Source: Lyngbya sp. HA4199-MV5
GTDB taxonomy: Bacteria > Cyanobacteriota > Cyanobacteriia > Leptolyngbyales > Leptolyngbyaceae
Length of the DNA: 64,000 nucleotides
Direction of reading: 5' to 3'
Assembly (NCBI GenBank): GCA_019359375.1
Contig: JAHHHL010000036.1
Coordinates: 1 to 64,000 of the forward strand
Positions 1 to 64,000 of the stretch are shown here, in pieces. The notes below the pieces were generated by a model. The model made no database searches. It worked only from the letters and a program-made list of their open reading frames with translations, and was not told the origin of the DNA. The number at the start of each line of letters is the position of its first letter. Position 1 is the stretch's first letter. Position numbers and translations under genes: made by a program.

Positions 1-2
1 TG

Positions 3-104
3 TGGGCTGCCAGATTTTTTGAATGGTCGGTTGAAACCCCTACAGCTCAAAAAATTCCTTCAGAATTGCTAGACCTTTGGTCTGACCTACTCTGCTATGC
101 TGCG
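3..104 (+). CDS. C-terminal fragment of an unidentified protein (5' end outside window)
   Basis: An open frame enters the window and stops with TGA at 102-104, giving about 33 residues rich in aromatic residues (it begins WAARFFEWSVETPTAQKIP). It converges on the antitoxin gene that ends at 112. The residue mix looks protein-like, and no other explanation covers the first 100 bases, but no family is recognisable from so short a tail. It could also be a chance open frame. Confidence 0.3.
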
Positions 105-111
105 TGATTGG

Positions 112-306
112 CTAAAGTCGAGCTAAGAGCTGATTCATTAAAGAGCCATCCACTGAAACCAGGTAATACTTTCGTTTAATGTCAACATCAAAGGATGCCT
201 CTTGTAAGGCACTGTCGTATTCACCCATATCGTGAGTCTCAAAAAACTCTACACGTTCTTCATTAGAATTAAACTGAGGTAACGTTTTAGCATTACTTTC
301 TGACAT
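112..306 (-). CDS. CopG/BrnA-type antitoxin
   Basis: 64-residue protein beginning MSESNAKTLPQF. The pattern 'LPxFxSxEEExxFxExHDMxxY' is typical of the CopG-like antitoxins (BrnA group) that pair with BrnT-like toxins. In that family the antitoxin binds the toxin and the shared promoter. The ATG at 306-304 is chosen over an in-frame codon at 342 because GGAGAAGAAG lies just upstream and because this start overlaps the last 14 bases of the toxin frame, the usual toxin-antitoxin coupling. The C-terminal part (ASFDVDIKRKYYLVSVDGS) differs from the usual ribbon-helix-helix end, so the protein may be diverged. The partner toxin is frameshifted, so the antitoxin may now be an orphan. Confidence 0.6.
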   Translation of the reverse strand: MSESNAKTLPQFNSNEERVEFFETHDMGEYDSALQEASFDVDIKRKYYLVSVDGSLMNQLLARL

Positions 307-593
307 ATAGCTTCTTCTCCTTCTTTTCCATATCTCTTGCACTTAAAATGAGAGCTTGAGCAGAGGGTTTATAAATAAACAACACTGCTAAGTAACGTCC
401 AGCATCCGTTCGTCCTAAAGCAAGATATACGTCAAGCAAGATATACGTCTTCTCCCTCGCGATCGCCCCTCTCCACAAAACGAAATTTGGGTTTGTTGCT
501 CAAAACCGCTTCTACTTCATCAGGCTCAATACGGTGTTTTACAGCTAGCTTCTCTACAATTGCGTCTAACCAGATGATTTCCTCGATTCTCAC
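293..593 (-). pseudogene. BrnT-like toxin gene broken by a 16-bp tandem duplication
   Basis: Two overlapping minus-strand frames together make one BrnT-like toxin (a ribonuclease family). The first gives VRIEEIIWLDAIVEKLAVKH and then EVEAVLSNKPKFRFVERGDREGEDVYLA. The second continues LGRTDAGRYLAVLFIYK and ends ILSARDMEKKEKKLYVRK. At the join a 16-bp unit is present twice (417-448). Removing one unit restores a continuous reading EGEDVYLALGRTDAGRYLAV, exactly as the family needs. The likely start is the GTG at 593-591. An ATG at 629 also opens the frame but lies inside the adjoining MITE. As it stands the gene makes a truncated protein that lacks the conserved ISARxM C-terminus. Confidence 0.7.
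417..448. repeat. 16-bp perfect tandem duplication inside the toxin gene
   Basis: The sequence AAGCAAGATATACGT occurs at 418-432 and again at 434-448 with a 16-bp period. Because 16 is not a multiple of three, the second copy shifts the toxin frame by +1. Confidence 0.9.
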
Positions 594-612
594 AACACTA
601 AACCTGAACTCC

Positions 613-743
613 CTAGGGCGCGTCATCAATTAGCTCTAAAAGCTTGCGGTATCAGCATCATCGCGCCCGTCCAAACACACCAGGCTAGGGGCGGGAACCC
701 CTGCTGTTAGTGATGTGTAGTCGTAATTGATGACAGCCCCTAG
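613..743 (+). mobile_element. MITE-like element, copy 1
   Basis: 131-bp element with imperfect terminal inverted repeats: left end CTAGGGCGCGTCATCAATTA, right end (reverse complement) CTAGGGGCTGTCATCAATTA. Near-identical copies lie at 9663-9794 (inverted) and 33545-33675. It has no coding capacity. Both ends carry CTAG, which fits the 4-bp YTAR target duplication of IS5-group transposases, so it may be moved by such an element elsewhere. It sits 20 bp upstream of the toxin GTG start, where the toxin promoter should be. Confidence 0.75.
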
Positions 744-877
744 CGCCTTGATTTTAGTTTATTGCCTCAGCATCGCTACAGTCCCATACTCGTAAGAGCC
801 TTGAATCAGTTCCGCTAAACTCACAACGAGTTTTTTGGGCAGCACACACTTACACTTATTTTCGCACAGACTGCTAA

Positions 878-1621
878 ATGAAATTTTTGGGCATCGACCT
901 GGGCTGGAGTTCGGGAGCAAGCGGATTGTGCTGCCTCGATTGGTGGGATAGCAGGCTAGAACTGGTGGATTTGCGGCGAGAGGATGACACCGCCGACATT
1001 CTTGCCTGGATCGATACTTGCATTGCACCCGATGAATCCGGTGTGATTGCGGTCGATGCGCCGACGCTGATTCCCAATGCGACCGGGATGCGGCTGTGCG
1101 ATCGCCTCACCCACAAGCATTTTGGTCGCTATCATGCGGGTGCCTATCCTGCCAATTTGGGCTTGCCGTTTGCAGCGCGTACTGTTGCGTTTGGTCTCAG
1201 CCTGGAAGCAAAAGGCTTTCACCATGCGCCTGATATTGAACCTAAACAATCCGGTCGGCATCAAATTGAGGTGTTTCCCCATCCCGCGATCGTGCATCTT
1301 TTTGGGCTAGAGCAAATTCTGAAATACAAAAAGGGCAAACTGGCAGAACGACGGATAGCACTCGCTCGGTTGCGGGACTATCTGTGCGATCGACTTCCCT
1401 CTCTCGAACCCGCACTGGATATCAGCAACGTCCTACCATCAGAAATGCCTCTCAAAGGTGCGGCTCTCAAGGCGCTGGAAGATCAGCTCGATAGCCTCAT
1501 CTGCGCCTACGTCGCCGCGCACTGGTGGTATTGGGGGTTGGAACGTAACATTTTATTGGGAAATCTGGCTGAAGGCTACATCATCATCCCAAAGCCCTCG
1601 CAGGAAGACGGTTTCGCTTAG
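878..1621 (+). CDS. DUF429 domain protein
   Basis: 247-residue protein that fits DUF429 (predicted RNase H-like fold) from end to end. It opens with MKFLGIDLGW, the acidic first strand of the fold, followed by IAVDAPTLIPN near residue 60 and a conserved RxCDR-type segment (MRLCDRLTHKHFG, about 68-80). The central IEVFPHPAIVHLFG (about 130-143) and the late aspartate-rich LEDQLDSLICAYVAAHWW are also typical. Residue spacing suggests D6, D59 and D206-type acidic ligands, but no activity is established for the family. It stands alone: the MITE lies upstream and the pilus cluster downstream. Confidence 0.8.
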   Translation: MKFLGIDLGWSSGASGLCCLDWWDSRLELVDLRREDDTADILAWIDTCIAPDESGVIAVDAPTLIPNATGMRLCDRLTHKHFGRYHAGAYPANLGLPFAARTVAFGLSLEAKGFHHAPDIEPKQSGRHQIEVFPHPAIVHLFGLEQILKYKKGKLAERRIALARLRDYLCDRLPSLEPALDISNVLPSEMPLKGAALKALEDQLDSLICAYVAAHWWYWGLERNILLGNLAEGYIIIPKPSQEDGFA

Positions 1622-1908
1622 AGCAATCAGAAATGCCTTTAGGAATAATCACTGAAATAGAGGGAAAGTACAAGCGCCAAATCGCGTAAATCTACCCCTC
1701 ACAACTGCTGATTAAGCGCGTAGTTTAGAAAGAACAGCACCAAGCTGAAGTGTTTCCTACCGCTGCTATGAGTCTAAGTCCTCAGATGTCAAGCCTCAGC
1801 AAATACATCTGAAAGTGGTCTCAGCTTCAAAATCAATTCGTGCGTACATCACCAACGCCGAACGTGCCCAAAAGAAACAATCCTTTCATCAACTTAGAGG
1901 AAGTCATC

Positions 1909-2394
1909 ATGCGTCGTATTCTACTGCTCTCTGCCATGATTCTTGGCGGCACCTTTGCTTTTAGTTCCGCCGCTCAAGCAGAAACAGCAGACGTTCACTT
2001 TAACGCTGTTGTGCCTTCATCCTGCACCTTTAGCAACATCCAGAATGGCACCTTAGGATTGAATGTGGCAGGCACAACCCTCAGCAGCCTCGCAACCTCT
2101 GGTGGTACCGCTGGTAAAGCTACACTCACCTGCAATAACGTTCTGGCAACTCTTGCGGCATCTGCACCCCAACAAGCTATTGCACCCGCCAGCTATAACC
2201 ATACCACCGCAGTGAAAACCGTTGCTGTTACAGGCACCGGTGCCAACATTGTTGCCATCGTTGCACCCGCTGTGCCCCTTCCCGTGCCCCTTCCCGGTGT
2301 CACCAATTTGAGTGTAGATATGACAACCACAACGGTTGGTTTAATCCCCAGCGGCACCTACGATCTGTTTGTCACGCTGACAGTCGTTCCCTAA
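1909..2394 (+). CDS. Secreted SCPU-like pilin of a chaperone-usher system
   Basis: 161-residue protein with a clear signal peptide (MRRILLLSAMILGG then cleavage near SSAAQA-ET). The mature part is a beta-rich, Ala/Thr/Val-rich fimbrial-type domain with two cysteines (PSSCTFSNI and LTCNNV) spaced like the disulfide of spore coat protein U-type pilins. The ATG at 1909 is chosen because TTAGAGGAAG precedes it and the signal peptide starts there; the frame is open upstream to a GTG at 1840. The next two genes encode the matching chaperone and usher, so this is probably the structural subunit of an archaic chaperone-usher surface fibre. Confidence 0.75.
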   Translation: MRRILLLSAMILGGTFAFSSAAQAETADVHFNAVVPSSCTFSNIQNGTLGLNVAGTTLSSLATSGGTAGKATLTCNNVLATLAASAPQQAIAPASYNHTTAVKTVAVTGTGANIVAIVAPAVPLPVPLPGVTNLSVDMTTTTVGLIPSGTYDLFVTLTVVP

Positions 2395-2462
2395 GCATGA
2401 GATAGAGGGGTAGCAGGGGTAGGAAAAGGATAAAGGATAAAAGATGAAGGATAAAAACAATC

Positions 2463-2528
2463 TTTCGCCTCTCTACCCCTTCACCTCTCTACCCCTTCAC
2501 CTTTCTACCCCTTCACCTTTCTACCCCC
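2463..2528. repeat. Pyrimidine-rich tandem repeat between pilin and chaperone
   Basis: About four imperfect copies of a 15-16-bp unit of the form CTACCCCTTCACCTT lie just upstream of the chaperone start. They are preceded by a purine-rich stretch (2403-2455). The same class of spacer repeat recurs throughout the window. Confidence 0.8.
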
Positions 2529-2548
2529 CGTTCATAGGATTACTCACC

Positions 2549-3379
2549 ATGTTGCCCCACCTTCAAAAACCTGCCTCTCGTCTGGTCTTTAAAGCCATTC
2601 AACTAGGTCTTTGGGTGTTGCCAGCAACTTTTGCATTCAATGGTGCTGCCTGGGCAAATCTAGGCGCATCGCCTCTAGTGATTGAGGCTCAGGCAAACCG
2701 GGGACAGGCGCAGGCGGTGATTAATGTCATCAACTCTGGGGATACGCCGTTGCGGGCGAGAGTGTATACACAACCATTTACCTACAGTCGCGATCGTGGC
2801 TTTCAAGTTACTCCCTCTGATGCCACCTATTTAGGTTCCTATTTGCAGTTCTCACCACGCGAATTGATTGTGCCACCCAGAACTAACCGCCGCGTGCGAA
2901 TGTTGGCTCAACTGGCTCCTAATTTACCTAATGGCGAATATCGGGCAGTGGTATTTACAGAAGCCTTAAACGAAACTACTACGGATGGAACTGGGCGCAG
3001 AGTTGGCATCATTACTCGTGTGGGTACGACTGTTTACGTCCGTAAAGGCGATGCTGCACCGAATTTAGCCGTCGATCGCGCCAGTTTTGACCCGGATCAA
3101 AAACATATTCAACTATTGGTTAAAAATACAGGCAACGCATCTGTGCGTCCAATGGTGCGCTGGTCGTTGAAGCAAGGAGACAACGTGGTGAGCAATGGTG
3201 AGTTGGCACCCACCGCGATCATTGCTCAGGGCGATCGCAATTTAGCCCTAGCCATTGCCAAAACCGATCAATCGCGCCTGCTCCCTGGCAATTATCAATT
3301 AACTGGACAGTTGCTCTGGGGCGAAGACAACGCTCAAACCGTGCCGTTTTCGGTGGCTTTCACCCTGCCTGCAAAGTAG
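2549..3379 (+). CDS. Periplasmic pilus chaperone (PapD-like fold)
   Basis: 276-residue secreted protein. After an N-terminal hydrophobic segment ending near AAWA it has the G1-type chaperone start 'LGASPLVIEAQANRGQAQAVINVINSGD', a conserved PRTNRRVRML segment and a second immunoglobulin-like domain (from about residue 160). In the family such chaperones donate a strand to pilin subunits and deliver them to the usher. The ATG at 2549 is taken because AGGA lies upstream and because an earlier in-frame start would translate the tandem repeat. The gene lies between the pilin and the usher in a plausible operon. Confidence 0.72.
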   Translation: MLPHLQKPASRLVFKAIQLGLWVLPATFAFNGAAWANLGASPLVIEAQANRGQAQAVINVINSGDTPLRARVYTQPFTYSRDRGFQVTPSDATYLGSYLQFSPRELIVPPRTNRRVRMLAQLAPNLPNGEYRAVVFTEALNETTTDGTGRRVGIITRVGTTVYVRKGDAAPNLAVDRASFDPDQKHIQLLVKNTGNASVRPMVRWSLKQGDNVVSNGELAPTAIIAQGDRNLALAIAKTDQSRLLPGNYQLTGQLLWGEDNAQTVPFSVAFTLPAK

Positions 3380-3540
3380 GGAATGGTAACGGAGCGGGGC
3401 TGTGAGTTCACACCCTACACCTCACACCCTACACCCCACAACCATATTCACCGATTAACTAACGTGCTTAAGGCTTAAGAGCCACCTGGAACAACTGAGG
3501 GGGCTAATTTTGCCTGCCGATCTTAACTCAGGTCGCTCCT

Positions 3541-6500
3541 ATGTTTCCTGCGATTGCCCCGCCTGCGCCCCCGATCGTCCGATCTCTACCTCCTAATCAC
3601 GCGCGTCATGCTCAGTCTCTACGAGCGATCGCCGTGACCGCGGCACCTGAGTCCACTGATGACAAGCCGATGGGCTTAAAGCCATCAGCACCCGATCGAT
3701 CGCCAGAGGCAATGAGTGCAGCGACACCGCCGAACGGTGAATCAGACGCAAAGCTGCTGGGACAACCGTTGTCCATTAATTTGCAAACCACAGAATTTCT
3801 GGTTCCAGATCGTCAAGTCATCAAAGCTCCCGTTACGGATGCTCCAATGATAGACACGCCAGTTACACCCCGTCCTAGCCCGCAGCCTGAGACGATTCCA
3901 CAGTCTCCAGAGTCGTCTGGCTCCCAAAAAGCAAGTCCGGTTAAGTCTATGCCCACTGTGGCAAAGGCTCTAACATCACCTACTCCACCCACCAGCCATA
4001 CCGAAGTGCAAGCACCGCTGGGGCTATCTCCGATAGCTCAGGTGCCAGAAGGCTTTACAGTATTTCCGGTGGGCATCAATATTGGCAGGCGCAATGTCAA
4101 TGCTGGGGTGTCGGTGCGGGGACGGGAAAATGGATCGCAGGCAATTGCTTTGGACAAATGGTTGCTGCCCTACGATGCTGTAGTGCAAGCGCTGAAGTTG
4201 AGCACGAAGGTGTTGCCTGACAATCAAATAGAACTGCGATCGCCTGGTATTGCTGTTCGCATTGATCCTGCCAAACTCCACACGGATCCCCAATTAGGGC
4301 TTGTATTTTCGGTGGCAGAGGTGCGATCACTGCTGAGTGTGCAGGTGGAATTTAACCTGAATGAGTATGCGCTTCAGTTTGATGCGCCCTGGCTCACCGC
4401 ACCAAAGCAAGGGCAACCCATAGACGATGCGCCAGTACTGCTTGAGGGGCTACCTCGGATTGCACCACCCAGCGTAGGACTCACGGCGATCGAACAACGG
4501 GTTAGCGTCAATGGCGCAGGGTCTACAACTGCGTCTCAGGGCAATTTAACCGCCGTGGGCAGCGTCTTTGGCGGCAGTTGGTTTTTGCGAGCAGACCAAA
4601 CGAAACTCTTAGACCCCAGCAGTTGGCGGATCACCGATGCGCTGTTTCAGCGTCAAACCGATACCACTGACTATTTTGTGGGCACCCAGGCACCCTTTTG
4701 GCGGAGCCTCAGCGCCAACGACTATGTGGGCTTTACGATTATCCAGCGGCAGGGCTACACACCACCACCGCAATTTTATGGCGAAAGCGATCCGCGTCAA
4801 CGGCTGCAAGCAGCACAGGTAGGACGAACGGTGTCTGGACGAGCAGAACCAGGAACATTAGTCCGGTTAGTGAAGGGCTTTAGCGATCGCATCATTGCCG
4901 AAACGCTGGTTGATTCTTCGGGTGTGTATCGGTTTGAAAATGTCAAATTGGAAACCCCAGCCCTGGGTGGCTACTACCAGGTTTTCTTGTATCCCAAAGG
5001 GCAATTGACCGCCCAACCAGAAATTCGCGATGCCACGTTTGCCAACTTGCCCGGTCAGCTTCCGGCTGGGGCTTCTGCTTTGATTCTTTCCGGTGGGGTC
5101 GATCGAGGGTATGACAGGCAGAGTCAAGCAAGTCTCTTTGGCGATTTCCGTGACTTTCGGGGTGGCGTGGCGCAACGCTGGGGTGTTTCCAATAGCCTGA
5201 CACTGGGCGCGGGTCTGGTTTACGATCGATCGCTGAGGGGGTTAGCCGAACTCTTCTGGCAGCTCGAGAATAGTCCCTTTAAAGCAGCCGTTTCCGTTCT
5301 CAGTGGCACTCGTGATTCGCAGTGGGATATTAATGCGGCGGTTAGCTACGACCCATCGCCTAATTTCAGCGCCCAGTTTACCCGCGATCGCTTCTCCAGC
5401 CGCTTTGGTGTGTACTGGCAGGTGGCTCAAGGCATCACCTTACTCGGCAGTACCGATAGCCGCGATGCTACTTCAGCCGGGGTTCAGCTCAGTTTTAGTG
5501 GTCGCAATGCCTTTACGTTTGCCCGCGTGACCTATGACACCAAACGTCGCGTGCGCTGGAACCTGATTCAACGCCTGGGGCGATTTGAGCTGAGTTCCGT
5601 GGGCAACGAAGTTGGTTCACAGTCGGCATTCAGCTTTCATCTTGCGCCATACAGCGACTTTAACACTGGGCATTCGTTTGTGCTGGGCTACGACACCAAC
5701 CATCAGAATGGCAACCATAACCTGGCTACCCTGAGCTGGCGCTATCGGTCTAAAGAACGTGATTTTGATGGCACACCGCGATGGGAAACGCAACTAGGCT
5801 ATGGCGTTGGGTCTCAAGGGTCTGGGTTGATTGCCTCGGTAGGCACGACCATTCTTCCGGGTGTGATGCTCAGGGCACGCTATCAAGGCGTATCGGTAGC
5901 AACGGGCGAATCAACGTTTGGGATTGAGCTAGTCTCGGGGCTAAATTTTCAGGGCGGCATCTCTCCAGGCGATCGCCGTGCCGACTATTTACGCACCCAG
6001 GGCGGCATCTTAGTGCAGCCGTTTTTGGATCGCAACCACAACGGCAAGCGCGATGCTGGTGAAGAGGCGTACACCGATCCGAATCTTGTCATTGTCAACA
6101 ACCAGACGGTACAAGCGACCAGGGCGCAGGTGGAGCGCGATCGCATTTTGCTACGCTTGCTGCCCAATACCTATCGTCTGGATCTCGATGCGGCGGGGCT
6201 ACCACCCGATTGGCAAGCCGCCGACAGTGCTTACGCCGTTGACGTGGTGGCTGGTGGCTATACACGCGTCTCCGTGCCACTCATTCCTGCCTATACGCTA
6301 TCAGGCGTGGTCACCGATGGGCAGGGTAAACCACTGAGCGGTGTGCGGGTTGAGGCAACGCAGCTTGGTGGTACGAATGCCGGACAGCGGCTGCTCTCGG
6401 TGACAAATGATGCAGGGGTTTACTTTATGGAACATCTGCGGCAAAGTGCCTACACCCTACAAGTGAACGGTCAAACGACTCAACCGGGCACGATCGAGCT

Positions 6501-6564
6501 AAAAGAAACCTCTCCGCCTTTTCAAGAACTCAATTTGCAACAGCCAGTCGTCTCGGCTAAATGA
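3541..6564 (+). CDS. Outer-membrane usher of the chaperone-usher pilus
   Basis: 1007-residue usher-type protein. Residues 1-170 are a Pro/Ser/Thr-rich low-complexity stretch. About 175-300 resembles the usher N-terminal domain (DKWLLPYDAVVQALKL). About 310-820 is a beta-barrel-like region rich in alternating aromatic and glycine residues, with a plug-like domain near 430-500 (GTLVRLVKGFSDR, then GVYRFENVKL). The end has two Ig-like modules: FLDRNHNGKRDAGEE near 820 and a carboxypeptidase-regulatory-like repeat (LSGVVTDGQGKPLSGVRVEA) near 925. It would thread pilin across the outer membrane. Oddly, no signal peptide follows the ATG, and an in-frame stop at 3505-3507 rules out an upstream extension. 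Translation may begin differently or the N-terminus may have been altered. Confidence 0.75.
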   Translation: MFPAIAPPAPPIVRSLPPNHARHAQSLRAIAVTAAPESTDDKPMGLKPSAPDRSPEAMSAATPPNGESDAKLLGQPLSINLQTTEFLVPDRQVIKAPVTDAPMIDTPVTPRPSPQPETIPQSPESSGSQKASPVKSMPTVAKALTSPTPPTSHTEVQAPLGLSPIAQVPEGFTVFPVGINIGRRNVNAGVSVRGRENGSQAIALDKWLLPYDAVVQALKLSTKVLPDNQIELRSPGIAVRIDPAKLHTDPQLGLVFSVAEVRSLLSVQVEFNLNEYALQFDAPWLTAPKQGQPIDDAPVLLEGLPRIAPPSVGLTAIEQRVSVNGAGSTTASQGNLTAVGSVFGGSWFLRADQTKLLDPSSWRITDALFQRQTDTTDYFVGTQAPFWRSLSANDYVGFTIIQRQGYTPPPQFYGESDPRQRLQAAQVGRTVSGRAEPGTLVRLVKGFSDRIIAETLVDSSGVYRFENVKLETPALGGYYQVFLYPKGQLTAQPEIRDATFANLPGQLPAGASALILSGGVDRGYDRQSQASLFGDFRDFRGGVAQRWGVSNSLTLGAGLVYDRSLRGLAELFWQLENSPFKAAVSVLSGTRDSQWDINAAVSYDPSPNFSAQFTRDRFSSRFGVYWQVAQGITLLGSTDSRDATSAGVQLSFSGRNAFTFARVTYDTKRRVRWNLIQRLGRFELSSVGNEVGSQSAFSFHLAPYSDFNTGHSFVLGYDTNHQNGNHNLATLSWRYRSKERDFDGTPRWETQLGYGVGSQGSGLIASVGTTILPGVMLRARYQGVSVATGESTFGIELVSGLNFQGGISPGDRRADYLRTQGGILVQPFLDRNHNGKRDAGEEAYTDPNLVIVNNQTVQATRAQVERDRILLRLLPNTYRLDLDAAGLPPDWQAADSAYAVDVVAGGYTRVSVPLIPAYTLSGVVTDGQGKPLSGVRVEATQLGGTNAGQRLLSVTNDAGVYFMEHLRQSAYTLQVNGQTTQPGTIELKETSPPFQELNLQQPVVSAK

Positions 6565-6570
6565 TCGCAC

Positions 6571-6636
6571 TGAAAAGGGTACAGGGTGTGGGGTGTAGGG
6601 TGTGAACAGCCGCGTTTTCAGAGCAATTTAATTTGA
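6571..6636 (+). repeat. Dispersed spacer repeat with GGGTGTN heptamers
   Basis: Four GGGT(A/G)(C/T)(A/G)-type heptamers are followed by the unique stretch GAACAGCCGCGTTTTCAGAG. The reverse complement of the whole block, with few changes, lies at 27568-27632. Confidence 0.8.
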
Positions 6637-6807
6637 AAAAGTGGTAGCTTAAGCGGGGGCAAAGGGGAAAGGGAAAAAGGTAGTACTCATCCCCCCTTTA
6701 CCCTTTACCCCTTCGCCGTTTACCCGTTTCGATCGATCGCATACTTCAAACACATTGGTATCCAAAGCAACGCCCTAAAAACCAACAACTAAAAACCAAC
6801 AACTTTC

Positions 6808-7980
6808 CTAACTCACCGGAGGCACCTGCGGCAGCTCTGGATCTTGCTCCAAATTGCCCATGTTAGGAATATCCACATCGCCCGTTGTCAGAAAGCGGAA
6901 GGTTTCTTGATACAAGCTCTGCCAGTAACGATTGCTCATATTCTGACTGACCTCTGTGGGATCGACCATCGGATGGGGCACCAGATCCAATGCACGGTAG
7001 AGGTAATAGCGGTTGCCGTCTTGCTCTGCGCCCGTTTCTTCATAAAACGCCTGATTGGTCTTGATATCTGCTGCGTCTTCGTTTTCGGTCAGCACCATGA
7101 AGATGGGTACTTTTTTGAGCGATTCTAGCGACGCAGGACTCATCACCACGCTGCCACCAAAGCGATCGGCGGCGGTAAAGCACCCCACGGGAAAGAGCAG
7201 ATTTGGATCCCAGCCCATTTCTTTGATGTCGAGTGGACCTGTGAGGTTGACGTATTGCCGTCGCTGTTCTCCATACACCCGCAGTAAGGGCGCATAGACC
7301 ACGGTTTTCTTCACCCGATCGGGATCTGCTGCTGCCAATGCCAACGCTGCCGCACCACCAACGGATAACCCGATCGTGTAAACGTCACCGGGGATCGAAG
7401 CTATTTCTGCCAGTCGGTCTTTCGCGTTCGTCAAATAATCCAAATGGGAAGAGATGAAATACTCATCAAAGTCGGGGTCATCAGAGGACTCGATCGACTT
7501 CACAATATCTAACAGTCGCGGCTCAATTTTAACTAAGCGTGACACCAGCGCGGCTTGCTGAATGGGGCTGAGTTGAGCACCTTCAGGATTGCTAGAGAGG
7601 TTAGCCATAAACGCCTGAAGAACCGGATCTTGCGATGCTTTTTCCTTAAACGGCTCAGCAATTTCAGGCTTGAGATCCACCTGAGGCCAGTTTTTAGCAG
7701 GGCGAATGAGTGGATGTCCGGCGATCGACGGCTGATACACATTGAATCCATTGCGAAACAGGTAGTCCGCCAGACGCGACATCTGATGCGGCTTGGCGCT
7801 AAACCCGTGAAACAACAACACCGTCCCAAGAATGGGCTGTCCTGGCTCATGAAAGAGATAGTAGGGATACGCACCCTCCCGCCGATCGGGATTGGTGTCA
7901 ATGCTGTGAATGTAGGCTGCGATCGCCTGCTTTGCCTGGTCAAGTTGGGCTGCTGTTGGGGTTACAGAGGGCGAACTCAT
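6808..7980 (-). CDS. Alpha/beta hydrolase
   Basis: 390-residue alpha/beta-hydrolase. An oxyanion-type HGFSAKPHQM follows strand 3 (about residue 60). The nucleophile elbow GLSVGG places Ser206 in the classic GxSxG. A late LVPHPMVD supplies a candidate catalytic His, and LTENEDAAD holds a candidate acid. There is no signal peptide, so it is cytoplasmic. The ATG at 7980 is preferred to a TTG two codons earlier because AGGAG sits nine bases before it. The substrate cannot be told from sequence. A DUF924 gene lies 18 bases upstream on the same strand, so the two may be cotranscribed. Confidence 0.75.
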   Translation of the reverse strand: MSSPSVTPTAAQLDQAKQAIAAYIHSIDTNPDRREGAYPYYLFHEPGQPILGTVLLFHGFSAKPHQMSRLADYLFRNGFNVYQPSIAGHPLIRPAKNWPQVDLKPEIAEPFKEKASQDPVLQAFMANLSSNPEGAQLSPIQQAALVSRLVKIEPRLLDIVKSIESSDDPDFDEYFISSHLDYLTNAKDRLAEIASIPGDVYTIGLSVGGAAALALAAADPDRVKKTVVYAPLLRVYGEQRRQYVNLTGPLDIKEMGWDPNLLFPVGCFTAADRFGGSVVMSPASLESLKKVPIFMVLTENEDAADIKTNQAFYEETGAEQDGNRYYLYRALDLVPHPMVDPTEVSQNMSNRYWQSLYQETFRFLTTGDVDIPNMGNLEQDPELPQVPPVS

Positions 7981-7998
7981 GCACAATGCTCCTGGAGA

Positions 7999-8577
7999 CT
8001 AGAAGGATGAACCGGGCTGCTTCAAAAACTCTCGTTCTGCTGGTGTCGATGCGCGATCGAGCGTCTGGTTGCGATGCGGAAAGCGTCCAAATTGCTCAAT
8101 GATTGCTAAATGCTTGACCGCGTAGCTATAAGTACCAGCCGCATCAGGATTATTCCGCAATGGATTAAATAATTCAACCGCTCGGCGCTGATGCTCCAGG
8201 TTTTCACTATGTTCAAAGGGCATGTAAAGGAACCAGCGCTGCACCACAGGCAAGGACTGATCAAAGCCTTGTGTCAACGCCTTTTGCGCGATCGCCAATG
8301 CTCGATCGTCCGTCGCAAACGCTTGAGGAGTCCCCCGAAACATATTGCGGGGAAACTGATCGAAGAGCAAGACCAACGCCAAACACCCCTCAGCCGTCTT
8401 TTGCCAGTCGTCGAATGTCCCCGCAACAGCCTGCTCATACACCGATCGAAAACGCGTCTGCACCTCTCGATCGAACGCCGAATCTTTAATAAACCAGACC
8501 TTACGCATGTTGTTAGTCCCTCTCTCTGTGGGCGATCGGGTAAACCAAAAGCGCAAGATTTCATGCTGTTGAGACAT
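7999..8577 (-). CDS. DUF924 family protein
   Basis: 192-residue protein that matches DUF924 over its whole length: EILRFWF at the start, VWFIKDSAFDREV, then LALVLLFDQFPRNMFRGTPQAFATD and the late YMPFEHSENLEHQ and HRNQTLDR. The family is helical and TPR-like with no proven function. It is followed closely by the alpha/beta hydrolase and may share a transcript with it. Confidence 0.85.
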   Translation of the reverse strand: MSQQHEILRFWFTRSPTERGTNNMRKVWFIKDSAFDREVQTRFRSVYEQAVAGTFDDWQKTAEGCLALVLLFDQFPRNMFRGTPQAFATDDRALAIAQKALTQGFDQSLPVVQRWFLYMPFEHSENLEHQRRAVELFNPLRNNPDAAGTYSYAVKHLAIIEQFGRFPHRNQTLDRASTPAEREFLKQPGSSF

Positions 8578-8911
8578 GGGGAGAGAGGGAGGGGGCAGGG
8601 AACAGGGGAGGTACGGGAAGCAAGGGAGTCGGGGGAGGCTTTGAGTTTACTTACAGCAATTTTCAATCAAGTGAAGTACAGATCCATACAGGGAGTCAAG
8701 GGAGTAAGGTATACCTCAGCAAATTGGAAAACGCTTTATTTGGTTTGCAGTCAGCTTTTTAGCCTTCATCCTTCATCCTTCATCCCTCATCCCTCTGACA
8801 CCAAAATTCCCCGCTCCTGATGACAGTCCTGACGCACGATCGCCAGAACCTTCATCTCAAGCGGGGAACGCGTTCACGATTCCCGAACCCAGGTTTTTAC
8901 ATTCAACCAAC
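8578..8911. other. Spacer with purine/pyrimidine repeats and a possible apcD terminator
   Basis: A purine-rich run (8578-8640) and CTTCATC-type repeats (8760-8795) are spacer repeats. TTCCCCGCT (8807-8815) and AGCGGGGAA (8860-8868) can pair; read from apcD on the minus strand, the stem is followed by TTTT. The loop is long, so this terminator is tentative. No gene was seen. Confidence 0.4.
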
Positions 8912-9397
8912 TCAAGACATCGCTTGAATAATGTAGTCAAAATAGGGAGTGGCTTCTGTGGCATCATCAGCCGAAAGAAGTTCTAGAGAAGCGGCTTTCA
9001 GGCAACGAATCGCTTCTGCCATCCCCGGCACTGGAACGCCGAGCGCGTTGTACATTTCGCGTGCGCCGATGAGACCAATTTTTTCGATCGGCTCTTTATC
9101 ACCTGACAAAATGCCATACGTGACCAAGCGCAAATACCAGCCATAATCGCGCAGGCAGAGGGCACGCTGCTTATCACCATAGGCATTGCCACCAGGAGCG
9201 ATAAAGTCGGGGCGCTTCTTCCAAAGCTGCTTGCTGGCTTCCTGAACGATTTTTTTCTCATTTTCCGATAGCGCGGCAGCAATGCGAGTACGCTGCTCAC
9301 CTGTTTGAAAAAAGCCCTGCAAGCCCTGAAGTTCGCCCCAGGTGGGATAACGCAGTTCATCGTCGGCTTGCAGAATGACTTGGCTAACTACACTCAT
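8912..9397 (-). CDS. apcD: Allophycocyanin B alpha-type subunit ApcD
   Basis: 161-residue phycobiliprotein. It begins [19 protein letters not shown], the characteristic ApcD start rather than ApcA or ApcB, and ends [10 protein letters not shown]. The chromophore cysteine lies in [15 protein letters not shown] (Cys81 by family numbering) and binds phycocyanobilin. ApcD is a terminal emitter in the phycobilisome core that passes energy, mainly to photosystem I. The frame is open far upstream, but the ATG at 9397 is clearly the family start. As in other cyanobacteria the gene is alone, away from the apcABC operon. Confidence 0.95.
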
Positions 9398-9662
9398 AAT
9401 TATGGTTGTGTTTCTGCTGATATCTCTTTGTAGTTTAGCGACACAAGGGGACGCAGCGAAAGGGTGGAGAAAAATCGCTGAGCAGAGTTTTACAAAAGTT
9501 AATCTTTTAGAGGGGCGATCGCTCCCTGAGACCGTCATTCCTCCTGCCTGAGCTACGTATTTTGCTGCACAAGCAATGCCTTGCCATACAAAACGTAAAA
9601 CGCAACACCTGACGATCCACCTTAAAGCATCATGCTTTAAGCCTGGAAGGTTGGCATCGCGT

Positions 9663-9794
9663 CTAGGGGCTGTCATCAATTACGACTACACACTACTTGC
9701 AGCTAAGGAGTCCAGCCCCTAGCTTGTGTGTTGGGACGGGCGCGACAATGCTGATACCGCAAGGTTTCGGAGCTGAATTAATGACGCGCCCTGG
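9663..9794 (-). mobile_element. MITE-like element, copy 2 (inverted)
   Basis: 132-bp inverted copy of the element at 613-743. It shares the ends and the central GCGCCCGTC...CAACACAC block with the other copies. One end is CTGG instead of CTAG, and an extra base occurs near the left repeat, so this may be the oldest copy. It lies about 270 bp upstream of apcD. Confidence 0.75.
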
Positions 9795-9865
9795 TCTGAC
9801 TTTTTAAGCTCAGGTGTAAAAGATGAATGTTGCGCTCAACCAGCGACCAGCTTCATCAGGACAGG

Positions 9866-10711
9866 TCAGGATGCGACCTGTTGCAGAACCCACTGAGACT
9901 GGGCGGCATGTCTGTGCTGTAGCGGTGCTGGGACACTGACAGCGTAGTTTTGCTGACGTACTGGTTGTTTAGCCGCAGGCTGGGAATCCGTTTCGAGTGA
10001 ACCGCGCAACGTCTCAACTTGAGACATAATTTGCTTGAGCTGGTCTTGCAACTCTTGCAGCGTGACGTTAGCAGCAGACGACTTCGCGATCGACTGACCA
10101 TCGTCGTTGACAGAAACTGACCCATTAGAGCGGGCAAAGCTCAAAAAGGCTTGAGCGGCTGACAGCGTAGAAACCACGGATTGCACATCAGCTTGAGTAG
10201 GCTCTACATCGAGCACCGATGGGTTAGAGCAAGTAGAAGCGGCAGGAGACGGCACAGCAGGTACCTTAGTCGTCACGGCTGATGACGGCTCAACTGTAAG
10301 AGCCTCTGCAATTGGGTCAGGAGATGTTTCATCTTGAAGGAAAAAGTCAAGCCCAGATGCTTGCAACCGCTGCTCCGATAGCATTGTGGCTTGCAGATGC
10401 AGCTCTTTTTCTTCTAACGTTCGCTGTAGGTTAGAGAGCTTTGCCTCTACGTGTTCCGATTTGCGAGAAGATTGTTGCCAACCTGCGATCGCAACCCCAG
10501 CAACCCCTAACCCAAGGCTCAGTACACCGACAACGCCCACATAAGGAGCCGCGAGATCCTTAATTGTTCCAGAGAAAACAGACTCCTGACCCAGTTGAAC
10601 ATCGACAGGTTCTGAGCTAAAGACGGCTAGAGGCACCGTGAGTGAAGAGAATACTGCTCCAGCAAGTACAGTAGCGGGTAATACAGAGTGTTTCAGTGAA
10701 AAGACTGACAT
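9866..10711 (-). CDS. Secreted or membrane-anchored coiled-coil protein of unknown function
   Basis: 281-residue protein that I do not recognise. Residues 1-30 form a signal-like hydrophobic segment. A second hydrophobic helix near 55-78 (VGVVGVLSLGLGVAGVAIAG) is followed by a charged coiled-coil stretch (HVEAKLSNLQRTLEEKELHL). The middle is Ser/Ala/Pro-rich and disordered. Near 215-240 is another heptad-like segment (LQELQDQLKQIMSQVETL). The C-terminus is Gln/Ala-rich. The build suggests a membrane-tethered structural or cell-envelope protein. It has its own intergenic regions on both sides. Confidence 0.6.
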   Translation of the reverse strand: MSVFSLKHSVLPATVLAGAVFSSLTVPLAVFSSEPVDVQLGQESVFSGTIKDLAAPYVGVVGVLSLGLGVAGVAIAGWQQSSRKSEHVEAKLSNLQRTLEEKELHLQATMLSEQRLQASGLDFFLQDETSPDPIAEALTVEPSSAVTTKVPAVPSPAASTCSNPSVLDVEPTQADVQSVVSTLSAAQAFLSFARSNGSVSVNDDGQSIAKSSAANVTLQELQDQLKQIMSQVETLRGSLETDSQPAAKQPVRQQNYAVSVPAPLQHRHAAQSQWVLQQVAS

Positions 10712-11007
10712 TCTAGGTAACCTCTAGTATGGAGTGTGACGATAGGCGTTAAGGTTATGCGATGGGTAGAGCTTTGTACGAAGAATCGTTTCATGACCTT
10801 AAGTTAGCGCCCTCAAGTCAGTAATGCTACTGGTTTGTTCTGGGCTTCTTCATGGCTTGAAGAAATTGATTTGTGGGTAAAGTTCATGTAAATCTACGAA
10901 ACATTACGTAAGTACGGATGTCTTCTCAAGCCCCTAGTGTTTCCTCTCTGAAACATTTGCCTATAATTGAGGGCTGCTTCCCAAGGGCACGGCATTAGAC
11001 CTCCTGT

Positions 11008-11202
11008 TTATCGATCGCCCTCCTGCTTCTGCTCACCCAGATCAAATACCACGATGAACTTGACGTGTGGCTCCAGACGACGCAACGCTTGAGCAAACCC
11101 GTCCGCATCCGATTCTTTGACAAACCGAGCCACCGTCACCCGCTGCATATTTGCAAGCAAGCGAACCACAGCCCATCGCTTGAGGCGATCGCCATACGTC
11201 AT
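11008..11202 (-). CDS. Small conserved-looking protein divergent from an XRE regulator
   Basis: 64-residue basic protein beginning MTYGDRLKRWAVVRLLANMQ, with no recognised domain. It is transcribed away from the XRE regulator gene at 11305, and the shared 100-bp gap holds two matching palindromes. That arrangement suggests both genes are controlled by the regulator. The N-terminal half may be an amphipathic helix and the C-terminal half a strand-rich segment (HVKFIVVFDLG). Confidence 0.5.
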   Translation of the reverse strand: MTYGDRLKRWAVVRLLANMQRVTVARFVKESDADGFAQALRRLEPHVKFIVVFDLGEQKQEGDR

Positions 11203-11215
11203 AATCTATTCAGAG

Positions 11216-11268
11216 TGTTGATATTTAAGTCAACATTATCATTGCATGTGTTGATTCAAATATCAACA
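11216..11268. promoter_or_regulatory. Pair of palindromic operators in a divergent promoter
   Basis: Two 20-bp sites, at 11216-11235 and 11249-11268, have identical arms TGTTGA-N8-TCAACA. Their starts are 33 bp apart, about three helical turns. The second site is close to the reverse complement of the first. They lie between the XRE gene and the 64-aa gene, so they are likely binding sites for the XRE protein. Confidence 0.7.
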
Positions 11269-11304
11269 TTTACGTGCTCATAATCCTCTGACAGGATTGA
11301 GGGC

Positions 11305-11532
11305 ATGGGAAGAGCAGGTAAAGCACTTAAGCAAACATTAGAAACTTATAAGATCAGCCAAAACAAGCTTGCTGTCGTCTTAAACGTCGATCGTGCGGTT
11401 GTCAATCGCTGGTTTCACGAGCAGGTAGACCCCAACGCAGAGACGGTTGCAGAGATCGTTAAAGCATTGCAAAACCTCGACCCGATCGCCGCCGAGGCAT
11501 TCATCAAGCTCTATTTGGGCGATTTATTGTAG
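11305..11532 (+). CDS. XRE-family helix-turn-helix regulator
   Basis: 75-residue single-domain regulator. The helix-turn-helix spans about residues 12-50: LETYKISQNKLAVVLNVDR, then AVVNRWFHEQVDPNAETVAE. This is the lambda-repressor-like XRE pattern. There is no separate effector domain, and the C-terminal AEAFIKLYLGDLL probably serves for dimerisation. It likely represses its own promoter and that of the divergent gene through the two TGTTGA-N8-TCAACA palindromes just upstream. Confidence 0.8.
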   Translation: MGRAGKALKQTLETYKISQNKLAVVLNVDRAVVNRWFHEQVDPNAETVAEIVKALQNLDPIAAEAFIKLYLGDLL

Positions 11533-11572
11533 TCGGATGAAGGAGGAGAAGGGTAGCAGACAGAATCCAACG

Positions 11573-12136
11573 TTAAGGCGACAGCCAGCTAAACAATTCA
11601 CCTACTGTAAGCTGCAACTCGCCAGCAAACGGTGGCACAAGAAGCAGTTGATTGCGTTGATCAAAGACTTGTACCTGCTGTTTTGGGCGATAGACGAATA
11701 CCGTTTGTTCCTCTGGATCGATGAGCCAACCCATCTGAGCTTCATACTCTAGACAGTGCAAAATATTTTTCGTTACTTTGGTTTGGCTCTGGTCGGGAGA
11801 GAGAATCTCAATTGTCCAATCAGGTGCTAACGGAAAACTATTGGCAATCTCACCCTTTTCATCGCGAGCAAGGCGATTCCATGTGAACACAGAAATGTCT
11901 GGCACGATCGATCGTCCACCAAAGGTACACCGAAGCTCTGTAAAGGCACGGGCAATTTTTTGCGGCTTTACAATGCCATTAATCGCGGGCGCTAGTTCAG
12001 TCTGAATTGCACTATGCTTTCCTTGCGGCATCGGCTTCTGAATAATTTGACCATCAATGTACTCGCCAGCAGGCTTCGTTTCTGGCAGTTGCAAAAACGC
12101 TTCTAACGTAAGGGTTCTAGACGGTGTTTGTACCAT
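11573..12136 (-). CDS. Uma2 family (DUF820) putative endonuclease
   Basis: 187-residue protein of the Uma2/DUF820 family, which is greatly expanded in cyanobacteria and has a PD-(D/E)XK-like fold. Features are the N-terminal LTLEAFLQLPETKPAGEYIDG, then IVPDISVF (active-site Asp), and TIEILSPDQSQTKVTKNI with the Glu and Lys of the core. The usual KxxxY segment is seen as ILHCLEYEAQMGWLIDP. AGAGG lies before the ATG. The biological role of the family is unclear; members are often linked to mobile or defence regions. Confidence 0.85.
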   Translation of the reverse strand: MVQTPSRTLTLEAFLQLPETKPAGEYIDGQIIQKPMPQGKHSAIQTELAPAINGIVKPQKIARAFTELRCTFGGRSIVPDISVFTWNRLARDEKGEIANSFPLAPDWTIEILSPDQSQTKVTKNILHCLEYEAQMGWLIDPEEQTVFVYRPKQQVQVFDQRNQLLLVPPFAGELQLTVGELFSWLSP

Positions 12137-12191
12137 TTGGCGTTGCCTCTAGAAAAGTCAGGCAATTTAGATACTCAAGTGTACTGAAATA

Positions 12192-12386
12192 CTACTGGAT
12201 GGGGAAGCAGTTTGCCTTATTTCTGGTGATTTCGATTAAAAGCTCCAGAACGTCCTGAGCATTCTTCGTCGCTTCCTCGTAACTGTCACCGTGAGTATGG
12301 GCATACGGACCAAACTCAGGCAAGCTCACGATATACTTTTGATCCTCATCAGACCACTGAATCAAGATGCTGTAGCGAGATTTCAT
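12192..12386 (-). CDS. HicB-family antitoxin-like protein
   Basis: 64-residue HicB-like protein: YSILIQWSDEDQKYIVSLPEF, then HTHGDSYEEATKNAQDVLELLIE. This is the partial RNase H-like fold of HicB antitoxins. There is no HicA toxin next to it and no DNA-binding C-terminal extension. Its ATG follows the stop codon of the preceding antitoxin with no gap, so it is the third gene of the RelE-type operon. Confidence 0.8.
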   Translation of the reverse strand: MKSRYSILIQWSDEDQKYIVSLPEFGPYAHTHGDSYEEATKNAQDVLELLIEITRNKANCFPIQ

Positions 12387-12710
12387 CTATTCGTGTTCTT
12401 GCTCTGCAACCGCCACCGTCAGCTTCAGTCCTAAACTATTGAGCCAGTTAGTCAAACCATAAACTTCCTGACTTCCAGATTGAGACAGGATCTCATCCAG
12501 TTCTTTGCTATAAAACTTACGTTTCTCGGAAGCGTCATCAGTACCAAGTGCTTCCGCGACATCAAGTAGTGCCACCTTCAGAAGCTCTGGCTCAGGATCT
12601 TCCTCTTCTAAAATTGCTTCGAGATAAGCAGCAGCTTCTTCCGGATCTTGAAGCGACTTGATTAAATAATCGTGATAACTATCACTGACTGGCACCTTTA
12701 CGTTTTCCAT
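12387..12710 (-). CDS. Antitoxin of the RelE/HigB-type pair
   Basis: 107-residue acidic protein whose N-terminal half matches the addiction-module antidote pattern (SDSYHDYLIKSLQDPEEAAAYLEAILEE, then LLKVALLDVAEALG). A C-terminal segment with heptad-like Leu (GLTNWLNSLGLKLTVAVAEQ) replaces a full helix-turn-helix end. It starts inside the last 29 bases of the toxin gene, which shows translational coupling. It should neutralise the toxin and regulate the operon. Confidence 0.75.
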   Translation of the reverse strand: MENVKVPVSDSYHDYLIKSLQDPEEAAAYLEAILEEEDPEPELLKVALLDVAEALGTDDASEKRKFYSKELDEILSQSGSQEVYGLTNWLNSLGLKLTVAVAEQEHE

Positions 12711-13035
12711 GATCTGCCCAGTACTGTTCAGCTTTCAGAATATCTCGTGTCTGAGTGTCTTTATCTCCGCCCCCAAGCAGCCACAGCCCTTCAGAATCTT
12801 CTCCATAATAGACTCGGATGTAGCCAAAGCGATTACCCTTAAACCTCAACTCAGAAATTTCCGAGTTTTTGAGTCGCTTCCAGTCTCCTAAATGTCCAAA
12901 TTCTTTAGCTCTTCTGATTCTAGCCTTGATTTTAGCTCTGGCTTGGCGATCGGGTAACGACTCCAACCACTCGTCAAAAGGAACCTTGCCATCAACAGTT
13001 CTGTAACGTCGAATTTCTCTCGGTTGCGCTTCCAT
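12682..13035 (-). CDS. RelE/HigB-type toxin (Gp49-like)
   Basis: 117-residue toxin of the RelE/ParE superfamily, Gp49-like branch. It has the short N-terminal RTVDGKVPFDEWLESLPDRQARAKIKARI, then GDWKRLKNSEISELRF and YIRVYYGEDSEGLWLLGGGDKDTQ, ending with a basic DHGKRKG. Family members cut mRNA at the ribosome. AGAGG precedes the ATG by about nine bases. The order toxin, antitoxin, HicB-like on the minus strand makes one operon. Confidence 0.8.
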   Translation of the reverse strand: MEAQPREIRRYRTVDGKVPFDEWLESLPDRQARAKIKARIRRAKEFGHLGDWKRLKNSEISELRFKGNRFGYIRVYYGEDSEGLWLLGGGDKDTQTRDILKAEQYWADHGKRKGASQ

Positions 13036-13289
13036 CCAAAAAACCTCTGCAAATTTCTTGAGTCATAGGCATAGCCTCGTCTAAGTTACAGCGGTTCTCA
13101 ATCCCGTAAGCCACAGTTCTATCAAGACAGAGTTTGGGTATGGTGAGGCAAGTGAAAACAGCTATAAGTGATGGTCTAAACAAAATAATACCAATGTACT
13201 ACAGAAGAGTTGACCAGGCAAGATAATTCTTCAATATGCCACTGGCTTGACTGTTAAAGCGCTAGCAACTTTTCTTGATCGGAACATGG

Positions 13290-15020
13290 TCAAAACAAGA
13301 AGTAGCGTTGTGCCATTGGGAGGACGGTGGCGGGTTCGCAGGTGAGGAGTTGTCCGTCAGCGCGAACTTCGTAGGTTTCGGGATCGACTTCCATTTTGGG
13401 TGTGGCATCGTTAAGCTTCAGGTCTTTTTTCGTGAGCTTGCGGATGCCGGACACCGCGACGGCTTTCTTCTGCAAGCCGAGTTGGTCGGGGATACCTTTT
13501 TTGAGGGCGGCTTTGGAGACGAAAGTGAGAGAGGTTGCGGCGATCGCACCCCCAAAACTAGCAAACATCGGACGCATATGGATTGGCTGTGGGGTGGGAA
13601 TGCTGGCGTTGGCATCGCCCATTTGTGCCCAACCAATTAAGCCGCCTTTGATGACCACTTCAGGCTTGACACCAAACATCGCGGGTCGCCAGAGGCACAG
13701 GTCAGCCAGTTTACCGACTTCGACGGAACCGACGTGAGCCGCAATGCCATGCGTAATCGCCGGATTAATGGTGTACTTGGCAACGTAGCGTTTGGCGCGA
13801 AAGTTGTCGTTGCGGTTGTGCGATTCGACGGTGCCTTCGGTATGGGGAGCGAGCCAGCCACGATCGAACTTCATTTTGTGGGCGGTTTGCCAGGTGCGGA
13901 TGATGACTTCACCGATGCGCCCCATTGCCTGCGAGTCAGATGACAGCATACTGAACGCACCGATATCGTGGAGGATATCTTCAGCCGCGATCGTTTCGCG
14001 ACGGATGCGGGACTCTGCAAAGGCGACATCTTCGGCGATCGCGGGATCAAGGTGATGGCAAACCATCAGCATATCCAGATGTTCGTCCAGCGTGTTCTGA
14101 GTGTAGGGACGGGTGGGATTGGTGGAGGAGGGCAGTACATTGAGTTCGCCGCAGATCTTAATAATGTCTGGGGCGTGTCCGCCGCCTGCGCCTTCGGTGT
14201 GATAGGTGTGAATGACGCGATTTTTGAACGCAGCGATCGTGTCTTCCACAAACCCGGCTTCATTTAAAGTGTCGGTGTGGATGGCGACCTGCACATCGTA
14301 GTCATCGGCAACGCTCAGGCAGGTGTCGATCGCGGCAGGTGTCGTTCCCCAATCCTCATGGAGTTTCAGCCCCATCACGCCTGCTTCGACCTGTTCTTCT
14401 AATGCGTCTGGCTTCGCGCTATTGCCTTTGCCCAAAAAGCCAATGTTGATGGGAAACGCATCGGCTGCTTGCAGCATGCGGTAAATGTTCCAGGGTCCGG
14501 GCGTGCAAGTGGTGGCGCTGGTGCCAGCAGCGGGTCCCGTGCCGCCGCCTACTAGCGTCGTGACACCAGAGGCGATCGCCACTTCAATCTGTTGAGGACA
14601 AATAAAGTGAATGTGGGTATCGATGCCGCCAGCGGTGAGAATCATGCCTTCACCCGCGATCGCCTCAGTGCCGGGACCAATGACGATCGTCACATTGTCT
14701 TGAATGTGTGGATTGCCCGCTTTGCCGATCGCGTGAATTTTGCCGTCCTTAATGCCAATATCGGCTTTGACGATGCCCCACCAGTCGAGAATGAGCGCGT
14801 TTGTGATGACCGTATCCACTGCACCATCGGCATTCGTGATCGGTGACTGCCCCATGCCTTCTCGAATGACCTTGCCACCGCCAAATTTGACCTCATCGCC
14901 GTAGGTGGTGTAGTCCGCTTCGACTTCAATGATCAAATCGGTGTCGGCTAACCGGACGCGATCGCCCACCGTAGGACCAAACGTTTCCGCATAGGCGCGG
15001 CGATTCATTCTGTAGCTCAT
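13290..15020 (-). CDS. ureC: Urease alpha subunit (catalytic)
   Basis: 576-residue urease alpha subunit, close to the usual 570. It hydrolyses urea to ammonia and carbamate in the cytoplasm with two nickel ions. The nickel ligands are visible: His136 and His138 in DTHIHF, and the carbamylated Lys219 in GLKLHEDWG. The mobile-flap cysteine lies in LMVCHHLDP. The start [16 protein letters not shown] is the usual family start. The gene is 4.4 kb downstream of ureB, with four unrelated genes between, so it probably needs its own promoter. The 500-bp gap upstream would allow one. Confidence 0.97.
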
Positions 15021-15523
15021 GGTGTCTCCTCACTCAAATTCTCGGTATCGTTGAAACCCTGCTCAGGGTTGACGATCGCAACGATAAGCTTCTGTCGCTG
15101 AATCTTCAGCTTCACTAGAATACAGCCCCAGCCGCATCTAGCGAGTTAAATCTGTGACAGAATGGGCTGCAACTGTTGGGCAACCTTCAAATAGAGTAAG
15201 CACTATGCTGCTTTAAAATCTGGATCGCTAGTTAATCGACAAAACTCCTGTAGCTGACGGTTAGAACTGCGCTTATGGTAGCAAAGTCTGCCTTTTTGAA
15301 CTAATTACGCTTGCCCTAATTCCAAAAGAAAGCTTGCTTTCTGTAACAGCGATTTCAGCGCGGGAATGAAAAGATTTGTCAGTCGTCGGACTGGATTGAA
15401 TATTGACTCAAACAACGTTGACGCGAACAGCTCACTGCCTTCTGTTTAGAATAATAAGAGCAGCACCTAAGCAATTTTTCAGCTCAGTTGCTGCTGGCAC
15501 CTGCTGTTTGACACAGACGTAAT
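15021..15523. other. Intergenic region upstream of ureC
   Basis: 503 bp between ureC and a glycosyltransferase gene. No open frame or RNA was recognised. It should hold the ureC promoter. I found no good NtcA site: GTAGCTGACGGTTA at 15250-15263 has two mismatches in the ureC orientation. Confidence 0.5.
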
Positions 15524-17131
15524 TTACACAGTGAGTTTGTTTCTAGCCTTTAGAAAAGAATGATAGTTTCTTTGGCTTAGAAAGTAATCTTGAACAGTAC
15601 TAGGAGACGTAACGGAGACGAGAATGAGTAGCCCAGCTAGTTTGTGAAAACTCAAAGGGAAAATTTCAAAAGTAGGGACACAAAAGATTAAGAAGATACC
15701 AATACCAACAAGGCGAGGGGCATCGAATCGACGAGTAGCGATCGCCCATAATGCAACTGGCAACGCAATAACATAATGATGTTCCCAAACTGACGGGGAA
15801 ATCAGTAGACTCAGAGCAATCGCGTCGCTAGCGTGCCCGTAGAATCTGAAGATATTGTTCCATGCTTCCCTTTCAGGATGGGAAGTTTTAACAAGTTTAG
15901 AATAAATCTGCTCCCGTTTAACCAACCGCAGGATAAACCAGGCAAGAATTAAGCAACTTAATCCCATAACAATGATGGGAACAGCATTTAATACTACATT
16001 TTCATTTAGCAAGCGCGTAGGGATTTTAACTAGATTAAACGTTAAGCTCCAAAGCCCATTATTTCTGTAGTTGGTTGGTTTCTCGACATTGCCAAAATAG
16101 ATCAAAAACTGCTGCCAAAGCGTCCAATCCTGCATCCAACCTGTTTGTACAATAGTAATAGCGACCAATCCTGATACTACTCCCAAAACTGCTCGCCATC
16201 TTCTGGAGACTACCCAGGGAAGCAGCAGGACTAAAGGATACAGCTTAAGATGAGCCCCTAGTGCAACAGCTAAACCGGCCAAAAAAGGATACTGTTGAAG
16301 TAAGAGAATACTTAGTAGAAAGCAATTAAGAACCCACAAATTGATTTGACTAAACGTCAGCGTTCTGATGAGGGAGAAATTAAATAGAAGGAGTGCTGCT
16401 ACCAGTAAAGAAGCCGGTAAAGCTTTGATGCCTAAATTTCGAGCTAGAAGTAAAGTCAAATAATAAGTCAGTATGACTTGTAAGAACTGCCCACACTGGT
16501 AAAAATAATCTACGGCAGTCCATGCATCAATCTCATTTGCGAGTTTGAACAGGGGGTTAGCGATAGAAACTTGATGTAAAAAGGCTAGCATCTGTGCTAG
16601 AAGAGGTGGATACAAATAGCAAGATGGTGTTCCCTGATAGGGATTAGAACCTGCCAGGATTGACGTAGCTGCATTTTCATAGCATAAGTAGTCACTACTT
16701 TTTGCGTGAAAAGCTTCATTCTGAGTGTATAAAAGACTCAAGAAAACCAGTAAAGGTAAAACGACTGGAATTAACGCCTCTAGCTTCTTTCTAGGCAGTG
16801 CGGTGATTCGCAGCCAGGTTGTCACTCCCAGTAATACTGTAATCAAGAAACCAAAGACCTCGAAGGGCTGGGTTGTGAGTGTTTGAGGAGCGCTACCATC
16901 GTAGGTAGACTCGATAATAGGAAGCCTTAAACTCCAAATAATGAGCGGCAGTATGATTGCGGCTGACAGGAATACAATGCCAAGTAGTGTACGAGAAATA
17001 GGCTTGTTCTTATCTATGAAAATAAGCTCAACCTTTAGCCAATTTAGACAGCGTACCGCAGTAGAATAGATCAACAATTGAGTTAACCCTTTAATGTCTT
17101 TATCATTTCGGTTGTTGAGAGCTAAGCTCAT
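15524..17131 (-). CDS. GT87-like (DUF2029) membrane glycosyltransferase
   Basis: 535-residue protein with about ten transmembrane segments. It matches the GT87/DUF2029 mannosyltransferase-like family: an early loop with SSDYLCYENAATSILAGSNPY and CYLYPPLLAQML, then LTFSQINLWVLNCFLL, and AHLKLYPLVLLLPW. GT87 enzymes use polyprenyl-phosphate sugars and make cell-envelope glycans. The ATG at 17131 is chosen over an adjoining GTG. No Shine-Dalgarno motif is visible, and a 9-bp-stem hairpin covers the start. It splits the urease gene set and is AT-richer than its neighbours, consistent with insertion. Confidence 0.75.
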   Translation of the reverse strand: MSLALNNRNDKDIKGLTQLLIYSTAVRCLNWLKVELIFIDKNKPISRTLLGIVFLSAAIILPLIIWSLRLPIIESTYDGSAPQTLTTQPFEVFGFLITVLLGVTTWLRITALPRKKLEALIPVVLPLLVFLSLLYTQNEAFHAKSSDYLCYENAATSILAGSNPYQGTPSCYLYPPLLAQMLAFLHQVSIANPLFKLANEIDAWTAVDYFYQCGQFLQVILTYYLTLLLARNLGIKALPASLLVAALLLFNFSLIRTLTFSQINLWVLNCFLLSILLLQQYPFLAGLAVALGAHLKLYPLVLLLPWVVSRRWRAVLGVVSGLVAITIVQTGWMQDWTLWQQFLIYFGNVEKPTNYRNNGLWSLTFNLVKIPTRLLNENVVLNAVPIIVMGLSCLILAWFILRLVKREQIYSKLVKTSHPEREAWNNIFRFYGHASDAIALSLLISPSVWEHHYVIALPVALWAIATRRFDAPRLVGIGIFLIFCVPTFEIFPLSFHKLAGLLILVSVTSPSTVQDYFLSQRNYHSFLKARNKLTV

Positions 17132-17154
17132 CACTGGGGATAATTCCAGTGATG
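17129..17154 (-). promoter_or_regulatory. Perfect hairpin over the glycosyltransferase start codon
   Basis: CATCACTGG (17129-17137) and CCAGTGATG (17146-17154) pair perfectly around an 8-nt loop. The stem includes the start codon, so it may limit translation initiation. Confidence 0.45.
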
Positions 17155-17577
17155 ATCTACAGAAATGAATGTACTGTAGGGTAGACTGACCAGCGAACTA
17201 CTTAGGTGAAGTTAGCATTAACGCTAAGCAAATTGAGCGGACTGCCGATCTTTAAGAAGGTGCAGAACTGCTGAGCAGTATTCCTTTGAGGAAAGGATGG
17301 CACAGTTGATTTAACCCACCTTTTACCCCAAAGTTGCAAGCTGCTGCTGCTTTGCTCATGATTGAGTAGGCATTACTGCCCTAGAAACAAGATATTGCAG
17401 CCTGTGAAACGGTGTAAAGTAATTCGGCAATTCTTGTTCATTTAAAAATAAATCTATTCCTGTAAAAAGTAATGCCCTTTAGGGAGGGGTAGGGAAAAGG
17501 CAATCTAGCGCTGGAAGCTTTCTGCGCAATGCTTCATAGTTCTTTAGTCTTTCCCAAATAGTACTACCCGAATTAGT
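17135..17577. other. Intergenic region, nothing recognised
   Basis: 443 bp between the start of the glycosyltransferase gene and the end of the next minus-strand gene. Apart from the hairpin at its edge, I see no gene, RNA or repeat. Confidence 0.4.
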
Positions 17578-18156
17578 TCAGCTTGCCCTACGGCAGGTTT
17601 CCTTGAGCACAGGCTGCCAGTCTTTTTTGACCAAATCTGCTTGCTCGTAGGTGGCTTCAAAGGCGCGATCGCCCTTCTTCATGATCGTTTCTCGCAGACC
17701 GCTTCTCTGAGTGCCGCGCACCACGCTGCCTTCCCAAACCCACTTGTCACTGACCCAACCGTCTGAGAGGAGGTTAATAAATTGACCGTCGCCTGTCAGA
17801 ATGGTGCGCCCAAAGCGTTTAGTCAGGGTGTTGTACCCCAGCGTATCGTGCGTAATGGCGACAGCCTGCTTCGTTGACGCTTGCCCCAAAAACCAGAAGT
17901 TATTGAGTGTACGCTTAATTTCCCAGGTAAAAAGTTCAGCAGGGCGGTTAGCAGGAGCATCTACAGGTTTGACCGCACACGACCACTTACCCTGAAAGTA
18001 TTGCAGTTGCTCTAGTTGAGGATCGGGCTTGGGTATGGCAGTGGCGGGTGGTTCAGCCGCCTGAGCAGGGAGAACTGCTAAGGTGAGGGCGATCGCAGAA
18101 GCAACAAGACAGACGTGAGAACATACAGCTACCCTGTTTAAGATTTGGCGAGACAT
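17578..18156 (-). CDS. Secreted DUF1579-like (lipocalin-like) protein
   Basis: 192-residue protein with a signal peptide (hydrophobic AIALTLAVLPAQAAE, cleavage near residue 33). The mature part has LQYFQGKWSCAVKP and FTWEIKRTLNNFWFLGQAS, then HDTLGYNTLTKRFGRTILTGDG. This is the pattern of DUF1579/lipocalin-like beta-barrel proteins that bind an unknown small ligand. Two cysteines remain in the mature protein (SCAVK and ETCRR). It would act in the periplasm. It lies within the block separating ureB from ureC. Confidence 0.6.
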   Translation of the reverse strand: MSRQILNRVAVCSHVCLVASAIALTLAVLPAQAAEPPATAIPKPDPQLEQLQYFQGKWSCAVKPVDAPANRPAELFTWEIKRTLNNFWFLGQASTKQAVAITHDTLGYNTLTKRFGRTILTGDGQFINLLSDGWVSDKWVWEGSVVRGTQRSGLRETIMKKGDRAFEATYEQADLVKKDWQPVLKETCRRAS

Positions 18157-18216
18157 GATTAATTTAGTTTGGACGAATGGTTAGCGACATCAACGAACCA
18201 ATTTGAGCATGGCTTG

Positions 18217-18585
18217 TTAAGTGCTTAATGCGTGTTCTTGCAACACTTCTAGGGGTACAACCTTGAGGGTTGCTTCGTGGGTTGCCGCTAAGACAATCGG
18301 TGGTGCAACCCCAGCATCCAGCGCTTCTTTCCAGCGTGAAACGCACAAACACCACTTGTCACCGGGTTTCAATCCAGGAAAATTGTAGGCTGGGACGGGT
18401 GTACTCAAATTATTGCCTCTGGCTTTTGTGAAGGCTAGAAAATCTTCGGTAACTTGAGCACAAACCACATGAGTACCCACATCTTGCGGTCCCGTTTCAC
18501 ATACCCCGTTACGAAGATATCCTGTCATCGGCGATGTACAGCAAAGCTGAAGTGTTTCGCCCAAAACATTCTTTGCGTCTGTCAT
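18217..18585 (-). CDS. DUF2237 family protein
   Basis: 122-residue protein that matches DUF2237 throughout: NVLGETLQLCCTSPMTGY, then CETGPQDVGTHVVCAQVTEDFL, GNNLSTPVPAYNFPGLKPGD and KWCLCVSRWKEA. The six conserved cysteines are kept. The family's function is unknown. AGGAGAGG precedes the ATG. It follows the dioxygenase gene by 37 bases, so they are probably cotranscribed. Confidence 0.9.
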   Translation of the reverse strand: MTDAKNVLGETLQLCCTSPMTGYLRNGVCETGPQDVGTHVVCAQVTEDFLAFTKARGNNLSTPVPAYNFPGLKPGDKWCLCVSRWKEALDAGVAPPIVLAATHEATLKVVPLEVLQEHALST

Positions 18586-18622
18586 AGTCGCCTCTCCTGA
18601 TCAGTCCATTGACTTACCATTT

Positions 18623-19393
18623 TCAGTCCCAACCTTGTGTACGAATGCGTTTGATGGTGTTAAATAGAGCAGCTTGAAACTCCATTCCTAGCAATTGCTT
18701 GAGTTTAGGAGAGGCGCGATCGATTACCGCTTGTTGCATATCACGCATGGGGTCTTGAATGGGATGAATAAATTTAGGATTGTAGTTTCCCAAAATTGCC
18801 ACTCTGGGTTGCAGCGATAGATTTGGTGCCGTATCGTGCCAGCAAAGCCCGTGAGAAATCACAACTGAACCTGCTTTGCCTGTAATTTTTTCAGCCGTTT
18901 CAGCAAAGTTGGATGGGTCAGGTGGCAAACCTGTCCTTTGAGTACCGGGCGCAATCAGTGTGGCACCATTCGCTTCAGTAAAATCTTCTAACATCCAGAT
19001 AGTTTGTAGCACCATCACTGGATTGGCGGGAAACGGTGGCTTCATCGCCCAGTAGGGATAATCAACGTGGGTGCCCATACTGACAGCACCCGGATGCAAA
19101 ATATGCGCTGACAAATCACCCAGATGCATATCGTCGCCCAAAATAGCTTCTAAAACAGGCATTAGTGCCGGATGCTGCACTATTTGTTCAAAGATTTCAC
19201 CTTTGTAAATTAAGCCATACACCCGTTCTTTCTGATCATGGACGAACAATTTGCCCGTCTGTCGTTCAAGATCAGCCAACTTGATTATCAGCGATCGCAC
19301 CTCTGCTGCTTGAGCTACACTCAGCACATCTGGAATCAAAGCATAGCCTTTCCCATCTAGAATTTCGTCTACTAAATTCGCTATGGTTTCCAA
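18623..19393 (-). CDS. Phytanoyl-CoA dioxygenase (PhyH)-like oxygenase
   Basis: 256-residue protein of the PhyH family of Fe(II)/2-oxoglutarate dioxygenases. The iron-binding HxD is seen as GTHVDYPYW (about 136-143). The distal His is in ISHGLCWHDTAPN, and an Arg follows (LQPRVAILGNY), giving the facial triad and a 2-oxoglutarate-binding Arg. The start is TTG, fixed by AGGAGG eight bases upstream. Its substrate is unknown. It follows ureB within one minus-strand run and may share its transcript. Confidence 0.82.
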   Translation of the reverse strand: METIANLVDEILDGKGYALIPDVLSVAQAAEVRSLIIKLADLERQTGKLFVHDQKERVYGLIYKGEIFEQIVQHPALMPVLEAILGDDMHLGDLSAHILHPGAVSMGTHVDYPYWAMKPPFPANPVMVLQTIWMLEDFTEANGATLIAPGTQRTGLPPDPSNFAETAEKITGKAGSVVISHGLCWHDTAPNLSLQPRVAILGNYNPKFIHPIQDPMRDMQQAVIDRASPKLKQLLGMEFQAALFNTIKRIRTQGWD

Positions 19394-19430
19394 TGAAAGT
19401 GCCTCCTTAAAGAGAAGATTTCAGAATGAT

Positions 19431-19793
19431 TTACTTTTTCTTCTTACCTTCACTCTTTTTCTTTCCTTCCTTTTCCTTCTTTGAGTTATCTAGCACACCA
19501 TCAATTTTGTTATTTAAGCCATAGACTTCTCGACTGCCCGCTAAAGCAACGAGGGTGACTTCTTTTTCATCACCTGGTTCAAATCTTACGGCTGTCCCTG
19601 CTGGAATATTGAGGCGCATACCATGAGCTTGTTCACGATCGAAGCTCAGCGCTTGATTGACTTCAAAAAAGTGAAAATGGGAGCCAACTTGAATGGGGCG
19701 ATCGCCTGTATTAGCTACCGTCAATGTCACAGTTTTGCGCCCTGCATTTAACTCAAGCTCTCCTTCTGGAACGATTAATTCACCTGGGATCAT
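19431..19793 (-). CDS. ureB: Urease beta subunit
   Basis: 120-residue protein. Residues 1-100 are a normal Ure[42 protein letters not shown] and [14 protein letters not shown]. The end carries an extra lysine-rich tail ([16 protein letters not shown]) that is longer and more basic than in most UreB. UreB is a structural subunit of the (UreABC)3 enzyme. The ATG at 19793 follows GGAG by five bases. It lies 2 kb from ureA, with a membrane protein gene between. Confidence 0.95.
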
Positions 19794-19879
19794 AGTCACT
19801 CCATTAAATATTAGTTGTCAACCAAGCTAGGCAAGCAGAGATACTTCTCGTCATATCAACCAAGTATCGTCAACGCAAA

Positions 19880-21745
19880 TCAGTTACTACCTTCTAGCAC
19901 ATTACCGCACAACATTTTCTGATTCTGCTCATCAATTAAATACTTGCATAAGGGTCCAGGCTTTAAGGCTGCCACATGAGACCGAAGCTTAGGTTTTAGC
20001 TTCAAGGATTGACCGTGAATAGTAACAGGTGCTTCTCGTCGAACCAGGTGGTTGTCTTGTTCCTCAAGCACGATCGTTGATTCTGGTAAAACGGTGGTTG
20101 AATATCCTTGCCAGGTTGTCAAGGGAACACTCCAAAAGGGTAATCGAAGCGTGACGCGGCTTTGCCAGTCTTCAGGCACTAAGAAGAGTACAGGTGGCTG
20201 AGTCCAGCCTGCTTCGGTCAAAATGGGTACGGTTTTCGAGCGATCGACCTGTACGTTAGGCGATCGCAGAATCTGCTTTAAAATCAGTGGCTCAGCCCAT
20301 GAATGAGTCAAAATAAACTCTGTCTGTGGAAGGTTGCGATCGACTACAAGCACGGTCGTGTTCTCGTCCAAATCAGGACTATTGGCTAACACATCAGTCC
20401 AAAACATGCGTTGATTCTGCCAACTCTGCTTGAAATCCTTTTGAATCGTGAATTGATAGCCAACCAAACAAGCCAAATAAAGTGAAAACAAGGAAACGAT
20501 TATACTTTTTCGGCGATTCACTACCGCCACTATGAAAAGGAACGACAGAAGACAGGCTCCTACCAAAGAACCGCCAATGGTTGCTGCTAAGTGAACAGAC
20601 GTTAATCGCCCTTTTTCGATCGCTGGTGGGTAATGAGGGATGGTGAATGCAAGTGAATAGCTAAGACAAATTAGAACAATTCCAACGCCTAAAAATTTAA
20701 GCACTTTGAGATAGTAGTCAGGAACTGTCTGTCGATCGAGCTGTTTCAAGAAAGAACGGTTTGAGAAAGTTGATGGTAAGCGAATAGTCTGTTCAACGAC
20801 ATGAATGTTAAGTGACGCGAACCGGGATAGAAAGAGTAAACAGCATAGACCTGCGGCAAGTAAGGTCATCCAGTGCCAATGAGCGATCGAGGCAAGGGGT
20901 GCCGTTACAAACAGTGAAAGGCTTGTGTTTAGACCGATCGTCATAGCGCTCAAAATCTTCTGTAGTAGAAGTATTAAAGAAGTCGGTTGAGTCAAGAAGC
21001 TATTGACTCGACTTTCGTGATGCAGCCATCGAATCAACCCAACGCCGATGAAGCAAAAGCTTAAAATGGCAACGTGCTGTATTGTTTTTTTAACCCAAGT
21101 GCGATTCCACGTTTGAGCAAACAACGGTATACCCCAAAACACCATAAAGGCAGATTCATACGATAAGAGTGAACCCAAAACTATGAGGTAGGACAGCATG
21201 TAGCGCTTTGCAAGATAGCAGAGGCTGGCGATTAGTAAAAAGGTTAGTGAAACTTGAAGAATAAAGGCATGGGTTAAGAGAATCTTTGTCGTATCGGCAG
21301 GAAAAAGGCAAAAGAGAAGTCCGCCAATAAGCGCCAGTATTTCCAATTCTGTGTGCTTTAGCAGTCGATAAAACAAATAGGCATTGAGGGTTGTAATGAC
21401 AAAGCCAAGCAGATAATCTACCCACAATCCTCCAAGTTTATCTCCTACAAATGCCAGGACAGCAGCACAGTAGAATCCTACAGGTCGTCCTTGTGGAAAT
21501 AGCAGACTAGATTGCAATGCTTCCCAAAGATAAGACGCGTCTCTTGCCATTGCATCAGCGATAAAGGCGTAGTCATCTTCATAAAGACCAAACTCTCTAA
21601 AGTAAAAGAAATGGCTGATCCAGTTTGTCACTGCAAGCAGGGCTACAACACCTAATGAGCTACTATCACTAAAGTGAGTCGCCTGCTCAAATGGTTGAGG
21701 AACCCTGGTTTTTGGTTTGGTTTTTTGAATCACCACGTTACCCAA
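19880..21745 (-). CDS. Polytopic membrane protein, GT-C glycosyltransferase-like
   Basis: 621-residue protein with about twelve hydrophobic segments and a soluble C-terminal part from about residue 465. An acidic pair in the first outer loop (GLYEDDYAFIADAM) and the basic GRPVGFY loop recall the active site of GT-C glycosyltransferases (GT39 or ArnT type). No stronger family match is visible. The start is uncertain: TTG at 21745 opens the frame, and GTG codons follow a few residues later. It sits between ureA and ureB and is AT-richer than they are, so it is probably an insertion into the urease operon. Confidence 0.6.
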   Translation of the reverse strand: MGNVVIQKTKPKTRVPQPFEQATHFSDSSSLGVVALLAVTNWISHFFYFREFGLYEDDYAFIADAMARDASYLWEALQSSLLFPQGRPVGFYCAAVLAFVGDKLGGLWVDYLLGFVITTLNAYLFYRLLKHTELEILALIGGLLFCLFPADTTKILLTHAFILQVSLTFLLIASLCYLAKRYMLSYLIVLGSLLSYESAFMVFWGIPLFAQTWNRTWVKKTIQHVAILSFCFIGVGLIRWLHHESRVNSFLTQPTSLILLLQKILSAMTIGLNTSLSLFVTAPLASIAHWHWMTLLAAGLCCLLFLSRFASLNIHVVEQTIRLPSTFSNRSFLKQLDRQTVPDYYLKVLKFLGVGIVLICLSYSLAFTIPHYPPAIEKGRLTSVHLAATIGGSLVGACLLSFLFIVAVVNRRKSIIVSLFSLYLACLVGYQFTIQKDFKQSWQNQRMFWTDVLANSPDLDENTTVLVVDRNLPQTEFILTHSWAEPLILKQILRSPNVQVDRSKTVPILTEAGWTQPPVLFLVPEDWQSRVTLRLPFWSVPLTTWQGYSTTVLPESTIVLEEQDNHLVRREAPVTIHGQSLKLKPKLRSHVAALKPGPLCKYLIDEQNQKMLCGNVLEGSN

Positions 21746-21819
21746 TGTAAGCCATCAGTGTAACCATCTCTTGAACTTCCTGCACTGGTAGCGTCAAAAG
21801 ACGTAACTAATCCCGCACT

Positions 21820-22122
21820 TTAGCGAATGGGATCATGGACTGTAACCAACTTAGTACCATCCGGGAACGTGGCTTCAACCTGAACTTCATGAATCATTTC
21901 AGGAATGCCTTCCATCACATCACTACGCGACAGTAATGTTGTGCCGTGGCTCATTAATTCAGACACGGTGCGCCCATCTCTTGCGCCTTCTAAAATAGCA
22001 GCCGAAATGTACGCGATCGCCTCTGGATAATTCAGCTTCAATCCGCGATCTTTGCGCCGTTCTGCTAAGAGTGCAGCCGTAAAAATCAGCAGTTTATCTT
22101 TTTCTTGTGGCGTTAGTTGCAT
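21820..22122 (-). CDS. ureA: Urease gamma subunit
   Basis: 100-residue UreA of normal length. It starts [19 protein letters not shown] and keeps [35 protein letters not shown] and [13 protein letters not shown]. It is a structural subunit of urease. GAGGAG precedes the ATG. It lies 27 bases downstream of ureD, so the ureD-ureA pairing is intact. Confidence 0.97.
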
Positions 22123-22149
22123 TGGTTGCTCCTCATCCCTGATTCTCCT

Positions 22150-22983
22150 TTACGACACTCCCCAAACTCTGGGCACACAGCCCGATCGACCTAAAAATAA
22201 TAAGCGGACTAGCTGCCAAACCTCAACAAACCAGCGGCGCACGGCGGTTGTGGAATGCCCTCGATAGCGACAGAGCAGACCTGATGGTAAACGCGTCACG
22301 CCGATTTCTCCTGCTGTGCCTGCCCAGAGCGATCGCGCCTTTTCTACCACAGTCCCATCCACTGCCTGACCCACAAACGCAAAACTACCAACAATCGGAC
22401 ATCCCGCCAAGCCATGAGTACCATAAAACGAGGCTTCACTACCAGGCAACCACTGTCGATCGATCCACAGGGGACGACCCCCCTGCCAAATTTCGGTGTG
22501 CGATCGCCAATCGCCCTGCAAAAATTGCTCTCCTCTGGCACTACGTCCAAAGCGGGTAATTTCCCAACCCAGCCAGGTCGCCTCAGGAGCGAGTTCAACG
22601 TGCATTTCCTGACCGTACACCGACTGGTCAAAGACGATCGTCTCTTGAGGTAGCCATTCCAAACAGGCTCCAGTCGAGACCTCAACGCGTGTCGTTTGCT
22701 TGGCTGCTTGCCCATTGGTGCGATAGATTTTGCCTGCCGCTGCTGTAGTAATCAGCGCCTTCGTCTGTGGTTGAAGTTGAATATCGAGGTCGAGACGATC
22801 GCCACCCACAATGCCGCCTGCCGTGTGCAAAATAATGCTGTGGCAAACGGACTTGCCTTCTGGATACAGCGATCGCTGCACTTTAAGCGGTGCCTTCGCT
22901 TCAGCATGGGCAACGTGAGTCGTCTGTTCATGACTGGCATAAATGAGCTTTAAACTGCCCTGCCAGCCTGGATCAATGGTCAT
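22150..22983 (-). CDS. ureD: Urease accessory protein UreD
   Basis: 277-residue urease accessory protein UreD (UreH), a scaffold that with UreF and UreG loads nickel into apo-urease. Typical segments are GWQGSLKLIYASH near the start, VQRSLYPEGKSVCHSIILHTAGGIVGGDRL, TTAAAGKIYRT and EWLPQETIVFDQS. The ATG at 22983 is taken; an upstream TTG (22998) would add five hydrophobic residues not usual in the family. Genes ureE, ureF and ureG are not in this window. Confidence 0.95.
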   Translation of the reverse strand: MTIDPGWQGSLKLIYASHEQTTHVAHAEAKAPLKVQRSLYPEGKSVCHSIILHTAGGIVGGDRLDLDIQLQPQTKALITTAAAGKIYRTNGQAAKQTTRVEVSTGACLEWLPQETIVFDQSVYGQEMHVELAPEATWLGWEITRFGRSARGEQFLQGDWRSHTEIWQGGRPLWIDRQWLPGSEASFYGTHGLAGCPIVGSFAFVGQAVDGTVVEKARSLWAGTAGEIGVTRLPSGLLCRYRGHSTTAVRRWFVEVWQLVRLLFLGRSGCVPRVWGVS

Positions 22984-23041
22984 AAAAAGCGTAAGCAAAA
23001 ACGTTAGAAAAACAGTTTACAGGATGGAAATCAGCTTTGCT

Positions 23042-24085
23042 CTAAAAGCGACAAATAGACTCTGGCTTTACAGGGCAGGTGGAATTTGGCAGCGGATTAT
23101 CTTGCAGATAAAGTACGTTGAGATTGGTGAGCGTCTTTAAAGGATTGAGATTGCCAATGCGATTGCCACCCAGATACAGCGTTGTGAGGTTAGGCAAGGC
23201 GCTGAGCGAATTAACATCGGCAATTTGATTTCCACCCAACGCAAGATTGGTCAAATTTGTTAGCGGTCTTAAGGCACTAAGATCAACAATTTTGTTGCCA
23301 CTAAGATCGAGAGCGGTTAGATCCTTGAGTGGTGTTAACGGGGTGAGGTCAGAAATATCTTGGGCAGACAGTGAGAGATCTGTGAGGTTGGTTAGCGATC
23401 GCAACGGGCTAATATCGGTAATGCGATTGAAGCTCAAGTCAAGGTTATTTAATGTTAGGAGAGATTTTAACGGACTGATATCACGGATTTGATTAGAAAC
23501 CAGATCAAGACTAACCAGCTTTTCTAAAAATTGGAGTGAATCAATTTTTGCAATGCGATTATTGCCTAAAAAAAGAGCATTTAATTGGCGTAAGGGCTTG
23601 AGTGGAGACAGATCGGTAATGAGGTTATAGCTGAGATAGAGCCGAGTTAGCTTGGTAAGAGAACTGAGGGGCTTTAAATCAGTAATTTGATTGTTGCCTA
23701 AGTAAAGTTCATTCAAGCCTATCAAATTTTGCAACGGGCTTAGATCAGCAATCTTACTATCACTCAAATCTAGCGTTGTGGCGGTAGAAAGAATTTCGTC
23801 CGCTTGATAGCAATCAGTTGTGCGCGATCGCTTCAACAATACATTAATGGTCTGTCTTGTTGAAGCAGGAAGGGTTGCTTTCTTCAGGCACCAATCGGCA
23901 AAGCGTTTGAATTGAATTGCGCGTGGAGTTTGTGTAATTAATTGAGTTGCTAAGGCTTGAGTTAACAAGGTTGAGGCGCTATAACCTCCTATAAGCAGAA
24001 CCATCAATAACCATTTGAATACTGCTGTTTGATGCCATTGTCTAGCAGAAGAAAACCTAACATCCAAGCAGTTGCTTCCTCTCAT
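23042..24085 (-). CDS. Secreted leucine-rich-repeat protein
   Basis: 347-residue protein. An N-terminal hydrophobic helix (FKWLLMVLLIGGYSASTLL) acts as signal or anchor. A short Cys-containing cap follows (FADWCLKKATLPASTRQTIN, then RTTDCYQADEIL). From about residue 105 there are eleven 22-residue LRRs of the internalin/LRR_4 type, with consensus LxxLxLxxNxIxDLSPLxxLTx. The repeats end in a cap with two cysteines (NSTCPVKPESICRF). Such proteins form a curved binding surface outside the membrane; the partner is unknown. The 22-codon units are also visible as about 66-bp DNA repeats. Confidence 0.85.
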   Translation of the reverse strand: MRGSNCLDVRFSSARQWHQTAVFKWLLMVLLIGGYSASTLLTQALATQLITQTPRAIQFKRFADWCLKKATLPASTRQTINVLLKRSRTTDCYQADEILSTATTLDLSDSKIADLSPLQNLIGLNELYLGNNQITDLKPLSSLTKLTRLYLSYNLITDLSPLKPLRQLNALFLGNNRIAKIDSLQFLEKLVSLDLVSNQIRDISPLKSLLTLNNLDLSFNRITDISPLRSLTNLTDLSLSAQDISDLTPLTPLKDLTALDLSGNKIVDLSALRPLTNLTNLALGGNQIADVNSLSALPNLTTLYLGGNRIGNLNPLKTLTNLNVLYLQDNPLPNSTCPVKPESICRF

Positions 24086-24571
24086 ATTGACCTGTAGCTA
24101 GAGCCTTATTGCCAAACAGTCTAAACAATCAGCACTCGGAATACAACTGGCAACTCTTGTTTTTTCAAGTGTTCTCTATTGCTTCACCGGATGCTACTAC
24201 CACCCGCGATCGCACAGACAATCAGCGATCGTATCCTCCTGGTTGGTCAGGCTTGAGCAAGGCTCATGAGTGTAACCGAAGCGCCAGCACAGCAAATGAT
24301 TACCGATCGCAGCAAATGTGATGAAAGCTACAGATTGCGCTAAGCCTTGACACTAGAGTCTAAACGTTATCTGAACCTTTGAATGCTGATTCAGAGGCAT
24401 TTGTAGTGAATTGTTGCTAACTCCAGACTGAAGTATTTGCGATTGAGCTTTGTATTGAACGTTTGCCTTGAACGGCACCAAACAGAGTTTATAAGGGACG
24501 ATCGCGGATGCTTATTGGCATGAAGCAGTAGAAGTTTTTGTTAAAGCGAATGAGGTGAGCAGGAGCGTTCT
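24086..24571. other. Promoter region of fmdA
   Basis: 486 bp between the divergent LRR and fmdA genes. It holds an NtcA-type promoter at 24318-24359, described separately. No other gene or RNA was recognised. The predicted start point leaves about 200 bases of 5' leader before fmdA. Confidence 0.5.
24318..24359 (+). promoter_or_regulatory. Probable NtcA-type promoter of fmdA
   Basis: GTG-N8-TAC at 24318-24331 is followed after exactly 22 bases by TAGAGT at 24354-24359. This is the NtcA-activated arrangement GTA-N8-TAC-N22-TAN3T with one mismatch (GTG for GTA). The same spacing occurs before amiE. Confidence 0.5.
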
Positions 24572-25777
24572 ATGCCCAAGACATTATTTCAAGTCGATTT
24601 GACTAAGCCAATGGATCAGCAAGAGTTGCCTGGTCATAATCGCTGGCACCCGGATATTCCAGCCGTTGTTTCGGTTAATCCTGGCGATGTTTTTCGGATT
24701 GAATGCAAAGACTGGACAGATGGTCAGATCAAAAACGACGACAGCCCAGACGATATTCGTGACGTTGATCTAACCGTTGTTCACGTTTTGAGTGGACCAA
24801 TCCACGTCAATGGAGCCGAACCTGGAGATATTTTGGTCGTTGACTTGGTTGATATTGGCGCGCTTCAGGGCGATGAATGGGGCTTTACAGGTATTTTTGA
24901 CAAGAAGAATGGTGGCGGCTTTTTAACGGATCACTATCCTGATCCAGCCAAAGCCATCTGGGATTTTCAGGGCATCTACACGAGTTCCAGACACATCCCA
25001 GGCGTGAAGTTTGCGGGCATCATCCATCCTGGTTTGATTGGCTGTGCGCCGTCTCACGAACTGCTGGCAAAGTGGAACACGCGTGAAAAAGCATTGGTCG
25101 ATACCGCTCCCGATCTGCGGACGTATGGCGCGGGGCTTTCGGGCGACAAGCCTGTGCTGGCGGCATTACCCAACCCTACCAACGCAATTCTTGGACAATT
25201 ACCCAAGTCTGAGTTCGATCGCGTGGCAGCAGAAGGCGCTCGTACCGTGCCTCCTCGTGAGCATGGCGGCAACTGCGACATTAAGAATTTGTCCAAAGGC
25301 ACCCGCATCTACTTTCCTGTCTATGTGGAAGGTGCAAAGCTGTCGATGGGCGACATTCACTTCTCGCAGGGGGATGGAGAAATTTCATTCTGTGGCGCGA
25401 TCGAAATGTCTGGCTATATCGATCTGCACGTAGATATCATCAAAGGGGGTGTCGAGAAATACGGCATGATCAACCCCATTTTCAAACCAGGTCCCGTCGA
25501 GCCTCAATTCTCGGAATACCTCGTGTTTGAAGGAATTTCGGTCGATGAGTTTTCAGGCAAGCAATATTATATGGATGTGCATATTGCGTATCGACGGGCG
25601 TGCTTGAATGCGATCGAATACCTGAAGAAATTCGGCTACACCGGCGAACAGGCATATCTTCTCTTGAGCTGCGCCCCAGTCGAAGGTCGAGTCAGCGGCA
25701 TTGTGGATATTCCTAACGCCTGCTGTACGCTGGCAATTCCCACCGCAATCTTCGACAAGCCCATTCTGCCTGTGTGA
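24572..25777 (+). CDS. fmdA: Formamidase (acetamidase/formamidase family)
   Basis: 401-residue enzyme that hydrolyses formamide or acetamide to ammonia and the acid. It matches FmdA of Methylophilus type from end to end: LPGHNRWHPDIPAV near the start, then DWTDGQIKNDDSPDDIRDVD, VKFAGIIHPGLIGC, ARTVPPREHGGNCDIKNLS, KLSMGDIHFSQGDGE, and LLSCAPVEGRVSGIVDIPNA. The metal-binding His/Asp set (HGGNCD and GDIHFSQGDGE) is kept. It is cytoplasmic. An fmdB-type gene and amiE follow, forming an amide-use locus, and an NtcA-type promoter precedes it. Confidence 0.93.
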   Translation: MPKTLFQVDLTKPMDQQELPGHNRWHPDIPAVVSVNPGDVFRIECKDWTDGQIKNDDSPDDIRDVDLTVVHVLSGPIHVNGAEPGDILVVDLVDIGALQGDEWGFTGIFDKKNGGGFLTDHYPDPAKAIWDFQGIYTSSRHIPGVKFAGIIHPGLIGCAPSHELLAKWNTREKALVDTAPDLRTYGAGLSGDKPVLAALPNPTNAILGQLPKSEFDRVAAEGARTVPPREHGGNCDIKNLSKGTRIYFPVYVEGAKLSMGDIHFSQGDGEISFCGAIEMSGYIDLHVDIIKGGVEKYGMINPIFKPGPVEPQFSEYLVFEGISVDEFSGKQYYMDVHIAYRRACLNAIEYLKKFGYTGEQAYLLLSCAPVEGRVSGIVDIPNACCTLAIPTAIFDKPILPV

Positions 25778-25778
25778 G

Positions 25779-25810
25779 ACGTAGGGACGTTACATGTAAC
25801 GTCCCTACGT
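25779..25810. repeat. 32-bp perfect palindrome downstream of fmdA
   Basis: A GTAGGGACGTTAC arm pairs with its exact reverse complement to form a 32-bp palindrome. A near-identical copy lies at 44895-44928 after atzE. It could fold in RNA as a terminator-like hairpin but has no T-run; more likely it is a dispersed palindromic repeat. Confidence 0.8.
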
Positions 25811-25852
25811 CCAAAACAATCATCTAATTAATGACAAGGGAACGTTACGATC

Positions 25853-26119
25853 GTGCCTCTTTACGAATTTAAGTGTGACGACTGCGGTGTGTTTGACCAG
25901 TGGCGATCGATAGCGGAATGCAACGATCCAGCAAGTTGCCCTACCTGTAAAGGAGCAACCAGACGGCTCTTTTCACCGCCTGCGCTTTTGTCTGGTTCCT
26001 TACGGCTGAAGACTGCCAATCCAGAACCGCAGCTTGTTCAGCGATCGAACGATCGGGAGCCAGAACGCCCCAAGGCACGATCGCACAATGGCGGGCGACC
26101 CTGGATGATTGGTCACTAA
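25853..26119 (+). CDS. fmdB: FmdB-family zinc-ribbon protein
   Basis: 88-residue protein. It starts MPLYEFKCDDCGVFD (GTG start, the usual family start after AAGGGA) and has a second CPTC, giving a two-CxxC zinc ribbon (about residues 8-38). The C-terminal half is disordered and Arg/Pro-rich. FmdB was first described as a regulator of formamidase, which its place after fmdA supports. The regulatory role is known only for few relatives. Confidence 0.85.
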   Translation: MPLYEFKCDDCGVFDQWRSIAECNDPASCPTCKGATRRLFSPPALLSGSLRLKTANPEPQLVQRSNDREPERPKARSHNGGRPWMIGH

Positions 26120-26158
26120 AGGACGCGGCATCTTTGATACCGTTTCAGACTAAAAAAT

Positions 26159-26200
26159 GTAGTCATCGTTACAAGTTTGCGTCATCGAAGTCGATAGACT
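26159..26200 (+). promoter_or_regulatory. NtcA-activated promoter of amiE
   Basis: GTAGTCATCGTTAC (26159-26172) is a perfect GTA-N8-TAC NtcA box. Exactly 22 bases later is TAGACT (26195-26200), a TAN3T -10 element. This matches the canonical cyanobacterial nitrogen-control promoter, about 110 bases before the amiE ATG. Confidence 0.7.
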
Positions 26201-26242
26201 AAGCCCTACTGTCAGTACTTCGATCGGTTCTCTATGCAACGT

Positions 26243-26286
26243 TTTGCATCGAAGGCATTATTGCATTGAAAACAGTTTGCATCGAA
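26243..26286 (+). repeat. 11-bp direct repeats in the amiE leader
   Basis: TTTGCATCGAA occurs at 26243-26253 and 26276-26286, 33 bp apart (three helical turns), with a related TTGCATTGAA between. They lie downstream of the NtcA promoter, in the predicted 5' leader, and could bind a second regulator. Confidence 0.55.
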
Positions 26287-26309
26287 TAGAGATTATTTAG
26301 GAGGCTTCA

Positions 26310-27392
26310 ATGTCTTATCACGGTGATATTTCGTCCAGCGACGACGCTGTGGGCGTAGCGGTTGTCAACTACAAAATGCCGCGCCTCCACACTAAAGAAG
26401 AAGTCATCGCCAACTGCAAAAACATTGCGTCGATGATCGATGGCATGAAGATCGGTTTGCCAGGGATGGATCTGGTGATCTTCCCGGAGTATTCCACTCA
26501 CGGCATTATGTACGATGCCAAAGAGATGATGGAAACGGCATCTTCCATTCCCGGTCCCGAAACCGATATTTTTGCGGAAGCATGCATTCGTAACAAAACC
26601 TGGGGCGTTTTTTCGCTGACGGGTGAGCGTCACGAAGACCATCCCAACAAAGTGCCGTACAACACCCTGATCTTGATGAATGATCAAGGGGAAATTGTGC
26701 AGAAGTATCGCAAAATCATGCCCTGGACACCGATCGAAGGCTGGTATCCCGGCAACTGCACCTATGTTTCCGATGGTCCCAAAGGCTTAAAAATCAGCCT
26801 CATCATTTGCGATGACGGCAACTATCCCGAAATTTGGCGCGATTGCGCGATGCGGGGCGCTGAATTGATCGTCCGCTGTCAGGGGTACATGTATCCCGCC
26901 AAAGAGCAGCAGGTCATGGTCTCCAAGGCGATGGCGTGGATGAACAACGTCTACGTTGCGGTGGCAAATGCGGCTGGTTTTGATGGAGTGTACAGCTACT
27001 TTGGGCACTCGGCGATCGTCAGCTTTGACGGTCGAACATTGGGCGAATGCGGTGAAGAAGATATGGGCGTGCAATATGCCGCTCTATCCAAATTTGCCAT
27101 CCGCGACTTCCGTAAGAACTCTCAATCGCAGAATCATCTGTTCAAGCTTCTGCACCGTGGCTACACCGGCAAAATCAACTCCGGTGAAGGCGCTGAAGGC
27201 GTGCAGGAATGCCCCTACGAGTTCTACCGCACCTGGATTAACGACCCTGCCAAAGCGAAGGAAATTTCGGAATCCATCACTCGTCCTACGGTTGGCGTGA
27301 AGGAATGCCCGATCGAAGGGTTGCCCACCGAGAAACTCATCGAAACGCCCTTAGTTGTAAAAGAAAAAGAAGCCGTTCTCTTGAACAACTAA
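26310..27392 (+). CDS. amiE: Aliphatic amidase AmiE
   Basis: 360-residue nitrilase-superfamily enzyme that hydrolyses short aliphatic amides to ammonia and the carboxylate. It closely follows the Pseudomonas AmiE pattern. The catalytic triad is Glu60 ([12 protein letters not shown]), Lys135 (YRKIMPW) and Cys167 ([10 protein letters not shown]). A strong AGGAGG lies five bases before the ATG. The C-terminus is about 15 residues longer than usual and ends in a Glu/Lys-rich tail ([12 protein letters not shown]). It is the last gene of the amide locus and has its own NtcA promoter and a terminator. Confidence 0.96.
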
Positions 27393-27442
27393 GCTCTGAT
27401 GACCTTTGCTTACTTACATTGACTCATTGCTACACCTGATCA

Positions 27443-27474
27443 AACGCCTGCGTGCTGAACGTGGGCGTTTTTTT
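27443..27474 (+). terminator. Rho-independent terminator after amiE
   Basis: AAACGCC and GGCGTTT arms enclose a CGT/ACG inner pair and are followed by a run of T. It lies 50 bases after the amiE stop. Confidence 0.8.
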
Positions 27475-27526
27475 GATGGCACTAAAAGCAAAACCCTAAA
27501 GCGATTGGGGTTTATGAGGACATAGC

Positions 27527-27551
27527 AGGGTCAAGGCATTGCTTGACCCTA
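27527..27551. repeat. Palindromic repeat of GTAGGG type
   Basis: AGGGTCAAG-GCATTG-CTTGACCCT forms a 9-bp stem with a 6-nt loop. It resembles the GTAGGG...CCCTAC palindromes at 25779 and 44895 in its outer bases. Confidence 0.6.
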
Positions 27552-27567
27552 CAGGATGTGTCGCATT

Positions 27568-27632
27568 TTCAATTCAAACTGCTCTGAAAACGCGGCTGTT
27601 CACACCCTGCACCCCACACCCTGTACCCTTTT
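27568..27632 (-). repeat. Inverted copy of the 6571-6636 spacer repeat
   Basis: Reverse complement of the block at 6571-6636, including the core CTCTGAAAACGCGGCTGTTC and the heptamer array CACCCTG/CACCCCA. Confidence 0.8.
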
Positions 27633-27716
27633 CATCTTTCGGGGTGCTGAAACGTCAGCATGGATGATTGGTATTACGATCGACTGCTAACCATTGGCAA
27701 CGTGTAAAGCCAACGC

Positions 27717-28292
27717 TCAAAGGCTAATCGTTTCGCTCACACTTGAGGCTTCATAAGACCGCTCCAGACGCATGAGTTGCTTCGCTTGCGTAGACAACGC
27801 ATTGGCATCCAGCCAACTCACAATCAACGCATCGGTTGAAAACAGACCGCCACCATTGATGGCAAAGAACAGGAAGCAAACGGCATAAATAGCCGACAGT
27901 TCTAAATAAGGAATACTAAAACCTGCCACCAAAATATGGTGATACATGGCAACACACATGGTTGAAAACAAACCGAGTGCGGCTGGGCGGGTTAGTAGCC
28001 CCAACGCCAGCAGGGGAGCGCCTATCAATTCTGTAAAGGCAGCAACGTAGCTAAAGAAGATGGGAAACGGTAAGCCAATCACCTGAACATACGCCTGGGC
28101 AAAACTCTCAATATTAGAGAGCTTGTCCAGTCCGTTATGAATCATTACAATCCCTACTACCGCCCGAAACAACGCTAGAGACGCTTGCGACAGCAGATTT
28201 GGGGTTACATTAGGCTTGAAAACAGCCGTTAGAAGGGAAGACTTGAACATGGTTTGATTTGAGGATGATTTCTTGGGGTTTGTCTGCGACAT
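27717..28292 (-). CDS. DoxX family membrane protein
   Basis: 191-residue DoxX-family protein with four transmembrane helices. Typical segments are LFRAVVGIVMIHNGLDKLSN in helix 1, SYVAAFTELIGAPLLALGLLTRPAALGL in helices 2-3, and ELSAIYAVCFLFFAINGGG in helix 4. The family includes subunits of quinone-linked oxidoreductases, but most members lack a defined role. The ATG at 28292 (MSQTNPKK) is chosen because the earlier in-frame ATG at 28325 falls inside a 9-bp-arm palindrome that looks like an operator. Confidence 0.8.
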   Translation of the reverse strand: MSQTNPKKSSSNQTMFKSSLLTAVFKPNVTPNLLSQASLALFRAVVGIVMIHNGLDKLSNIESFAQAYVQVIGLPFPIFFSYVAAFTELIGAPLLALGLLTRPAALGLFSTMCVAMYHHILVAGFSIPYLELSAIYAVCFLFFAINGGGLFSTDALIVSWLDANALSTQAKQLMRLERSYEASSVSETISL

Positions 28293-28315
28293 ATATCGCA
28301 ACATACATATTAATA

Positions 28316-28338
28316 AACTTAACATAATCTGTTAAGTT
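28316..28338. promoter_or_regulatory. Operator-like palindrome upstream of the DoxX gene
   Basis: AACTTAACA-TAATC-TGTTAAGTT is a perfect 9-bp inverted repeat with a 5-bp spacer, 24 bp upstream of the DoxX start. It is a likely repressor site of dimeric MarR/HxlR/TetR type; no regulator gene is adjacent. Confidence 0.55.
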
Positions 28339-28346
28339 TTGCTAAT

Positions 28347-28381
28347 GAAAAGGCGCGATCGTTTAAGATTCGATCGCGCCT
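28347..28381 (-). terminator. Terminator of the 727-aa hydrolase gene
   Basis: On the minus strand AGGCGCGATCG pairs with CGATCGCGCCT (11 bp, 9-nt loop), followed by TTTT. It lies about 100 bases downstream of the hydrolase stop. The stem arms are built on the HIP1 core. Confidence 0.7.
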
Positions 28382-28484
28382 CGAAGACCTGAACTCAACA
28401 GAGATCCAGCGTTAAACAAGCCTTACTTTCAAAACTACGGAGCGTTGGTTAGAGGATCTGCTTTTTCCCTTTTGTCACTTACCA

Positions 28485-30668
28485 TCAATGAGCTGTATCA
28501 GGCACTTCGGTGGAAACTGATTTTACGCTTACCTCTTTGGTCAAAATTCTCGCTCTTGTCTCACCGCGCTTAAGCCCAAGCACATCCACGTAGTAGCGCT
28601 CTGGAGAAGCAGCAACCTGTATTTTGCGCCGTTCACATAGCCAGGACAACCCTTCCAAAGCAACTTTGCGCCGCTGTTCATCCGGTAGTTGCTTTGCCTG
28701 CTGTAAGGCTGCCTTCAGCTCTGGTGGAAGCTTGTCATTCTCAGCCCCTAACTCAACTGGCGGCTGAAAAATCAACGAGTCTAACAATCCCTGGAAGCCC
28801 AAAAAGGCTAAACGATTGATCAGCAGATTACTCAAGCGACCGTAGAAGTAACCACCATGCACATCGACTCCCACTCCCTTATTCGGATCTTTGGAGAAAT
28901 CTATATACGCTTTGAGCAGCTTCAGATAGGCAGGAAATTTGAGCGGCGATCGCTGCCCTTCCGCAATTAAAACATTGACTTCTTGGTTATCCCGTTTGGC
29001 GTAGTAGGTGATGTCGCGGTATTCTGTACAGTCGATATAGGTGAACAAATCGGCGATCGATTCGGGATCTTGTTTTGCGGTGGCAAGCGACTCTTCATCC
29101 GCTTTGGTGCTGCGCTTTCTCAGGGCTTCTCGCTTTTTCTGACCTTCCTGCCCAATACTGCGGGTATCGCGGCTCAGCGTCTGTACGCCAATAAAGTCTA
29201 ATAGAGGCGACGGTGCTGCACCGCTGACCAACTCAGGCAGATTCACAATGCCATAGGCGTTTCGGGTAGAGAGATTGTGTTTATTTCCATCCAGATTGAC
29301 CGTCACATTTCCCAGGCGAAACCCCTGAGCATAGGTGCTGGCTGGAAACGAAAAATAGTTGGCGGTTGTTGAGGCTAACCGCAGAGCTAAATCACCCTCA
29401 TTACTGAAAAGATAAGCTTCTTCAAACCGTCGGAGTGAAGAACGTAAGAAATTAGTACGACCTGACACAATGGTCATGAGCGGAATATCTGGTGAAATCA
29501 GAATTAAGCGCCCCAGTGCAAAGACACGCCCCACGTTAGGCGGAGGAAATTTTTCTAAACTTTTGGTGTCTCCGATCGCCGCCGGGTCAAAAGCATCGGA
29601 AAGAATGCGAATGACTTGAGTAGTGACAAAGCCGCCCATACTGTGTCCAACGAATGAGAGCCGAATTCGAGGCTTGTCGTTCTTCCAATAAGCCGCTGCC
29701 TTTTGAAAATCGGCGGATGTGTAAGTGGGCTTTTCAGTGCTGACAAAGCTCGCGTAGAGCTTCAGAAAGACCGCATCGTCGAGAGCCGCTAGATTTCGCT
29801 GTTTAATCTTGGGTAGTAACGACCGGAATGCATCATCGTTGCGATCGCTCAACAACGCCGCTTCAGGTTCAATCACTTCCCACGTCTTACGAACAGCTTC
29901 TGCCAAGAGTGCAGGAGTCAGGTTCAAGCCCTCACCTGCTTCTTTTGCGACTGCTTCAAAGAGCGGTTCATTGATGCGGCGTTTAACAATGCCCAGATCA
30001 ACCTGGCGAATGAATTCGACTAAATCGGGAACGCCAAAGTTGTTGGCACGATAGGCATCCCGAAAATAAACAATAATTCGCAGGATGTACAGTGTCGCTA
30101 CGATCATGGACATCACACAGCCCGAAAGCATGACAAATGCCGAAAGAAAATCAGCGATCTGGGATGAAAAAATCACCAGCAAAAGCAGCCCGATCGCCGC
30201 GATCGCAATGCCGCCCCAAAACAACGCTTTTAACGTGATGGGTAACGCCTTATCGGCATCGTCAAAGCTAGAAGGAACGCTCTCTGAGGGCCACCGATAG
30301 CCCAAGTAAACGAAACTGTTTGGTTTGCCATAGATGGCGGCATCTCCCTGGTTCAGGTATGACCACGTTCTCTGCCAGCCCTCATAAATAAAATCTTCCT
30401 CGACCTCTTGATCACCCTTGATGACTTTCTTAATGCCAGTGTTGTACCCGTGAATTTGAATGACTAGCCCTGTATAGCTTTTGTTCAGCTTTGTATTTTG
30501 GTACAGGGACTCAACCACGTCACTTAGCGTTGGCATAATGCCATCGGGCTTGCATTCATCTTGCTCAACATTGATAGGGGCTGTGCTCCGCACAAAATAG
30601 CCAGGAACCGCTTCTGGCTGACTGCCGAGGGATTGTCCTCGCTTGAACTCATCCACCCAAATATCCAT
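28485..30668 (-). CDS. Large membrane-associated alpha/beta hydrolase
   Basis: 727-residue protein. An N-terminal hydrolase segment (GLVIQIHGYNTGIKK, about 67-81) is interrupted by two transmembrane helices (about 148-200: LFWGGIAIAAIGLLLLVIF and AFVMLSGCVMSMIVATLYI). The nucleophile elbow SFVGHSMGGFVTTQVI follows only near residue 345. So the membrane helices and a helical linker are inserted inside the hydrolase fold. The C-terminal part (LTKEVSVKSVSTEV) is of unknown type. GGAGG lies nine bases before the ATG. A lipase or esterase at the membrane is a reasonable inference, not more. Confidence 0.65.
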   Translation of the reverse strand: MDIWVDEFKRGQSLGSQPEAVPGYFVRSTAPINVEQDECKPDGIMPTLSDVVESLYQNTKLNKSYTGLVIQIHGYNTGIKKVIKGDQEVEEDFIYEGWQRTWSYLNQGDAAIYGKPNSFVYLGYRWPSESVPSSFDDADKALPITLKALFWGGIAIAAIGLLLLVIFSSQIADFLSAFVMLSGCVMSMIVATLYILRIIVYFRDAYRANNFGVPDLVEFIRQVDLGIVKRRINEPLFEAVAKEAGEGLNLTPALLAEAVRKTWEVIEPEAALLSDRNDDAFRSLLPKIKQRNLAALDDAVFLKLYASFVSTEKPTYTSADFQKAAAYWKNDKPRIRLSFVGHSMGGFVTTQVIRILSDAFDPAAIGDTKSLEKFPPPNVGRVFALGRLILISPDIPLMTIVSGRTNFLRSSLRRFEEAYLFSNEGDLALRLASTTANYFSFPASTYAQGFRLGNVTVNLDGNKHNLSTRNAYGIVNLPELVSGAAPSPLLDFIGVQTLSRDTRSIGQEGQKKREALRKRSTKADEESLATAKQDPESIADLFTYIDCTEYRDITYYAKRDNQEVNVLIAEGQRSPLKFPAYLKLLKAYIDFSKDPNKGVGVDVHGGYFYGRLSNLLINRLAFLGFQGLLDSLIFQPPVELGAENDKLPPELKAALQQAKQLPDEQRRKVALEGLSWLCERRKIQVAASPERYYVDVLGLKRGETRARILTKEVSVKSVSTEVPDTAH

Positions 30669-31039
30669 GTTGCATCCCTCCTGACGTGATTAAACTTGAG
30701 CCGATCGCGTTGAAGCAGTATAGCGAAGACCTCTCAGTCGCATGGCACTTAACTCACATTCACTTAACTCACATTAAAAATGGAGCAGGAATGCATTCCA
30801 ACTGATGCGACTGGACAATACATCACAAAGCAACCCCCACGCAAAGCACCCCAAAGTGTGGCAGCACCCGCAACAGAGAATGGTTAGAGGGAGCTGAGGG
30901 CATCATCATCTTACGCATGAACTTATTTTTTTTCTAGGGCTGATTGCTAAAAGCGAGTTTTGCGTGCGCGACACTCATTGATCTTCACGAAGTGATACGT
31001 TAGGGTGATTGGGTTCTCGCGGCTTATGAGGTCAACGTG
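30669..31039. other. Divergent promoter region between hydrolase and hisA
   Basis: 371 bp. It holds a 15-bp tandem repeat (30746-30775). No gene or RNA was recognised. Confidence 0.4.
30746..30775. repeat. 15-bp perfect tandem repeat
   Basis: CACTTAACTCACATT occurs twice in a row, 78-107 bp upstream of the hydrolase start. It may be a paired regulator site or a recent duplication. Confidence 0.85.
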
Positions 31040-31813
31040 ATGGAGGTTATCCCAGCGATCGATCTGCTGGAAGGGCGCTGCGTCCGCCTGTATCAGGGCG
31101 ATTATGCCCAAGCAGAAACGTTTGACGAAAATCCTGTTTCCGTAGCGCGTCAGTGGGCAGAGCAAGGGGCAACCCGATTGCATGTGGTGGATCTGGACGG
31201 GGCAAAAGTAGGGCACCCGATTAATCTACAGGCGATTGAAGCGATCGTGCGAGCAGTGGATATCCCCATCCAGGTTGGGGGTGGCTTGCGCGATCGTACC
31301 AGTGCCGCGACGTTGGTTAAGCTAGGTGTGCAACGCGTGATTTTGGGTACCGTTGCCGTTGAGCAACCGGATCTGGTGCGTGAACTGTGTCAGGAGTTTC
31401 CAGGACAAATTGTGGTTGGGATCGATGCCCGCAATGGGTTGGTCGCAACGCGAGGCTGGCTCGAAACGTCGCAGGTGTCGGCGATCGACCTGGCAACGCA
31501 AATGGCAGATGTTGGCATTGCCGCAATTATCTACACCGACATTCACCGCGATGGCACTTTGCAAGGACCCAATTTAGAGGCGTTGAGAGCCTTAGCAGAC
31601 AAGGTTTCAGTGCCAGTCATCGCCTCTGGTGGCGTGAGTTCAGTGACCGATTTGTTGAGTTTGCTGGCGCTTGAACCCGTGGGCGTGACGGGAGCGATCG
31701 TCGGACGTGCTTTGTATACAGGCGATATTGTGCTTAAGGACGCGTTACGAGCAGTGGGACAGGGGCGCTGGCAAGACGTACCTCCCGACTTTGGCTCCTC
31801 TGCTCTGGCGTGA
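31040..31813 (+). CDS. hisA: Phosphoribosylformimino-5-aminoimidazole carboxamide ribotide isomerase
   Basis: 257-residue HisA, the fourth step of histidine synthesis (ProFAR to PRFAR). The (beta/alpha)8 barrel shows [20 protein letters not shown] with the first catalytic Asp, [17 protein letters not shown] with the phosphate loop, YTDIHRDGT with the second catalytic Asp, and VIASGGVSS. The length is normal. The ATG at 31040 is taken; a GTG directly before it also opens the frame. It stands alone, as his genes usually do in cyanobacteria. Confidence 0.96.
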
Positions 31814-31832
31814 TTGAGCGAGTGCCACGATC

Positions 31833-31855
31833 GGGCTAAAAGCTTGCTTAAGCCC
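31833..31855. terminator. Possible bidirectional terminator hairpin
   Basis: GGGCT-AA-AAGC-TT-GCTT-A-AGCCC pairs with small bulges between two convergent genes. There is no clear T-run, so the call is weak. Confidence 0.35.
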
Positions 31856-31869
31856 TGTTGGTCAGTTAT

Positions 31870-32094
31870 TTACGAGTGAAACAGAAGGCGACTGTTTGCC
31901 AAATCACGAATCAGGGGTAAGCGAGCGTGAATGTAATGACTAAAGGCATTCACTTCATCATGGTCGAGCGATCGCTGCGTTTTCAGTTGCTTCAGCAGCC
32001 ATTGCACTAAGCCATTGTCGTCTAAGTTGAGCAGCGTTTGAGACTGGCTCGTTTCCACAATGAACCAAAATTGACGCAGCATTGATGGAGACAT
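31870..32094 (-). CDS. Small conserved cyanobacterial protein
   Basis: 74-residue protein beginning MSPSMLRQFWFIVETSQSQT, helical in outlook (NGLVQWLLKQLKTQRSLDHDEVNAF). Similar small proteins are widespread in cyanobacteria, but no function is known to me. It converges on hisA. Confidence 0.65.
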   Translation of the reverse strand: MSPSMLRQFWFIVETSQSQTLLNLDDNGLVQWLLKQLKTQRSLDHDEVNAFSHYIHARLPLIRDLANSRLLFHS

Positions 32095-32492
32095 ACAACG
32101 TTTTCCAGATACAGGCTAGGACTCAGTAACCAGAAAACCTCAAATTACACGGTTAATTGAACCTGAAAGCTTCTGGATACTTTTGTCTACGCTCACCATA
32201 GCGAACTGACCAGAACCAGAAGCGGGATCACATAAGTCAACACAAGAGTTACAAATTGCTTCACCATCCGATCCATAACTTGACATTTGGCTCATCTAAG
32301 ATTATTTGCCGCTCAAGGTAAATGGGGTGAAGAAGTTGTTGGTTGTTAGAGAAGAGTGGGGAGTAGGGAGTAGGGTGGAGAGTTGATTCTGCCTTTTGAT
32401 TCCTCTCTGGCAGTCAGCTTTTTATCCTTTAGCCTTCATCCCTCACCCTCATCCCTCACCCTCATCCCTCACCCCCTCATCCCTCAAGGCTC
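32095..32492. other. Spacer with repeats, nothing coding seen
   Basis: 398 bp. The first part holds no recognisable signal. From 32330 it is a spacer of AAGAGTGGGGAGTAGGGAG type, then CATCCCTCACCCT-type tandem units (32439-32485, about three copies) running up to the DUF362 stop. Confidence 0.5.
32439..32485. repeat. CATCCCTCACCCT tandem repeat
   Basis: Three to four imperfect copies of a 13-14-bp pyrimidine-rich unit. There are no unique spacers between units, so this is not a CRISPR. Confidence 0.75.
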
Positions 32493-33464
32493 TCAGCGTC
32501 CTGCATACGCCTGCATGGGTTCTTTAATCAAGCGGATGTAGAGATGGCGGAAGGTGGATTTGAGGACGCGTGGTAGCCCAAAATCGATCGGCATCAGTTG
32601 GTCAGGCAGCTTCCAATCAGTTACCTGAAGCGCTTGAGGATGCAGCAAGGGGAAGTGGATTGCGTCTAAGGTAGAACAGAGTCTCAAACGCTGAGATGCG
32701 GCTACCGTAGGCACGATCGCTGGATCAACGTTGAGGATAGCCACTACAGCGCGATCGAGCGCGAACACATTACGAGAAGTTGCCAGCAGGTTAAGCCGAC
32801 GGGGTTCGCCACCGCTGGGACCATTGCCTTCATGACCAATAATCCCATCCAGAATGGTCAGATCGGGGTCGATCGCCCGTGCGGTTTCTACCAGCATTTC
32901 GCCAAAGCGAGCGCAGTCTTTACCCGCTTCCATGTGCCACCAGGCTTTCATCTTGCCAGGAACACAGCCAAACAAATTCTTCACGCCCATTGTGAGGGTC
33001 AACTGCATATGGGACTTAACTTTGGGCAGGTTGATTACCACGTCTGCGTCGATCGCCTCTTTACTCAGCAGCAAATGGTTAAACTCAGTGCTAACCGTCT
33101 CATACCGCTTGCCATGAAACTCAACGATCGGCAGCTTGAGCGCTTCGGTAAGTGGCAAATAACCATTTGCTTTCGCCACCCCCTTTGCACTACCAAATGC
33201 AGGTCCATCGCCCAAGAACGGTTTGCCACCTGCCTCCTGCACCATTTGCGCCACGCAGTAAACCATTTCGGGGCGAGTGACACACTCTTTACCCGGACGA
33301 CCACCCGTCAGCAGGTTGGGCTTGAGGAGAACACGATCGCCCGGTTTCACAAATGCGCTCATGCCACCCATTGGCTCCAACAGGGTTTCTAGCGCCTGAC
33401 GTAGTTGAAGAGGGTCATAAGACTGAGCGCGAAGCAAGCTAACCGATGGCTGCACAGTTTTCAT
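32493..33464 (-). CDS. DUF362 domain protein
   Basis: 323-residue DUF362 protein. It has VKPGDRVLLKPNLLTGGRPGKECVTRPE (about 39-66), GGKPFLGDGPAFGSAKGV, DADVVINLPKVKSHMQLTLTMGVKNLFGCVPG (about 137-168), and TILDGIIGHEGNGPSGG. It lacks the ferredoxin-type cysteines of longer members. Members are thought to be iron-sulfur or redox-related, but none of that is provable here. Confidence 0.88.
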   Translation of the reverse strand: MKTVQPSVSLLRAQSYDPLQLRQALETLLEPMGGMSAFVKPGDRVLLKPNLLTGGRPGKECVTRPEMVYCVAQMVQEAGGKPFLGDGPAFGSAKGVAKANGYLPLTEALKLPIVEFHGKRYETVSTEFNHLLLSKEAIDADVVINLPKVKSHMQLTLTMGVKNLFGCVPGKMKAWWHMEAGKDCARFGEMLVETARAIDPDLTILDGIIGHEGNGPSGGEPRRLNLLATSRNVFALDRAVVAILNVDPAIVPTVAASQRLRLCSTLDAIHFPLLHPQALQVTDWKLPDQLMPIDFGLPRVLKSTFRHLYIRLIKEPMQAYAGR

Positions 33465-33544
33465 AGAGTGATCCGTTTCTTGAGTGTTTAGTTGCCTGTT
33501 CTTTGATGCCTGAAGTGATTAGTTTTTGTAGGCTGCATCAGGCG

Positions 33545-33675
33545 CTAGGGCGCGTCATCAATTAGCTCCGAAACCTTGCAGTATCAGCATCATCGCGCCC
33601 GCCCCAACACACCAGGCTAGGGGCTGGAACCCTTGCTGCAACTGATGTGTAATCGTAATTGATGACAACCCCTAG
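33545..33675 (+). mobile_element. MITE-like element, copy 3
   Basis: 131-bp copy in the same orientation as 613-743 and of the same length. It has CTAG at both ends and the same inverted termini. Differences from copy 1 are scattered single bases. Confidence 0.75.
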
Positions 33676-33739
33676 CCACAACGCATCAATCCTAAAAACA
33701 ATACGTTACGCCGCGCTTTTGTGAGATGCCGGAACAGCT

Positions 33740-33782
33740 ACATATCCTATGCTTTACATATCCTATGTTTTACATATCCTAC
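33740..33782. repeat. 16-bp repeat, nearly three copies
   Basis: ACATATCCTATG(C/T)TTT occurs at 33740-33755 and 33756-33771, and a partial third copy (ACATATCCTACG) follows. It lies between MITE copy 3 and the end of the TIGR02588 gene. Confidence 0.8.
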
Positions 33783-33814
33783 GCAAGAATCCGGTTTTAT
33801 TAAAGCCACGAGCC

Positions 33815-34264
33815 TCAGGGCAGTTTATAGCTGACGACGCGTAACGTCAGTTGCCCTTGCTGAGGGTCGCGGCTAAAAATAAACACGCCTTCTATTTTCT
33901 CGCCGCCAGATAAGAAATCAACGTCCAGATCGCCTGTTTCAACGATCGCGCCACCGATGCGTAGCTCTGCCAGGATATGTACCGCTTCTGCTGTTTCACC
34001 ACCGCTATTGGTGACAGTGAATGGCACATAGAATTGCCCGTTAGCGGCACGAATCTTTTCAGTATTAAGGATGGAAAGGAGCGGTGGCTGCTGTTGCTGT
34101 TCGTCTAGCCAGGTGTAACCAACTAGCCCTACCACGATCGCCAAAATCAACGACGCAATCCCAAACGTGATCCATTCAGCGCGCGATCGGGGTGGCTGTT
34201 GCGGGTTTTCCTGCGGCGCTTTGTTCTCCTGATCAGCATCAGAAGCTTGAGAGGATTGATTCAT
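33815..34264 (-). CDS. TIGR02588-like membrane-anchored protein
   Basis: 149-residue protein. An N-terminal Gln/Pro-rich tail is followed by one transmembrane helix (AEWITFGIASLILAIVVGLVG, about 36-56). The soluble part has FYVPFTVTNSGGETAEAVHILAELR and GGEKIEGVFIFSRDPQQGQL, the pattern of the TIGR02588 family. Its ATG overlaps the stop of the TIGR02587 gene (ATGA), so the two are translationally coupled. The function is unknown. Confidence 0.82.
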   Translation of the reverse strand: MNQSSQASDADQENKAPQENPQQPPRSRAEWITFGIASLILAIVVGLVGYTWLDEQQQQPPLLSILNTEKIRAANGQFYVPFTVTNSGGETAEAVHILAELRIGGAIVETGDLDVDFLSGGEKIEGVFIFSRDPQQGQLTLRVVSYKLP

Positions 34265-35145
34265 ATCGCTAGTCTTCCAGCCGCACCGCCGATCGTTGCG
34301 GGTAGACCCAGCAGCAATGTTTGCTCTAACCACATCGTCCAGGGGTCACTGAGCGTGAGCCGCTGGAAGAACCACAGCATCATCACGGCTGCGGCTAACG
34401 ACACTAAATAAGACATCACCGTTTCACTTAAGGGGCGTTGAAAAATGCCTTGCTGCTGCCGCCGCTTGCGCTGGTCTGAAAAGCCTGCTTCAAACACAAT
34501 GCCATAGGAAATCAACAGGGATGCCCCAATGATGCCTAGCAGCCACGGTGGTGAGACAGCCGCCGCCAGCATTGGAATCTCATCGGTGGGCGAAATGTTA
34601 AACCCAATGACGATCGCGCCAATAAGCGTCGCACCAATATCAGCCAGGGTCGCATTGAGTGAGTCTGCTGCATCCACTTTGGCTTGCGAACGCTCGTCGG
34701 GTGCTGGTGGCTCAGCATCGCGAGTATCACCCAGAAATTGACCCGCTAACGCCACTCCCAAGGCAAACGGCACTGCCTCAAAGATCACCTTGCCGAGCGT
34801 TTCGCGTAAGGGCACATCAAAGGTCAATTCTCTCAAGAGCAAAAGCACAAAGGCAGAGCAGACCAAGCCGATCGCCATCGCCTCTACAGTATCGGTAAAC
34901 GCTTCATAGGGGCGTAGTCGTCTCTTTTTGCGAAAGCCTTCGGTGCGGTTGAGCCAAAAAACAGCAACAAACGTGCCTGCGATCGCCATCATGATTTTAG
35001 GCGGTTGAGCCATCGAGCCAATCCACCACACCTCCATTGTGTAAAGCAGCGGAATCCCAAACAAAAAGCCACCGCACGCGCCTCGCACAATATCGTTTAG
35101 CTCAGTTGCCCACGGTGACTGATGCCGTCTTTTTGCTAAAACCAT
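34261..35145 (-). CDS. TIGR02587-like integral membrane protein
   Basis: 294-residue protein with about seven transmembrane segments. It matches TIGR02587: ELNDIVRGACGGFLFGIPLLYTMEVWW at the start and ADIGATLIGAIVIGFNISPTDEIPMLA in the middle. It is always found with TIGR02588, as here (4-base overlap). They probably form one membrane complex of unknown job. Confidence 0.85.
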   Translation of the reverse strand: MVLAKRRHQSPWATELNDIVRGACGGFLFGIPLLYTMEVWWIGSMAQPPKIMMAIAGTFVAVFWLNRTEGFRKKRRLRPYEAFTDTVEAMAIGLVCSAFVLLLLRELTFDVPLRETLGKVIFEAVPFALGVALAGQFLGDTRDAEPPAPDERSQAKVDAADSLNATLADIGATLIGAIVIGFNISPTDEIPMLAAAVSPPWLLGIIGASLLISYGIVFEAGFSDQRKRRQQQGIFQRPLSETVMSYLVSLAAAVMMLWFFQRLTLSDPWTMWLEQTLLLGLPATIGGAAGRLAI

Positions 35146-35315
35146 GATCCATATCTCTCTTTCGCGCTAGTCGCGGCATTCGCTAACCACTTCTGGGGCG
35201 CTAGACGTGTGTGGAGGGAACCAACAACTCAGACGCTCCATGCTCCACACATCATTTCAACTCATCGTTTGCCGATCGTCTTTTGCGTCGGTTCTCAGAT
35301 TAATAGACTACCAGC

Positions 35316-35741
35316 TTATGAGCGATTCACTGACAAAAGTTGATGGTTGAGAAAGATCACTAATTCTTTTACCGTCGTAAAGCTTTGCGGATCAAAGCGA
35401 TCGCTCAAATCCAGTCCAAAAGAGGCTAAAAAATCTTCGGCAAACGATGTCTGCCAGTCAAACCAACACACCAGCGGTAAGTACAGATCTTCAGTCAGAT
35501 GATCATCCGGTCGCACTCTAGAAAAATCCAGCCCAGAGTAGGTCTGCATCTGGGTGTAAACAAACGCTGCGATCGGCTGAACCACCCCTTGCGCCTGCCA
35601 GAATTGCTCAAACCACTCATCTTCACTCAGGGCAGGGCGATCGCGCAGAAACCGATTAACCCGTTGGCGCGTTCGCAGATCAGGACTGAGATCGGTGTAA
35701 GCCCTCAAACTACCAAAAATGTTCCTGAGCCGTCGCCACAT
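35316..35741 (-). CDS. Conserved hypothetical protein, possibly DUF1493-like
   Basis: 141-residue cytoplasmic protein. The second half has RPDDHLTEDLYLPLVCWFDWQTSFAEDF and FTTVKELVIFLNHQLL. An acidic, helical carrier-like pattern like DUF1493 proteins is possible but not certain. The N-terminal half is Arg/Trp-rich. No partner gene is adjacent. Confidence 0.55.
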   Translation of the reverse strand: MWRRLRNIFGSLRAYTDLSPDLRTRQRVNRFLRDRPALSEDEWFEQFWQAQGVVQPIAAFVYTQMQTYSGLDFSRVRPDDHLTEDLYLPLVCWFDWQTSFAEDFLASFGLDLSDRFDPQSFTTVKELVIFLNHQLLSVNRS

Positions 35742-36012
35742 GCGTCTAACATCGCCAAACTTTCCTTCAGTATTCCCACCCTTATAGGGATCTCTCCAGT
35801 CAGAAAAACTCTTGTATGAGCCTGCTTGCTGCGTTCAGACGATCAGTGCAAGCACAACTTGAACAAGTAGAACTGAAGTTTAAACATCTATCTTAAGGTG
35901 TATCTACTATCAAAGGTTTAAAGGATCTCCTATTCAGTTCAAATCAGAAATCTTACTTAGCTGCATCAGGACGAGACGAGGGAACAATAGGACCATAACA
36001 TCCACCTGGGGA

Positions 36013-36567
36013 GTGCTCAAGCGAGTGAAAACTGCGTCTGAAGCTAAAATGTTGCAAGTATTCGCCCAGCAGCGGCGGGAGCAAGGGTTTACGTTGATCG
36101 AACTGCTGGTCGTCATCATTATTATTGGTATCTTGTCCTCGATCGCGCTGCCATCCTTTCTCAGCCAGTCAAACAAAGCGAGAGAAGCGGAGGCAAAGCA
36201 GATCATTGGTGCCAGCAACCGTGCTCAACAAGCCTACTATCTAGAACGAAACCAGTTTGCGGTAGACCTGATCTCACTAGGGATTAGCATCAAGACAAGC
36301 ACCAATAACTTTACCTACGCAGTAGACACCTCGGCTGGTAGCCCAACCGCAATCATTAGAGACGTTTCCTACCCACGTAATTCTTCACTGCGGGCGTATA
36401 CGGGCGCTGTTGAGGTGGATAGCGTCAATACAGGCATTTTGTCTACGATATCTATTCTTTGTCAGTCTCAAGCAGCCTCCCCTGGTGATCCAACGGGTGT
36501 TACTGCTAATGCAGCCACTGGTAGCCTTTCTACTTGCAACACAGGTTGGGACGAATTGGGCAAATAG
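36013..36567 (+). CDS. Type IV pilin-like protein
   Basis: 184-residue PilA-type pilin. The class III leader ends QRREQG|FTLIELLVVIIIIGILSSIALPSF, the prepilin peptidase site and the N-terminal helix. The globular part has a C-terminal cysteine pair (ILCQSQ and STCNTG) that would close a disulfide loop. Pilins build type IV fibres for motility and DNA uptake. The start is uncertain: GTG at 36013 gives a 25-residue leader, ATG at 36049 a shorter one; neither has an ideal Shine-Dalgarno sequence. Confidence 0.88.
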   Translation: MLKRVKTASEAKMLQVFAQQRREQGFTLIELLVVIIIIGILSSIALPSFLSQSNKAREAEAKQIIGASNRAQQAYYLERNQFAVDLISLGISIKTSTNNFTYAVDTSAGSPTAIIRDVSYPRNSSLRAYTGAVEVDSVNTGILSTISILCQSQAASPGDPTGVTANAATGSLSTCNTGWDELGK

Positions 36568-36638
36568 CGAGAAGCCTTTCGTCTCTGACTCGGAGCTGAG
36601 AGCGATAGAATGGGAAAGATTATTTTTTCCCTGCCCCT

Positions 36639-39600
36639 ATGCCCGATCGCGCTAACGGTTCTAAGAAAGCTAATGGCTCCAAGAAGCCCCTGGCTGAGTC
36701 GCATGACGATCATCCCGCCAGTCATGCCATTGCCCAAAATACGATTCGCATTCGAGGCGCACGCCAGCACAACCTGAAAGATATTGACCTGGAGCTACCC
36801 CGCGATCGCCTGATTGTGTTTACAGGCGTTTCCGGTTCGGGCAAATCCTCACTAGCGTTTGACACCATTTTTGCCGAAGGGCAGCGTCGCTATGTCGAAT
36901 CGCTGAGCGCCTATGCCCGCCAGTTTTTGGGGCAGGTGGATAAGCCCGATGTAGACGCGATCGAAGGCTTGAGTCCTGCCATTTCCATCGACCAAAAATC
37001 GACCTCTCATAACCCGCGATCGACCGTTGGCACCGTCACCGAAATCTATGACTATCTGCGGCTACTGTATGGACGGGCAGGCATTCCTCATTGCCCCCAC
37101 TGCGATCGCTCCATTTCGCCTCAGAGTATTGACCAAATGGTCGATCGGGTGATGGAACTGCCCGATCGCACCCGCTTTCAAATTCTCGCGCCCGTCGTTC
37201 GGGGCAAAAAAGGGACGCACAAAAAGCAGATTTCCAGTCTGGCTGCCGATGGCTTTGTGCGGGTTCGCATTAATGGCGAAGTGCGAGAACTGAGTGACGC
37301 GATCGAACTCGATAAGAACCAGTCGCACACGATCGAAATTGTGGTCGATCGACTGGTCAAAAAAGCAGGCATTGAAGAACGGCTCACCGATTCGCTGGGC
37401 ACCTGCTTGAAGCATTCGGGTGGCATTGCGGTGATTGACATTCTGCAAGAGGCAGAGGGCAGAGGGCAGAAGGCAGAAGGCAACGTGGTCGAGCTTCCTA
37501 CAGGGCAATCTCTTCGCGCTGCCGAAAAAGGCGGCGATTACCAAGCCTCTGACCCCTCTCACCTCTCACCTCTCACCTCTCCTCTAGTCTTCTCCGAAAA
37601 CTTCGCTTGCCCCGAACACGGCGCTGTCATGGAAGAACTGTCCCCCCGGCTGTTCTCCTTCAACTCGCCTTACGGTGCCTGCCCTGCCTGTCATGGCTTG
37701 GGAAGTCATCGCAAGTTTTCGGCAGAACTGGTGGTACCCAATCCTGATCTGCCTGTGTATGCGGCGATCGCGCCCTGGTCTGACAAAGACAACACCTACT
37801 ATCTCTCGCTGCTCTGTAGCGTTGCGGCAGCGTTTGGTTTTGATATTCAGACCCAGTGGAGCCAGTTGACGGATGAACAGCGTCACATCTTGCTGCACGG
37901 TTCTAAAGAGGCGATCTGGATTGAAACCGACTCTCGCTACCGGCAGAGCAAGGGCTATCAGCGAAAGTATGAAGGGGCATTGCCACTGCTAGAGAAGCAA
38001 TATCAAGAAGCGAATTCAGATGTTTACAAGCAAAAGCTAGAGCAATATTTAGTGGATCAGCCGTGCGAAGACTGTAAGGGCAGGCGGCTCAAGCCAGAAG
38101 CGCTATCGGTCAAGCTGGGGCAGTTCCGCATTGCTGATTTGACGGGTGTTTCCATTCGAGACTGTCTGAATCAGGTGAACAGTATTGAGTTGAGCCCGCG
38201 GCAGGCGCAAATTGCCGATCTGGTGCTGCGTGAGATTAAAGCCCGATTGCAGTTTTTGCTAGATGTGGGGCTGGATTACCTGACGCTGAATCGGACTGCC
38301 ATGACGCTCTCCGGCGGTGAAGCACAGCGCATTCGACTGGCAACGCAGATCGGCTCTGGGCTGACGGGCGTTCTCTATGTCCTGGATGAACCCAGCATTG
38401 GGCTGCACCAGCGCGATAATGCCCGCTTGCTCAAAACCCTGCATCGTCTCCGCAACCTGGGCAACACGCTCATTGTGGTGGAACATGACGAAGAAACGAT
38501 TCGCGCTGCCGATTATGTTGTAGATATTGGTCCCGGTGCTGGTGTACACGGTGGACGCATTGTCTCTCAGGGCAGTTTGCAGGCAATGCTGGATGCGCCT
38601 GATTCTCTGACGGGAGCGTATTTGTCGGGACGACAGGTTATCACAACGCCTGCTCAACGCCGATCGGGCAATGGTCGTGCGCTCAAAATCCGTAATGCCT
38701 ACCGCAATAACCTGAAGCGCATTGATGTCGAGATTCCCCTGGGCAAACTCGTGTCTGTGACGGGCGTATCGGGTTCGGGCAAATCGACGCTCATTAATGA
38801 ATTGCTTTATCCATCGCTACAAAACCACTTTGGCAGCAAAACGCCTCAACCAAAAGAAATGGAGCCGATCGCAGGCTTAAGCGCCTTGGACAAGGCGATC
38901 GTCATTGACCAATCCCCGATCGGGCGCACTCCCCGCTCCAACCCCGCCACCTATACGGGCACCTTCGATATCATTCGGGATGTCTTCGCGGAGACGATCG
39001 AGGCGAAAGCCAGAGGTTATAAGCCCGGTCAGTTTTCCTTTAACGTCAAAGGTGGACGCTGTGAAGCTTGCGGTGGTCAGGGCGTAAACGTCATTGAAAT
39101 GAACTTTCTGCCCGATGTCTACGTGCAGTGCGAAGTGTGCAAAGGTGCCCGCTACAACCGCGAAACGCTTCAGGTGAAGTTCAAAGGGAAGTCGATCGCC
39201 GATGTGTTGGGCATGACCGTCGATGAAGCCCTGGAGTTTTGCAAAAACATTCCTCAAGCCGCCGCGAAACTGCAAACCCTGGTGGATGTCGGTTTAGGCT
39301 ATGTACGCTTAGGACAAACCGCACCAACTCTGTCAGGTGGCGAAGCGCAACGGGTCAAGTTGGCAACCGAACTCTCTCGCCGTGCCACAGGTAAAACCCT
39401 TTACCTCATCGACGAACCCACCACAGGTCTCTCTTTCTACGATGTTCACAAACTCCTGGACGTGCTGCAACGTCTCGTAGACAAAGGCAATACCGTGTTG
39501 GTCATCGAACATAATCTGGACGTGATTCGCTGTTCTGACTGGGTGATTGACCTGGGACCCGAAGGGGGCGATCGAGGGGGCGAAATCATCGCGGTAGGCA

Positions 39601-39695
39601 CCCCTGAAGAAGTCGCCGAAAACACCCGTTCCCACACAGGTTATTACCTCAAGCAAGTCTTACAGCAATATCCACCCGTCCCGGCTACGGCATAG
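36639..39695 (+). CDS. uvrA: Excinuclease ABC subunit A, with an extra repeat-encoded block
   Basis: 1018-residue UvrA, the DNA damage-recognition ATPase of nucleotide excision repair. Visible parts are two Walker A motifs (GVSGSGKSSLAFD near 66, GVSGSGKSTLINE near 709), two ABC signature motifs (LSGGEAQRIRLA, LSGGEAQRVKLA) and two zinc modules (CPACHGLG...CEDCKGRR; CEACGGQG...CEVCKGARYN). Residues 271-315 are an extra block: it is encoded by heptamer repeats and lies between VIDIL and LVFSENFACPEHG, which adjoin or nearly adjoin in other UvrA. The frame is kept through it. The ATG at 36639 has no clear Shine-Dalgarno motif. Confidence 0.97.
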   Translation: MPDRANGSKKANGSKKPLAESHDDHPASHAIAQNTIRIRGARQHNLKDIDLELPRDRLIVFTGVSGSGKSSLAFDTIFAEGQRRYVESLSAYARQFLGQVDKPDVDAIEGLSPAISIDQKSTSHNPRSTVGTVTEIYDYLRLLYGRAGIPHCPHCDRSISPQSIDQMVDRVMELPDRTRFQILAPVVRGKKGTHKKQISSLAADGFVRVRINGEVRELSDAIELDKNQSHTIEIVVDRLVKKAGIEERLTDSLGTCLKHSGGIAVIDILQEAEGRGQKAEGNVVELPTGQSLRAAEKGGDYQASDPSHLSPLTSPLVFSENFACPEHGAVMEELSPRLFSFNSPYGACPACHGLGSHRKFSAELVVPNPDLPVYAAIAPWSDKDNTYYLSLLCSVAAAFGFDIQTQWSQLTDEQRHILLHGSKEAIWIETDSRYRQSKGYQRKYEGALPLLEKQYQEANSDVYKQKLEQYLVDQPCEDCKGRRLKPEALSVKLGQFRIADLTGVSIRDCLNQVNSIELSPRQAQIADLVLREIKARLQFLLDVGLDYLTLNRTAMTLSGGEAQRIRLATQIGSGLTGVLYVLDEPSIGLHQRDNARLLKTLHRLRNLGNTLIVVEHDEETIRAADYVVDIGPGAGVHGGRIVSQGSLQAMLDAPDSLTGAYLSGRQVITTPAQRRSGNGRALKIRNAYRNNLKRIDVEIPLGKLVSVTGVSGSGKSTLINELLYPSLQNHFGSKTPQPKEMEPIAGLSALDKAIVIDQSPIGRTPRSNPATYTGTFDIIRDVFAETIEAKARGYKPGQFSFNVKGGRCEACGGQGVNVIEMNFLPDVYVQCEVCKGARYNRETLQVKFKGKSIADVLGMTVDEALEFCKNIPQAAAKLQTLVDVGLGYVRLGQTAPTLSGGEAQRVKLATELSRRATGKTLYLIDEPTTGLSFYDVHKLLDVLQRLVDKGNTVLVIEHNLDVIRCSDWVIDLGPEGGDRGGEIIAVGTPEEVAENTRSHTGYYLKQVLQQYPPVPATA
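37451..37581. repeat. Heptamer repeats inside uvrA
   Basis: Four GGCAGA(G/A) heptamers (37451-37478) and three CCTCTCA heptamers (37555-37575, plus a partial unit) flank about 75 bp of non-repetitive sequence. GGCAGA(A/G) arrays of the same unit lie between genes at 50190-50217. Confidence 0.9.
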
Positions 39696-39732
39696 GGCAT
39701 CATAGAAAAACAATGTAGCGGAAACGTTAGCA

Positions 39733-40290
39733 ATGGTTCTTTCCACAGTTACCCTCAACCAACCTCAGGCAGTCTCGATCGATGACTATCTGCTAAATCC
39801 GCCCGACCATGTGGAATGGGTTGATGGGCAGCTTGTAGAAAAAAACGATATGACCTTGAAGACAAGCCGAGTGCAGGCAACGTTGGGGCGGTTGTGGGGC
39901 AACTACAAAGATACTCACAACCTCGGCGGAGAGGTTTACACAGAGCCACCCTGCCGTACAAACAAGCAAATTCATCGCCCCGATCTGGCTTACCTCACAC
40001 CAGAGCTGCTGGCCCAATTTGGCGAACCAGGTGTCTTTCCCCAGGTGTTTCCGCTCATCGCTGAGATGATTTCGCCAACCGATTATACCGAAGATGTGTT
40101 CAGTAAAGCGAATGAGTATTTAGAATCTGGGTGCCAGGAAGTGTGGCTAGTTTTGCCAGAAAGCCGCTGGGTTGCAGTGCTCACACAGCAGAAACGGCTG
40201 CTCTTCACTAACAACGACCGGATTAGTACGCAAATGCTACTACCTGGTTTCAGCGTTACCGTTGCCGAGCTGCTAGGTCAGCATAAGTAG
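39733..40290 (+). CDS. Uma2 family (DUF820) putative endonuclease, second copy
   Basis: 185-residue Uma2 protein, unlike the one at 11573 in detail. It has SIDDYLLNPPDHVEWVDGQLV, IHRPDLAYLTPELLAQ (active-site Asp), IAEMISPTDYTEDVFSKANEYLESGC and QEVWLVLPESRWVAV. These are the standard Uma2 core motifs. It lies 37 bases downstream of uvrA on the same strand and may be read through from it. The role is unknown. Confidence 0.85.
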   Translation: MVLSTVTLNQPQAVSIDDYLLNPPDHVEWVDGQLVEKNDMTLKTSRVQATLGRLWGNYKDTHNLGGEVYTEPPCRTNKQIHRPDLAYLTPELLAQFGEPGVFPQVFPLIAEMISPTDYTEDVFSKANEYLESGCQEVWLVLPESRWVAVLTQQKRLLFTNNDRISTQMLLPGFSVTVAELLGQHK

Positions 40291-40347
40291 TAAAAGCAAT
40301 AAGCGATTCCCTACACCCCACTCCCGGCTCCCCATTCCCCCTGTCGC

Positions 40348-41613
40348 ATGACTCAAAGCGTTGAAATTATTTGTGTTGGCACCGAACTGCTGTTGGGCGA
40401 CATTCTCAACAGCAATGCCCAATTTTTAGCGCGAGAACTGGCGCAACTGGGAATGGCTCACTACTACCAGACCGTAGTGGGGGACAATCCAGAGCGCATC
40501 AAAGGCGTAGTGAAGGTTGCCAGCGATCGTGCCCAACTTCTCATCTTTACAGGTGGCTTGGGTCCCACACCCGACGACCTGACCCACGAAACGCTGGCAG
40601 CCTGCTTTGGTGTTCCCATGGTCGAGCATCCTGAGATTCTGGAAGACATTACCCGCAAATTTGCCCAGCGTGGACGCACGATGACTGCCAATAATCGTAA
40701 ACAAGCCCTGTTGCCGCAAGGTGCAACCGTGCTGACCAATGATTCTGGCAGCGCTCCTGGCATCATCTGGCAACCTCATCCTGACCTGACGATTCTGACC
40801 TTTCCTGGTGTACCCGCAGAAATGCAGCGGATGTGGCGCGACGTTGCCGTCCCCTATCTCCACAGCCAGGGGTGGGGACAAACAATAATCTATAGCCGGA
40901 CGCTCAAGTTTTGGGGCATCTCTGAATCGGCATTAGCAGAGAAGGTGAATGCATTCTTTGACCTCCAAAACCCCACCGTTGCGCCCTATGCCAATCATGG
41001 TGAAGTGAAACTGCGAATCTCTGCCCGTGCGGCTTCAGAAGCAGGCGCGCTGCAACTGATTTCACCTGTAGAAGAACAGCTCCGCCAAATTGGTGGTTTG
41101 GATTGCTACGGTGCAGATAGCGATTCGTTGGCATCTGTCGTGGGTACGCTGCTCAAAACGACCCGATCGACCTTGGCGGTTGCCGAGTCTTGTACAGGCG
41201 GCGGCTTGGGCGAAGCAATTACGTCCGTTCCGGGTAGCTCCAGCTATTTTTGGGGCGGCATTATTTCCTACGACAACGCGATTAAAGTACGAATGCTAGA
41301 TGTTGACGAGCAAGACCTGGAAGCGCACGGTGCAGTCAGCCACACAGTGGCAAAACAAATGGCTGCGGGGGTGCGATCGCGCCTGGGCACCACCTGGGGA
41401 CTCAGCATTACAGGCATCGCTGGACCTGATGGTGGCACTACAGAAAAACCCGTGGGGCTAGTCTACATCGGGCTGGCAGAACCAGATGGCGTACAGAGCT
41501 TTGAGCATCAGTTTGGCACCTCGCGTGGACGCGATTGGATTCGTCGGCTCAGTGCTGCCACCGCGCTGGATTATTTGCGGCGGTCAATCATTAATAAATT
41601 ATTAATAAAATGA
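40348..41613 (+). CDS. cinA: CinA family protein (NMN deamidase-related)
   Basis: 421-residue two-domain CinA. Residues 1-170 are a molybdopterin-binding-like domain (EIICVGTELLLGDILNSNAQFLA, TGGLGPTPDDLTHETLA). From about 265 is the CinA C-terminal NMN-deamidase domain (LAVAESCTGGGLGEAITSVPGSSSYFWGGIISYDNAIK, then TGIAGPDGGTTEKPVGLVYI). CinA-type enzymes recycle pyridine nucleotides, and in some bacteria they are linked to competence. The length is normal. Confidence 0.93.
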   Translation: MTQSVEIICVGTELLLGDILNSNAQFLARELAQLGMAHYYQTVVGDNPERIKGVVKVASDRAQLLIFTGGLGPTPDDLTHETLAACFGVPMVEHPEILEDITRKFAQRGRTMTANNRKQALLPQGATVLTNDSGSAPGIIWQPHPDLTILTFPGVPAEMQRMWRDVAVPYLHSQGWGQTIIYSRTLKFWGISESALAEKVNAFFDLQNPTVAPYANHGEVKLRISARAASEAGALQLISPVEEQLRQIGGLDCYGADSDSLASVVGTLLKTTRSTLAVAESCTGGGLGEAITSVPGSSSYFWGGIISYDNAIKVRMLDVDEQDLEAHGAVSHTVAKQMAAGVRSRLGTTWGLSITGIAGPDGGTTEKPVGLVYIGLAEPDGVQSFEHQFGTSRGRDWIRRLSAATALDYLRRSIINKLLIK

Positions 41614-41828
41614 GAATAAGTCCGGATTCACTTGCTTATCTGCAACGATTGATTAAGACTTAGATCAGGTATCCCGAATGTATGAAAGTTATGCAGTCTT
41701 TTCCTGGGCTGTTAACTAATTGATAAATTGGGTACAATTTTAGGTAAGTGACCAGGTTGAATCAATTCTGCGATCGACGGTACGAGCGCAGGTGACGATC
41801 AAACCATAGCGAAGGAGCGATCTGTTCA

Positions 41829-41963
41829 ATGGATTACCTTGATAAGGTACTTGAAAAAGTAAAAGAATGGGCTCGAAAGCTGATTGAGGCAATTCTTGGT
41901 CCTGAAGTGCAGCCCGAAGGTGAGCTGATTCCTATTCCGGTCAAAGATCCTCAACGCCGTTGA
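41829..41963 (+). CDS. 44-residue small protein of unknown function
   Basis: Short open frame of 44 codons with an ideal AAGGAG ten bases upstream of the ATG. The product begins MDYLDKVLEKVKEWARKLIE, a likely amphipathic helix, and ends with a Pro-rich ELIPIPVKDPQRR. The gene stands alone between cinA and aroQ. Codon use and the strong ribosome site argue that it is real. I do not recognise it. Confidence 0.6.
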   Translation: MDYLDKVLEKVKEWARKLIEAILGPEVQPEGELIPIPVKDPQRR

Positions 41964-42113
41964 CTTATTTCTATCGCTAGTCTCTTTGTGAGCCTGAACC
42001 ATGTGCGCTTTGTTTGGGCGGCATCAAGCCAAAGAGTATGGCAAGCTTGCACTGGGCTTGCTTTTGGCGCTTGTTAATTTACACATACACTTAAGAGAGA
42101 AGGCTTCAGAGGT

Positions 42114-42560
42114 TTGCTTAGTCTTCTAATTCTTCATGGTCCAAACCTCAATTTATTGGGGCAACGAGAGCCAGGTATTTACGGTTCTGCAACGCTTGAT
42201 AGCATCACACAGCAGCTAGAGCAGGCTGCTAGATCTCTCCAGGTGAAGCTTTCATCACTCCAGTCAAACCATGAAGGCGCTTTAGTTGACGCAGTTCACG
42301 CCGCGCTTGGGCAGCATCAAGGCATTTTGATCAATGCGGGCGCTTATACTCATACAAGCATCGCGCTCCGAGATGCGATCGCAGCAGTCGCGATTCCTAC
42401 TGTGGAAGTGCATCTCAGCAACCTTTATCGCCGGGAATCCTTTCGCCACCATTCTTACATCGCGCCAGTGGCGATCGGTCAAATCAGTGGCTTTGGTGCT
42501 GACAGCTATCGTTTGGGCTTAGAGGCATTAGTGCATTATTTGAAACATGTAGAAGGGTGA
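42114..42560 (+). CDS. aroQ: 3-Dehydroquinate dehydratase, type II
   Basis: 148-residue type II dehydroquinase of the shikimate pathway. It has [21 protein letters not shown] with the catalytic Tyr-type loop, [33 protein letters not shown] and [20 protein letters not shown]. No ATG is available before the conserved start. TTG at 42114 is the likely start, with AGAGAGAAGG 12 bases before it. The length is normal. Confidence 0.94.
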
Positions 42561-42781
42561 GAGCGAGCAGAAGGCTAAGGGCTAAAGGCTAAAAAGCTGG
42601 CTTCTGACTCCTCTTTTCTGAACTCAAAACTCTCTAGCTTGTCGGCGCGAAGCGCTACTCAAAACTTCTTCCCTCTACGCGATCGCCCTCAAATTCTTTG
42701 TGCGGGTGCTATTGATACAGCAAATGTGGTTCAATCGGGTGACATTGGTTGCGAACTGATGAGCGTATCGCCCTGACTAGA

Positions 42782-43198
42782 ATGAAAACAACGGTATATC
42801 TTGCTGTAAACGGCACTCTCATGCGAGGGCTAGAACTGAACGCCAATATGGAGTTGGTGGAAGCGGAGTTTGTGCGCGAGGCGTTTACAGAGCCGACGTA
42901 CCGCCTCTGGTCGATTAACGATCGCCATCCAGCAATGGTGCGGGTCAGTACGGGTGGCACCGCGATCGCGGTTGAGGTTTGGGCTGTGCCTGCCAGCAAA
43001 ATGGCGTTTCTGCTGTTGCTAGAGCCACCGGGACTTTCGATTGGCAAAGTGCGGCTGGCAGATGGCGAAGAAGTGCTGGGCGTGATTGGTGAACCCATCC
43101 TCTGCGAAGGGAAGCGAGAAATTACAGCATGGGGCGGTTGGCGAGCCTATATTGCCGATCCAGCAGGACAAAAAGCAACGGTAACGGAGGCTGTATGA
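42782..43198 (+). CDS. Stand-alone allophanate hydrolase C-terminal-like domain
   Basis: 138-residue protein that resembles the C-terminal (cyclotransferase-like) domain of allophanate hydrolase: VYLAVNGTLMRGLELNANM, AFTEPTYRLWSINDRHPAMVR, PPGLSIGKVRLADGEEVLGVIGEP and REITAWGGWRAYI. In whole enzymes this domain follows an amidase domain. Here it is separate, while the amidase AtzE lies 0.2 kb on. The ATG at 42782 is the family start. Its stop overlaps the ATG of the AtzG-like gene (ATGA), so they are coupled. Confidence 0.8.
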   Translation: MKTTVYLAVNGTLMRGLELNANMELVEAEFVREAFTEPTYRLWSINDRHPAMVRVSTGGTAIAVEVWAVPASKMAFLLLLEPPGLSIGKVRLADGEEVLGVIGEPILCEGKREITAWGGWRAYIADPAGQKATVTEAV

Positions 43199-43383
43199 AC
43201 GAGGTAACAACTGATCCAGCCGTTTTAGTGGATCAGCTTGCAGCACTGGTCGCTTTACCGTTACAACCGGAGCATCGATCAGGGGTAGTGGAGAACTTTG
43301 TCCGCATTATAGCGATCGCCCAACTCGTCAATGAGTTTCCCTTGCCTGACGACATTGAGATTGCACCCACTTTTGAACCATAG
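43195..43383 (+). CDS. atzG: AtzG-like small subunit (DUF4089)
   Basis: 62-residue DUF4089 protein. It has ALPLQPEHRSGVVENFVRI and the end FPLPDDIEIAPTFEP, both typical of AtzG. AtzG is the small partner of AtzE, like GatC to GatA, and is needed to make AtzE soluble and active. It overlaps the gene before it by four bases (ATGA) and lies 20 bases before atzE. Confidence 0.85.
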   Translation: MNEVTTDPAVLVDQLAALVALPLQPEHRSGVVENFVRIIAIAQLVNEFPLPDDIEIAPTFEP

Positions 43384-43403
43384 CCGTTTCCCTAACTTTA
43401 AAC

Positions 43404-44807
43404 ATGAGCCAGGACTACCCAGATGCCAGCAGTGTCGCCGCTAGTGTGCGAAGCCAGGAAACCTCTGCTCGATCGGTAGTAGAAGCAGCCTTAGACCGCA
43501 TTGCAGATCACAATGCCACATTGAACTGCTTTACCAGCGTCATGGCAGAGAAAGCCCTTCAGGACGCAGATGCGGTGGATCGGGCGATCGCGGATGGCAA
43601 AGATCCTGGACCTCTGGCTGGCGTACCGTTTGGGGTCAAAGACTTATTTGATGTAGCAGGCTTGACGACACTTGCTGGTTCTAAAATTAACGCTGAACGC
43701 CCCCCTGCTACTCAGGATGCCACGCTCGTAGCACGCTTAAAGCAGGCAGGCGCAATTCTCGTCGGCGCGCAGAATATGGACGAGTATGCCTATGGCTTTG
43801 TGACTGAAAACAGCCATTACGGTCCGTCTCGCAATCCTCACGACCTGAAGCGCATGACGGGCGGCTCCTCTGGCGGTTCTGTGGCAGCAGTTGCGGCTGG
43901 TCTGGTGCCCCTTAGCCTTGGCTCTGATACCAACGGTTCAATTCGTGTACCGTCATCACTGTGCGGCATTTTTGGACTGAAGCCAACCTTTGGGCGACTG
44001 TCTCGCGCGCGAACCTACCCGTTTGTCCATAGCCTGGATCATCTGGGTCCCTTTGCCCGATCGACCCGTGATCTTGCCCTTGCCTTTGACCTTCTCCAGG
44101 GCGCAGATGCGGCTGATCCAGCTTGCACCGATCGACCTCCTGAGCTAACGTTGCCTCAACTCTCGAAAGGGGTTGATGGGCTACGTATCGCTGTCGCAGA
44201 TGGCTACTTTACGAAAGGTGCAGAACCCGATGTGCTAGCAGTGGTAGAAACCATTGCCACTGCTTTAGGTGCCACGCAGCAAATTGCCATCCCTGAAGCC
44301 CATCGTGCCCGTGCCGCTGCGTTTATCATTACAGGATCGGAAGGGAGCAATCTGCACCTGGATGACCTCCGCACCCGACCGCAAGATTTTGACCCTGCGA
44401 CCCGCGATCGCTTCCTGGCGGGTGCCCTCATCCCTGCAACGTGGTATCTCCAGGCGCAACGGTTTCGCAGTTGGTATCGCGATCGCGTCCGCGAACTGTT
44501 CACCCAGGTTGACATTATTCTCGCGCCTGCAACCCCTTGCCCTGCCCCGCTGATTGGTCAAACAACGCTGGTGCTGGACGGTGAAGAAGTGCCGCTGCGT
44601 CCCAATTTGGGTGTTTACACGCAGCCCCTTTCGTTTATTGGCGTGCCGATCGTCGCAGTGCCCGTGCAGCAGGCTGGAAAACTGCCGATCGGGGTGCAGA
44701 TTATTGCGGCTCCCTATAACGAAGCACTGGCGCTACGAGTGTCGGCGTTCCTAGAAGCGAAAGGTGTGGTATCGGCTCCCGTTCCAACCTGGAAGTCTCT
44801 TGCGTAA
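43404..44807 (+). CDS. atzE: AtzE-type amidohydrolase (1-carboxybiuret hydrolase-like)
   Basis: 467-residue amidase-signature enzyme of the AtzE group. The Lys-Ser-Ser triad is visible: Lys79 in GVPFGVKDLFD, Ser155/Ser156 in MTGGSSGGSVAAV and Ser179 in GSDTNGSIR. AtzE releases ammonia from 1-carboxybiuret, a product of cyanuric acid breakdown and possibly of other ureides. In a non-triazine degrader it may act on natural biuret-like compounds. Together with atzG and the allophanate-hydrolase-like gene it makes a three-gene operon. Confidence 0.88.
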   Translation: MSQDYPDASSVAASVRSQETSARSVVEAALDRIADHNATLNCFTSVMAEKALQDADAVDRAIADGKDPGPLAGVPFGVKDLFDVAGLTTLAGSKINAERPPATQDATLVARLKQAGAILVGAQNMDEYAYGFVTENSHYGPSRNPHDLKRMTGGSSGGSVAAVAAGLVPLSLGSDTNGSIRVPSSLCGIFGLKPTFGRLSRARTYPFVHSLDHLGPFARSTRDLALAFDLLQGADAADPACTDRPPELTLPQLSKGVDGLRIAVADGYFTKGAEPDVLAVVETIATALGATQQIAIPEAHRARAAAFIITGSEGSNLHLDDLRTRPQDFDPATRDRFLAGALIPATWYLQAQRFRSWYRDRVRELFTQVDIILAPATPCPAPLIGQTTLVLDGEEVPLRPNLGVYTQPLSFIGVPIVAVPVQQAGKLPIGVQIIAAPYNEALALRVSAFLEAKGVVSAPVPTWKSLA

Positions 44808-44894
44808 GTCAAGCAACTCAGTCAAAGCAACTTCGGGTGTGTGCAGCGGTTACACTCCCAAAGGGTGAATACAAATCAATGGAGAGTAATTCTT

Positions 44895-44928
44895 TCTGTA
44901 GGGACGTTACATGTAACGTTCCTACAGA
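44895..44928. repeat. Palindromic repeat after atzE
   Basis: 34-bp near-perfect palindrome, TCTGTAGGGACGTTACA followed by its reverse complement with one mismatch. It is a second copy of the 25779-25810 element. Confidence 0.8.
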
Positions 44929-45012
44929 CGGGAAGTGGTTCAGGTTAATTAATCCACGATCCTTAAGACATCTATAATGAGGCGATCACTTCTTGATTAA
45001 CCCTCAAGTATA

Positions 45013-45026
45013 ACACGTTGGCGTGT
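45013..45026. promoter_or_regulatory. Small palindrome at the regulator start
   Basis: ACACG-TTGG-CGTGT lies just upstream of the ATG of the HTH gene, a position that suits autoregulation. Confidence 0.35.
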
Positions 45027-45029
45027 AAA

Positions 45030-45521
45030 ATGTCTGGTCGAGGTGAGAGTAAATATCAGCCATTGTTGGCGCACTTGAGTCGGAGCGATCGATTGCAAGT
45101 CACCTTGACCTTCGCTGAAATCGAAGTCTTGCTGGGTGAGACGTTGCCGCCTTCTGCCCGGAGCAAGCGTGGGTGGTGGAGTAATCGCAGCAAGGGCGCA
45201 CTGCAAGCTACAGCCTGGATCGCAGCAGGATATTTGGTTGACACGATTGATCTGGACGGAGAGCACGTCACGTTTACAAAACCGCCTCAGGTGTACCGCG
45301 TCCAGTGCATCGATAACACATTGCAGTGGAATAGTGAGTTGATTCGGGCGTTACGCCTGCACATGGGCTTGACTCAAGCAGACATGGCAAAAGAGCTAGG
45401 AGTCCGCCAGCAGACCGTGAGTGAGTGGGAGAAAGGCGCGTATACTCCCACACGCGCCAGCTCAAAGCACCTGACGCTGGTTGCCGAAAAAGCAGCGTTT
45501 CGCTACGAGGTGATTCAATAA
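45030..45521 (+). CDS. DUF7662-like plus XRE helix-turn-helix regulator
   Basis: 163-residue two-domain protein. Residues 1-80 match the DUF7662-like pattern (SKYQPLLAHLSRSDRLQVTLTFAEIEVLLGETLPPSARSKRGWWSN): a small nucleic-acid-binding type domain. Residues about 100-155 are an XRE helix-turn-helix (MGLTQADMAKELGVRQQTVSEWEKGAYTP). The ATG at 45030 is taken over an in-frame codon four residues earlier. It is a likely DNA-binding regulator, perhaps of its own promoter, since a small palindrome covers the start region. Confidence 0.78.
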   Translation: MSGRGESKYQPLLAHLSRSDRLQVTLTFAEIEVLLGETLPPSARSKRGWWSNRSKGALQATAWIAAGYLVDTIDLDGEHVTFTKPPQVYRVQCIDNTLQWNSELIRALRLHMGLTQADMAKELGVRQQTVSEWEKGAYTPTRASSKHLTLVAEKAAFRYEVIQ

Positions 45522-45530
45522 GGCTTACGC

Positions 45531-45599
45531 AAACCTCAGAGGTTTTCACCAAGAATCAAGCACTGTAACCCATGTAGTCGCTTAAACCTCCGAGGTTTT
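45531..45599. repeat. Two AAACCTC-GAGGTTTT hairpins
   Basis: AAACCT-CAG-AGGTTTT (45531-45546) and AAACCTCCGAGGTTTT (45584-45599) are dispersed cyanobacterial-type hairpins. The first lies ten bases after the regulator stop and may end its transcript. Confidence 0.55.
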
Positions 45600-45741
45600 G
45601 ACCAAAATGCGTCAGTCCTGGAAAGGCTACATACTCTTTCTAGATCAGGCGATCGGGGTAATCACGTTGGCGCTGCGTGGGCGATCGCGCTTAAACTGAG
45701 GATAACAACGTAAGCACCGTCCTGACTGAAGAGCGCTCAGA

Positions 45742-46800
45742 ATGCAAGTCCTTTTTAAAGTCATTCGACAAGACCAATCCTCTAGTCCAAAAGTCGAAAC
45801 CTTCACACTCGACGTTGACCCTGGCAGCACGATTTTGGATTGCTTAAACCGCATCAAATGGGAGCAAGACGGCACGCTAGCTTTTCGTAAAAATTGCCGC
45901 AACACCATCTGTGGCAGTTGTTCAATTCGCATCAATGGTCGCTCAGCACTGGCATGTAAAGAAAATGTTGGCAGCGAACTCGCACGGCTACAGCAAGCAA
46001 CTCCTGCTGGTACAGAAACGCCCTCTGTTGACGCTATCCCAACCATTACGCTGGCTCCGATGGGCAATATGCCAGTGATTAAAGATCTGGTGGTAGACAT
46101 GACGAGCTTTTGGAGCAATCTGAAAGCGATCGATCCCTACGTCAGCACCGCCGCACGCCAGATCCCAGAGCGCGAGTTTCTGCAAACACCCGAAGAGCGG
46201 GCAAAGCTTAATCAGACAGGCAATTGCATTCTTTGCGGCGCGTGTTACTCAGAATGCAATGCTTATGAGGTGAATCCTCATTTTGTGGGACCCCATGCCC
46301 TGGCAAAAGCGTATCGGATGGTGGCGGATTCGCGTGACGATGACACCGAAGCACGGTTGAAACAATACAACCAGGGTACAGACGGCGTGTGGGGCTGTAC
46401 GCGCTGCTATTACTGCAATTCCGTTTGTCCAATGGAAGTCGCGCCGCTGGATCAAATCAGCAAAATCAAAGGCGAAATTTTAGACCGTCAGGAGGCTCAA
46501 CCGAGCCGATCGATTCGTCATCGTACAACCTTAATTGAGCTTGTAAGGCAAGGCGGATGGATTGATGAACGGTTGTTTGGTCTGAAAGTGATGGGGAATT
46601 CCTTCCGTGACTTGAAAGGTTTAGCCAGTTTGGCACCGCTGGGTCTGCGAATGATCGCAAAGGGCAAGTTTCCCCTCACGTTTGAGCCATCTGAAGGTGC
46701 CTCTACGGTACGATCGCTCATTAACGCAGTGCAAACGTTGGAAGCCTCGCAGGTGCAGCTCGAAACCCTTACTGATACACCTGAACCCGTTGGTGGTTAG
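45742..46800 (+). CDS. sdhB: Succinate dehydrogenase/fumarate reductase iron-sulfur subunit
   Basis: 352-residue SdhB-type protein. The [2Fe-2S] domain shows CRNTICGSCSIRING. The [4Fe-4S] and [3Fe-4S] domain shows CILCGACYSECNAYEV and CTRCYYCNSVCPMEVAP. It links FAD-bound succinate oxidation to the quinone pool in the thylakoid membrane. The length exceeds the bacterial 240 residues because of a C-terminal extension (from about 245), usual for cyanobacterial members. The flavoprotein gene is not adjacent. Confidence 0.93.
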   Translation: MQVLFKVIRQDQSSSPKVETFTLDVDPGSTILDCLNRIKWEQDGTLAFRKNCRNTICGSCSIRINGRSALACKENVGSELARLQQATPAGTETPSVDAIPTITLAPMGNMPVIKDLVVDMTSFWSNLKAIDPYVSTAARQIPEREFLQTPEERAKLNQTGNCILCGACYSECNAYEVNPHFVGPHALAKAYRMVADSRDDDTEARLKQYNQGTDGVWGCTRCYYCNSVCPMEVAPLDQISKIKGEILDRQEAQPSRSIRHRTTLIELVRQGGWIDERLFGLKVMGNSFRDLKGLASLAPLGLRMIAKGKFPLTFEPSEGASTVRSLINAVQTLEASQVQLETLTDTPEPVGG

Positions 46801-46931
46801 CACCGTTAGTTCCTAGCTGTAATGACTCAAAACATTAGCCACGTAGGGTGCTGTATAGGCTTCGCCATCAAAGAAAAGCGTCAGCGTAACGCACCGTCTC
46901 TTTAGCTAGCCCGATGAGTCATTACACCCAG

Positions 46932-47444
46932 CTACTCAGGGTTAGTCAACGCATCCAACGGTTGCCCATCCCGGTTGTACAGCAACACATCCCACTGTCC
47001 ATTCGCGCTGGATTCAAACGCGATCGTGTTGCCATCTGCCGTAATCGTCGGGTTACGTACCTCAGCTCGCAGGTTTTCGGTGAGGTTACGAAGCTGTCGT
47101 GTGGTGCGATCGTAGAGATATATCCCCGATCGCCCCTCACGGGAGCCAGCAAACACAATCAGACGACCATCCTCCGAAAGCCCAGGGCTGGACACAACCA
47201 TGTCGATCGCGTTTAATCCCGGCAAATCCACCAGGTTGTGCATTACTGTGTCGTAAAGGTACAGATTCTGGCTACCGCTGCGATCAGAGACAAAAACGAT
47301 ATACCGACCCGAAATCCGTGGTTGTAGGTCAGAAAAGTTGCTGTTGAGGCTACGACCACCGGGGTCAAACGGGAAGTTGACGAATTGCGGACTACAGCCA
47401 TGCAAGACGCTGGAAAGAAGCAGTAGGAGCAGGCGGAACTTCAC
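46932..47444 (-). CDS. TolB-like beta-propeller lipoprotein
   Basis: 170-residue lipoprotein. The signal ends with a lipobox LHGCSP (Cys17). The mature part has repeated PD40/TolB-like propeller blades: RISGRYIVFVSDRSGSQNLYLYD, SEDGRLIVFAGSREGRSGIYLYDR, and TADGNTIAFESSANGQWDVLLYNRDG. It is related to the 205-residue protein just upstream, with which it shares fold and neighbours. The function is unknown; it would sit on the periplasmic face of a membrane. Confidence 0.78.
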   Translation of the reverse strand: MKFRLLLLLLSSVLHGCSPQFVNFPFDPGGRSLNSNFSDLQPRISGRYIVFVSDRSGSQNLYLYDTVMHNLVDLPGLNAIDMVVSSPGLSEDGRLIVFAGSREGRSGIYLYDRTTRQLRNLTENLRAEVRNPTITADGNTIAFESSANGQWDVLLYNRDGQPLDALTNPE

Positions 47445-47692
47445 AAAGACAGGAGGCTGGAGAGGGATGAGGGAGCGGGGAAGCGGGGGAGCAGGGGACG
47501 TTTTGAGTTTAATATGCTGTGAGTGCAGCGCTTTGAGGGTTACTTTTGGAACTCAAGGTGCGGTGTTTTTTGAGTTCTGCGTTACACATTGATCTAAACA
47601 GGGTTAAGCGTATTATCTCTTAGCCCCCTCTGCTTTCCCTGCCTCCTCTGCTTTCTTCACGCCAACTCCCCATTCCCTTCCGTTTTCTGTCT

Positions 47693-48310
47693 TTACGGAG
47701 AGGATGAAAGCCGCGATCGCAACTCATCCGGCACATCTGATTCTACATTCGGTCCTCGATCCAGTACCTCAATATCCCATTGTCCCCGTACCCCTGCCTC
47801 GAAGGCAACGTAGCGACCGTCTGGGCTAATGCTGGGGTTACGAAACCAGCCTCGGTAGTTAGCGGTTAAAACTTGGGGTTGCTGGAGCACGCGATCGTAT
47901 AGCTCAATTTCAGGACGAATGCTGTCACTCGTCACATAAACGATGTAGCGACCTGTATAGCTCAGACTGGGAGATTCTGCGATCGCGTTTCGGCGATTGA
48001 GTCGTGGTAGATCGACCATCTGCCGTTGCTTGCGATCGTAAAGCAAAATACCACGATTGCCATCGCGGTTTGACACCAGCGCCAAAAAACGACCGTTCCC
48101 ACTGAGGGCTGGCTGTTCGTCGTTATGGCGACTGTCAAACTCAGCAGAGACGGTGGCTGGAGGCTCTGCTTGACTACAGGCAACTAGCCACATAGCGAGT
48201 AAAGGCAAAAGAAGACTACCTTTGAGCCGAAACCTATTTCCAGGTAAAAACCCTCGGTTCACAGTGGCGGCAGCGTCTAGAGGCGTTCCCAAACCAGCCG
48301 TTTGCCTCAT
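47693..48310 (-). CDS. Paralogous beta-propeller lipoprotein
   Basis: 205-residue paralogue of the next gene. The hydrophobic LLLPLLAMWLVACSQ carries a lipobox (VACS). The blades include SGNGRFLALVSNRDGNRGILLYDRK, SLSYTGRYIVYVTSDSI and SPDGRYVAFEAGVRGQWDIEVLD. The start is uncertain (ATG at 48310, or a GTG near 48262 giving a shorter signal). The two lipoprotein genes lie in tandem, 250 bp apart, and probably arose by duplication. Confidence 0.72.
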   Translation of the reverse strand: MRQTAGLGTPLDAAATVNRGFLPGNRFRLKGSLLLPLLAMWLVACSQAEPPATVSAEFDSRHNDEQPALSGNGRFLALVSNRDGNRGILLYDRKQRQMVDLPRLNRRNAIAESPSLSYTGRYIVYVTSDSIRPEIELYDRVLQQPQVLTANYRGWFRNPSISPDGRYVAFEAGVRGQWDIEVLDRGPNVESDVPDELRSRLSSSP

Positions 48311-48342
48311 ACGTAACAATCCGACTTCACGCGGTCAAGTCT

Positions 48343-49128
48343 TTAATAACTGCCCCAGTTGTCTTCTTCGTCAGTATCTACTGGACGGTAATCTACATAT
48401 TCTGAAGAGGGCGAACCGCTACGGGATTCAGAGCGCCGATCGCGCAAGGGCATGTTGTCGTCGGATGACGGGCGCGATCGTCTGGGTCGAGAAGAGGGCG
48501 CATCATTGCCAGAGCGTGAAGGGGATGCCCCACGACTGCGAGTTGGTCTATCGTCCCAAAGATCCGAGTCTTCCCGACCACCGTTCATGGCATCGAGCGA
48601 GCCATCCGTTGAACGCGGACGACGTTTGCGCGTGCGATCGCTCGTTCCTGTTCCTAACCGAGCTTCACCCGTGCGGCTGGTGGGGCGACGGCGAGTATCT
48701 TCTTCATACTCATCCCGCTCAGAGCGCACATCACGAGTACCCCGAATCCGTCGAGCGGCTGGACGGTCTTCATAGGGATTTAACTCTTCCAGATCGGCTC
48801 GATACACCCGGCTCACGGGGCGTTCATCATCTACGATCGGGGTATTGCGCTTTGCTTGCTCAGTTGCCGCACCGCGCAGACGGATACTTTCATAGGCAAA
48901 GAAAATGGCTGTGCCCGCCAGCAAAAACTGGTTGAATTGCAAGATGGGGTCAAGTCGCCAGCCCTGGAAAAAGAGAATGCCACCGCAGAGAAGCGCAATA
49001 GCGGCAAAGAAAATATCGTGATCGCGGGCAAGTCGGGGACGCAGCGATCGCAACGCATATAGACCAGCACCAGACGCTGCCAGCGCTATGCCCACAAAAC
49101 TCGCCCAATTCAGTGAGGCGTTTACCAT
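48343..49128 (-). CDS. ycf66: Ycf66 family protein
   Basis: 261-residue protein. The N-terminal 90 residues match the Ycf66 pattern (VNASLNWASFVGIALAASGAGLYALRSLRPRL, then ALLCGGILFFQGWRLDPILQFNQFLLAGTAIFFAYES), with about three membrane segments. The rest is a long Arg/Ser/Asp-rich disordered tail (EDTRRRPTSRTGE, then RPRRSRPSSDDN). Ycf66 is conserved next to psbX in cyanobacteria. Its role is unknown. Confidence 0.88.
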   Translation of the reverse strand: MVNASLNWASFVGIALAASGAGLYALRSLRPRLARDHDIFFAAIALLCGGILFFQGWRLDPILQFNQFLLAGTAIFFAYESIRLRGAATEQAKRNTPIVDDERPVSRVYRADLEELNPYEDRPAARRIRGTRDVRSERDEYEEDTRRRPTSRTGEARLGTGTSDRTRKRRPRSTDGSLDAMNGGREDSDLWDDRPTRSRGASPSRSGNDAPSSRPRRSRPSSDDNMPLRDRRSESRSGSPSSEYVDYRPVDTDEEDNWGSY

Positions 49129-49537
49129 CGCATCCCTCTCCTAGTTACATCCTATGTTAACGACTGATGCCCAAAATCTCCAACCACTTGCTTGAGAAAG
49201 AGAACTCCATCCAGGATACCCCCAGAGCGATGTAATCGGTATAGTGACCCTTCATCTTGAGCGAAGGCTCACGTTTTGCCTCTACAAACACTTAGAAGGT
49301 GGCACAATCATCAACCTGCTCACCTTGCCACTTTAAAGTTAAAGTACCAAACGCAAAACCCCGGAAACATCTCTAAGAGCGGGCAAAATGCCTACTGTCA
49401 GAGTAGTCCAGGGCTTTTAAACTCACGCATTAAGACCATCCATGCATTAGGGTTGCTTATACAACAGAACAGCTTGTGTCCCGATGGAAGCACCTTTGTT
49501 GCAACGGATCTAAAAACGCTGAATCTGCTCTGTTTGG
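49129..49537. other. Intergenic region between ycf66 and psbX
   Basis: 409 bp on the path from psbX to ycf66. No gene, RNA or repeat was recognised. If the genes are not cotranscribed, the ycf66 promoter lies here. Confidence 0.4.
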
Positions 49538-49651
49538 CTAACGTTGAATCTGATCTTTTTGGCTGATGAAAAGGAGTCCGCCGAAGATACCCCCAACCAC
49601 AATGGCACCTGCAAGCAGGCTGATGAAAAAGTTTACTAAAGCAGGAGTCAT
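49538..49651 (-). CDS. psbX: Photosystem II subunit PsbX
   Basis: 37-residue single-helix photosystem II protein. The translation begins MTPALVNFFISLLAG and ends SQKDQIQR, the standard PsbX sequence, with a transmembrane helix from about 8 to 29. PsbX sits at the edge of the core near cytochrome b559 and helps bind plastoquinone. It precedes ycf66, the usual cyanobacterial neighbour. Confidence 0.95.
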   Translation of the reverse strand: MTPALVNFFISLLAGAIVVGGIFGGLLFISQKDQIQR

Positions 49652-49835
49652 AGATAAATGTGCCTCGTTGTATAACGCTATCTTCATCATAATCTTAGCG
49701 GTCTGTTACCTTCTTGAGAAGCAGTTAGGCAAAAGGTTTTTGGGTCAGACGCACCGTTTTGCTTACAGACACGCACAGGAATGGCGCTAAGATTGATGAG
49801 AACGCTGTTTACATCGCTTCATTATCGGTTGAGCT

Positions 49836-50135
49836 ATGGACGTTACGACGATCGCCGCCTGGGCGCTGGGTTCTGTGCTAGGCATCATGACCTTTCTCTT
49901 TATCTTCCGCATTGTGCTGACCTGGTATCCACAGGTCGATCTCACGCGCTTTCCCTTTTACTTAGTCGCCGTGCCGACTGAACCCTTTCTGGCACCATCG
50001 CGTAAAGTGGTGTCTCCGATCGGCGGCGTTGATATCACACCCATCCTGTGGGTCGGCATCATGAGCTTCTTGCGCGAAATTCTTCTAGGGCAGCAAGGGC
50101 TGTTAACGATGATGATGGATGGAAAAAGCTTTTAG
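49836..50135 (+). CDS. YggT/Ycf19 family membrane protein
   Basis: 99-residue YggT-family protein. It has LIF-type RIVLTWYPQVDLTRFPFYLVAVPTEPFLAPSRKV and IGGVDITPILWVGIMSFLREIL, with two to three membrane segments. Plastid Ycf19 is a relative. It lies next to psbX (divergent) and before accC (convergent). In cyanobacteria such proteins help assemble thylakoid or chloroplast-type structures, but no precise role is proven. Confidence 0.9.
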   Translation: MDVTTIAAWALGSVLGIMTFLFIFRIVLTWYPQVDLTRFPFYLVAVPTEPFLAPSRKVVSPIGGVDITPILWVGIMSFLREILLGQQGLLTMMMDGKSF

Positions 50136-50189
50136 GAAGAGAGGTGAAGGCTAAAGGATAAGGGATCAAGGCTAAAAGGCTGATCGTTA

Positions 50190-50217
50190 GGCAGAAGGCA
50201 GAAGGCAGAGGGCAGAA
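50190..50217. repeat. GGCAGA(A/G) heptamer array
   Basis: Four heptamers (GGCAGAA, GGCAGAA, GGCAGAG, GGCAGAA) in the spacer before accC. The unit is the same as that found inside uvrA at 37451-37478. Confidence 0.9.
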
Positions 50218-50308
50218 GGAAGGATGAAGGCTCATGGCTTATAAGCTGACTACTGACCGCTGACTGCTTCTGAACTCAAAACTCTTAACTTTTCTCCTTT
50301 CTCCCTTA

Positions 50309-51673
50309 TTAACCCTTCCCCTCTTGCTCTTTCTGCATCATCTGTTCTACAAAGTTGGTGTAGACATCCCCTTTCTGAAAGTCTGGGTGATCTAGAATTC
50401 GTTGGTGAAAGGCGATCGTGGTGGGTAAGCCTGTGACGGCACATTCACGCAGGGCGCGGCGCATCCGGCGGATGGCGGCTGGGCGATCGGGTGCCCAGAC
50501 AATGAGTTTGCCAATGAGCGAATCGTAATAAGGTGGAATTTCGTAATCGGTGTAGACGTGAGAATCCATGCGTACACCAGGACCGCTGGGGGGCAGGTAG
50601 CCACTGATGCGTCCAGGGTGGGGACGAAAATTGTGTTCGGGATCTTCAGCGTTGATGCGGCATTCGATCGCGTGTCCTCGTAGCTGCACTTGCGCTTGCG
50701 TGAGGCTGAGCGGTTCGCCCTGGGCAATCCGAATTTGTTCCGCGATGAGATCTAGCCCGGTGATCATTTCGGTCACGGGATGCTCCACCTGAATCCGGGT
50801 ATTCATCTCCATAAAGTAAAATTCGCCCGACTGATCGAGCAAAAATTCGACGGTGCCCGCGCCCACATAGTTGATAGATTTCGCTGCCATAACCGCAGCA
50901 ACGCCCATTTTTTCGCGAAGCGTGGGAGTGAGGGCTGGGCTGGGGGCTTCTTCCAGCAATTTTTGGTGGCGACGCTGGATGGAGCATTCCCGTTCACCCA
51001 AGTGAATGACGTTGCCGTGCCTGTCCGCGAGAATTTGAAACTCAATGTGGCGCGGCTTTTGCACAAACTTTTCCAAGTAAACGCCGGGATTGCCAAAGGC
51101 GGCTTCGGCTTCTCCTTGTGCGGCAGCAAACAGTTTGCCTAGCTCGCTCTCATCCTTCACCAGTCGCATTCCACGTCCACCCCCGCCTGCTGTGGCTTTG
51201 ATGATGATGGGGTAGCCAATTTTCTGCGCGATCGCCCGTGCTTCAGCTTCGTCTGTCAATAGTCCGGCACTCCCCGGTACGGTGGGTACGCCCACTCGCT
51301 GCATCGTTTTCTTTGCCGTTGATTTGTCGCCCATCGATCGAATCGAGTCCGGCGAGGGACCAATAAAGGCAATCTGGTGATCGGCGCAAATTTCGGCAAA
51401 GCGGGCGTTTTCTGCCAGAAAGCCATAACCGGGGTGAATGGCAGTCGCATTGCGAGTTAGCGCTGCCGCAATAATGTTGGGAATGTTCAGGTAACTTTTG
51501 CTGCTGGGTGGTTCGCCAATGCAAACCGCTTCATCGGCAAGCTGGACGTGAAGTGAGTGGCGATCGACCGTCGAATGAACCGCCACCGTCGCTATCCCCA
51601 TCTCCTCACATGTACGGAGAATCCGAAGAGCGATTTCGCCACGGTTGGCAATCAAAACTTTTGAAAACTGCAT
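50309..51673 (-). CDS. accC: Biotin carboxylase subunit of acetyl-CoA carboxylase
   Basis: 454-residue AccC of normal length, first step of fatty acid synthesis. It opens [20 protein letters not shown]. The ATP-grasp core shows [37 protein letters not shown], and [16 protein letters not shown] (with the Glu/Asn metal set), then [12 protein letters not shown]. It carboxylates biotin on AccB with ATP and bicarbonate. It converges on the YggT gene. Confidence 0.97.
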
Positions 51674-51804
51674 CTCTATAAACTTTGGTTCTGTATTGAG
51701 TAGAATAAACGCTTCTGTGGGGCACTGGAAGAGGTGAGCGGGAAGGGGGAGTGGGGAGTGGGGAATGGGGAATGGGGGGCAGAGGAGGCAGGGGAGGCAG
51801 AAGA

Positions 51805-51832
51805 GTCGGGAGTCGGGAGTCGGGAGTCGGGA
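51805..51832. repeat. GTCGGGA heptamer array
   Basis: Four exact copies of GTCGGGA in the spacer upstream of accC, within a longer purine-rich block (51725-51855). Confidence 0.9.
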
Positions 51833-51929
51833 ATGGGGGGCAGAGGAGGCAGAGGGAGCAACTCAAAACTCAAAACTTTTTAGCCTTTAGCCTTTCTTCC
51901 TCTAACAACTAAAAACTAACAACCAACAA

Positions 51930-52640
51930 CTACTTCTCACACTGACAGCTATCCTTCAGTTGATGCATGACAGCTGGGGCAAGTCCGCCCCAGAGGGGAG
52001 TATTTACGTCAGCCGATCGCAGTCCATCGGCTGTCCAGGAATTGCAGGTTTTAAGTGCAGAATAGCGTCCAGTGGCGGCATAGAAGCTGCTGTCGCCATC
52101 ATGCCCGCTGCTAATGCGTGCCTTCCCCTGACTGTTGGTTTGAAAGGAGGCTTCGAGAAAGTGCATTAACTTCAGGTAGTGAGGTCGATCCAGGCTGATG
52201 CACTTGACGGTTTCGGTGGGGTAGTGGGGAACGGTGCTGTGTCCTTTGACGAAGAGGGCGGCGGGGTTTTGCAGCAGGAGCGATCGCAGTGCGCTGGAGA
52301 TGCTGATCTTATCCCAGGACGATGTTTCCACGTAAAAGATGCGATCGCCCCAGCCAAACTGGAGATAGCGGTAGTCGGCAGGCGCGCTTTTACCAAGCGT
52401 GGTTAGGTTGAGGTGCTGGCTCCAGTCGAAGGCATTGTTACGAACGGGCACAAAAAAGTTGGTGTGCATGGCACCGCCTGCTACATAAACTCTATAGTTG
52501 CAGTCTGCCTGCTGGGGTGGTGCGTGCCACTGGCGGGGTGTGACAGCGGCGATCGTCAGGAGCGCAATCGTTCCCAGAATGCCGCACAGCCCATATAGCC
52601 CCACCCGTCCAACTCGCTTCCAGACAGACCGATCGTTCAT
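51930..52640 (-). CDS. DUF2459/TIGR02117 family protein
   Basis: 236-residue protein. An N-terminal hydrophobic helix (GLYGLCGILGTIALLTIAAVTP) is a signal or anchor. Typical family segments follow: GGAMHTNFFVPVRN, YRYLQFGWGDRIFYVETSSW and YSALKTCNSWTADGLRSADV. The Cys-His type pair (HT and TCN) suggests a cysteine-hydrolase-like site, but no activity is proven. It would lie on the periplasmic side. Confidence 0.82.
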   Translation of the reverse strand: MNDRSVWKRVGRVGLYGLCGILGTIALLTIAAVTPRQWHAPPQQADCNYRVYVAGGAMHTNFFVPVRNNAFDWSQHLNLTTLGKSAPADYRYLQFGWGDRIFYVETSSWDKISISSALRSLLLQNPAALFVKGHSTVPHYPTETVKCISLDRPHYLKLMHFLEASFQTNSQGKARISSGHDGDSSFYAATGRYSALKTCNSWTADGLRSADVNTPLWGGLAPAVMHQLKDSCQCEK

Positions 52641-52919
52641 GACTGCGCCAAACGCGTTGAGTTAACCTACCATTGAGCAAACGAGGCTTACGCTTAAACG
52701 GCGTTAGACTGCATATTGCATCAGGCATGTGTCCTGAATGCAATACCATCTGACTGCTCTTGCCAATGAGCTTGCAGACCGCTTGTTTGCAACCCGATTC
52801 AACGGGTACGGCGACCCGTCAACGTCTATCCTACGCTGATTCGCTGGCGCACAACTGCACGCTTTACCGATGGGTTTGTAGCCTGTGTTCTTTAGCTTGT
52901 TATTGCGTGTGACCTGATT

Positions 52920-54425
52920 ATGGTGAAACAACGGCTTTTTCTAGGATCAGTTGCCTTTGGCATTAGCTTTGGCATCAGTTTTTTAACGGGGCGTGATGTG
53001 GGCAAAGCGTTTGCGTCGGGCGTGACGACCACAGTGGCAGCCGTCGCCGCAGCGGTTGTCGTCGATCGGCAGTACCATCAGCAAGCTTACACACGCATCG
53101 CCGACCTCAAACGCCATATTCATGCCTTGCAGCAACGCCGTGCGGAAGCCTACCACGCCTATCAACAGCTTGAGGCAGAGAAAGAGCAGCTAGAAGTAAG
53201 TTTACAGACGCTTACCCTACCGCCAAGCCAGCCGTCGTTCGGTAGTTCATCTGCACAAAGAGCGCTCCCCGCCGCCCGTAAAGCGCTGAGCTGGAATTTG
53301 TCGGCTCCACCCGATGCAGAGCCAGCGATCGCGCCAAGACCTTACGAACTGCCCACAGAAATTCCAGCCTTCAGCCAGCCGCTGTGGAACCCGATCGCCG
53401 ATCAGCCAGAGGACGTGACGAGACAGCCCGTGCTGGCAGAAGCAACTGCAACCAAGCATCAAATTGAAGCCAACCTTGCGGCGCTCCAGGCAGAATTGAG
53501 CCAGATTAAGGGGCAAATTACCGATCACCGTCAGACCAGAGAAAAATTGTCGCGGGATGTTGCTAATGTGCGGGAAGAAAAGCGTCAACTGGAAGCAACG
53601 GTCAAAACGCTCAAGCGCGAAGTCGAGGAACTGGAAACCTGTCGGGTGGAGTTAGAGCAGTTTTTGTCCTATGCAGAAGCGAAGAAGCGCGAATTAGAAA
53701 CGGGTTCCAACCCACTGCAAGCAGCCCTCAAGCAACTGCAAACCCAGGTGGGTGCGCTACAGGAAGAATTGCGCGTTCTGGAAGCCCAGATTCTCGATCG
53801 CCGCAGTCAAAAAGACGCGATCGAGCAACAGTTAGCCGTTCTCTCCGGTGCATTGCTGGACGCGAAGGACGCTTCCCTGACTGAGGTAAACGGGAGCCAG
53901 GTCACTAGCAATACCGCCACCAATGGGAATGGTCATCATGCTGGGACTCCTTCTCAAGCCGAGCATACGCCTCCGAAAGAGCCTGCTAAACGCCCCGTCT
54001 TGCCCAAGCCATCGAACCCGCTCAAGCAACCAGCGTTCATTGTTAAGACCGACAGCGAATCCCTTCAATCACGGTCAGCCCAACCCAGAACCGCAACCCT
54101 TTTACCAAAGCCACCCCCGCTTGAGTCTCCATCCAGCCTGCCCTCAGAGTGGACTGACTTCATGATGCAGTTGCCAGAATACGAGCTACAAGCGCTGAAG
54201 GTCATCGTCGAGCAAAGCCATCCCGCTGCTGCCCTCAAACACCTGGCAGAAGACAACCTGACCATGCCAGAGCTGTTAATCGACTCCATCAATGAACGCG
54301 CCCTGGACACGATCGGCGATTTAGTCGTGGATGCAACCGCTGGAGCCGGATCAGCCGCGATCGTCCGAGACCATCTCAAACTGGTTAAAAAGCTGCTGAA
54401 AACCTATGACGAGTTGGCGAACTGA
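52920..54425 (+). CDS. Membrane-anchored long coiled-coil protein with TerB-C-like end
   Basis: 501-residue protein. Two short hydrophobic segments (GSVAFGISFGISFLTG and TTTVAAVAAAVVV) lie near the N-terminus. A coiled coil runs about 50-105, and a longer one about 180-310 (LEATVKTLKREVEELE and similar). A Pro/Ser-rich linker follows. The end (about 415-501: WTDFMMQLPEYELQALKVIVEQ, then LAEDNLTMPELLIDSINERALDTIGDLVVD) resembles the TerB-C domain. It may be a structural or trafficking protein at the membrane. Function unknown. Confidence 0.6.
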   Translation: MVKQRLFLGSVAFGISFGISFLTGRDVGKAFASGVTTTVAAVAAAVVVDRQYHQQAYTRIADLKRHIHALQQRRAEAYHAYQQLEAEKEQLEVSLQTLTLPPSQPSFGSSSAQRALPAARKALSWNLSAPPDAEPAIAPRPYELPTEIPAFSQPLWNPIADQPEDVTRQPVLAEATATKHQIEANLAALQAELSQIKGQITDHRQTREKLSRDVANVREEKRQLEATVKTLKREVEELETCRVELEQFLSYAEAKKRELETGSNPLQAALKQLQTQVGALQEELRVLEAQILDRRSQKDAIEQQLAVLSGALLDAKDASLTEVNGSQVTSNTATNGNGHHAGTPSQAEHTPPKEPAKRPVLPKPSNPLKQPAFIVKTDSESLQSRSAQPRTATLLPKPPPLESPSSLPSEWTDFMMQLPEYELQALKVIVEQSHPAAALKHLAEDNLTMPELLIDSINERALDTIGDLVVDATAGAGSAAIVRDHLKLVKKLLKTYDELAN

Positions 54426-54613
54426 GGACTTGGGGAATGGGGAGTGGGGAGTTGAATCAGTTGTTGGTTGTATAGCCCGTAGGGCATTCAAGAAAGGTTG
54501 TTAGTGCCCAAGTCTTTCTTGTCTCCTTCTAAAAACCAAAAACCAACAACTACTTTGCCCTCTGCCCTCTGCCTTTTTTTATCCTTTAGACTTCATCCTT
54601 TAGCCTTAATCTT

Positions 54614-55141
54614 TCATCCCTCCAACACAACAGCGATCGTCACTGCCCCCCTTGTTTCTGCTGAACGGTAGCATTGCTTGGGAACATGGAGGACGGGTAT
54701 AGGGTGTAGGGTGTAGGGTGTGGGAAACTGCTTGAGATAGCTCTCTCCGCGCCTCTGCGTCTCTGCGGTTAGTTCACCCCCTCCCCCTGCCTCCCAACAC
54801 GCTAAGAGAGCCGCCGCCTCAGCAACGCTAGGAGTGCCAATCGCTTCCTCGATCGCGCTCGATGCATGGGGCACCACTACCGATCGGAGCCGTTCTGCGG
54901 CATAAAAAAAGAGAGGCAGAGACCGATCGCAACAAAATTCGATCAGTCCCGCCTCATTCACTTTTGTGTCGATCGTCGCCACCCCTGCGATCGCGCTTTC
55001 ATCCAGCCGATGCACTTCAAAGATCGACCGCATCGCTTGCTCAATCAACCGCTTGGGCGTACCCCGCTTGCAGCCGATCCCCACCCAAAAGACCTGGAGA
55101 GGAAATGGCTCTTGAGATATGCCAGGAGCGATCGATACCAC
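54614..55141 (-). CDS. cobE: CobE/CbiG C-terminal-type protein, with a repeat-encoded insert
   Basis: 175-residue cobalamin-pathway protein of the CobE/CbiG C-terminal type: VFWVGIGCKRGTPKRLIEQAM, LDESAIAGVATIDTKVNEAGL, ERLRSVVVPHASSAIEEAIGTPSVAEAAALLA. The family end reads GGEL-VPKQ; here GGEL is followed by 28 extra residues (125-152: TAETQRRGESYLKQFPTPYT and 8 more) before VPKQ. Those residues are encoded by GGGTGTA-type heptamers and a CTCTGCGTCTCTGCGG-type repeat found between genes in cyanobacteria. The rest is intact. The start is GTG. It lies 5 bases downstream of ndhB. Confidence 0.85.
   Translation of the reverse strand: MVSIAPGISQEPFPLQVFWVGIGCKRGTPKRLIEQAMRSIFEVHRLDESAIAGVATIDTKVNEAGLIEFCCDRSLPLFFYAAERLRSVVVPHASSAIEEAIGTPSVAEAAALLACWEAGGGGELTAETQRRGESYLKQFPTPYTLHPIPVLHVPKQCYRSAETRGAVTIAVVLEG
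54695..54722. repeat. GGGT(A/G)TA heptamer array inside cobE
   Basis: Four heptamers (GGGTATA, GGGTGTA, GGGTGTA, GGGTGTG) on the plus strand, within the 84-bp insert (54686-54769). The length 84 is both 12 x 7 and a multiple of three. Confidence 0.9.
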
Positions 55142-55146
55142 ACTCT

Positions 55147-56733
55147 TTAGCTTTTACGATCGGCATCGATCGTCGGAGCCAATGCCGCTTCAGGCACAGT
55201 CGCATCCCGATTCGCCGTGAGCGACAACTGTTGCAGGATAGGCGTTTGGGTCACGGCGCTATTTGCCAGTGCAAACAGTGGGTTTGAGAGAATGCCAGCC
55301 ACGGAGGTTACTATCGCCGTTGTCACCAGCCCCACTTGCAGCGATCGCATTCCAGGCAGGCTCCAGCTAATGGCGGGATAGTTTTTCACAGAATCGGACA
55401 TCTCTTGCGGTTCCTTCACCACCATCATCTTGACCACGCGGATGTAGTAGTAAATCGAGATGACGCTGGTAATTAAGCCCAACAGCACCAAGCCGTAAGC
55501 GCCTGCCTGCCAGCCTGCCCAGAACAGGTAAATTTTGCCGAAGAACCCAACCAGTGGGGGAATGCCGCCCAACGACAGCAAACACAGGCTCAGGCAGAGA
55601 GTCAACAGCGGGTCTTTCTGGTACAAGCCCGCGTATTCGCTAATCTGGTCTGTCCCGGTTCGCAGCGAGAACAAAATAACGCCCATGAATGCGCCCAGGT
55701 TCATAAACAGATAGGAAATCAGGTAGAAGATCAGACTGGCATAGCCCGCATCACTGTCGATCACCAAACCGATCATGATGAAGCCTGCTTGCCCAATGGA
55801 CGAATACGCCAACAGACGCTTCATGCTGGTCTGTGCCAGCGCGACCACATTGCCCAGCACCAGACTGAGGACTGCCAGCGCCGCCATGACCAGGTGCCAT
55901 TCCTGGGTCAGCAAGGGAAATGCGGTTACGAGCAGACGAATTGCCAGCGCAAAGCCAGCCGCTTTAGATCCCACCGAGAGAAACGCCACAACCGGGGTAG
56001 GCGCACCTTCGTAGACATCAGGTGTCCACTGGTGAAACGGTACAGCCGCGATTTTGAAGGCGATCCCCGCGATCGCAAAGACCAGCGCAATCACCAAACC
56101 TAACGACTGTCTGGAACCCGTGTCTGCAATGCTTCCCGCGATCGCGCTCAGGGTCGTTTCCCCACCCGACAGTCCATACAGCAGCGAGAGACCGTAGAGA
56201 AAAATCGCCGAACTGGATGCGCCAATCAGCAGGTATTTCAGCGATGCCTCATTGGAGCGGGGATCGCGCTTGGTATAGCCCGTCAGAAGATACGACGAAA
56301 TACTCAGCGTTTCCAGCGAGACAAAGATCATGACTAGCTCATCCGCGCCAGAGAGGAACATCCCCCCGATCGTGGCGGTCAGCAAAATCGATAGGAACTC
56401 TGCCAGGGAAGTGCCAGAGCGATCGATGTAGCTAATCGACATCAGAATCGTTACCACGGCTGATAGCGCCACAATGCCCCGTAGAAGGACACTCAGCGCA
56501 TCACCGTTAAAGCTGCCTAAAAAGGAGATCGGGTTTGACGTATCCCACTGGTAGTAGAGCGCGACCACCGCCGCCAGTAGCCCCGCGATCGAGACATAGG
56601 GGGTCCAGCGCGAGGAGGCAGTGCGTCCCACAATTAAGTCACCCACAATGACAAGCATGAGGGTGGTAATGACAATGCCTTCTGGCAGAATCGTTCCAGC
56701 GTTAAGCTGAGCAGCAAGCGTGGCGAAATCCAT
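55147..56733 (-). CDS. ndhB: NAD(P)H-quinone oxidoreductase subunit NdhB
   Basis: 528-residue NdhB with about fourteen transmembrane helices. It starts [19 protein letters not shown], then [30 protein letters not shown] and [26 protein letters not shown], which contain the conserved Glu, Lys and His of proton-pumping antiporter-like subunits. It is part of the NDH-1 complexes for cyclic electron flow, respiration and CO2 uptake. The ATG at 56733 is the family start. Confidence 0.96.
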
Positions 56734-57139
56734 GAGGGGTAGCTCTATGAATAAGATACGGTAGGGGTACGTGAGGGAAGACGCGATCGACTCTCCGGGC
56801 ATCTGTTCCTTTAAAGCCAGGAGGCGAGAGAGTCAGAAATCCTCTACAGTGGATTCTACATTGCAGTTTACTGTAGCGCTGTATTCCGTAGCATTGGGTT
56901 TAAAGTCAGTTGTAAGCGCGATCGCTCAATGCAATGGGCTTAATAGCTGGGTGACAGATACCTCAATACCTTTTCTGGTAAGGCATTCAGCCAACGCTCA
57001 GTGAACGATCGCCCGCCTTAGCAGTTCGTCTTAACATCTCAGGAATCTCTCACCGCCCTCTGGTAGTCACTGCGATATTGGTTATAAGAGAGATTAGATC
57101 ATCCGATTACCGCGATATCCTTTTCACGTTAACGATCCC
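56734..57139. other. Divergent promoter region between ndhB and topA
   Basis: 406 bp. It must hold promoters of both genes. Several TACAGT/CTGTAG-like segments (56855-56900) can pair weakly, but no clear site or RNA was recognised. Confidence 0.4.
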
Positions 57140-59866
57140 ATGTCAAAGCTTGTCATCGTCGAGTCGCCCACCAAAGCACGCACCATCCGCAATTACCTTC
57201 CTGCGGGGTATCGGGTAGAGGCATCAATGGGGCATGTGCGCGATTTGCCACAGTCTGCGAGTGAAATTCCCGCCAGCGTGAAGGGCGAAAAGTGGGCACC
57301 ACTCGGCGTGAACGTAGAGGCAAACTTTGAGCCGCTCTACGTCGTACCCCAAGACAAGAAAAAGATTGTCAAAGAGCTGAAAGAAGCCCTGAAAGCGGCA
57401 GACGAACTCATTCTGGCGACTGACGAAGACCGGGAAGGCGAAAGCATTAGCTGGCACCTGCTGCAACTGCTCAAGCCCAACGTGCCCATCAAGCGCATGG
57501 TGTTTCACGAAATTACCGAAGACGCGATTCGTGAAGCGATTCGCAATTGCCGGGATGTGGATGAACGGCTAGTCCGTGCCCAAGAAACTCGCCGCATTCT
57601 CGATCGCCTCGTGGGCTACACCCTTTCTCCCCTCCTGTGGAAAAAAATTGCCTTCGGACTTTCGGCGGGACGAGTGCAATCGGTTTCGGTTCGCTTGCTC
57701 GTTAGACGTGAGCGCCAGAGACGGGCATTCCGGCAGGGCAGCTACTGGGATTTGAAGGCAACGCTAGAAGCTGGGAGCCAAGAGAAGCAAGCGTTTGAAG
57801 CGCGGTTAGTCACTCTGGCAGGTGTTCGCGTTGCCAACGGCAGTGACTTTGATGAAGCGACGGGACAGGTCATTGCGGGACGAAACGTGGTGCTGCTAAA
57901 CGAGGCAGAAGCACGAACGTTGCAAGATCGAATTCGCGATCGCCCCTGGACGGTCACCAACCTGGAAGAACGTCCCGTTACCCGCAAACCCTCGCCACCC
58001 TTTACCACCTCCACCCTGCAACAGGAGGCAAACCGCAAACTAGGGCTTTCTGCCCGTGACACGATGCGGACTGCCCAGAGCCTCTACGAGCAAGGCTACA
58101 TCACCTACATGCGAACGGACTCTGTAAGTCTGTCCCAGCAGGCGATTACCGCCGCCCGCGATTGTGTGCAATCCATGTACGGTGCCGAATACCTCAGTCC
58201 AGAGCCGCGCAAATACTCGACCAAAAGCAAGGGCGCTCAGGAGGCACACGAAGCGATCCGTCCCTCTGGCAGCAGCTTCCGTACTCCACAGCAAACCGGA
58301 CTCAAAGACCGCGAGTTTCGTCTGTATGACCTCATCTGGAAGCGCACCGTCGCCACGCAGATGGCAGAAGTGCGGCAAACCCACGTCACGGTGCAAATTC
58401 AGGTCGAAGATGGCGTGTTTCGTGCCAGCGGCAAGCGCATCGATTTTGCAGGCTTTTTCCGCGCCTATGTGGAAGGGTCAGACGATCCCAACGCGGCGAT
58501 CGAAGATCAGGAGATCATCCTTCCCCCCCTGCAAGTCGGCACCACACCTACCTGCACAGACCTGGAGGCGATCGGGCACGAAACGCAGCCACCCGCCCGA
58601 TTCACCGAAGCCTCTCTCGTCAAGACGCTGGAAAGCGAAGGCATTGGTCGTCCCAGTACCTATGCCAGCATCATTGGTACGATTATCGATCGGGGCTACG
58701 CCAACATGGTGGGGAATGCCCTGGTGCCCACCTTCACCGCCTTTGCCGTCACTGCCCTGCTCGAAAAACACTTCCCCGACCTGGTAGATACGGGGTTTAC
58801 CGCTCGCATGGAACATGCCCTGGACGAAATTTCCACGGGCGCTGTGGAATGGCTCCCATACCTGAAAGAGTTCTACCTGGGCGATACCGGACTCGAAACC
58901 CAGGTCAAAGACCGTGAGAGCGAAATTGATCCCACCGAGGCACGCACCGTTGATCTGGAGAATCTGGTAGCAAAAGTCCGTATCGGTCGCTTTGGAGCCT
59001 ACATCGAAGCCGAAAATGGCGATGGCATGGTCAAAGCGTCCATCCCCAAAGATTTGACTCCAGCAGATCTTGATCCTGCTCAGGTGGAAGTGCTGCTGCG
59101 CCAAAAAACTGAAGGACCCGATAAGGTCGGGCTGCATCCCGAAACGGGCGAACCGATCTACCTTAAAATCGGCGCTTACGGTCCCTACGTGCAGCTTGGC
59201 GACGACTCCGAGGCAAACCCCAAGCCCAAACGTGCTTCCCTACCCAAAGGCGTAACACCCGACACGCTCACCCTGGAACAAGCCGTAGGCTTGCTCAAGC
59301 TACCCCGTCTCCTGGGCACCCATCCCGAATCAGGCGGCAAAATTCAGGCGAGCCTGGGTCGTTTTGGTCCTTACGTGGTGTTGGATCAGGGCAAGGGCGT
59401 GAAGGAATATCGCTCCATCAAAGCAGGCGACGATGTGCTAACCATTACCCTCGATCGCGCCCTCGAAATGCTGGCAGAACCCAAAACCGGACGCGGCAAA
59501 CGCGCGGTAGCCAAACCCATCCGCGAACTCGGTGCCCATCCTGAAGACGGCGAACCCGTGAATATCTATGATGGTCCTTACGGTCCTTACATCAAGCACG
59601 GCAAGGTAAATGCCTCGCTACCCGAAGGCGAAACCGTCGAAGCGATCGCCATGACCACAGCCGTTGAAGCCCTCAATGCCAAGGCAGGAACCAAGAAGGG
59701 CGGGCGATCGCGCAAAGCCAGCACTGCTGCCTCTGAAACCACGAAAGCCACCAAAGCCAGCACCACCAAAAAGACCGCCGCCAAAACGACTGGCACCAAA
59801 AAAACAACCGCCAAGAAAACCACCACCAAAAAATCCACCGCCAGCAAGAAAGCCTCCGCAACCTGA
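57140..59866 (+). CDS. topA: DNA topoisomerase I
   Basis: 908-residue type IA topoisomerase that relaxes negative supercoils. The Toprim domain shows [15 protein letters not shown] and [17 protein letters not shown]. The nucleophile is Tyr323 in [13 protein letters not shown]. After the core come three to four C-terminal repeats ([21 protein letters not shown] type). The last 60 residues are a Lys/Ala/Thr-rich tail ([18 protein letters not shown]), likely a DNA-binding tail. The length is normal for cyanobacteria. Confidence 0.96.
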
Positions 59867-59945
59867 AGATGTGGGTGCTTTGCTAGGTTTAACAAGATAT
59901 GCCTCTGTGGTATGCCTTCATAGCTGGCATTAAATTGACAGAATA

Positions 59946-62426
59946 ATGACCTTCCTTACAGACTCCACAGATATTACCAGGATCCATGTTTCCTCAAAGC
60001 TAAACACTAAGCAACGCAGTGAATTAGGGCAATTCTTAACGCCTGCTCCAATCGCTCGTTTTATGGCGGGACAATTTAGTAATTTAGCAGGGCATATTAG
60101 TTTGCTAGATCCGGGTGCAGGAGTTGGTTCATTGACAACCGCTTTTGTTGAGCAATTGTTAGTTCACCCTGATTCAATTGAGAGCTGTTTCATAACAACA
60201 TACGAAGTTGAGACAAGTTTTCTTTCGCTCTTGAATCAACGATTAACAGAGTGCTGTGTCGCTTTAAGCAAACAAGGTATTAAAGCAGATTACTGTCTAC
60301 GTGCAAGGAACTTTATAGAAGCTGCTGTTGAAGTAAATCTGCCTCTCTTTCCAGAATCTACTACTTGCTTTACTCATGCAATTTTAAATCCTCCTTATAA
60401 GAAGATTAATAGTCAGTCAATAGAGAAGAAGATTCTCTCAAGTCTTGGAGTCGAAACAGTTAACCTTTATAGCGCGTTTGTTTGGCTTGCAATGCTACAA
60501 CTTTCCCAAGGTGGAGAAATGGTAGCTATCACGCCAAGAAGCTTTTGTAACGGCACGTATTTTCGTCCTTTTCGTAAAGCACTTTTGAAAGAAATGAGGT
60601 TCAATAAAATCCATGTGTTCAAGAGCCGAGCAGCCGCTTTTTCAGAAGATAATGTACTCCAAGAAAATATTATTTTTTGTGCAACTAAGTCAGAATTTAA
60701 GCCTAATTTTGTAGAGGTCAGTAATCATTCGGGAAATGCATTAGATGAGTTCTCAGAAACAAGGCTCGTTTCTTATGATGAAGTTATTGAAATGAGTGAC
60801 TCTGAGCAGTTTATTCATATTATTACAAATTCTCTTGAAGATGTATTGAGAGTGCAGATGAACAAGTTGCCATGCACTTTAGATGAGCTTGGTTTAGATG
60901 TATCGACTGGTCCAGTTGTCGATTTTCGTTTAAAGTCAGCTTTGAGGAGTTGTTTGAACGAGAATAGCGTTCCGTTGATTTATCCGGAATCTATAACAGC
61001 AGAGAAAATTTCGTTTCCGCCCAAGAAGCCTCGTAAAGCAATCGCAATTGAGCAAAATGAGGAAACGCAAAAGTGGTTGATTCAAAGAGGTTCGTATGTT
61101 CTAACGAAACGTTTTTCAGCTAAAGAAGAGAAACGTCGGGTTGTGGCTGCCGTCTGTTTTCCTATGGAGCAACCATTGTTGGGAATAGAAAATCATCTCA
61201 ACTACTTCCATGCTAAAGGTGAAGGTATGAATCCTGTCCTTGCACAAGGGTTAGCGGCATTTCTTAATTCAACGCTATTTGATACCTACTTCCGTCAATT
61301 TAGTGGTCACACACAAATTAACGCAACAGATTTTCGTAGGATAAAATACCCCTGTAGAAATGATTTAATGTCTTTGGGTAGCCAAATTAATGACTCTGGA
61401 CTCAATCAGGAAAAGCTCGATCAGCTTGTACATACCACGCTGCCAATTATGAGCGAAGTAATCAATGCAATTCAGGCTAATAAACGTATTGAGGAAGCAC
61501 TTGCAATTCTCAAAGATATTTCTGCCCCTAGAGAACAGCAGAATGAACGCTCAGCACTTTGCCTGTTGGCATTAGCAAACGTTCGTCCTGAAACGCCTTG
61601 GAGTCAAGCGACAGATCCAAGACGCAGAATTACTGAAATGATGGATTGGTTCCGCGATCACTATGGTAAACAATATGCACCTAACACACGCGAAACAGTT
61701 CGACGACAAACAATGCACCAATTTGTGCAGATGGGGTTAGTGATTGAGAATCCCGATCGCCTCGATCGTCCCATTAATAGCCCTAAGTGGTGCTATCAAC
61801 TTCATCAACAAGCCCTCTCCCTTCTTCAATCACATGGCTCTGAATTATGGCAAGAGGCTTGTCAAAACTATGCGGTATCAGTCAAAAATATCTTGCGAGA
61901 CAGAGCGCGAAATATCTCATTGATTCCTGTTAATTTACCCAATGGGCAAGCAATTCAACTTTCAGCGGGTGGGCAAAATTTGCTGATAAGGGACATTTTA
62001 GAGAACTTTTGCCCTAGATTTACTCCTGGGGGCATCGTGTTGTATGTCGGTGATGCTGGAGACAAATTTATTGTTAATGAAACTCAGAGATTTCGAGAAA
62101 TTGGGGTTGAGCTAGATTCTCACGGTAAAATGCCAGATCTTGTGGTGCATTACGAAGAGCAGGGCTGGCTCGTATTGATAGAAGCTGTCACGAGCCACGG
62201 TCCCGTTAATTTAAAGCGCCGTAACGAATTGAAGCGGCTTTTTCAGCCAAGCCGTGAAGGGCTTGTTTTTGTGACTGCTTTCCCAAGTCGTAAGGAGATG
62301 ACTCGATATCTTGCGGAAATTTCTTGGGAAACAGAAGTTTGGGTAGCCGACCAACCGGATCATATGATTCATTTTAACGGGGAGAGATTTCTCGGTCCCC
62401 ATGAAGATCCGGAGAACCATGCTTGA
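59946..62426 (+). CDS. Single-chain DNA methyltransferase + BsuBI/PstI-type endonuclease
   Basis: 826-residue fusion. The N-terminal half is an N6-adenine methylase: LLDPGAGVGSLTTAF (motif I, 55-61) and NPPYKKI (motif IV, 148-151), with an SAM-binding fold. From about 575 is the BsuBI/PstI endonuclease N-terminal helical domain (WFRDHYGKQYAPNTRETVRRQTMHQF), then the nuclease: YVGDAGDKF (near 702), PDLVV (730-731), EAVTSHGPVN (746 on) and WVADQPDHMIHFNGERFLGP. In the usual PstI-type systems these are two proteins. Here one chain would methylate and cut the same site, CTGCAG-like by family. The gene is AT-rich and has no HIP1 site. Confidence 0.85.
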   Translation: MTFLTDSTDITRIHVSSKLNTKQRSELGQFLTPAPIARFMAGQFSNLAGHISLLDPGAGVGSLTTAFVEQLLVHPDSIESCFITTYEVETSFLSLLNQRLTECCVALSKQGIKADYCLRARNFIEAAVEVNLPLFPESTTCFTHAILNPPYKKINSQSIEKKILSSLGVETVNLYSAFVWLAMLQLSQGGEMVAITPRSFCNGTYFRPFRKALLKEMRFNKIHVFKSRAAAFSEDNVLQENIIFCATKSEFKPNFVEVSNHSGNALDEFSETRLVSYDEVIEMSDSEQFIHIITNSLEDVLRVQMNKLPCTLDELGLDVSTGPVVDFRLKSALRSCLNENSVPLIYPESITAEKISFPPKKPRKAIAIEQNEETQKWLIQRGSYVLTKRFSAKEEKRRVVAAVCFPMEQPLLGIENHLNYFHAKGEGMNPVLAQGLAAFLNSTLFDTYFRQFSGHTQINATDFRRIKYPCRNDLMSLGSQINDSGLNQEKLDQLVHTTLPIMSEVINAIQANKRIEEALAILKDISAPREQQNERSALCLLALANVRPETPWSQATDPRRRITEMMDWFRDHYGKQYAPNTRETVRRQTMHQFVQMGLVIENPDRLDRPINSPKWCYQLHQQALSLLQSHGSELWQEACQNYAVSVKNILRDRARNISLIPVNLPNGQAIQLSAGGQNLLIRDILENFCPRFTPGGIVLYVGDAGDKFIVNETQRFREIGVELDSHGKMPDLVVHYEEQGWLVLIEAVTSHGPVNLKRRNELKRLFQPSREGLVFVTAFPSRKEMTRYLAEISWETEVWVADQPDHMIHFNGERFLGPHEDPENHA

Positions 62427-62568
62427 TGCGCCAGTGCGCTTAACACTGCGCTGAAACGGGCGGAATCATACCCTGATGGAAAGATAAAGGCTGTCTGCCG
62501 CTGTTGAGAAGACTGTAAAAAGGGTATTCATATACTTAACGCACCCAGGATGGTGCCCGCATCCCCAA

Positions 62569-62628
62569 CCCTTCTCCCAATGGGAGAAGGGAGCAAGTTT
62601 TCAGGTTCCCTCTCCCATTGGGAGAGGG
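62569..62628. repeat. Pair of CTCCCATTGGGAG palindromes
   Basis: CCCTTCTCCCAATGGGAGAAGGG (62569-62591) and CCCTCTCCCATTGGGAGAGGG (62608-62628) are two perfect hairpins of a dispersed repeat type, followed by GCTAGGGTGAGGG. They lie between the fusion nuclease gene and crtD (convergent) and may end both transcripts. Confidence 0.75.
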
Positions 62629-62696
62629 CTAGGGTGAGGGCGATGCGTGTGGTGTGGCAAGTATGTTAATGCCGTAAAAAGCATCTGCGATCGCCC

Positions 62697-64000
62697 TCAC
62701 CATCCCGCCTCAATCTGCCTTACAGCCGTTAATGCCGAATAGCTCACCCCTGCCGTTCCCTCACCGGGATGGGTTGAATCTCCGACCAACCAGAGGTTCC
62801 GAATAGGTGTGCGATTTGCAAAGCCAAAGGGACCAAACGTGGGCACTCGTTGACCAATGCCGCCAACCACACCTCGATCGCGCCCTGTAAAGTGGGCAAA
62901 CGTCCGGGGAGTCGCCGCTTCCACCAATAAAATGGTTTCATCGTCGAGGTTGAAGAACTGGGCGAGACGGGCGATCGCCTCATCGGTGTAGCGCTGTTTG
63001 AGGGAATGGTAGGAGGGGTGAGGGGTGAGGGGTGAGGGGTGAGTTTCGAGTTCAACCTTTTGCCTTTTACCTTCTACCTTTTGCCTTTTGCCCTCTCCCC
63101 ACCAAAGCCTGGTATCCGTAAACGATGACGCAATAATCGTCGCCTTTCCCTCTGGTGCCCGACCATCACCGGGACGACTGACTGAAACGAAGAGGGAGTT
63201 GTTTTCGCCGATCGCGCCCTCGTAGTCGTACAAAAATTGCAGATGGGGCGGACAATCTTCGGGAATGGCACGTTCATCAACACCCAGGTACACCACAAAC
63301 GCGCCAGAACTCGGCGGCAGTTTCTCCACCCGTCGCTGATAGCCACTCGGAGACTCGTCGCCTAATAGTTGCATCAAATTTTGCACCGTCACATTTGCGA
63401 CGACATGATCGGCGGTTTCTGTCCAGATTTCATCAGTCTTCTGGTTGCGGATCGTCACTCCTGTCACCTGCCCCTTTGCGGTGTAAATCGCTTCAACCGT
63501 ATGGCGCATGAGGAGTTTGCCACCATCCCGTTCTAGCGAGGCAACCAGGCGATCGCTCAACGCCTGCATACTGCCGTGGAGGTGAAACAACCCCTGTGGC
63601 TCTTGCGAAACGCCCAAAGCTGTCGCGGCATAGAGCAAAGCCGTCTCCTCGGCATCGACTTGAGAGTAAAGCTTGAGTTGCAAATCAAGAAACGTCCGTA
63701 ACCGCTGATTGTCTGCCAAGCCGTAGCCGCGAAGGGCATCCCCGACGGTGGAAAAGGTATGGGGCAGTGTCAGTAGGGTATTGGGTCGCACGGCTTTGGT
63801 TAATTGCCACAAATCCCACACGTTGCGGGGCGGCAAGACTGGATCACGAGACTGAAATGCCCAACTGTAGCGAAATAGGTCAGACAATAGTTGCCAGAAG
63901 GGTTCGCTGCCTGGAAATTGCCGTTGACGCTCAGCCTGCCATCGCTGCGGGTCACGCCACACGTTAATCGGCTCGGTTTCTCCAGGCAAATAGACCGCAC
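62697..64000 (-). CDS. crtD: C-3',4' desaturase CrtD (partial, 5' end outside window)
   Basis: At least 434 residues of a CrtD-type carotenoid desaturase; the frame runs open to the window edge, so the FAD-binding N-terminus is missing. The typical text is FQSRDPVLPPRNVWDLWQLT, AVRPNTLLTLPHTFSTVGDA, VSQEPQGLFHLHGSMQALSD, and the end RTPIRNLWLVGDSTHPGEG. CrtD makes the extra double bond of myxol-type glycosides. About 28 extra residues (WGEGKRQKVEGKRQKVELET and 8 more) lie between LWW and YHSLKQRY. They are encoded by heptamers and keep the frame. Confidence 0.9.
   Translation of the reverse strand, partial: AVYLPGETEPINVWRDPQRWQAERQRQFPGSEPFWQLLSDLFRYSWAFQSRDPVLPPRNVWDLWQLTKAVRPNTLLTLPHTFSTVGDALRGYGLADNQRLRTFLDLQLKLYSQVDAEETALLYAATALGVSQEPQGLFHLHGSMQALSDRLVASLERDGGKLLMRHTVEAIYTAKGQVTGVTIRNQKTDEIWTETADHVVANVTVQNLMQLLGDESPSGYQRRVEKLPPSSGAFVVYLGVDERAIPEDCPPHLQFLYDYEGAIGENNSLFVSVSRPGDGRAPEGKATIIASSFTDTRLWWGEGKRQKVEGKRQKVELETHPSPLTPHPSYHSLKQRYTDEAIARLAQFFNLDDETILLVEAATPRTFAHFTGRDRGVVGGIGQRVPTFGPFGFANRTPIRNLWLVGDSTHPGEGTAGVSYSALTAVRQIEAGW
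63015..63090. repeat. Heptamer repeats inside crtD
   Basis: On the plus strand, four GGGGTGA units (63015-63042) and five CCTTTT(G/A)-type units (63056-63090). They encode the insert of the crtD product. Confidence 0.9.

Follow-up and report, generated by a model that had tools for sequence, protein, structure and literature searches.

An in-frame heptamer element in a cyanobacterial crtD gene and the polarity of two-arm heptamer repeats in its genome

Heptamer repeats of cyanobacteria have long been known and are, to our knowledge, still unexplained; those called STRR were reportedly described by Mazel in 1990. Rickettsia palindromic elements (RPEs) are dispersed repeats that lie in frame inside protein genes, and the head-to-head interstitial telomere repeats of eukaryotes consist of a G-rich array followed by a C-rich array. 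RPEs are named in the available excerpts of PMC2635572. Heptanucleotide repeats are present in Calothrix PCC 7601, and Rehm 2015 reported GGGGA(C/T)T quadruplex repeats in Nostoc PCC 7120 and GGGAATC repeats in Xanthomonas, with the G strand being the coding strand just after stop codons and the non-coding strand just before start codons (PMC4692102, excerpts). The P6b loop of the Nostoc tRNA-Leu intron also contains heptanucleotide repeats (PMC4476775, excerpts), and TAACTGA direct repeats are dispersed in Beggiatoaceae and cyanobacteria, mostly just upstream of start codons (PMC4679880, excerpts).

The repeats described here are best filed as in-gene members of the STRR-type heptamer repeats, in a polar two-arm form. 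They are made of seven-base tandem units of several types, with many dispersed copies per genome lying mostly outside genes, as are the STRR repeats. They differ from STRR repeats by forming two-arm elements with a fixed G-then-C order and by in-frame inserts in conserved genes, the units of which turn over at one site. RPEs are defined palindromic elements, whereas the present ones are tandem heptamer arrays with mostly non-complementary arms; telomere repeats have one fixed unit and a known enzyme, whereas the present arrays have many units. With the Nostoc and Xanthomonas heptamers they have in common their G-rich nature, some intragenic copies and lengths that vary among close relatives, but the excerpts of that study describe single G-rich arrays, with only a few paired repeats in Nostoc able to form inverted repeats (PMC4692102). 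The gene-end half of the polarity reported below is thus already described there (Rehm, PMC4692102, excerpts), and the present genome shows the same orientation. The polarity of the arms is the surprise here; the excerpts of PMC4692102 hold neither a G-to-C arm order nor a same-site comparison of in-gene inserts. In the tRNA-Leu intron, two heptamer classes replace one another at one site, as do the units at the CrtD site, but their arms pair in an RNA stem and the intron is non-coding (PMC4476775, excerpts). The TAACTGA repeats are likewise dispersed heptamer direct repeats, but have one fixed unit and their own preferred location (PMC4679880, excerpts). In the open-licence literature, available partly as excerpts, we found no account of a G-to-C arm order or of same-site heptamer inserts in cyanobacterial proteins.

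We analysed a window of 64,000 nucleotides from Lyngbya sp. HA4199-MV5, which ends inside crtD. At a score of at least 12 the window contains nine arrays of period 7 and one of period 12, and none of the remaining periods from 4 to 12. Period-7 arrays number 9 at a score of at least 13 and 20 at a score of at least 9, compared with means of 0 and 0.15 in 20 first-order Markov versions of the window. The frame of crtD in the window is open and without a stop, and the full open frame in the genome is 537 aa long. The fragment scored 590.1 bits against TIGR02733 (NCBIfam), above the equivalog cut-off of 549.7, and a Pfam search of the same fragment gave no match. The insert (63013-63096) encodes GEGKRQKVEGKRQKVELETHPSPLTPHPS, i.e., 29 residues flanked by LWW and YHSLKQRY. 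TRF, the TIGR02733 match and the open frame thus confirm the claim of the sequence-only reading that heptamer arrays lie in frame inside crtD between these two motifs. That reading had counted about 28 extra residues; the insert is indeed there, but as 79 of 102 aligned rows have 3-4 residues at this position, the net gain is about 25 residues. On the crtD sense strand the CCTTTTG-type arm is purine-rich (GGCAAAA). Over its 31 nt the GAGGGGT arm is free of mismatches and has four GGGG runs, the number of G-tracts that make up a quadruplex, and one strand offers a hairpin by pairing GGUGAGG with UUUUGCC via G-U.

Table 1. Positions in the window of the three array-bearing genes and of their arrays
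Feature	Position	Strand	Description
uvrA	36609-39692	plus	
AGGCAGA array in uvrA	37451..37482		left site (G arm)
CCTCTCA array in uvrA	37555..37581		right site (C arm)
cobE	54617-55153	minus	PF01890 CbiG_C
GGGTGTA array in cobE	54695..54721		C-rich on cobE sense strand; part of composite insert
crtD (C-3',4' desaturase CrtD)	62697..63998	minus	ORF of 433 codons, 5' part past window end
GAGGGGT array in crtD	63013..63043		4.4 copies (TRF, 100% match); C-rich on crtD sense strand; 3' arm of insert
Centre between the two crtD arms	63044..63055		12 nt; from the sequence
CCTTTTG-type array in crtD	63056..63092		5.3 copies (TRF, 86% match); 5' arm of insert

An AlphaFold2 model of the 433-residue CrtD fragment, built with 34 relatives, had a mean pLDDT of 65, and residues 303-326 of the insert fell below 50 between better-supported elements. 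This low model confidence is consistent with a flexible loop, but only in a supportive way, as other parts of the model are weak too and the N-terminal part is missing. One solved relative was found, the gamma-carotene desaturase structure 4rep. Elsewhere in the window (59761-59843) there is a 15/30-nt tandem repeat (CACCGCCAAAAAAAC) with no relation to the heptamers.

The sequence-only reading had placed uvrA and cobE beside crtD as genes with a purine-rich array next to a pyrimidine-rich one. For uvrA the in-frame heptamers are confirmed, but the two arrays are not adjacent: 72 nt of conserved coding sequence separate them. The middle of this linker (NVVELPTG...AAEKGG.Y) is recognisable in most of 24 aligned rows, and the arrays sit at its ends. 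The left site carries, depending on the species, either AGGCAGA or units resembling GTCAGGA, and the right site various C-rich units. In the UvrA of array-free relatives the linker is already charged on the left and P-rich on the right, so that the units of this gene may be chosen by selection for a certain protein composition. As for cobE, one of the two arrays attributed to it is found and there is no second heptamer array; in this genome the insert, between ALLAC and VPKQ, combines the one array with a G-rich stretch and a dispersed repeat that is not heptameric. Five genus members have this insert or a remodelled form of it, and two (G001, G002) lack it. An in-frame stretch resembling a dispersed repeat (54740-54772) reads AETQRRGE, and the same site in G006 reads AETQRRRE. 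On contig C14 of G006, uvrA, cobE and crtD follow one another as they do here and at similar distances.

We then compared the CrtD site among relatives. A search of 58 genomes gave matches in 57, some of them by weak, paralogue-like or contig-end matches alone. The alignment comprised 30 fetched loci and 80 loci of named genomes, minus 8 that repeated a genome, i.e., 102 rows, which still include 6 identical pairs; the named neighbours include Leptolyngbya sp. FACHB-321, Tildeniella nuda and Stenomitos frigidus. Counted from WW to the Y of YxxLKQxY, the loop is 3-4 residues long in the 79 rows mentioned above and at least 12 in 15 of the 102. All seven genus members examined carry an in-frame insert at this site, with period-7 arrays in six and a period-8 array in the seventh. 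Nine of the 15 long loops contain a period-7 array, and in seven both arms are of period 7 (L031, L032, L037, L039, L041, L042, L048). The arms are GGCAAAA with CACCCCT in the present genome (G000), AGGCAGA/GGCAAAA with CACACCT in G003, and GGGGAGT with AACTCAA in G005; G006 has the units GTCAGRA, CTAACAA and AACTCAA, and similar arm pairs occur in G019, G021 and G014. Single-arm inserts were found in G002 (GAGTCGG) and G004 (AACTCAA), and no array in four long loops (L036, L038, L137, L144). The site also occurs with other repeats in place of heptamers, of period 8 in L035 (G001) and of period 18 in L047 (G018). AACTCAA is common to G004, G005, G006 and, in degenerate form, G001, and the arms of G000 and G003 are related; unit replacement at this site is therefore extensive but not complete.

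In a CrtD tree from which the insert columns were excluded, insert carriers require at least 5 changes, and 13 of the 15 long-loop rows fall within one group of 16 rows. We infer that the opening of the site dates back to an ancestor of the clade, and the replacement of its repeats to later times. Outside the insert, dN/dS was 0.032-0.059 in 21 within-genus pairs, with dS high and in many of them near saturation, and 0.062 in one pair without inserts. Such low values (about 0.05) indicate that the gene is under strong purifying selection while the loop changes. CrtD is thus an example of how a conserved enzyme can bear a loop that is in large part rewritten from one species to the next. Short nested palindrome-like non-heptamer elements, which also keep the frame, were seen in the crtD inserts of L042, L033, L035 and L041. 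A probable second insert site lies near residues 213-220, where gaps separate the matches in G010 (C1:6620160-6620326) and G017 (C15:104779-104864); in G010 a GTCAGGA array fills the gap between the two CrtD matches.

Unit types rise and fall on the scale of whole genomes. With overlapping matches counted, so that long arrays are counted several times, RGGCAGR occurs 1075 times in G000, whereas its congeners G001, G004 and G005 have 7 to 15 matches each. Outside the genus its arrays are patchy, with 190 overlapping matches in G034, 205 in G037 and none in many other relatives. Genomes tend to be rich in the units that their CrtD carries (exact P 0.041 for five units in seven genomes; P 0.013 with a sixth unit, the window's own CTCACCC, which was added after the counts had been seen). 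A control with units read backwards was uninformative for AACTCAA, which is identical when reversed, and for CTCACCC, the reverse of which is itself abundant. G004 is a counter-case, since AACTCAA is used in its CrtD although rare in its genome. There is thus modest support for an exchange of units between the CrtD insert and a genome-wide pool.

To see how the repeats are distributed, we took a sample of 1.264 Mb from the 6.91-Mb genome, with a mild bias because contigs were picked among those with a GGGGTGA match. It contained 275 arrays of period 7, 84 of period 14 and 21 of period 15, the counts for the other periods between 4 and 13 being 0-7. Arrays no more than 200 nt apart were grouped into 257 elements, of which 97 have two arms, 80 are G only, 74 C only and 6 unclear. 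Elements avoid genes: 52 of the 257 lie inside predicted genes, which make up 70% of the sample, and same-frame coding flanks, scored by coding hexamers over 150 nt on each side, were found for 35 of the 257 compared with 1305 of 3000 random placements of equal sizes. Thirty-four elements lie in one open frame, one has same-frame flanks and a stop, and six have flanks in different frames. The last seven appear to sit between the stop and the start of neighbouring genes, a reading made by eye from the frames rather than from homology, so that no broken gene was recognised by a frame test that is itself blind to genes already lost. These data uphold the proposal of the sequence-only reading that selection filters insertions in genes. 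Its other proposal, an insertion mechanism that favours keeping the frame, finds no support in the lengths of non-coding elements, which are even modulo 3 (77/73/71, with fuzzy element ends); selection rather than an insertion rule explains the frame, and a frame-keeping mechanism is unneeded. On average 40% of the six frames are open in non-coding elements, and 14% in those with several arrays. Four of the 34 in-frame elements are just 16 nt long and possibly ordinary coding sequence. None of 59 units in the coding arrays bears a stop, largely by construction, because 34 of the 36 coding elements had been picked as open, the other two being those of uvrA and C4:48503.

The order of the arms was strict. 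Among neighbouring arrays no more than 200 nt apart, labelled by G/C skew at a score of 9 or more, G was followed by C 91 times and C by G once; G-G and C-C pairs occur too. The purine-then-pyrimidine layout noted at the outset is therefore real in the genome sample, but both arms are of period 7 in only 7 of the 15 long CrtD inserts. The counts were 11 vs 22 at 201-1000 nt and 11 vs 86 beyond 1000 nt, a reversal expected if elements start with G and end with C. As the 97 two-arm elements were split at C-then-G, their internal order, also that of the 18 coding ones, is by construction, and the unbiased figure is 91 to 1. In other genomes G preceded C within 200 nt in 18 cases, with no reverse case (G010 12, G019 3, G030 2, G057 1), and in five of the nine other genomes no G array had a C array as its neighbour at this distance, three of these five being without arrays. 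A pool of 150 overlapping loci of relatives, including duplicates of the same genomes, gave 22 to 1. With the G array first on either strand, a host protein receives a stretch rich in Gly/Glu/Arg/Gln and then one rich in Pro/His/Ser/Thr, whatever the orientation of the gene.

Of the arrays that lie no more than 60 nt from either end of a predicted gene, 176 have a G strand directed outwards from the gene and 37 one directed at it (123:24 at 3' ends and 53:13 at 5' ends), counts in which arrays of one element are not independent. The skew at gene ends was 0.374 (3') and 0.211 (5') with arrays and 0.058 and 0.040 without. Around elements it drops off within about 60 nt; seeding of the arrays by flanking skew is thus disfavoured.

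We compared the unit consensus of cognate arms with that of arms swapped between elements. There was no significant excess of Watson-Crick matches (4.23 of 7 for cognate vs 4.10 for swapped arms, P 0.16, n 91). When G-U pairs were allowed on the best strand, cognate arms scored 5.32 and swapped arms 5.08 (P 0.013, n 91). This excess was stronger at gaps of 60 nt or less (P 0.002, n 42); no pairing excess was found at gaps over 60 nt (P 0.69 to 0.77, n 49), and after removal of the T-rich units it was absent and even slightly reversed (P 0.99 and 0.97, n 51). The T-rich sub-family GTTTTTA ... CTAACAA has a recurrent centre and looks like a defined dispersed element, which may be a genuinely paired one. 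In the other elements, those of the crtD kind included, the arms are not complementary beyond their composition. Arm hairpins as a general rule were dropped, as the G-U excess comes from short-gap and T-rich elements (P 0.97 without the latter).

Several alternative explanations were weighed. Local slippage at pre-existing G-rich or C-rich spots has been proposed for bacterial heptamer repeats (PMC4692102, excerpts, citing earlier work), and the units of the UvrA arrays suit the composition of the old linkers. As the whole explanation we consider it possible but doubtful, because unit types rise and fall across whole genomes (1075 RGGCAGR matches in G000 vs 7 to 15), the flanks have no supporting skew beyond 60 nt, and slippage alone gives no arm order. 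A seven-nucleotide unit necessarily shifts the frame when its copy number changes, and the GAGGGGT arm is a perfect tract, so crtD might be phase variable and switch the pigment pathway on and off. However, no internal stop was present in the crtD of related genomes among the matches listed, and array hosts are mostly housekeeping and repair genes, so that we find this idea barely credible. That all seven genus members examined retain an insert at this position of CrtD would agree with inserts being kept because they improve the host protein. The wide turnover of their sequence and length and the depletion of elements from coding sequence make this very unlikely as well. The earlier suggestion that the arrays may evolve surface loops is half upheld, an adaptive benefit aside: the units of CrtD and UvrA change between species in frame, and the CrtD loop is of low confidence in the model.

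None of the mechanisms that we considered explains the polarity fully. Mobile elements with inverted ends (MITE-like) or hairpins, whose ends are or once were complementary, would yield G on the left and C on the right, and both the G-U pairing above that of swapped arms (P 0.013) and the defined appearance of the T-rich sub-family agree with this. Yet Watson-Crick pairing shows no such signal (P 0.16), nothing is seen at gaps over 60 nt or without T-rich units, and the centres of elements have few 12-mers in common; we regard this origin as unlikely, and outside the one T-rich family the complementarity of the arms is too weak for inverted repeats to explain the polarity. Healing of DNA breaks by 3'-end addition would fit the layout and predicts the polarity: both flanks of a break would have heptamers of the G strand added at their 3' ends by an enzyme before being joined, which would leave a G array followed by a C array, as where telomere repeats are fused head to head, and with further breaks newer units would come to lie within older ones. 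In its favour are the strict order (91:1, and 18:0 in four other genomes), arm units that are mostly independent, a G strand directed away from genes at 3' and 5' ends alike, a local skew (~60 nt) that is weak at array-free gene ends, and several elements layered with different units. On the other side, the uvrA arms flank an old conserved coding stretch instead of a join, 37 of the 213 gene-end arrays point the opposite way, and we know of no enzyme that adds heptamers at break ends; we therefore hold break healing to be improbable too. In its cyanobacterial version, an end-healing activity would write variable heptamer caps and join them head to head, leaving G-then-C scars, an idea that we put forward with little confidence. 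If it were true, in-frame scars in tolerant loops would persist and be rewritten as the current unit of the genome changes. Reverse transcriptase as a maker of arrays was disfavoured: in a search of 58 genomes PF00078 had no match above the cut-off in G002, which is rich in arrays (94 and 477 matches to array patterns) and whose draft is possibly incomplete.

For the crtD insert, we think it likely that it is a two-arm cyanobacterial heptamer element in a length-tolerant loop of a functional CrtD. There is good support for the plain reading that known heptamer repeats were inserted in frame and tolerated here, with selection as the filter. Insertion would be blind to the frame, with gene-breaking cases removed by selection, and the arrays would then grow and change by slippage, perhaps also by exchange with the current unit pool of the genome. 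The polarity rule, i.e., an arm order of 91 to 1 and a G strand that points away from both gene ends, constrains any model of origin; neither simple slippage nor a role confined to one end of genes, be it the start or the stop, would predict it. Together, the strict arm order and the in-frame turnover point to a DNA process not yet described, combined with selection that keeps genes intact, and in-gene elements provide natural before-and-after sites for studying the origin of heptamer arrays.

The hosts of the coding elements were identified by their domains. From the 34 open elements without that of crtD, and with C4:48503, 25 frames were obtained, 22 of which had a Pfam match at 1e-6. By our reading of the domains, MutL carries two elements, MutS2 three, Mfd two and the cobalamin-dependent methionine synthase three, one of them of 16 nt. 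The other named hosts, read in the same way, are CobB/CbiA, RsmB, an SNF2 helicase, a P-type ATPase (two elements), an ABC transporter, a decarboxylase of the ornithine/DAP/arginine type and one transposase. Several array-bearing genes resemble DNA repair or helicase genes, namely of the MutL, MutS2, Mfd, SNF2 and UvrA types (L065:3842-5782, L093:1531-4266, L097:3-3605, L066:16718-19999 and window 36609-39692). Beside the biotin carboxylase gene of the window (51746-51930) there is a layered element of five arrays, with G types followed by C types.
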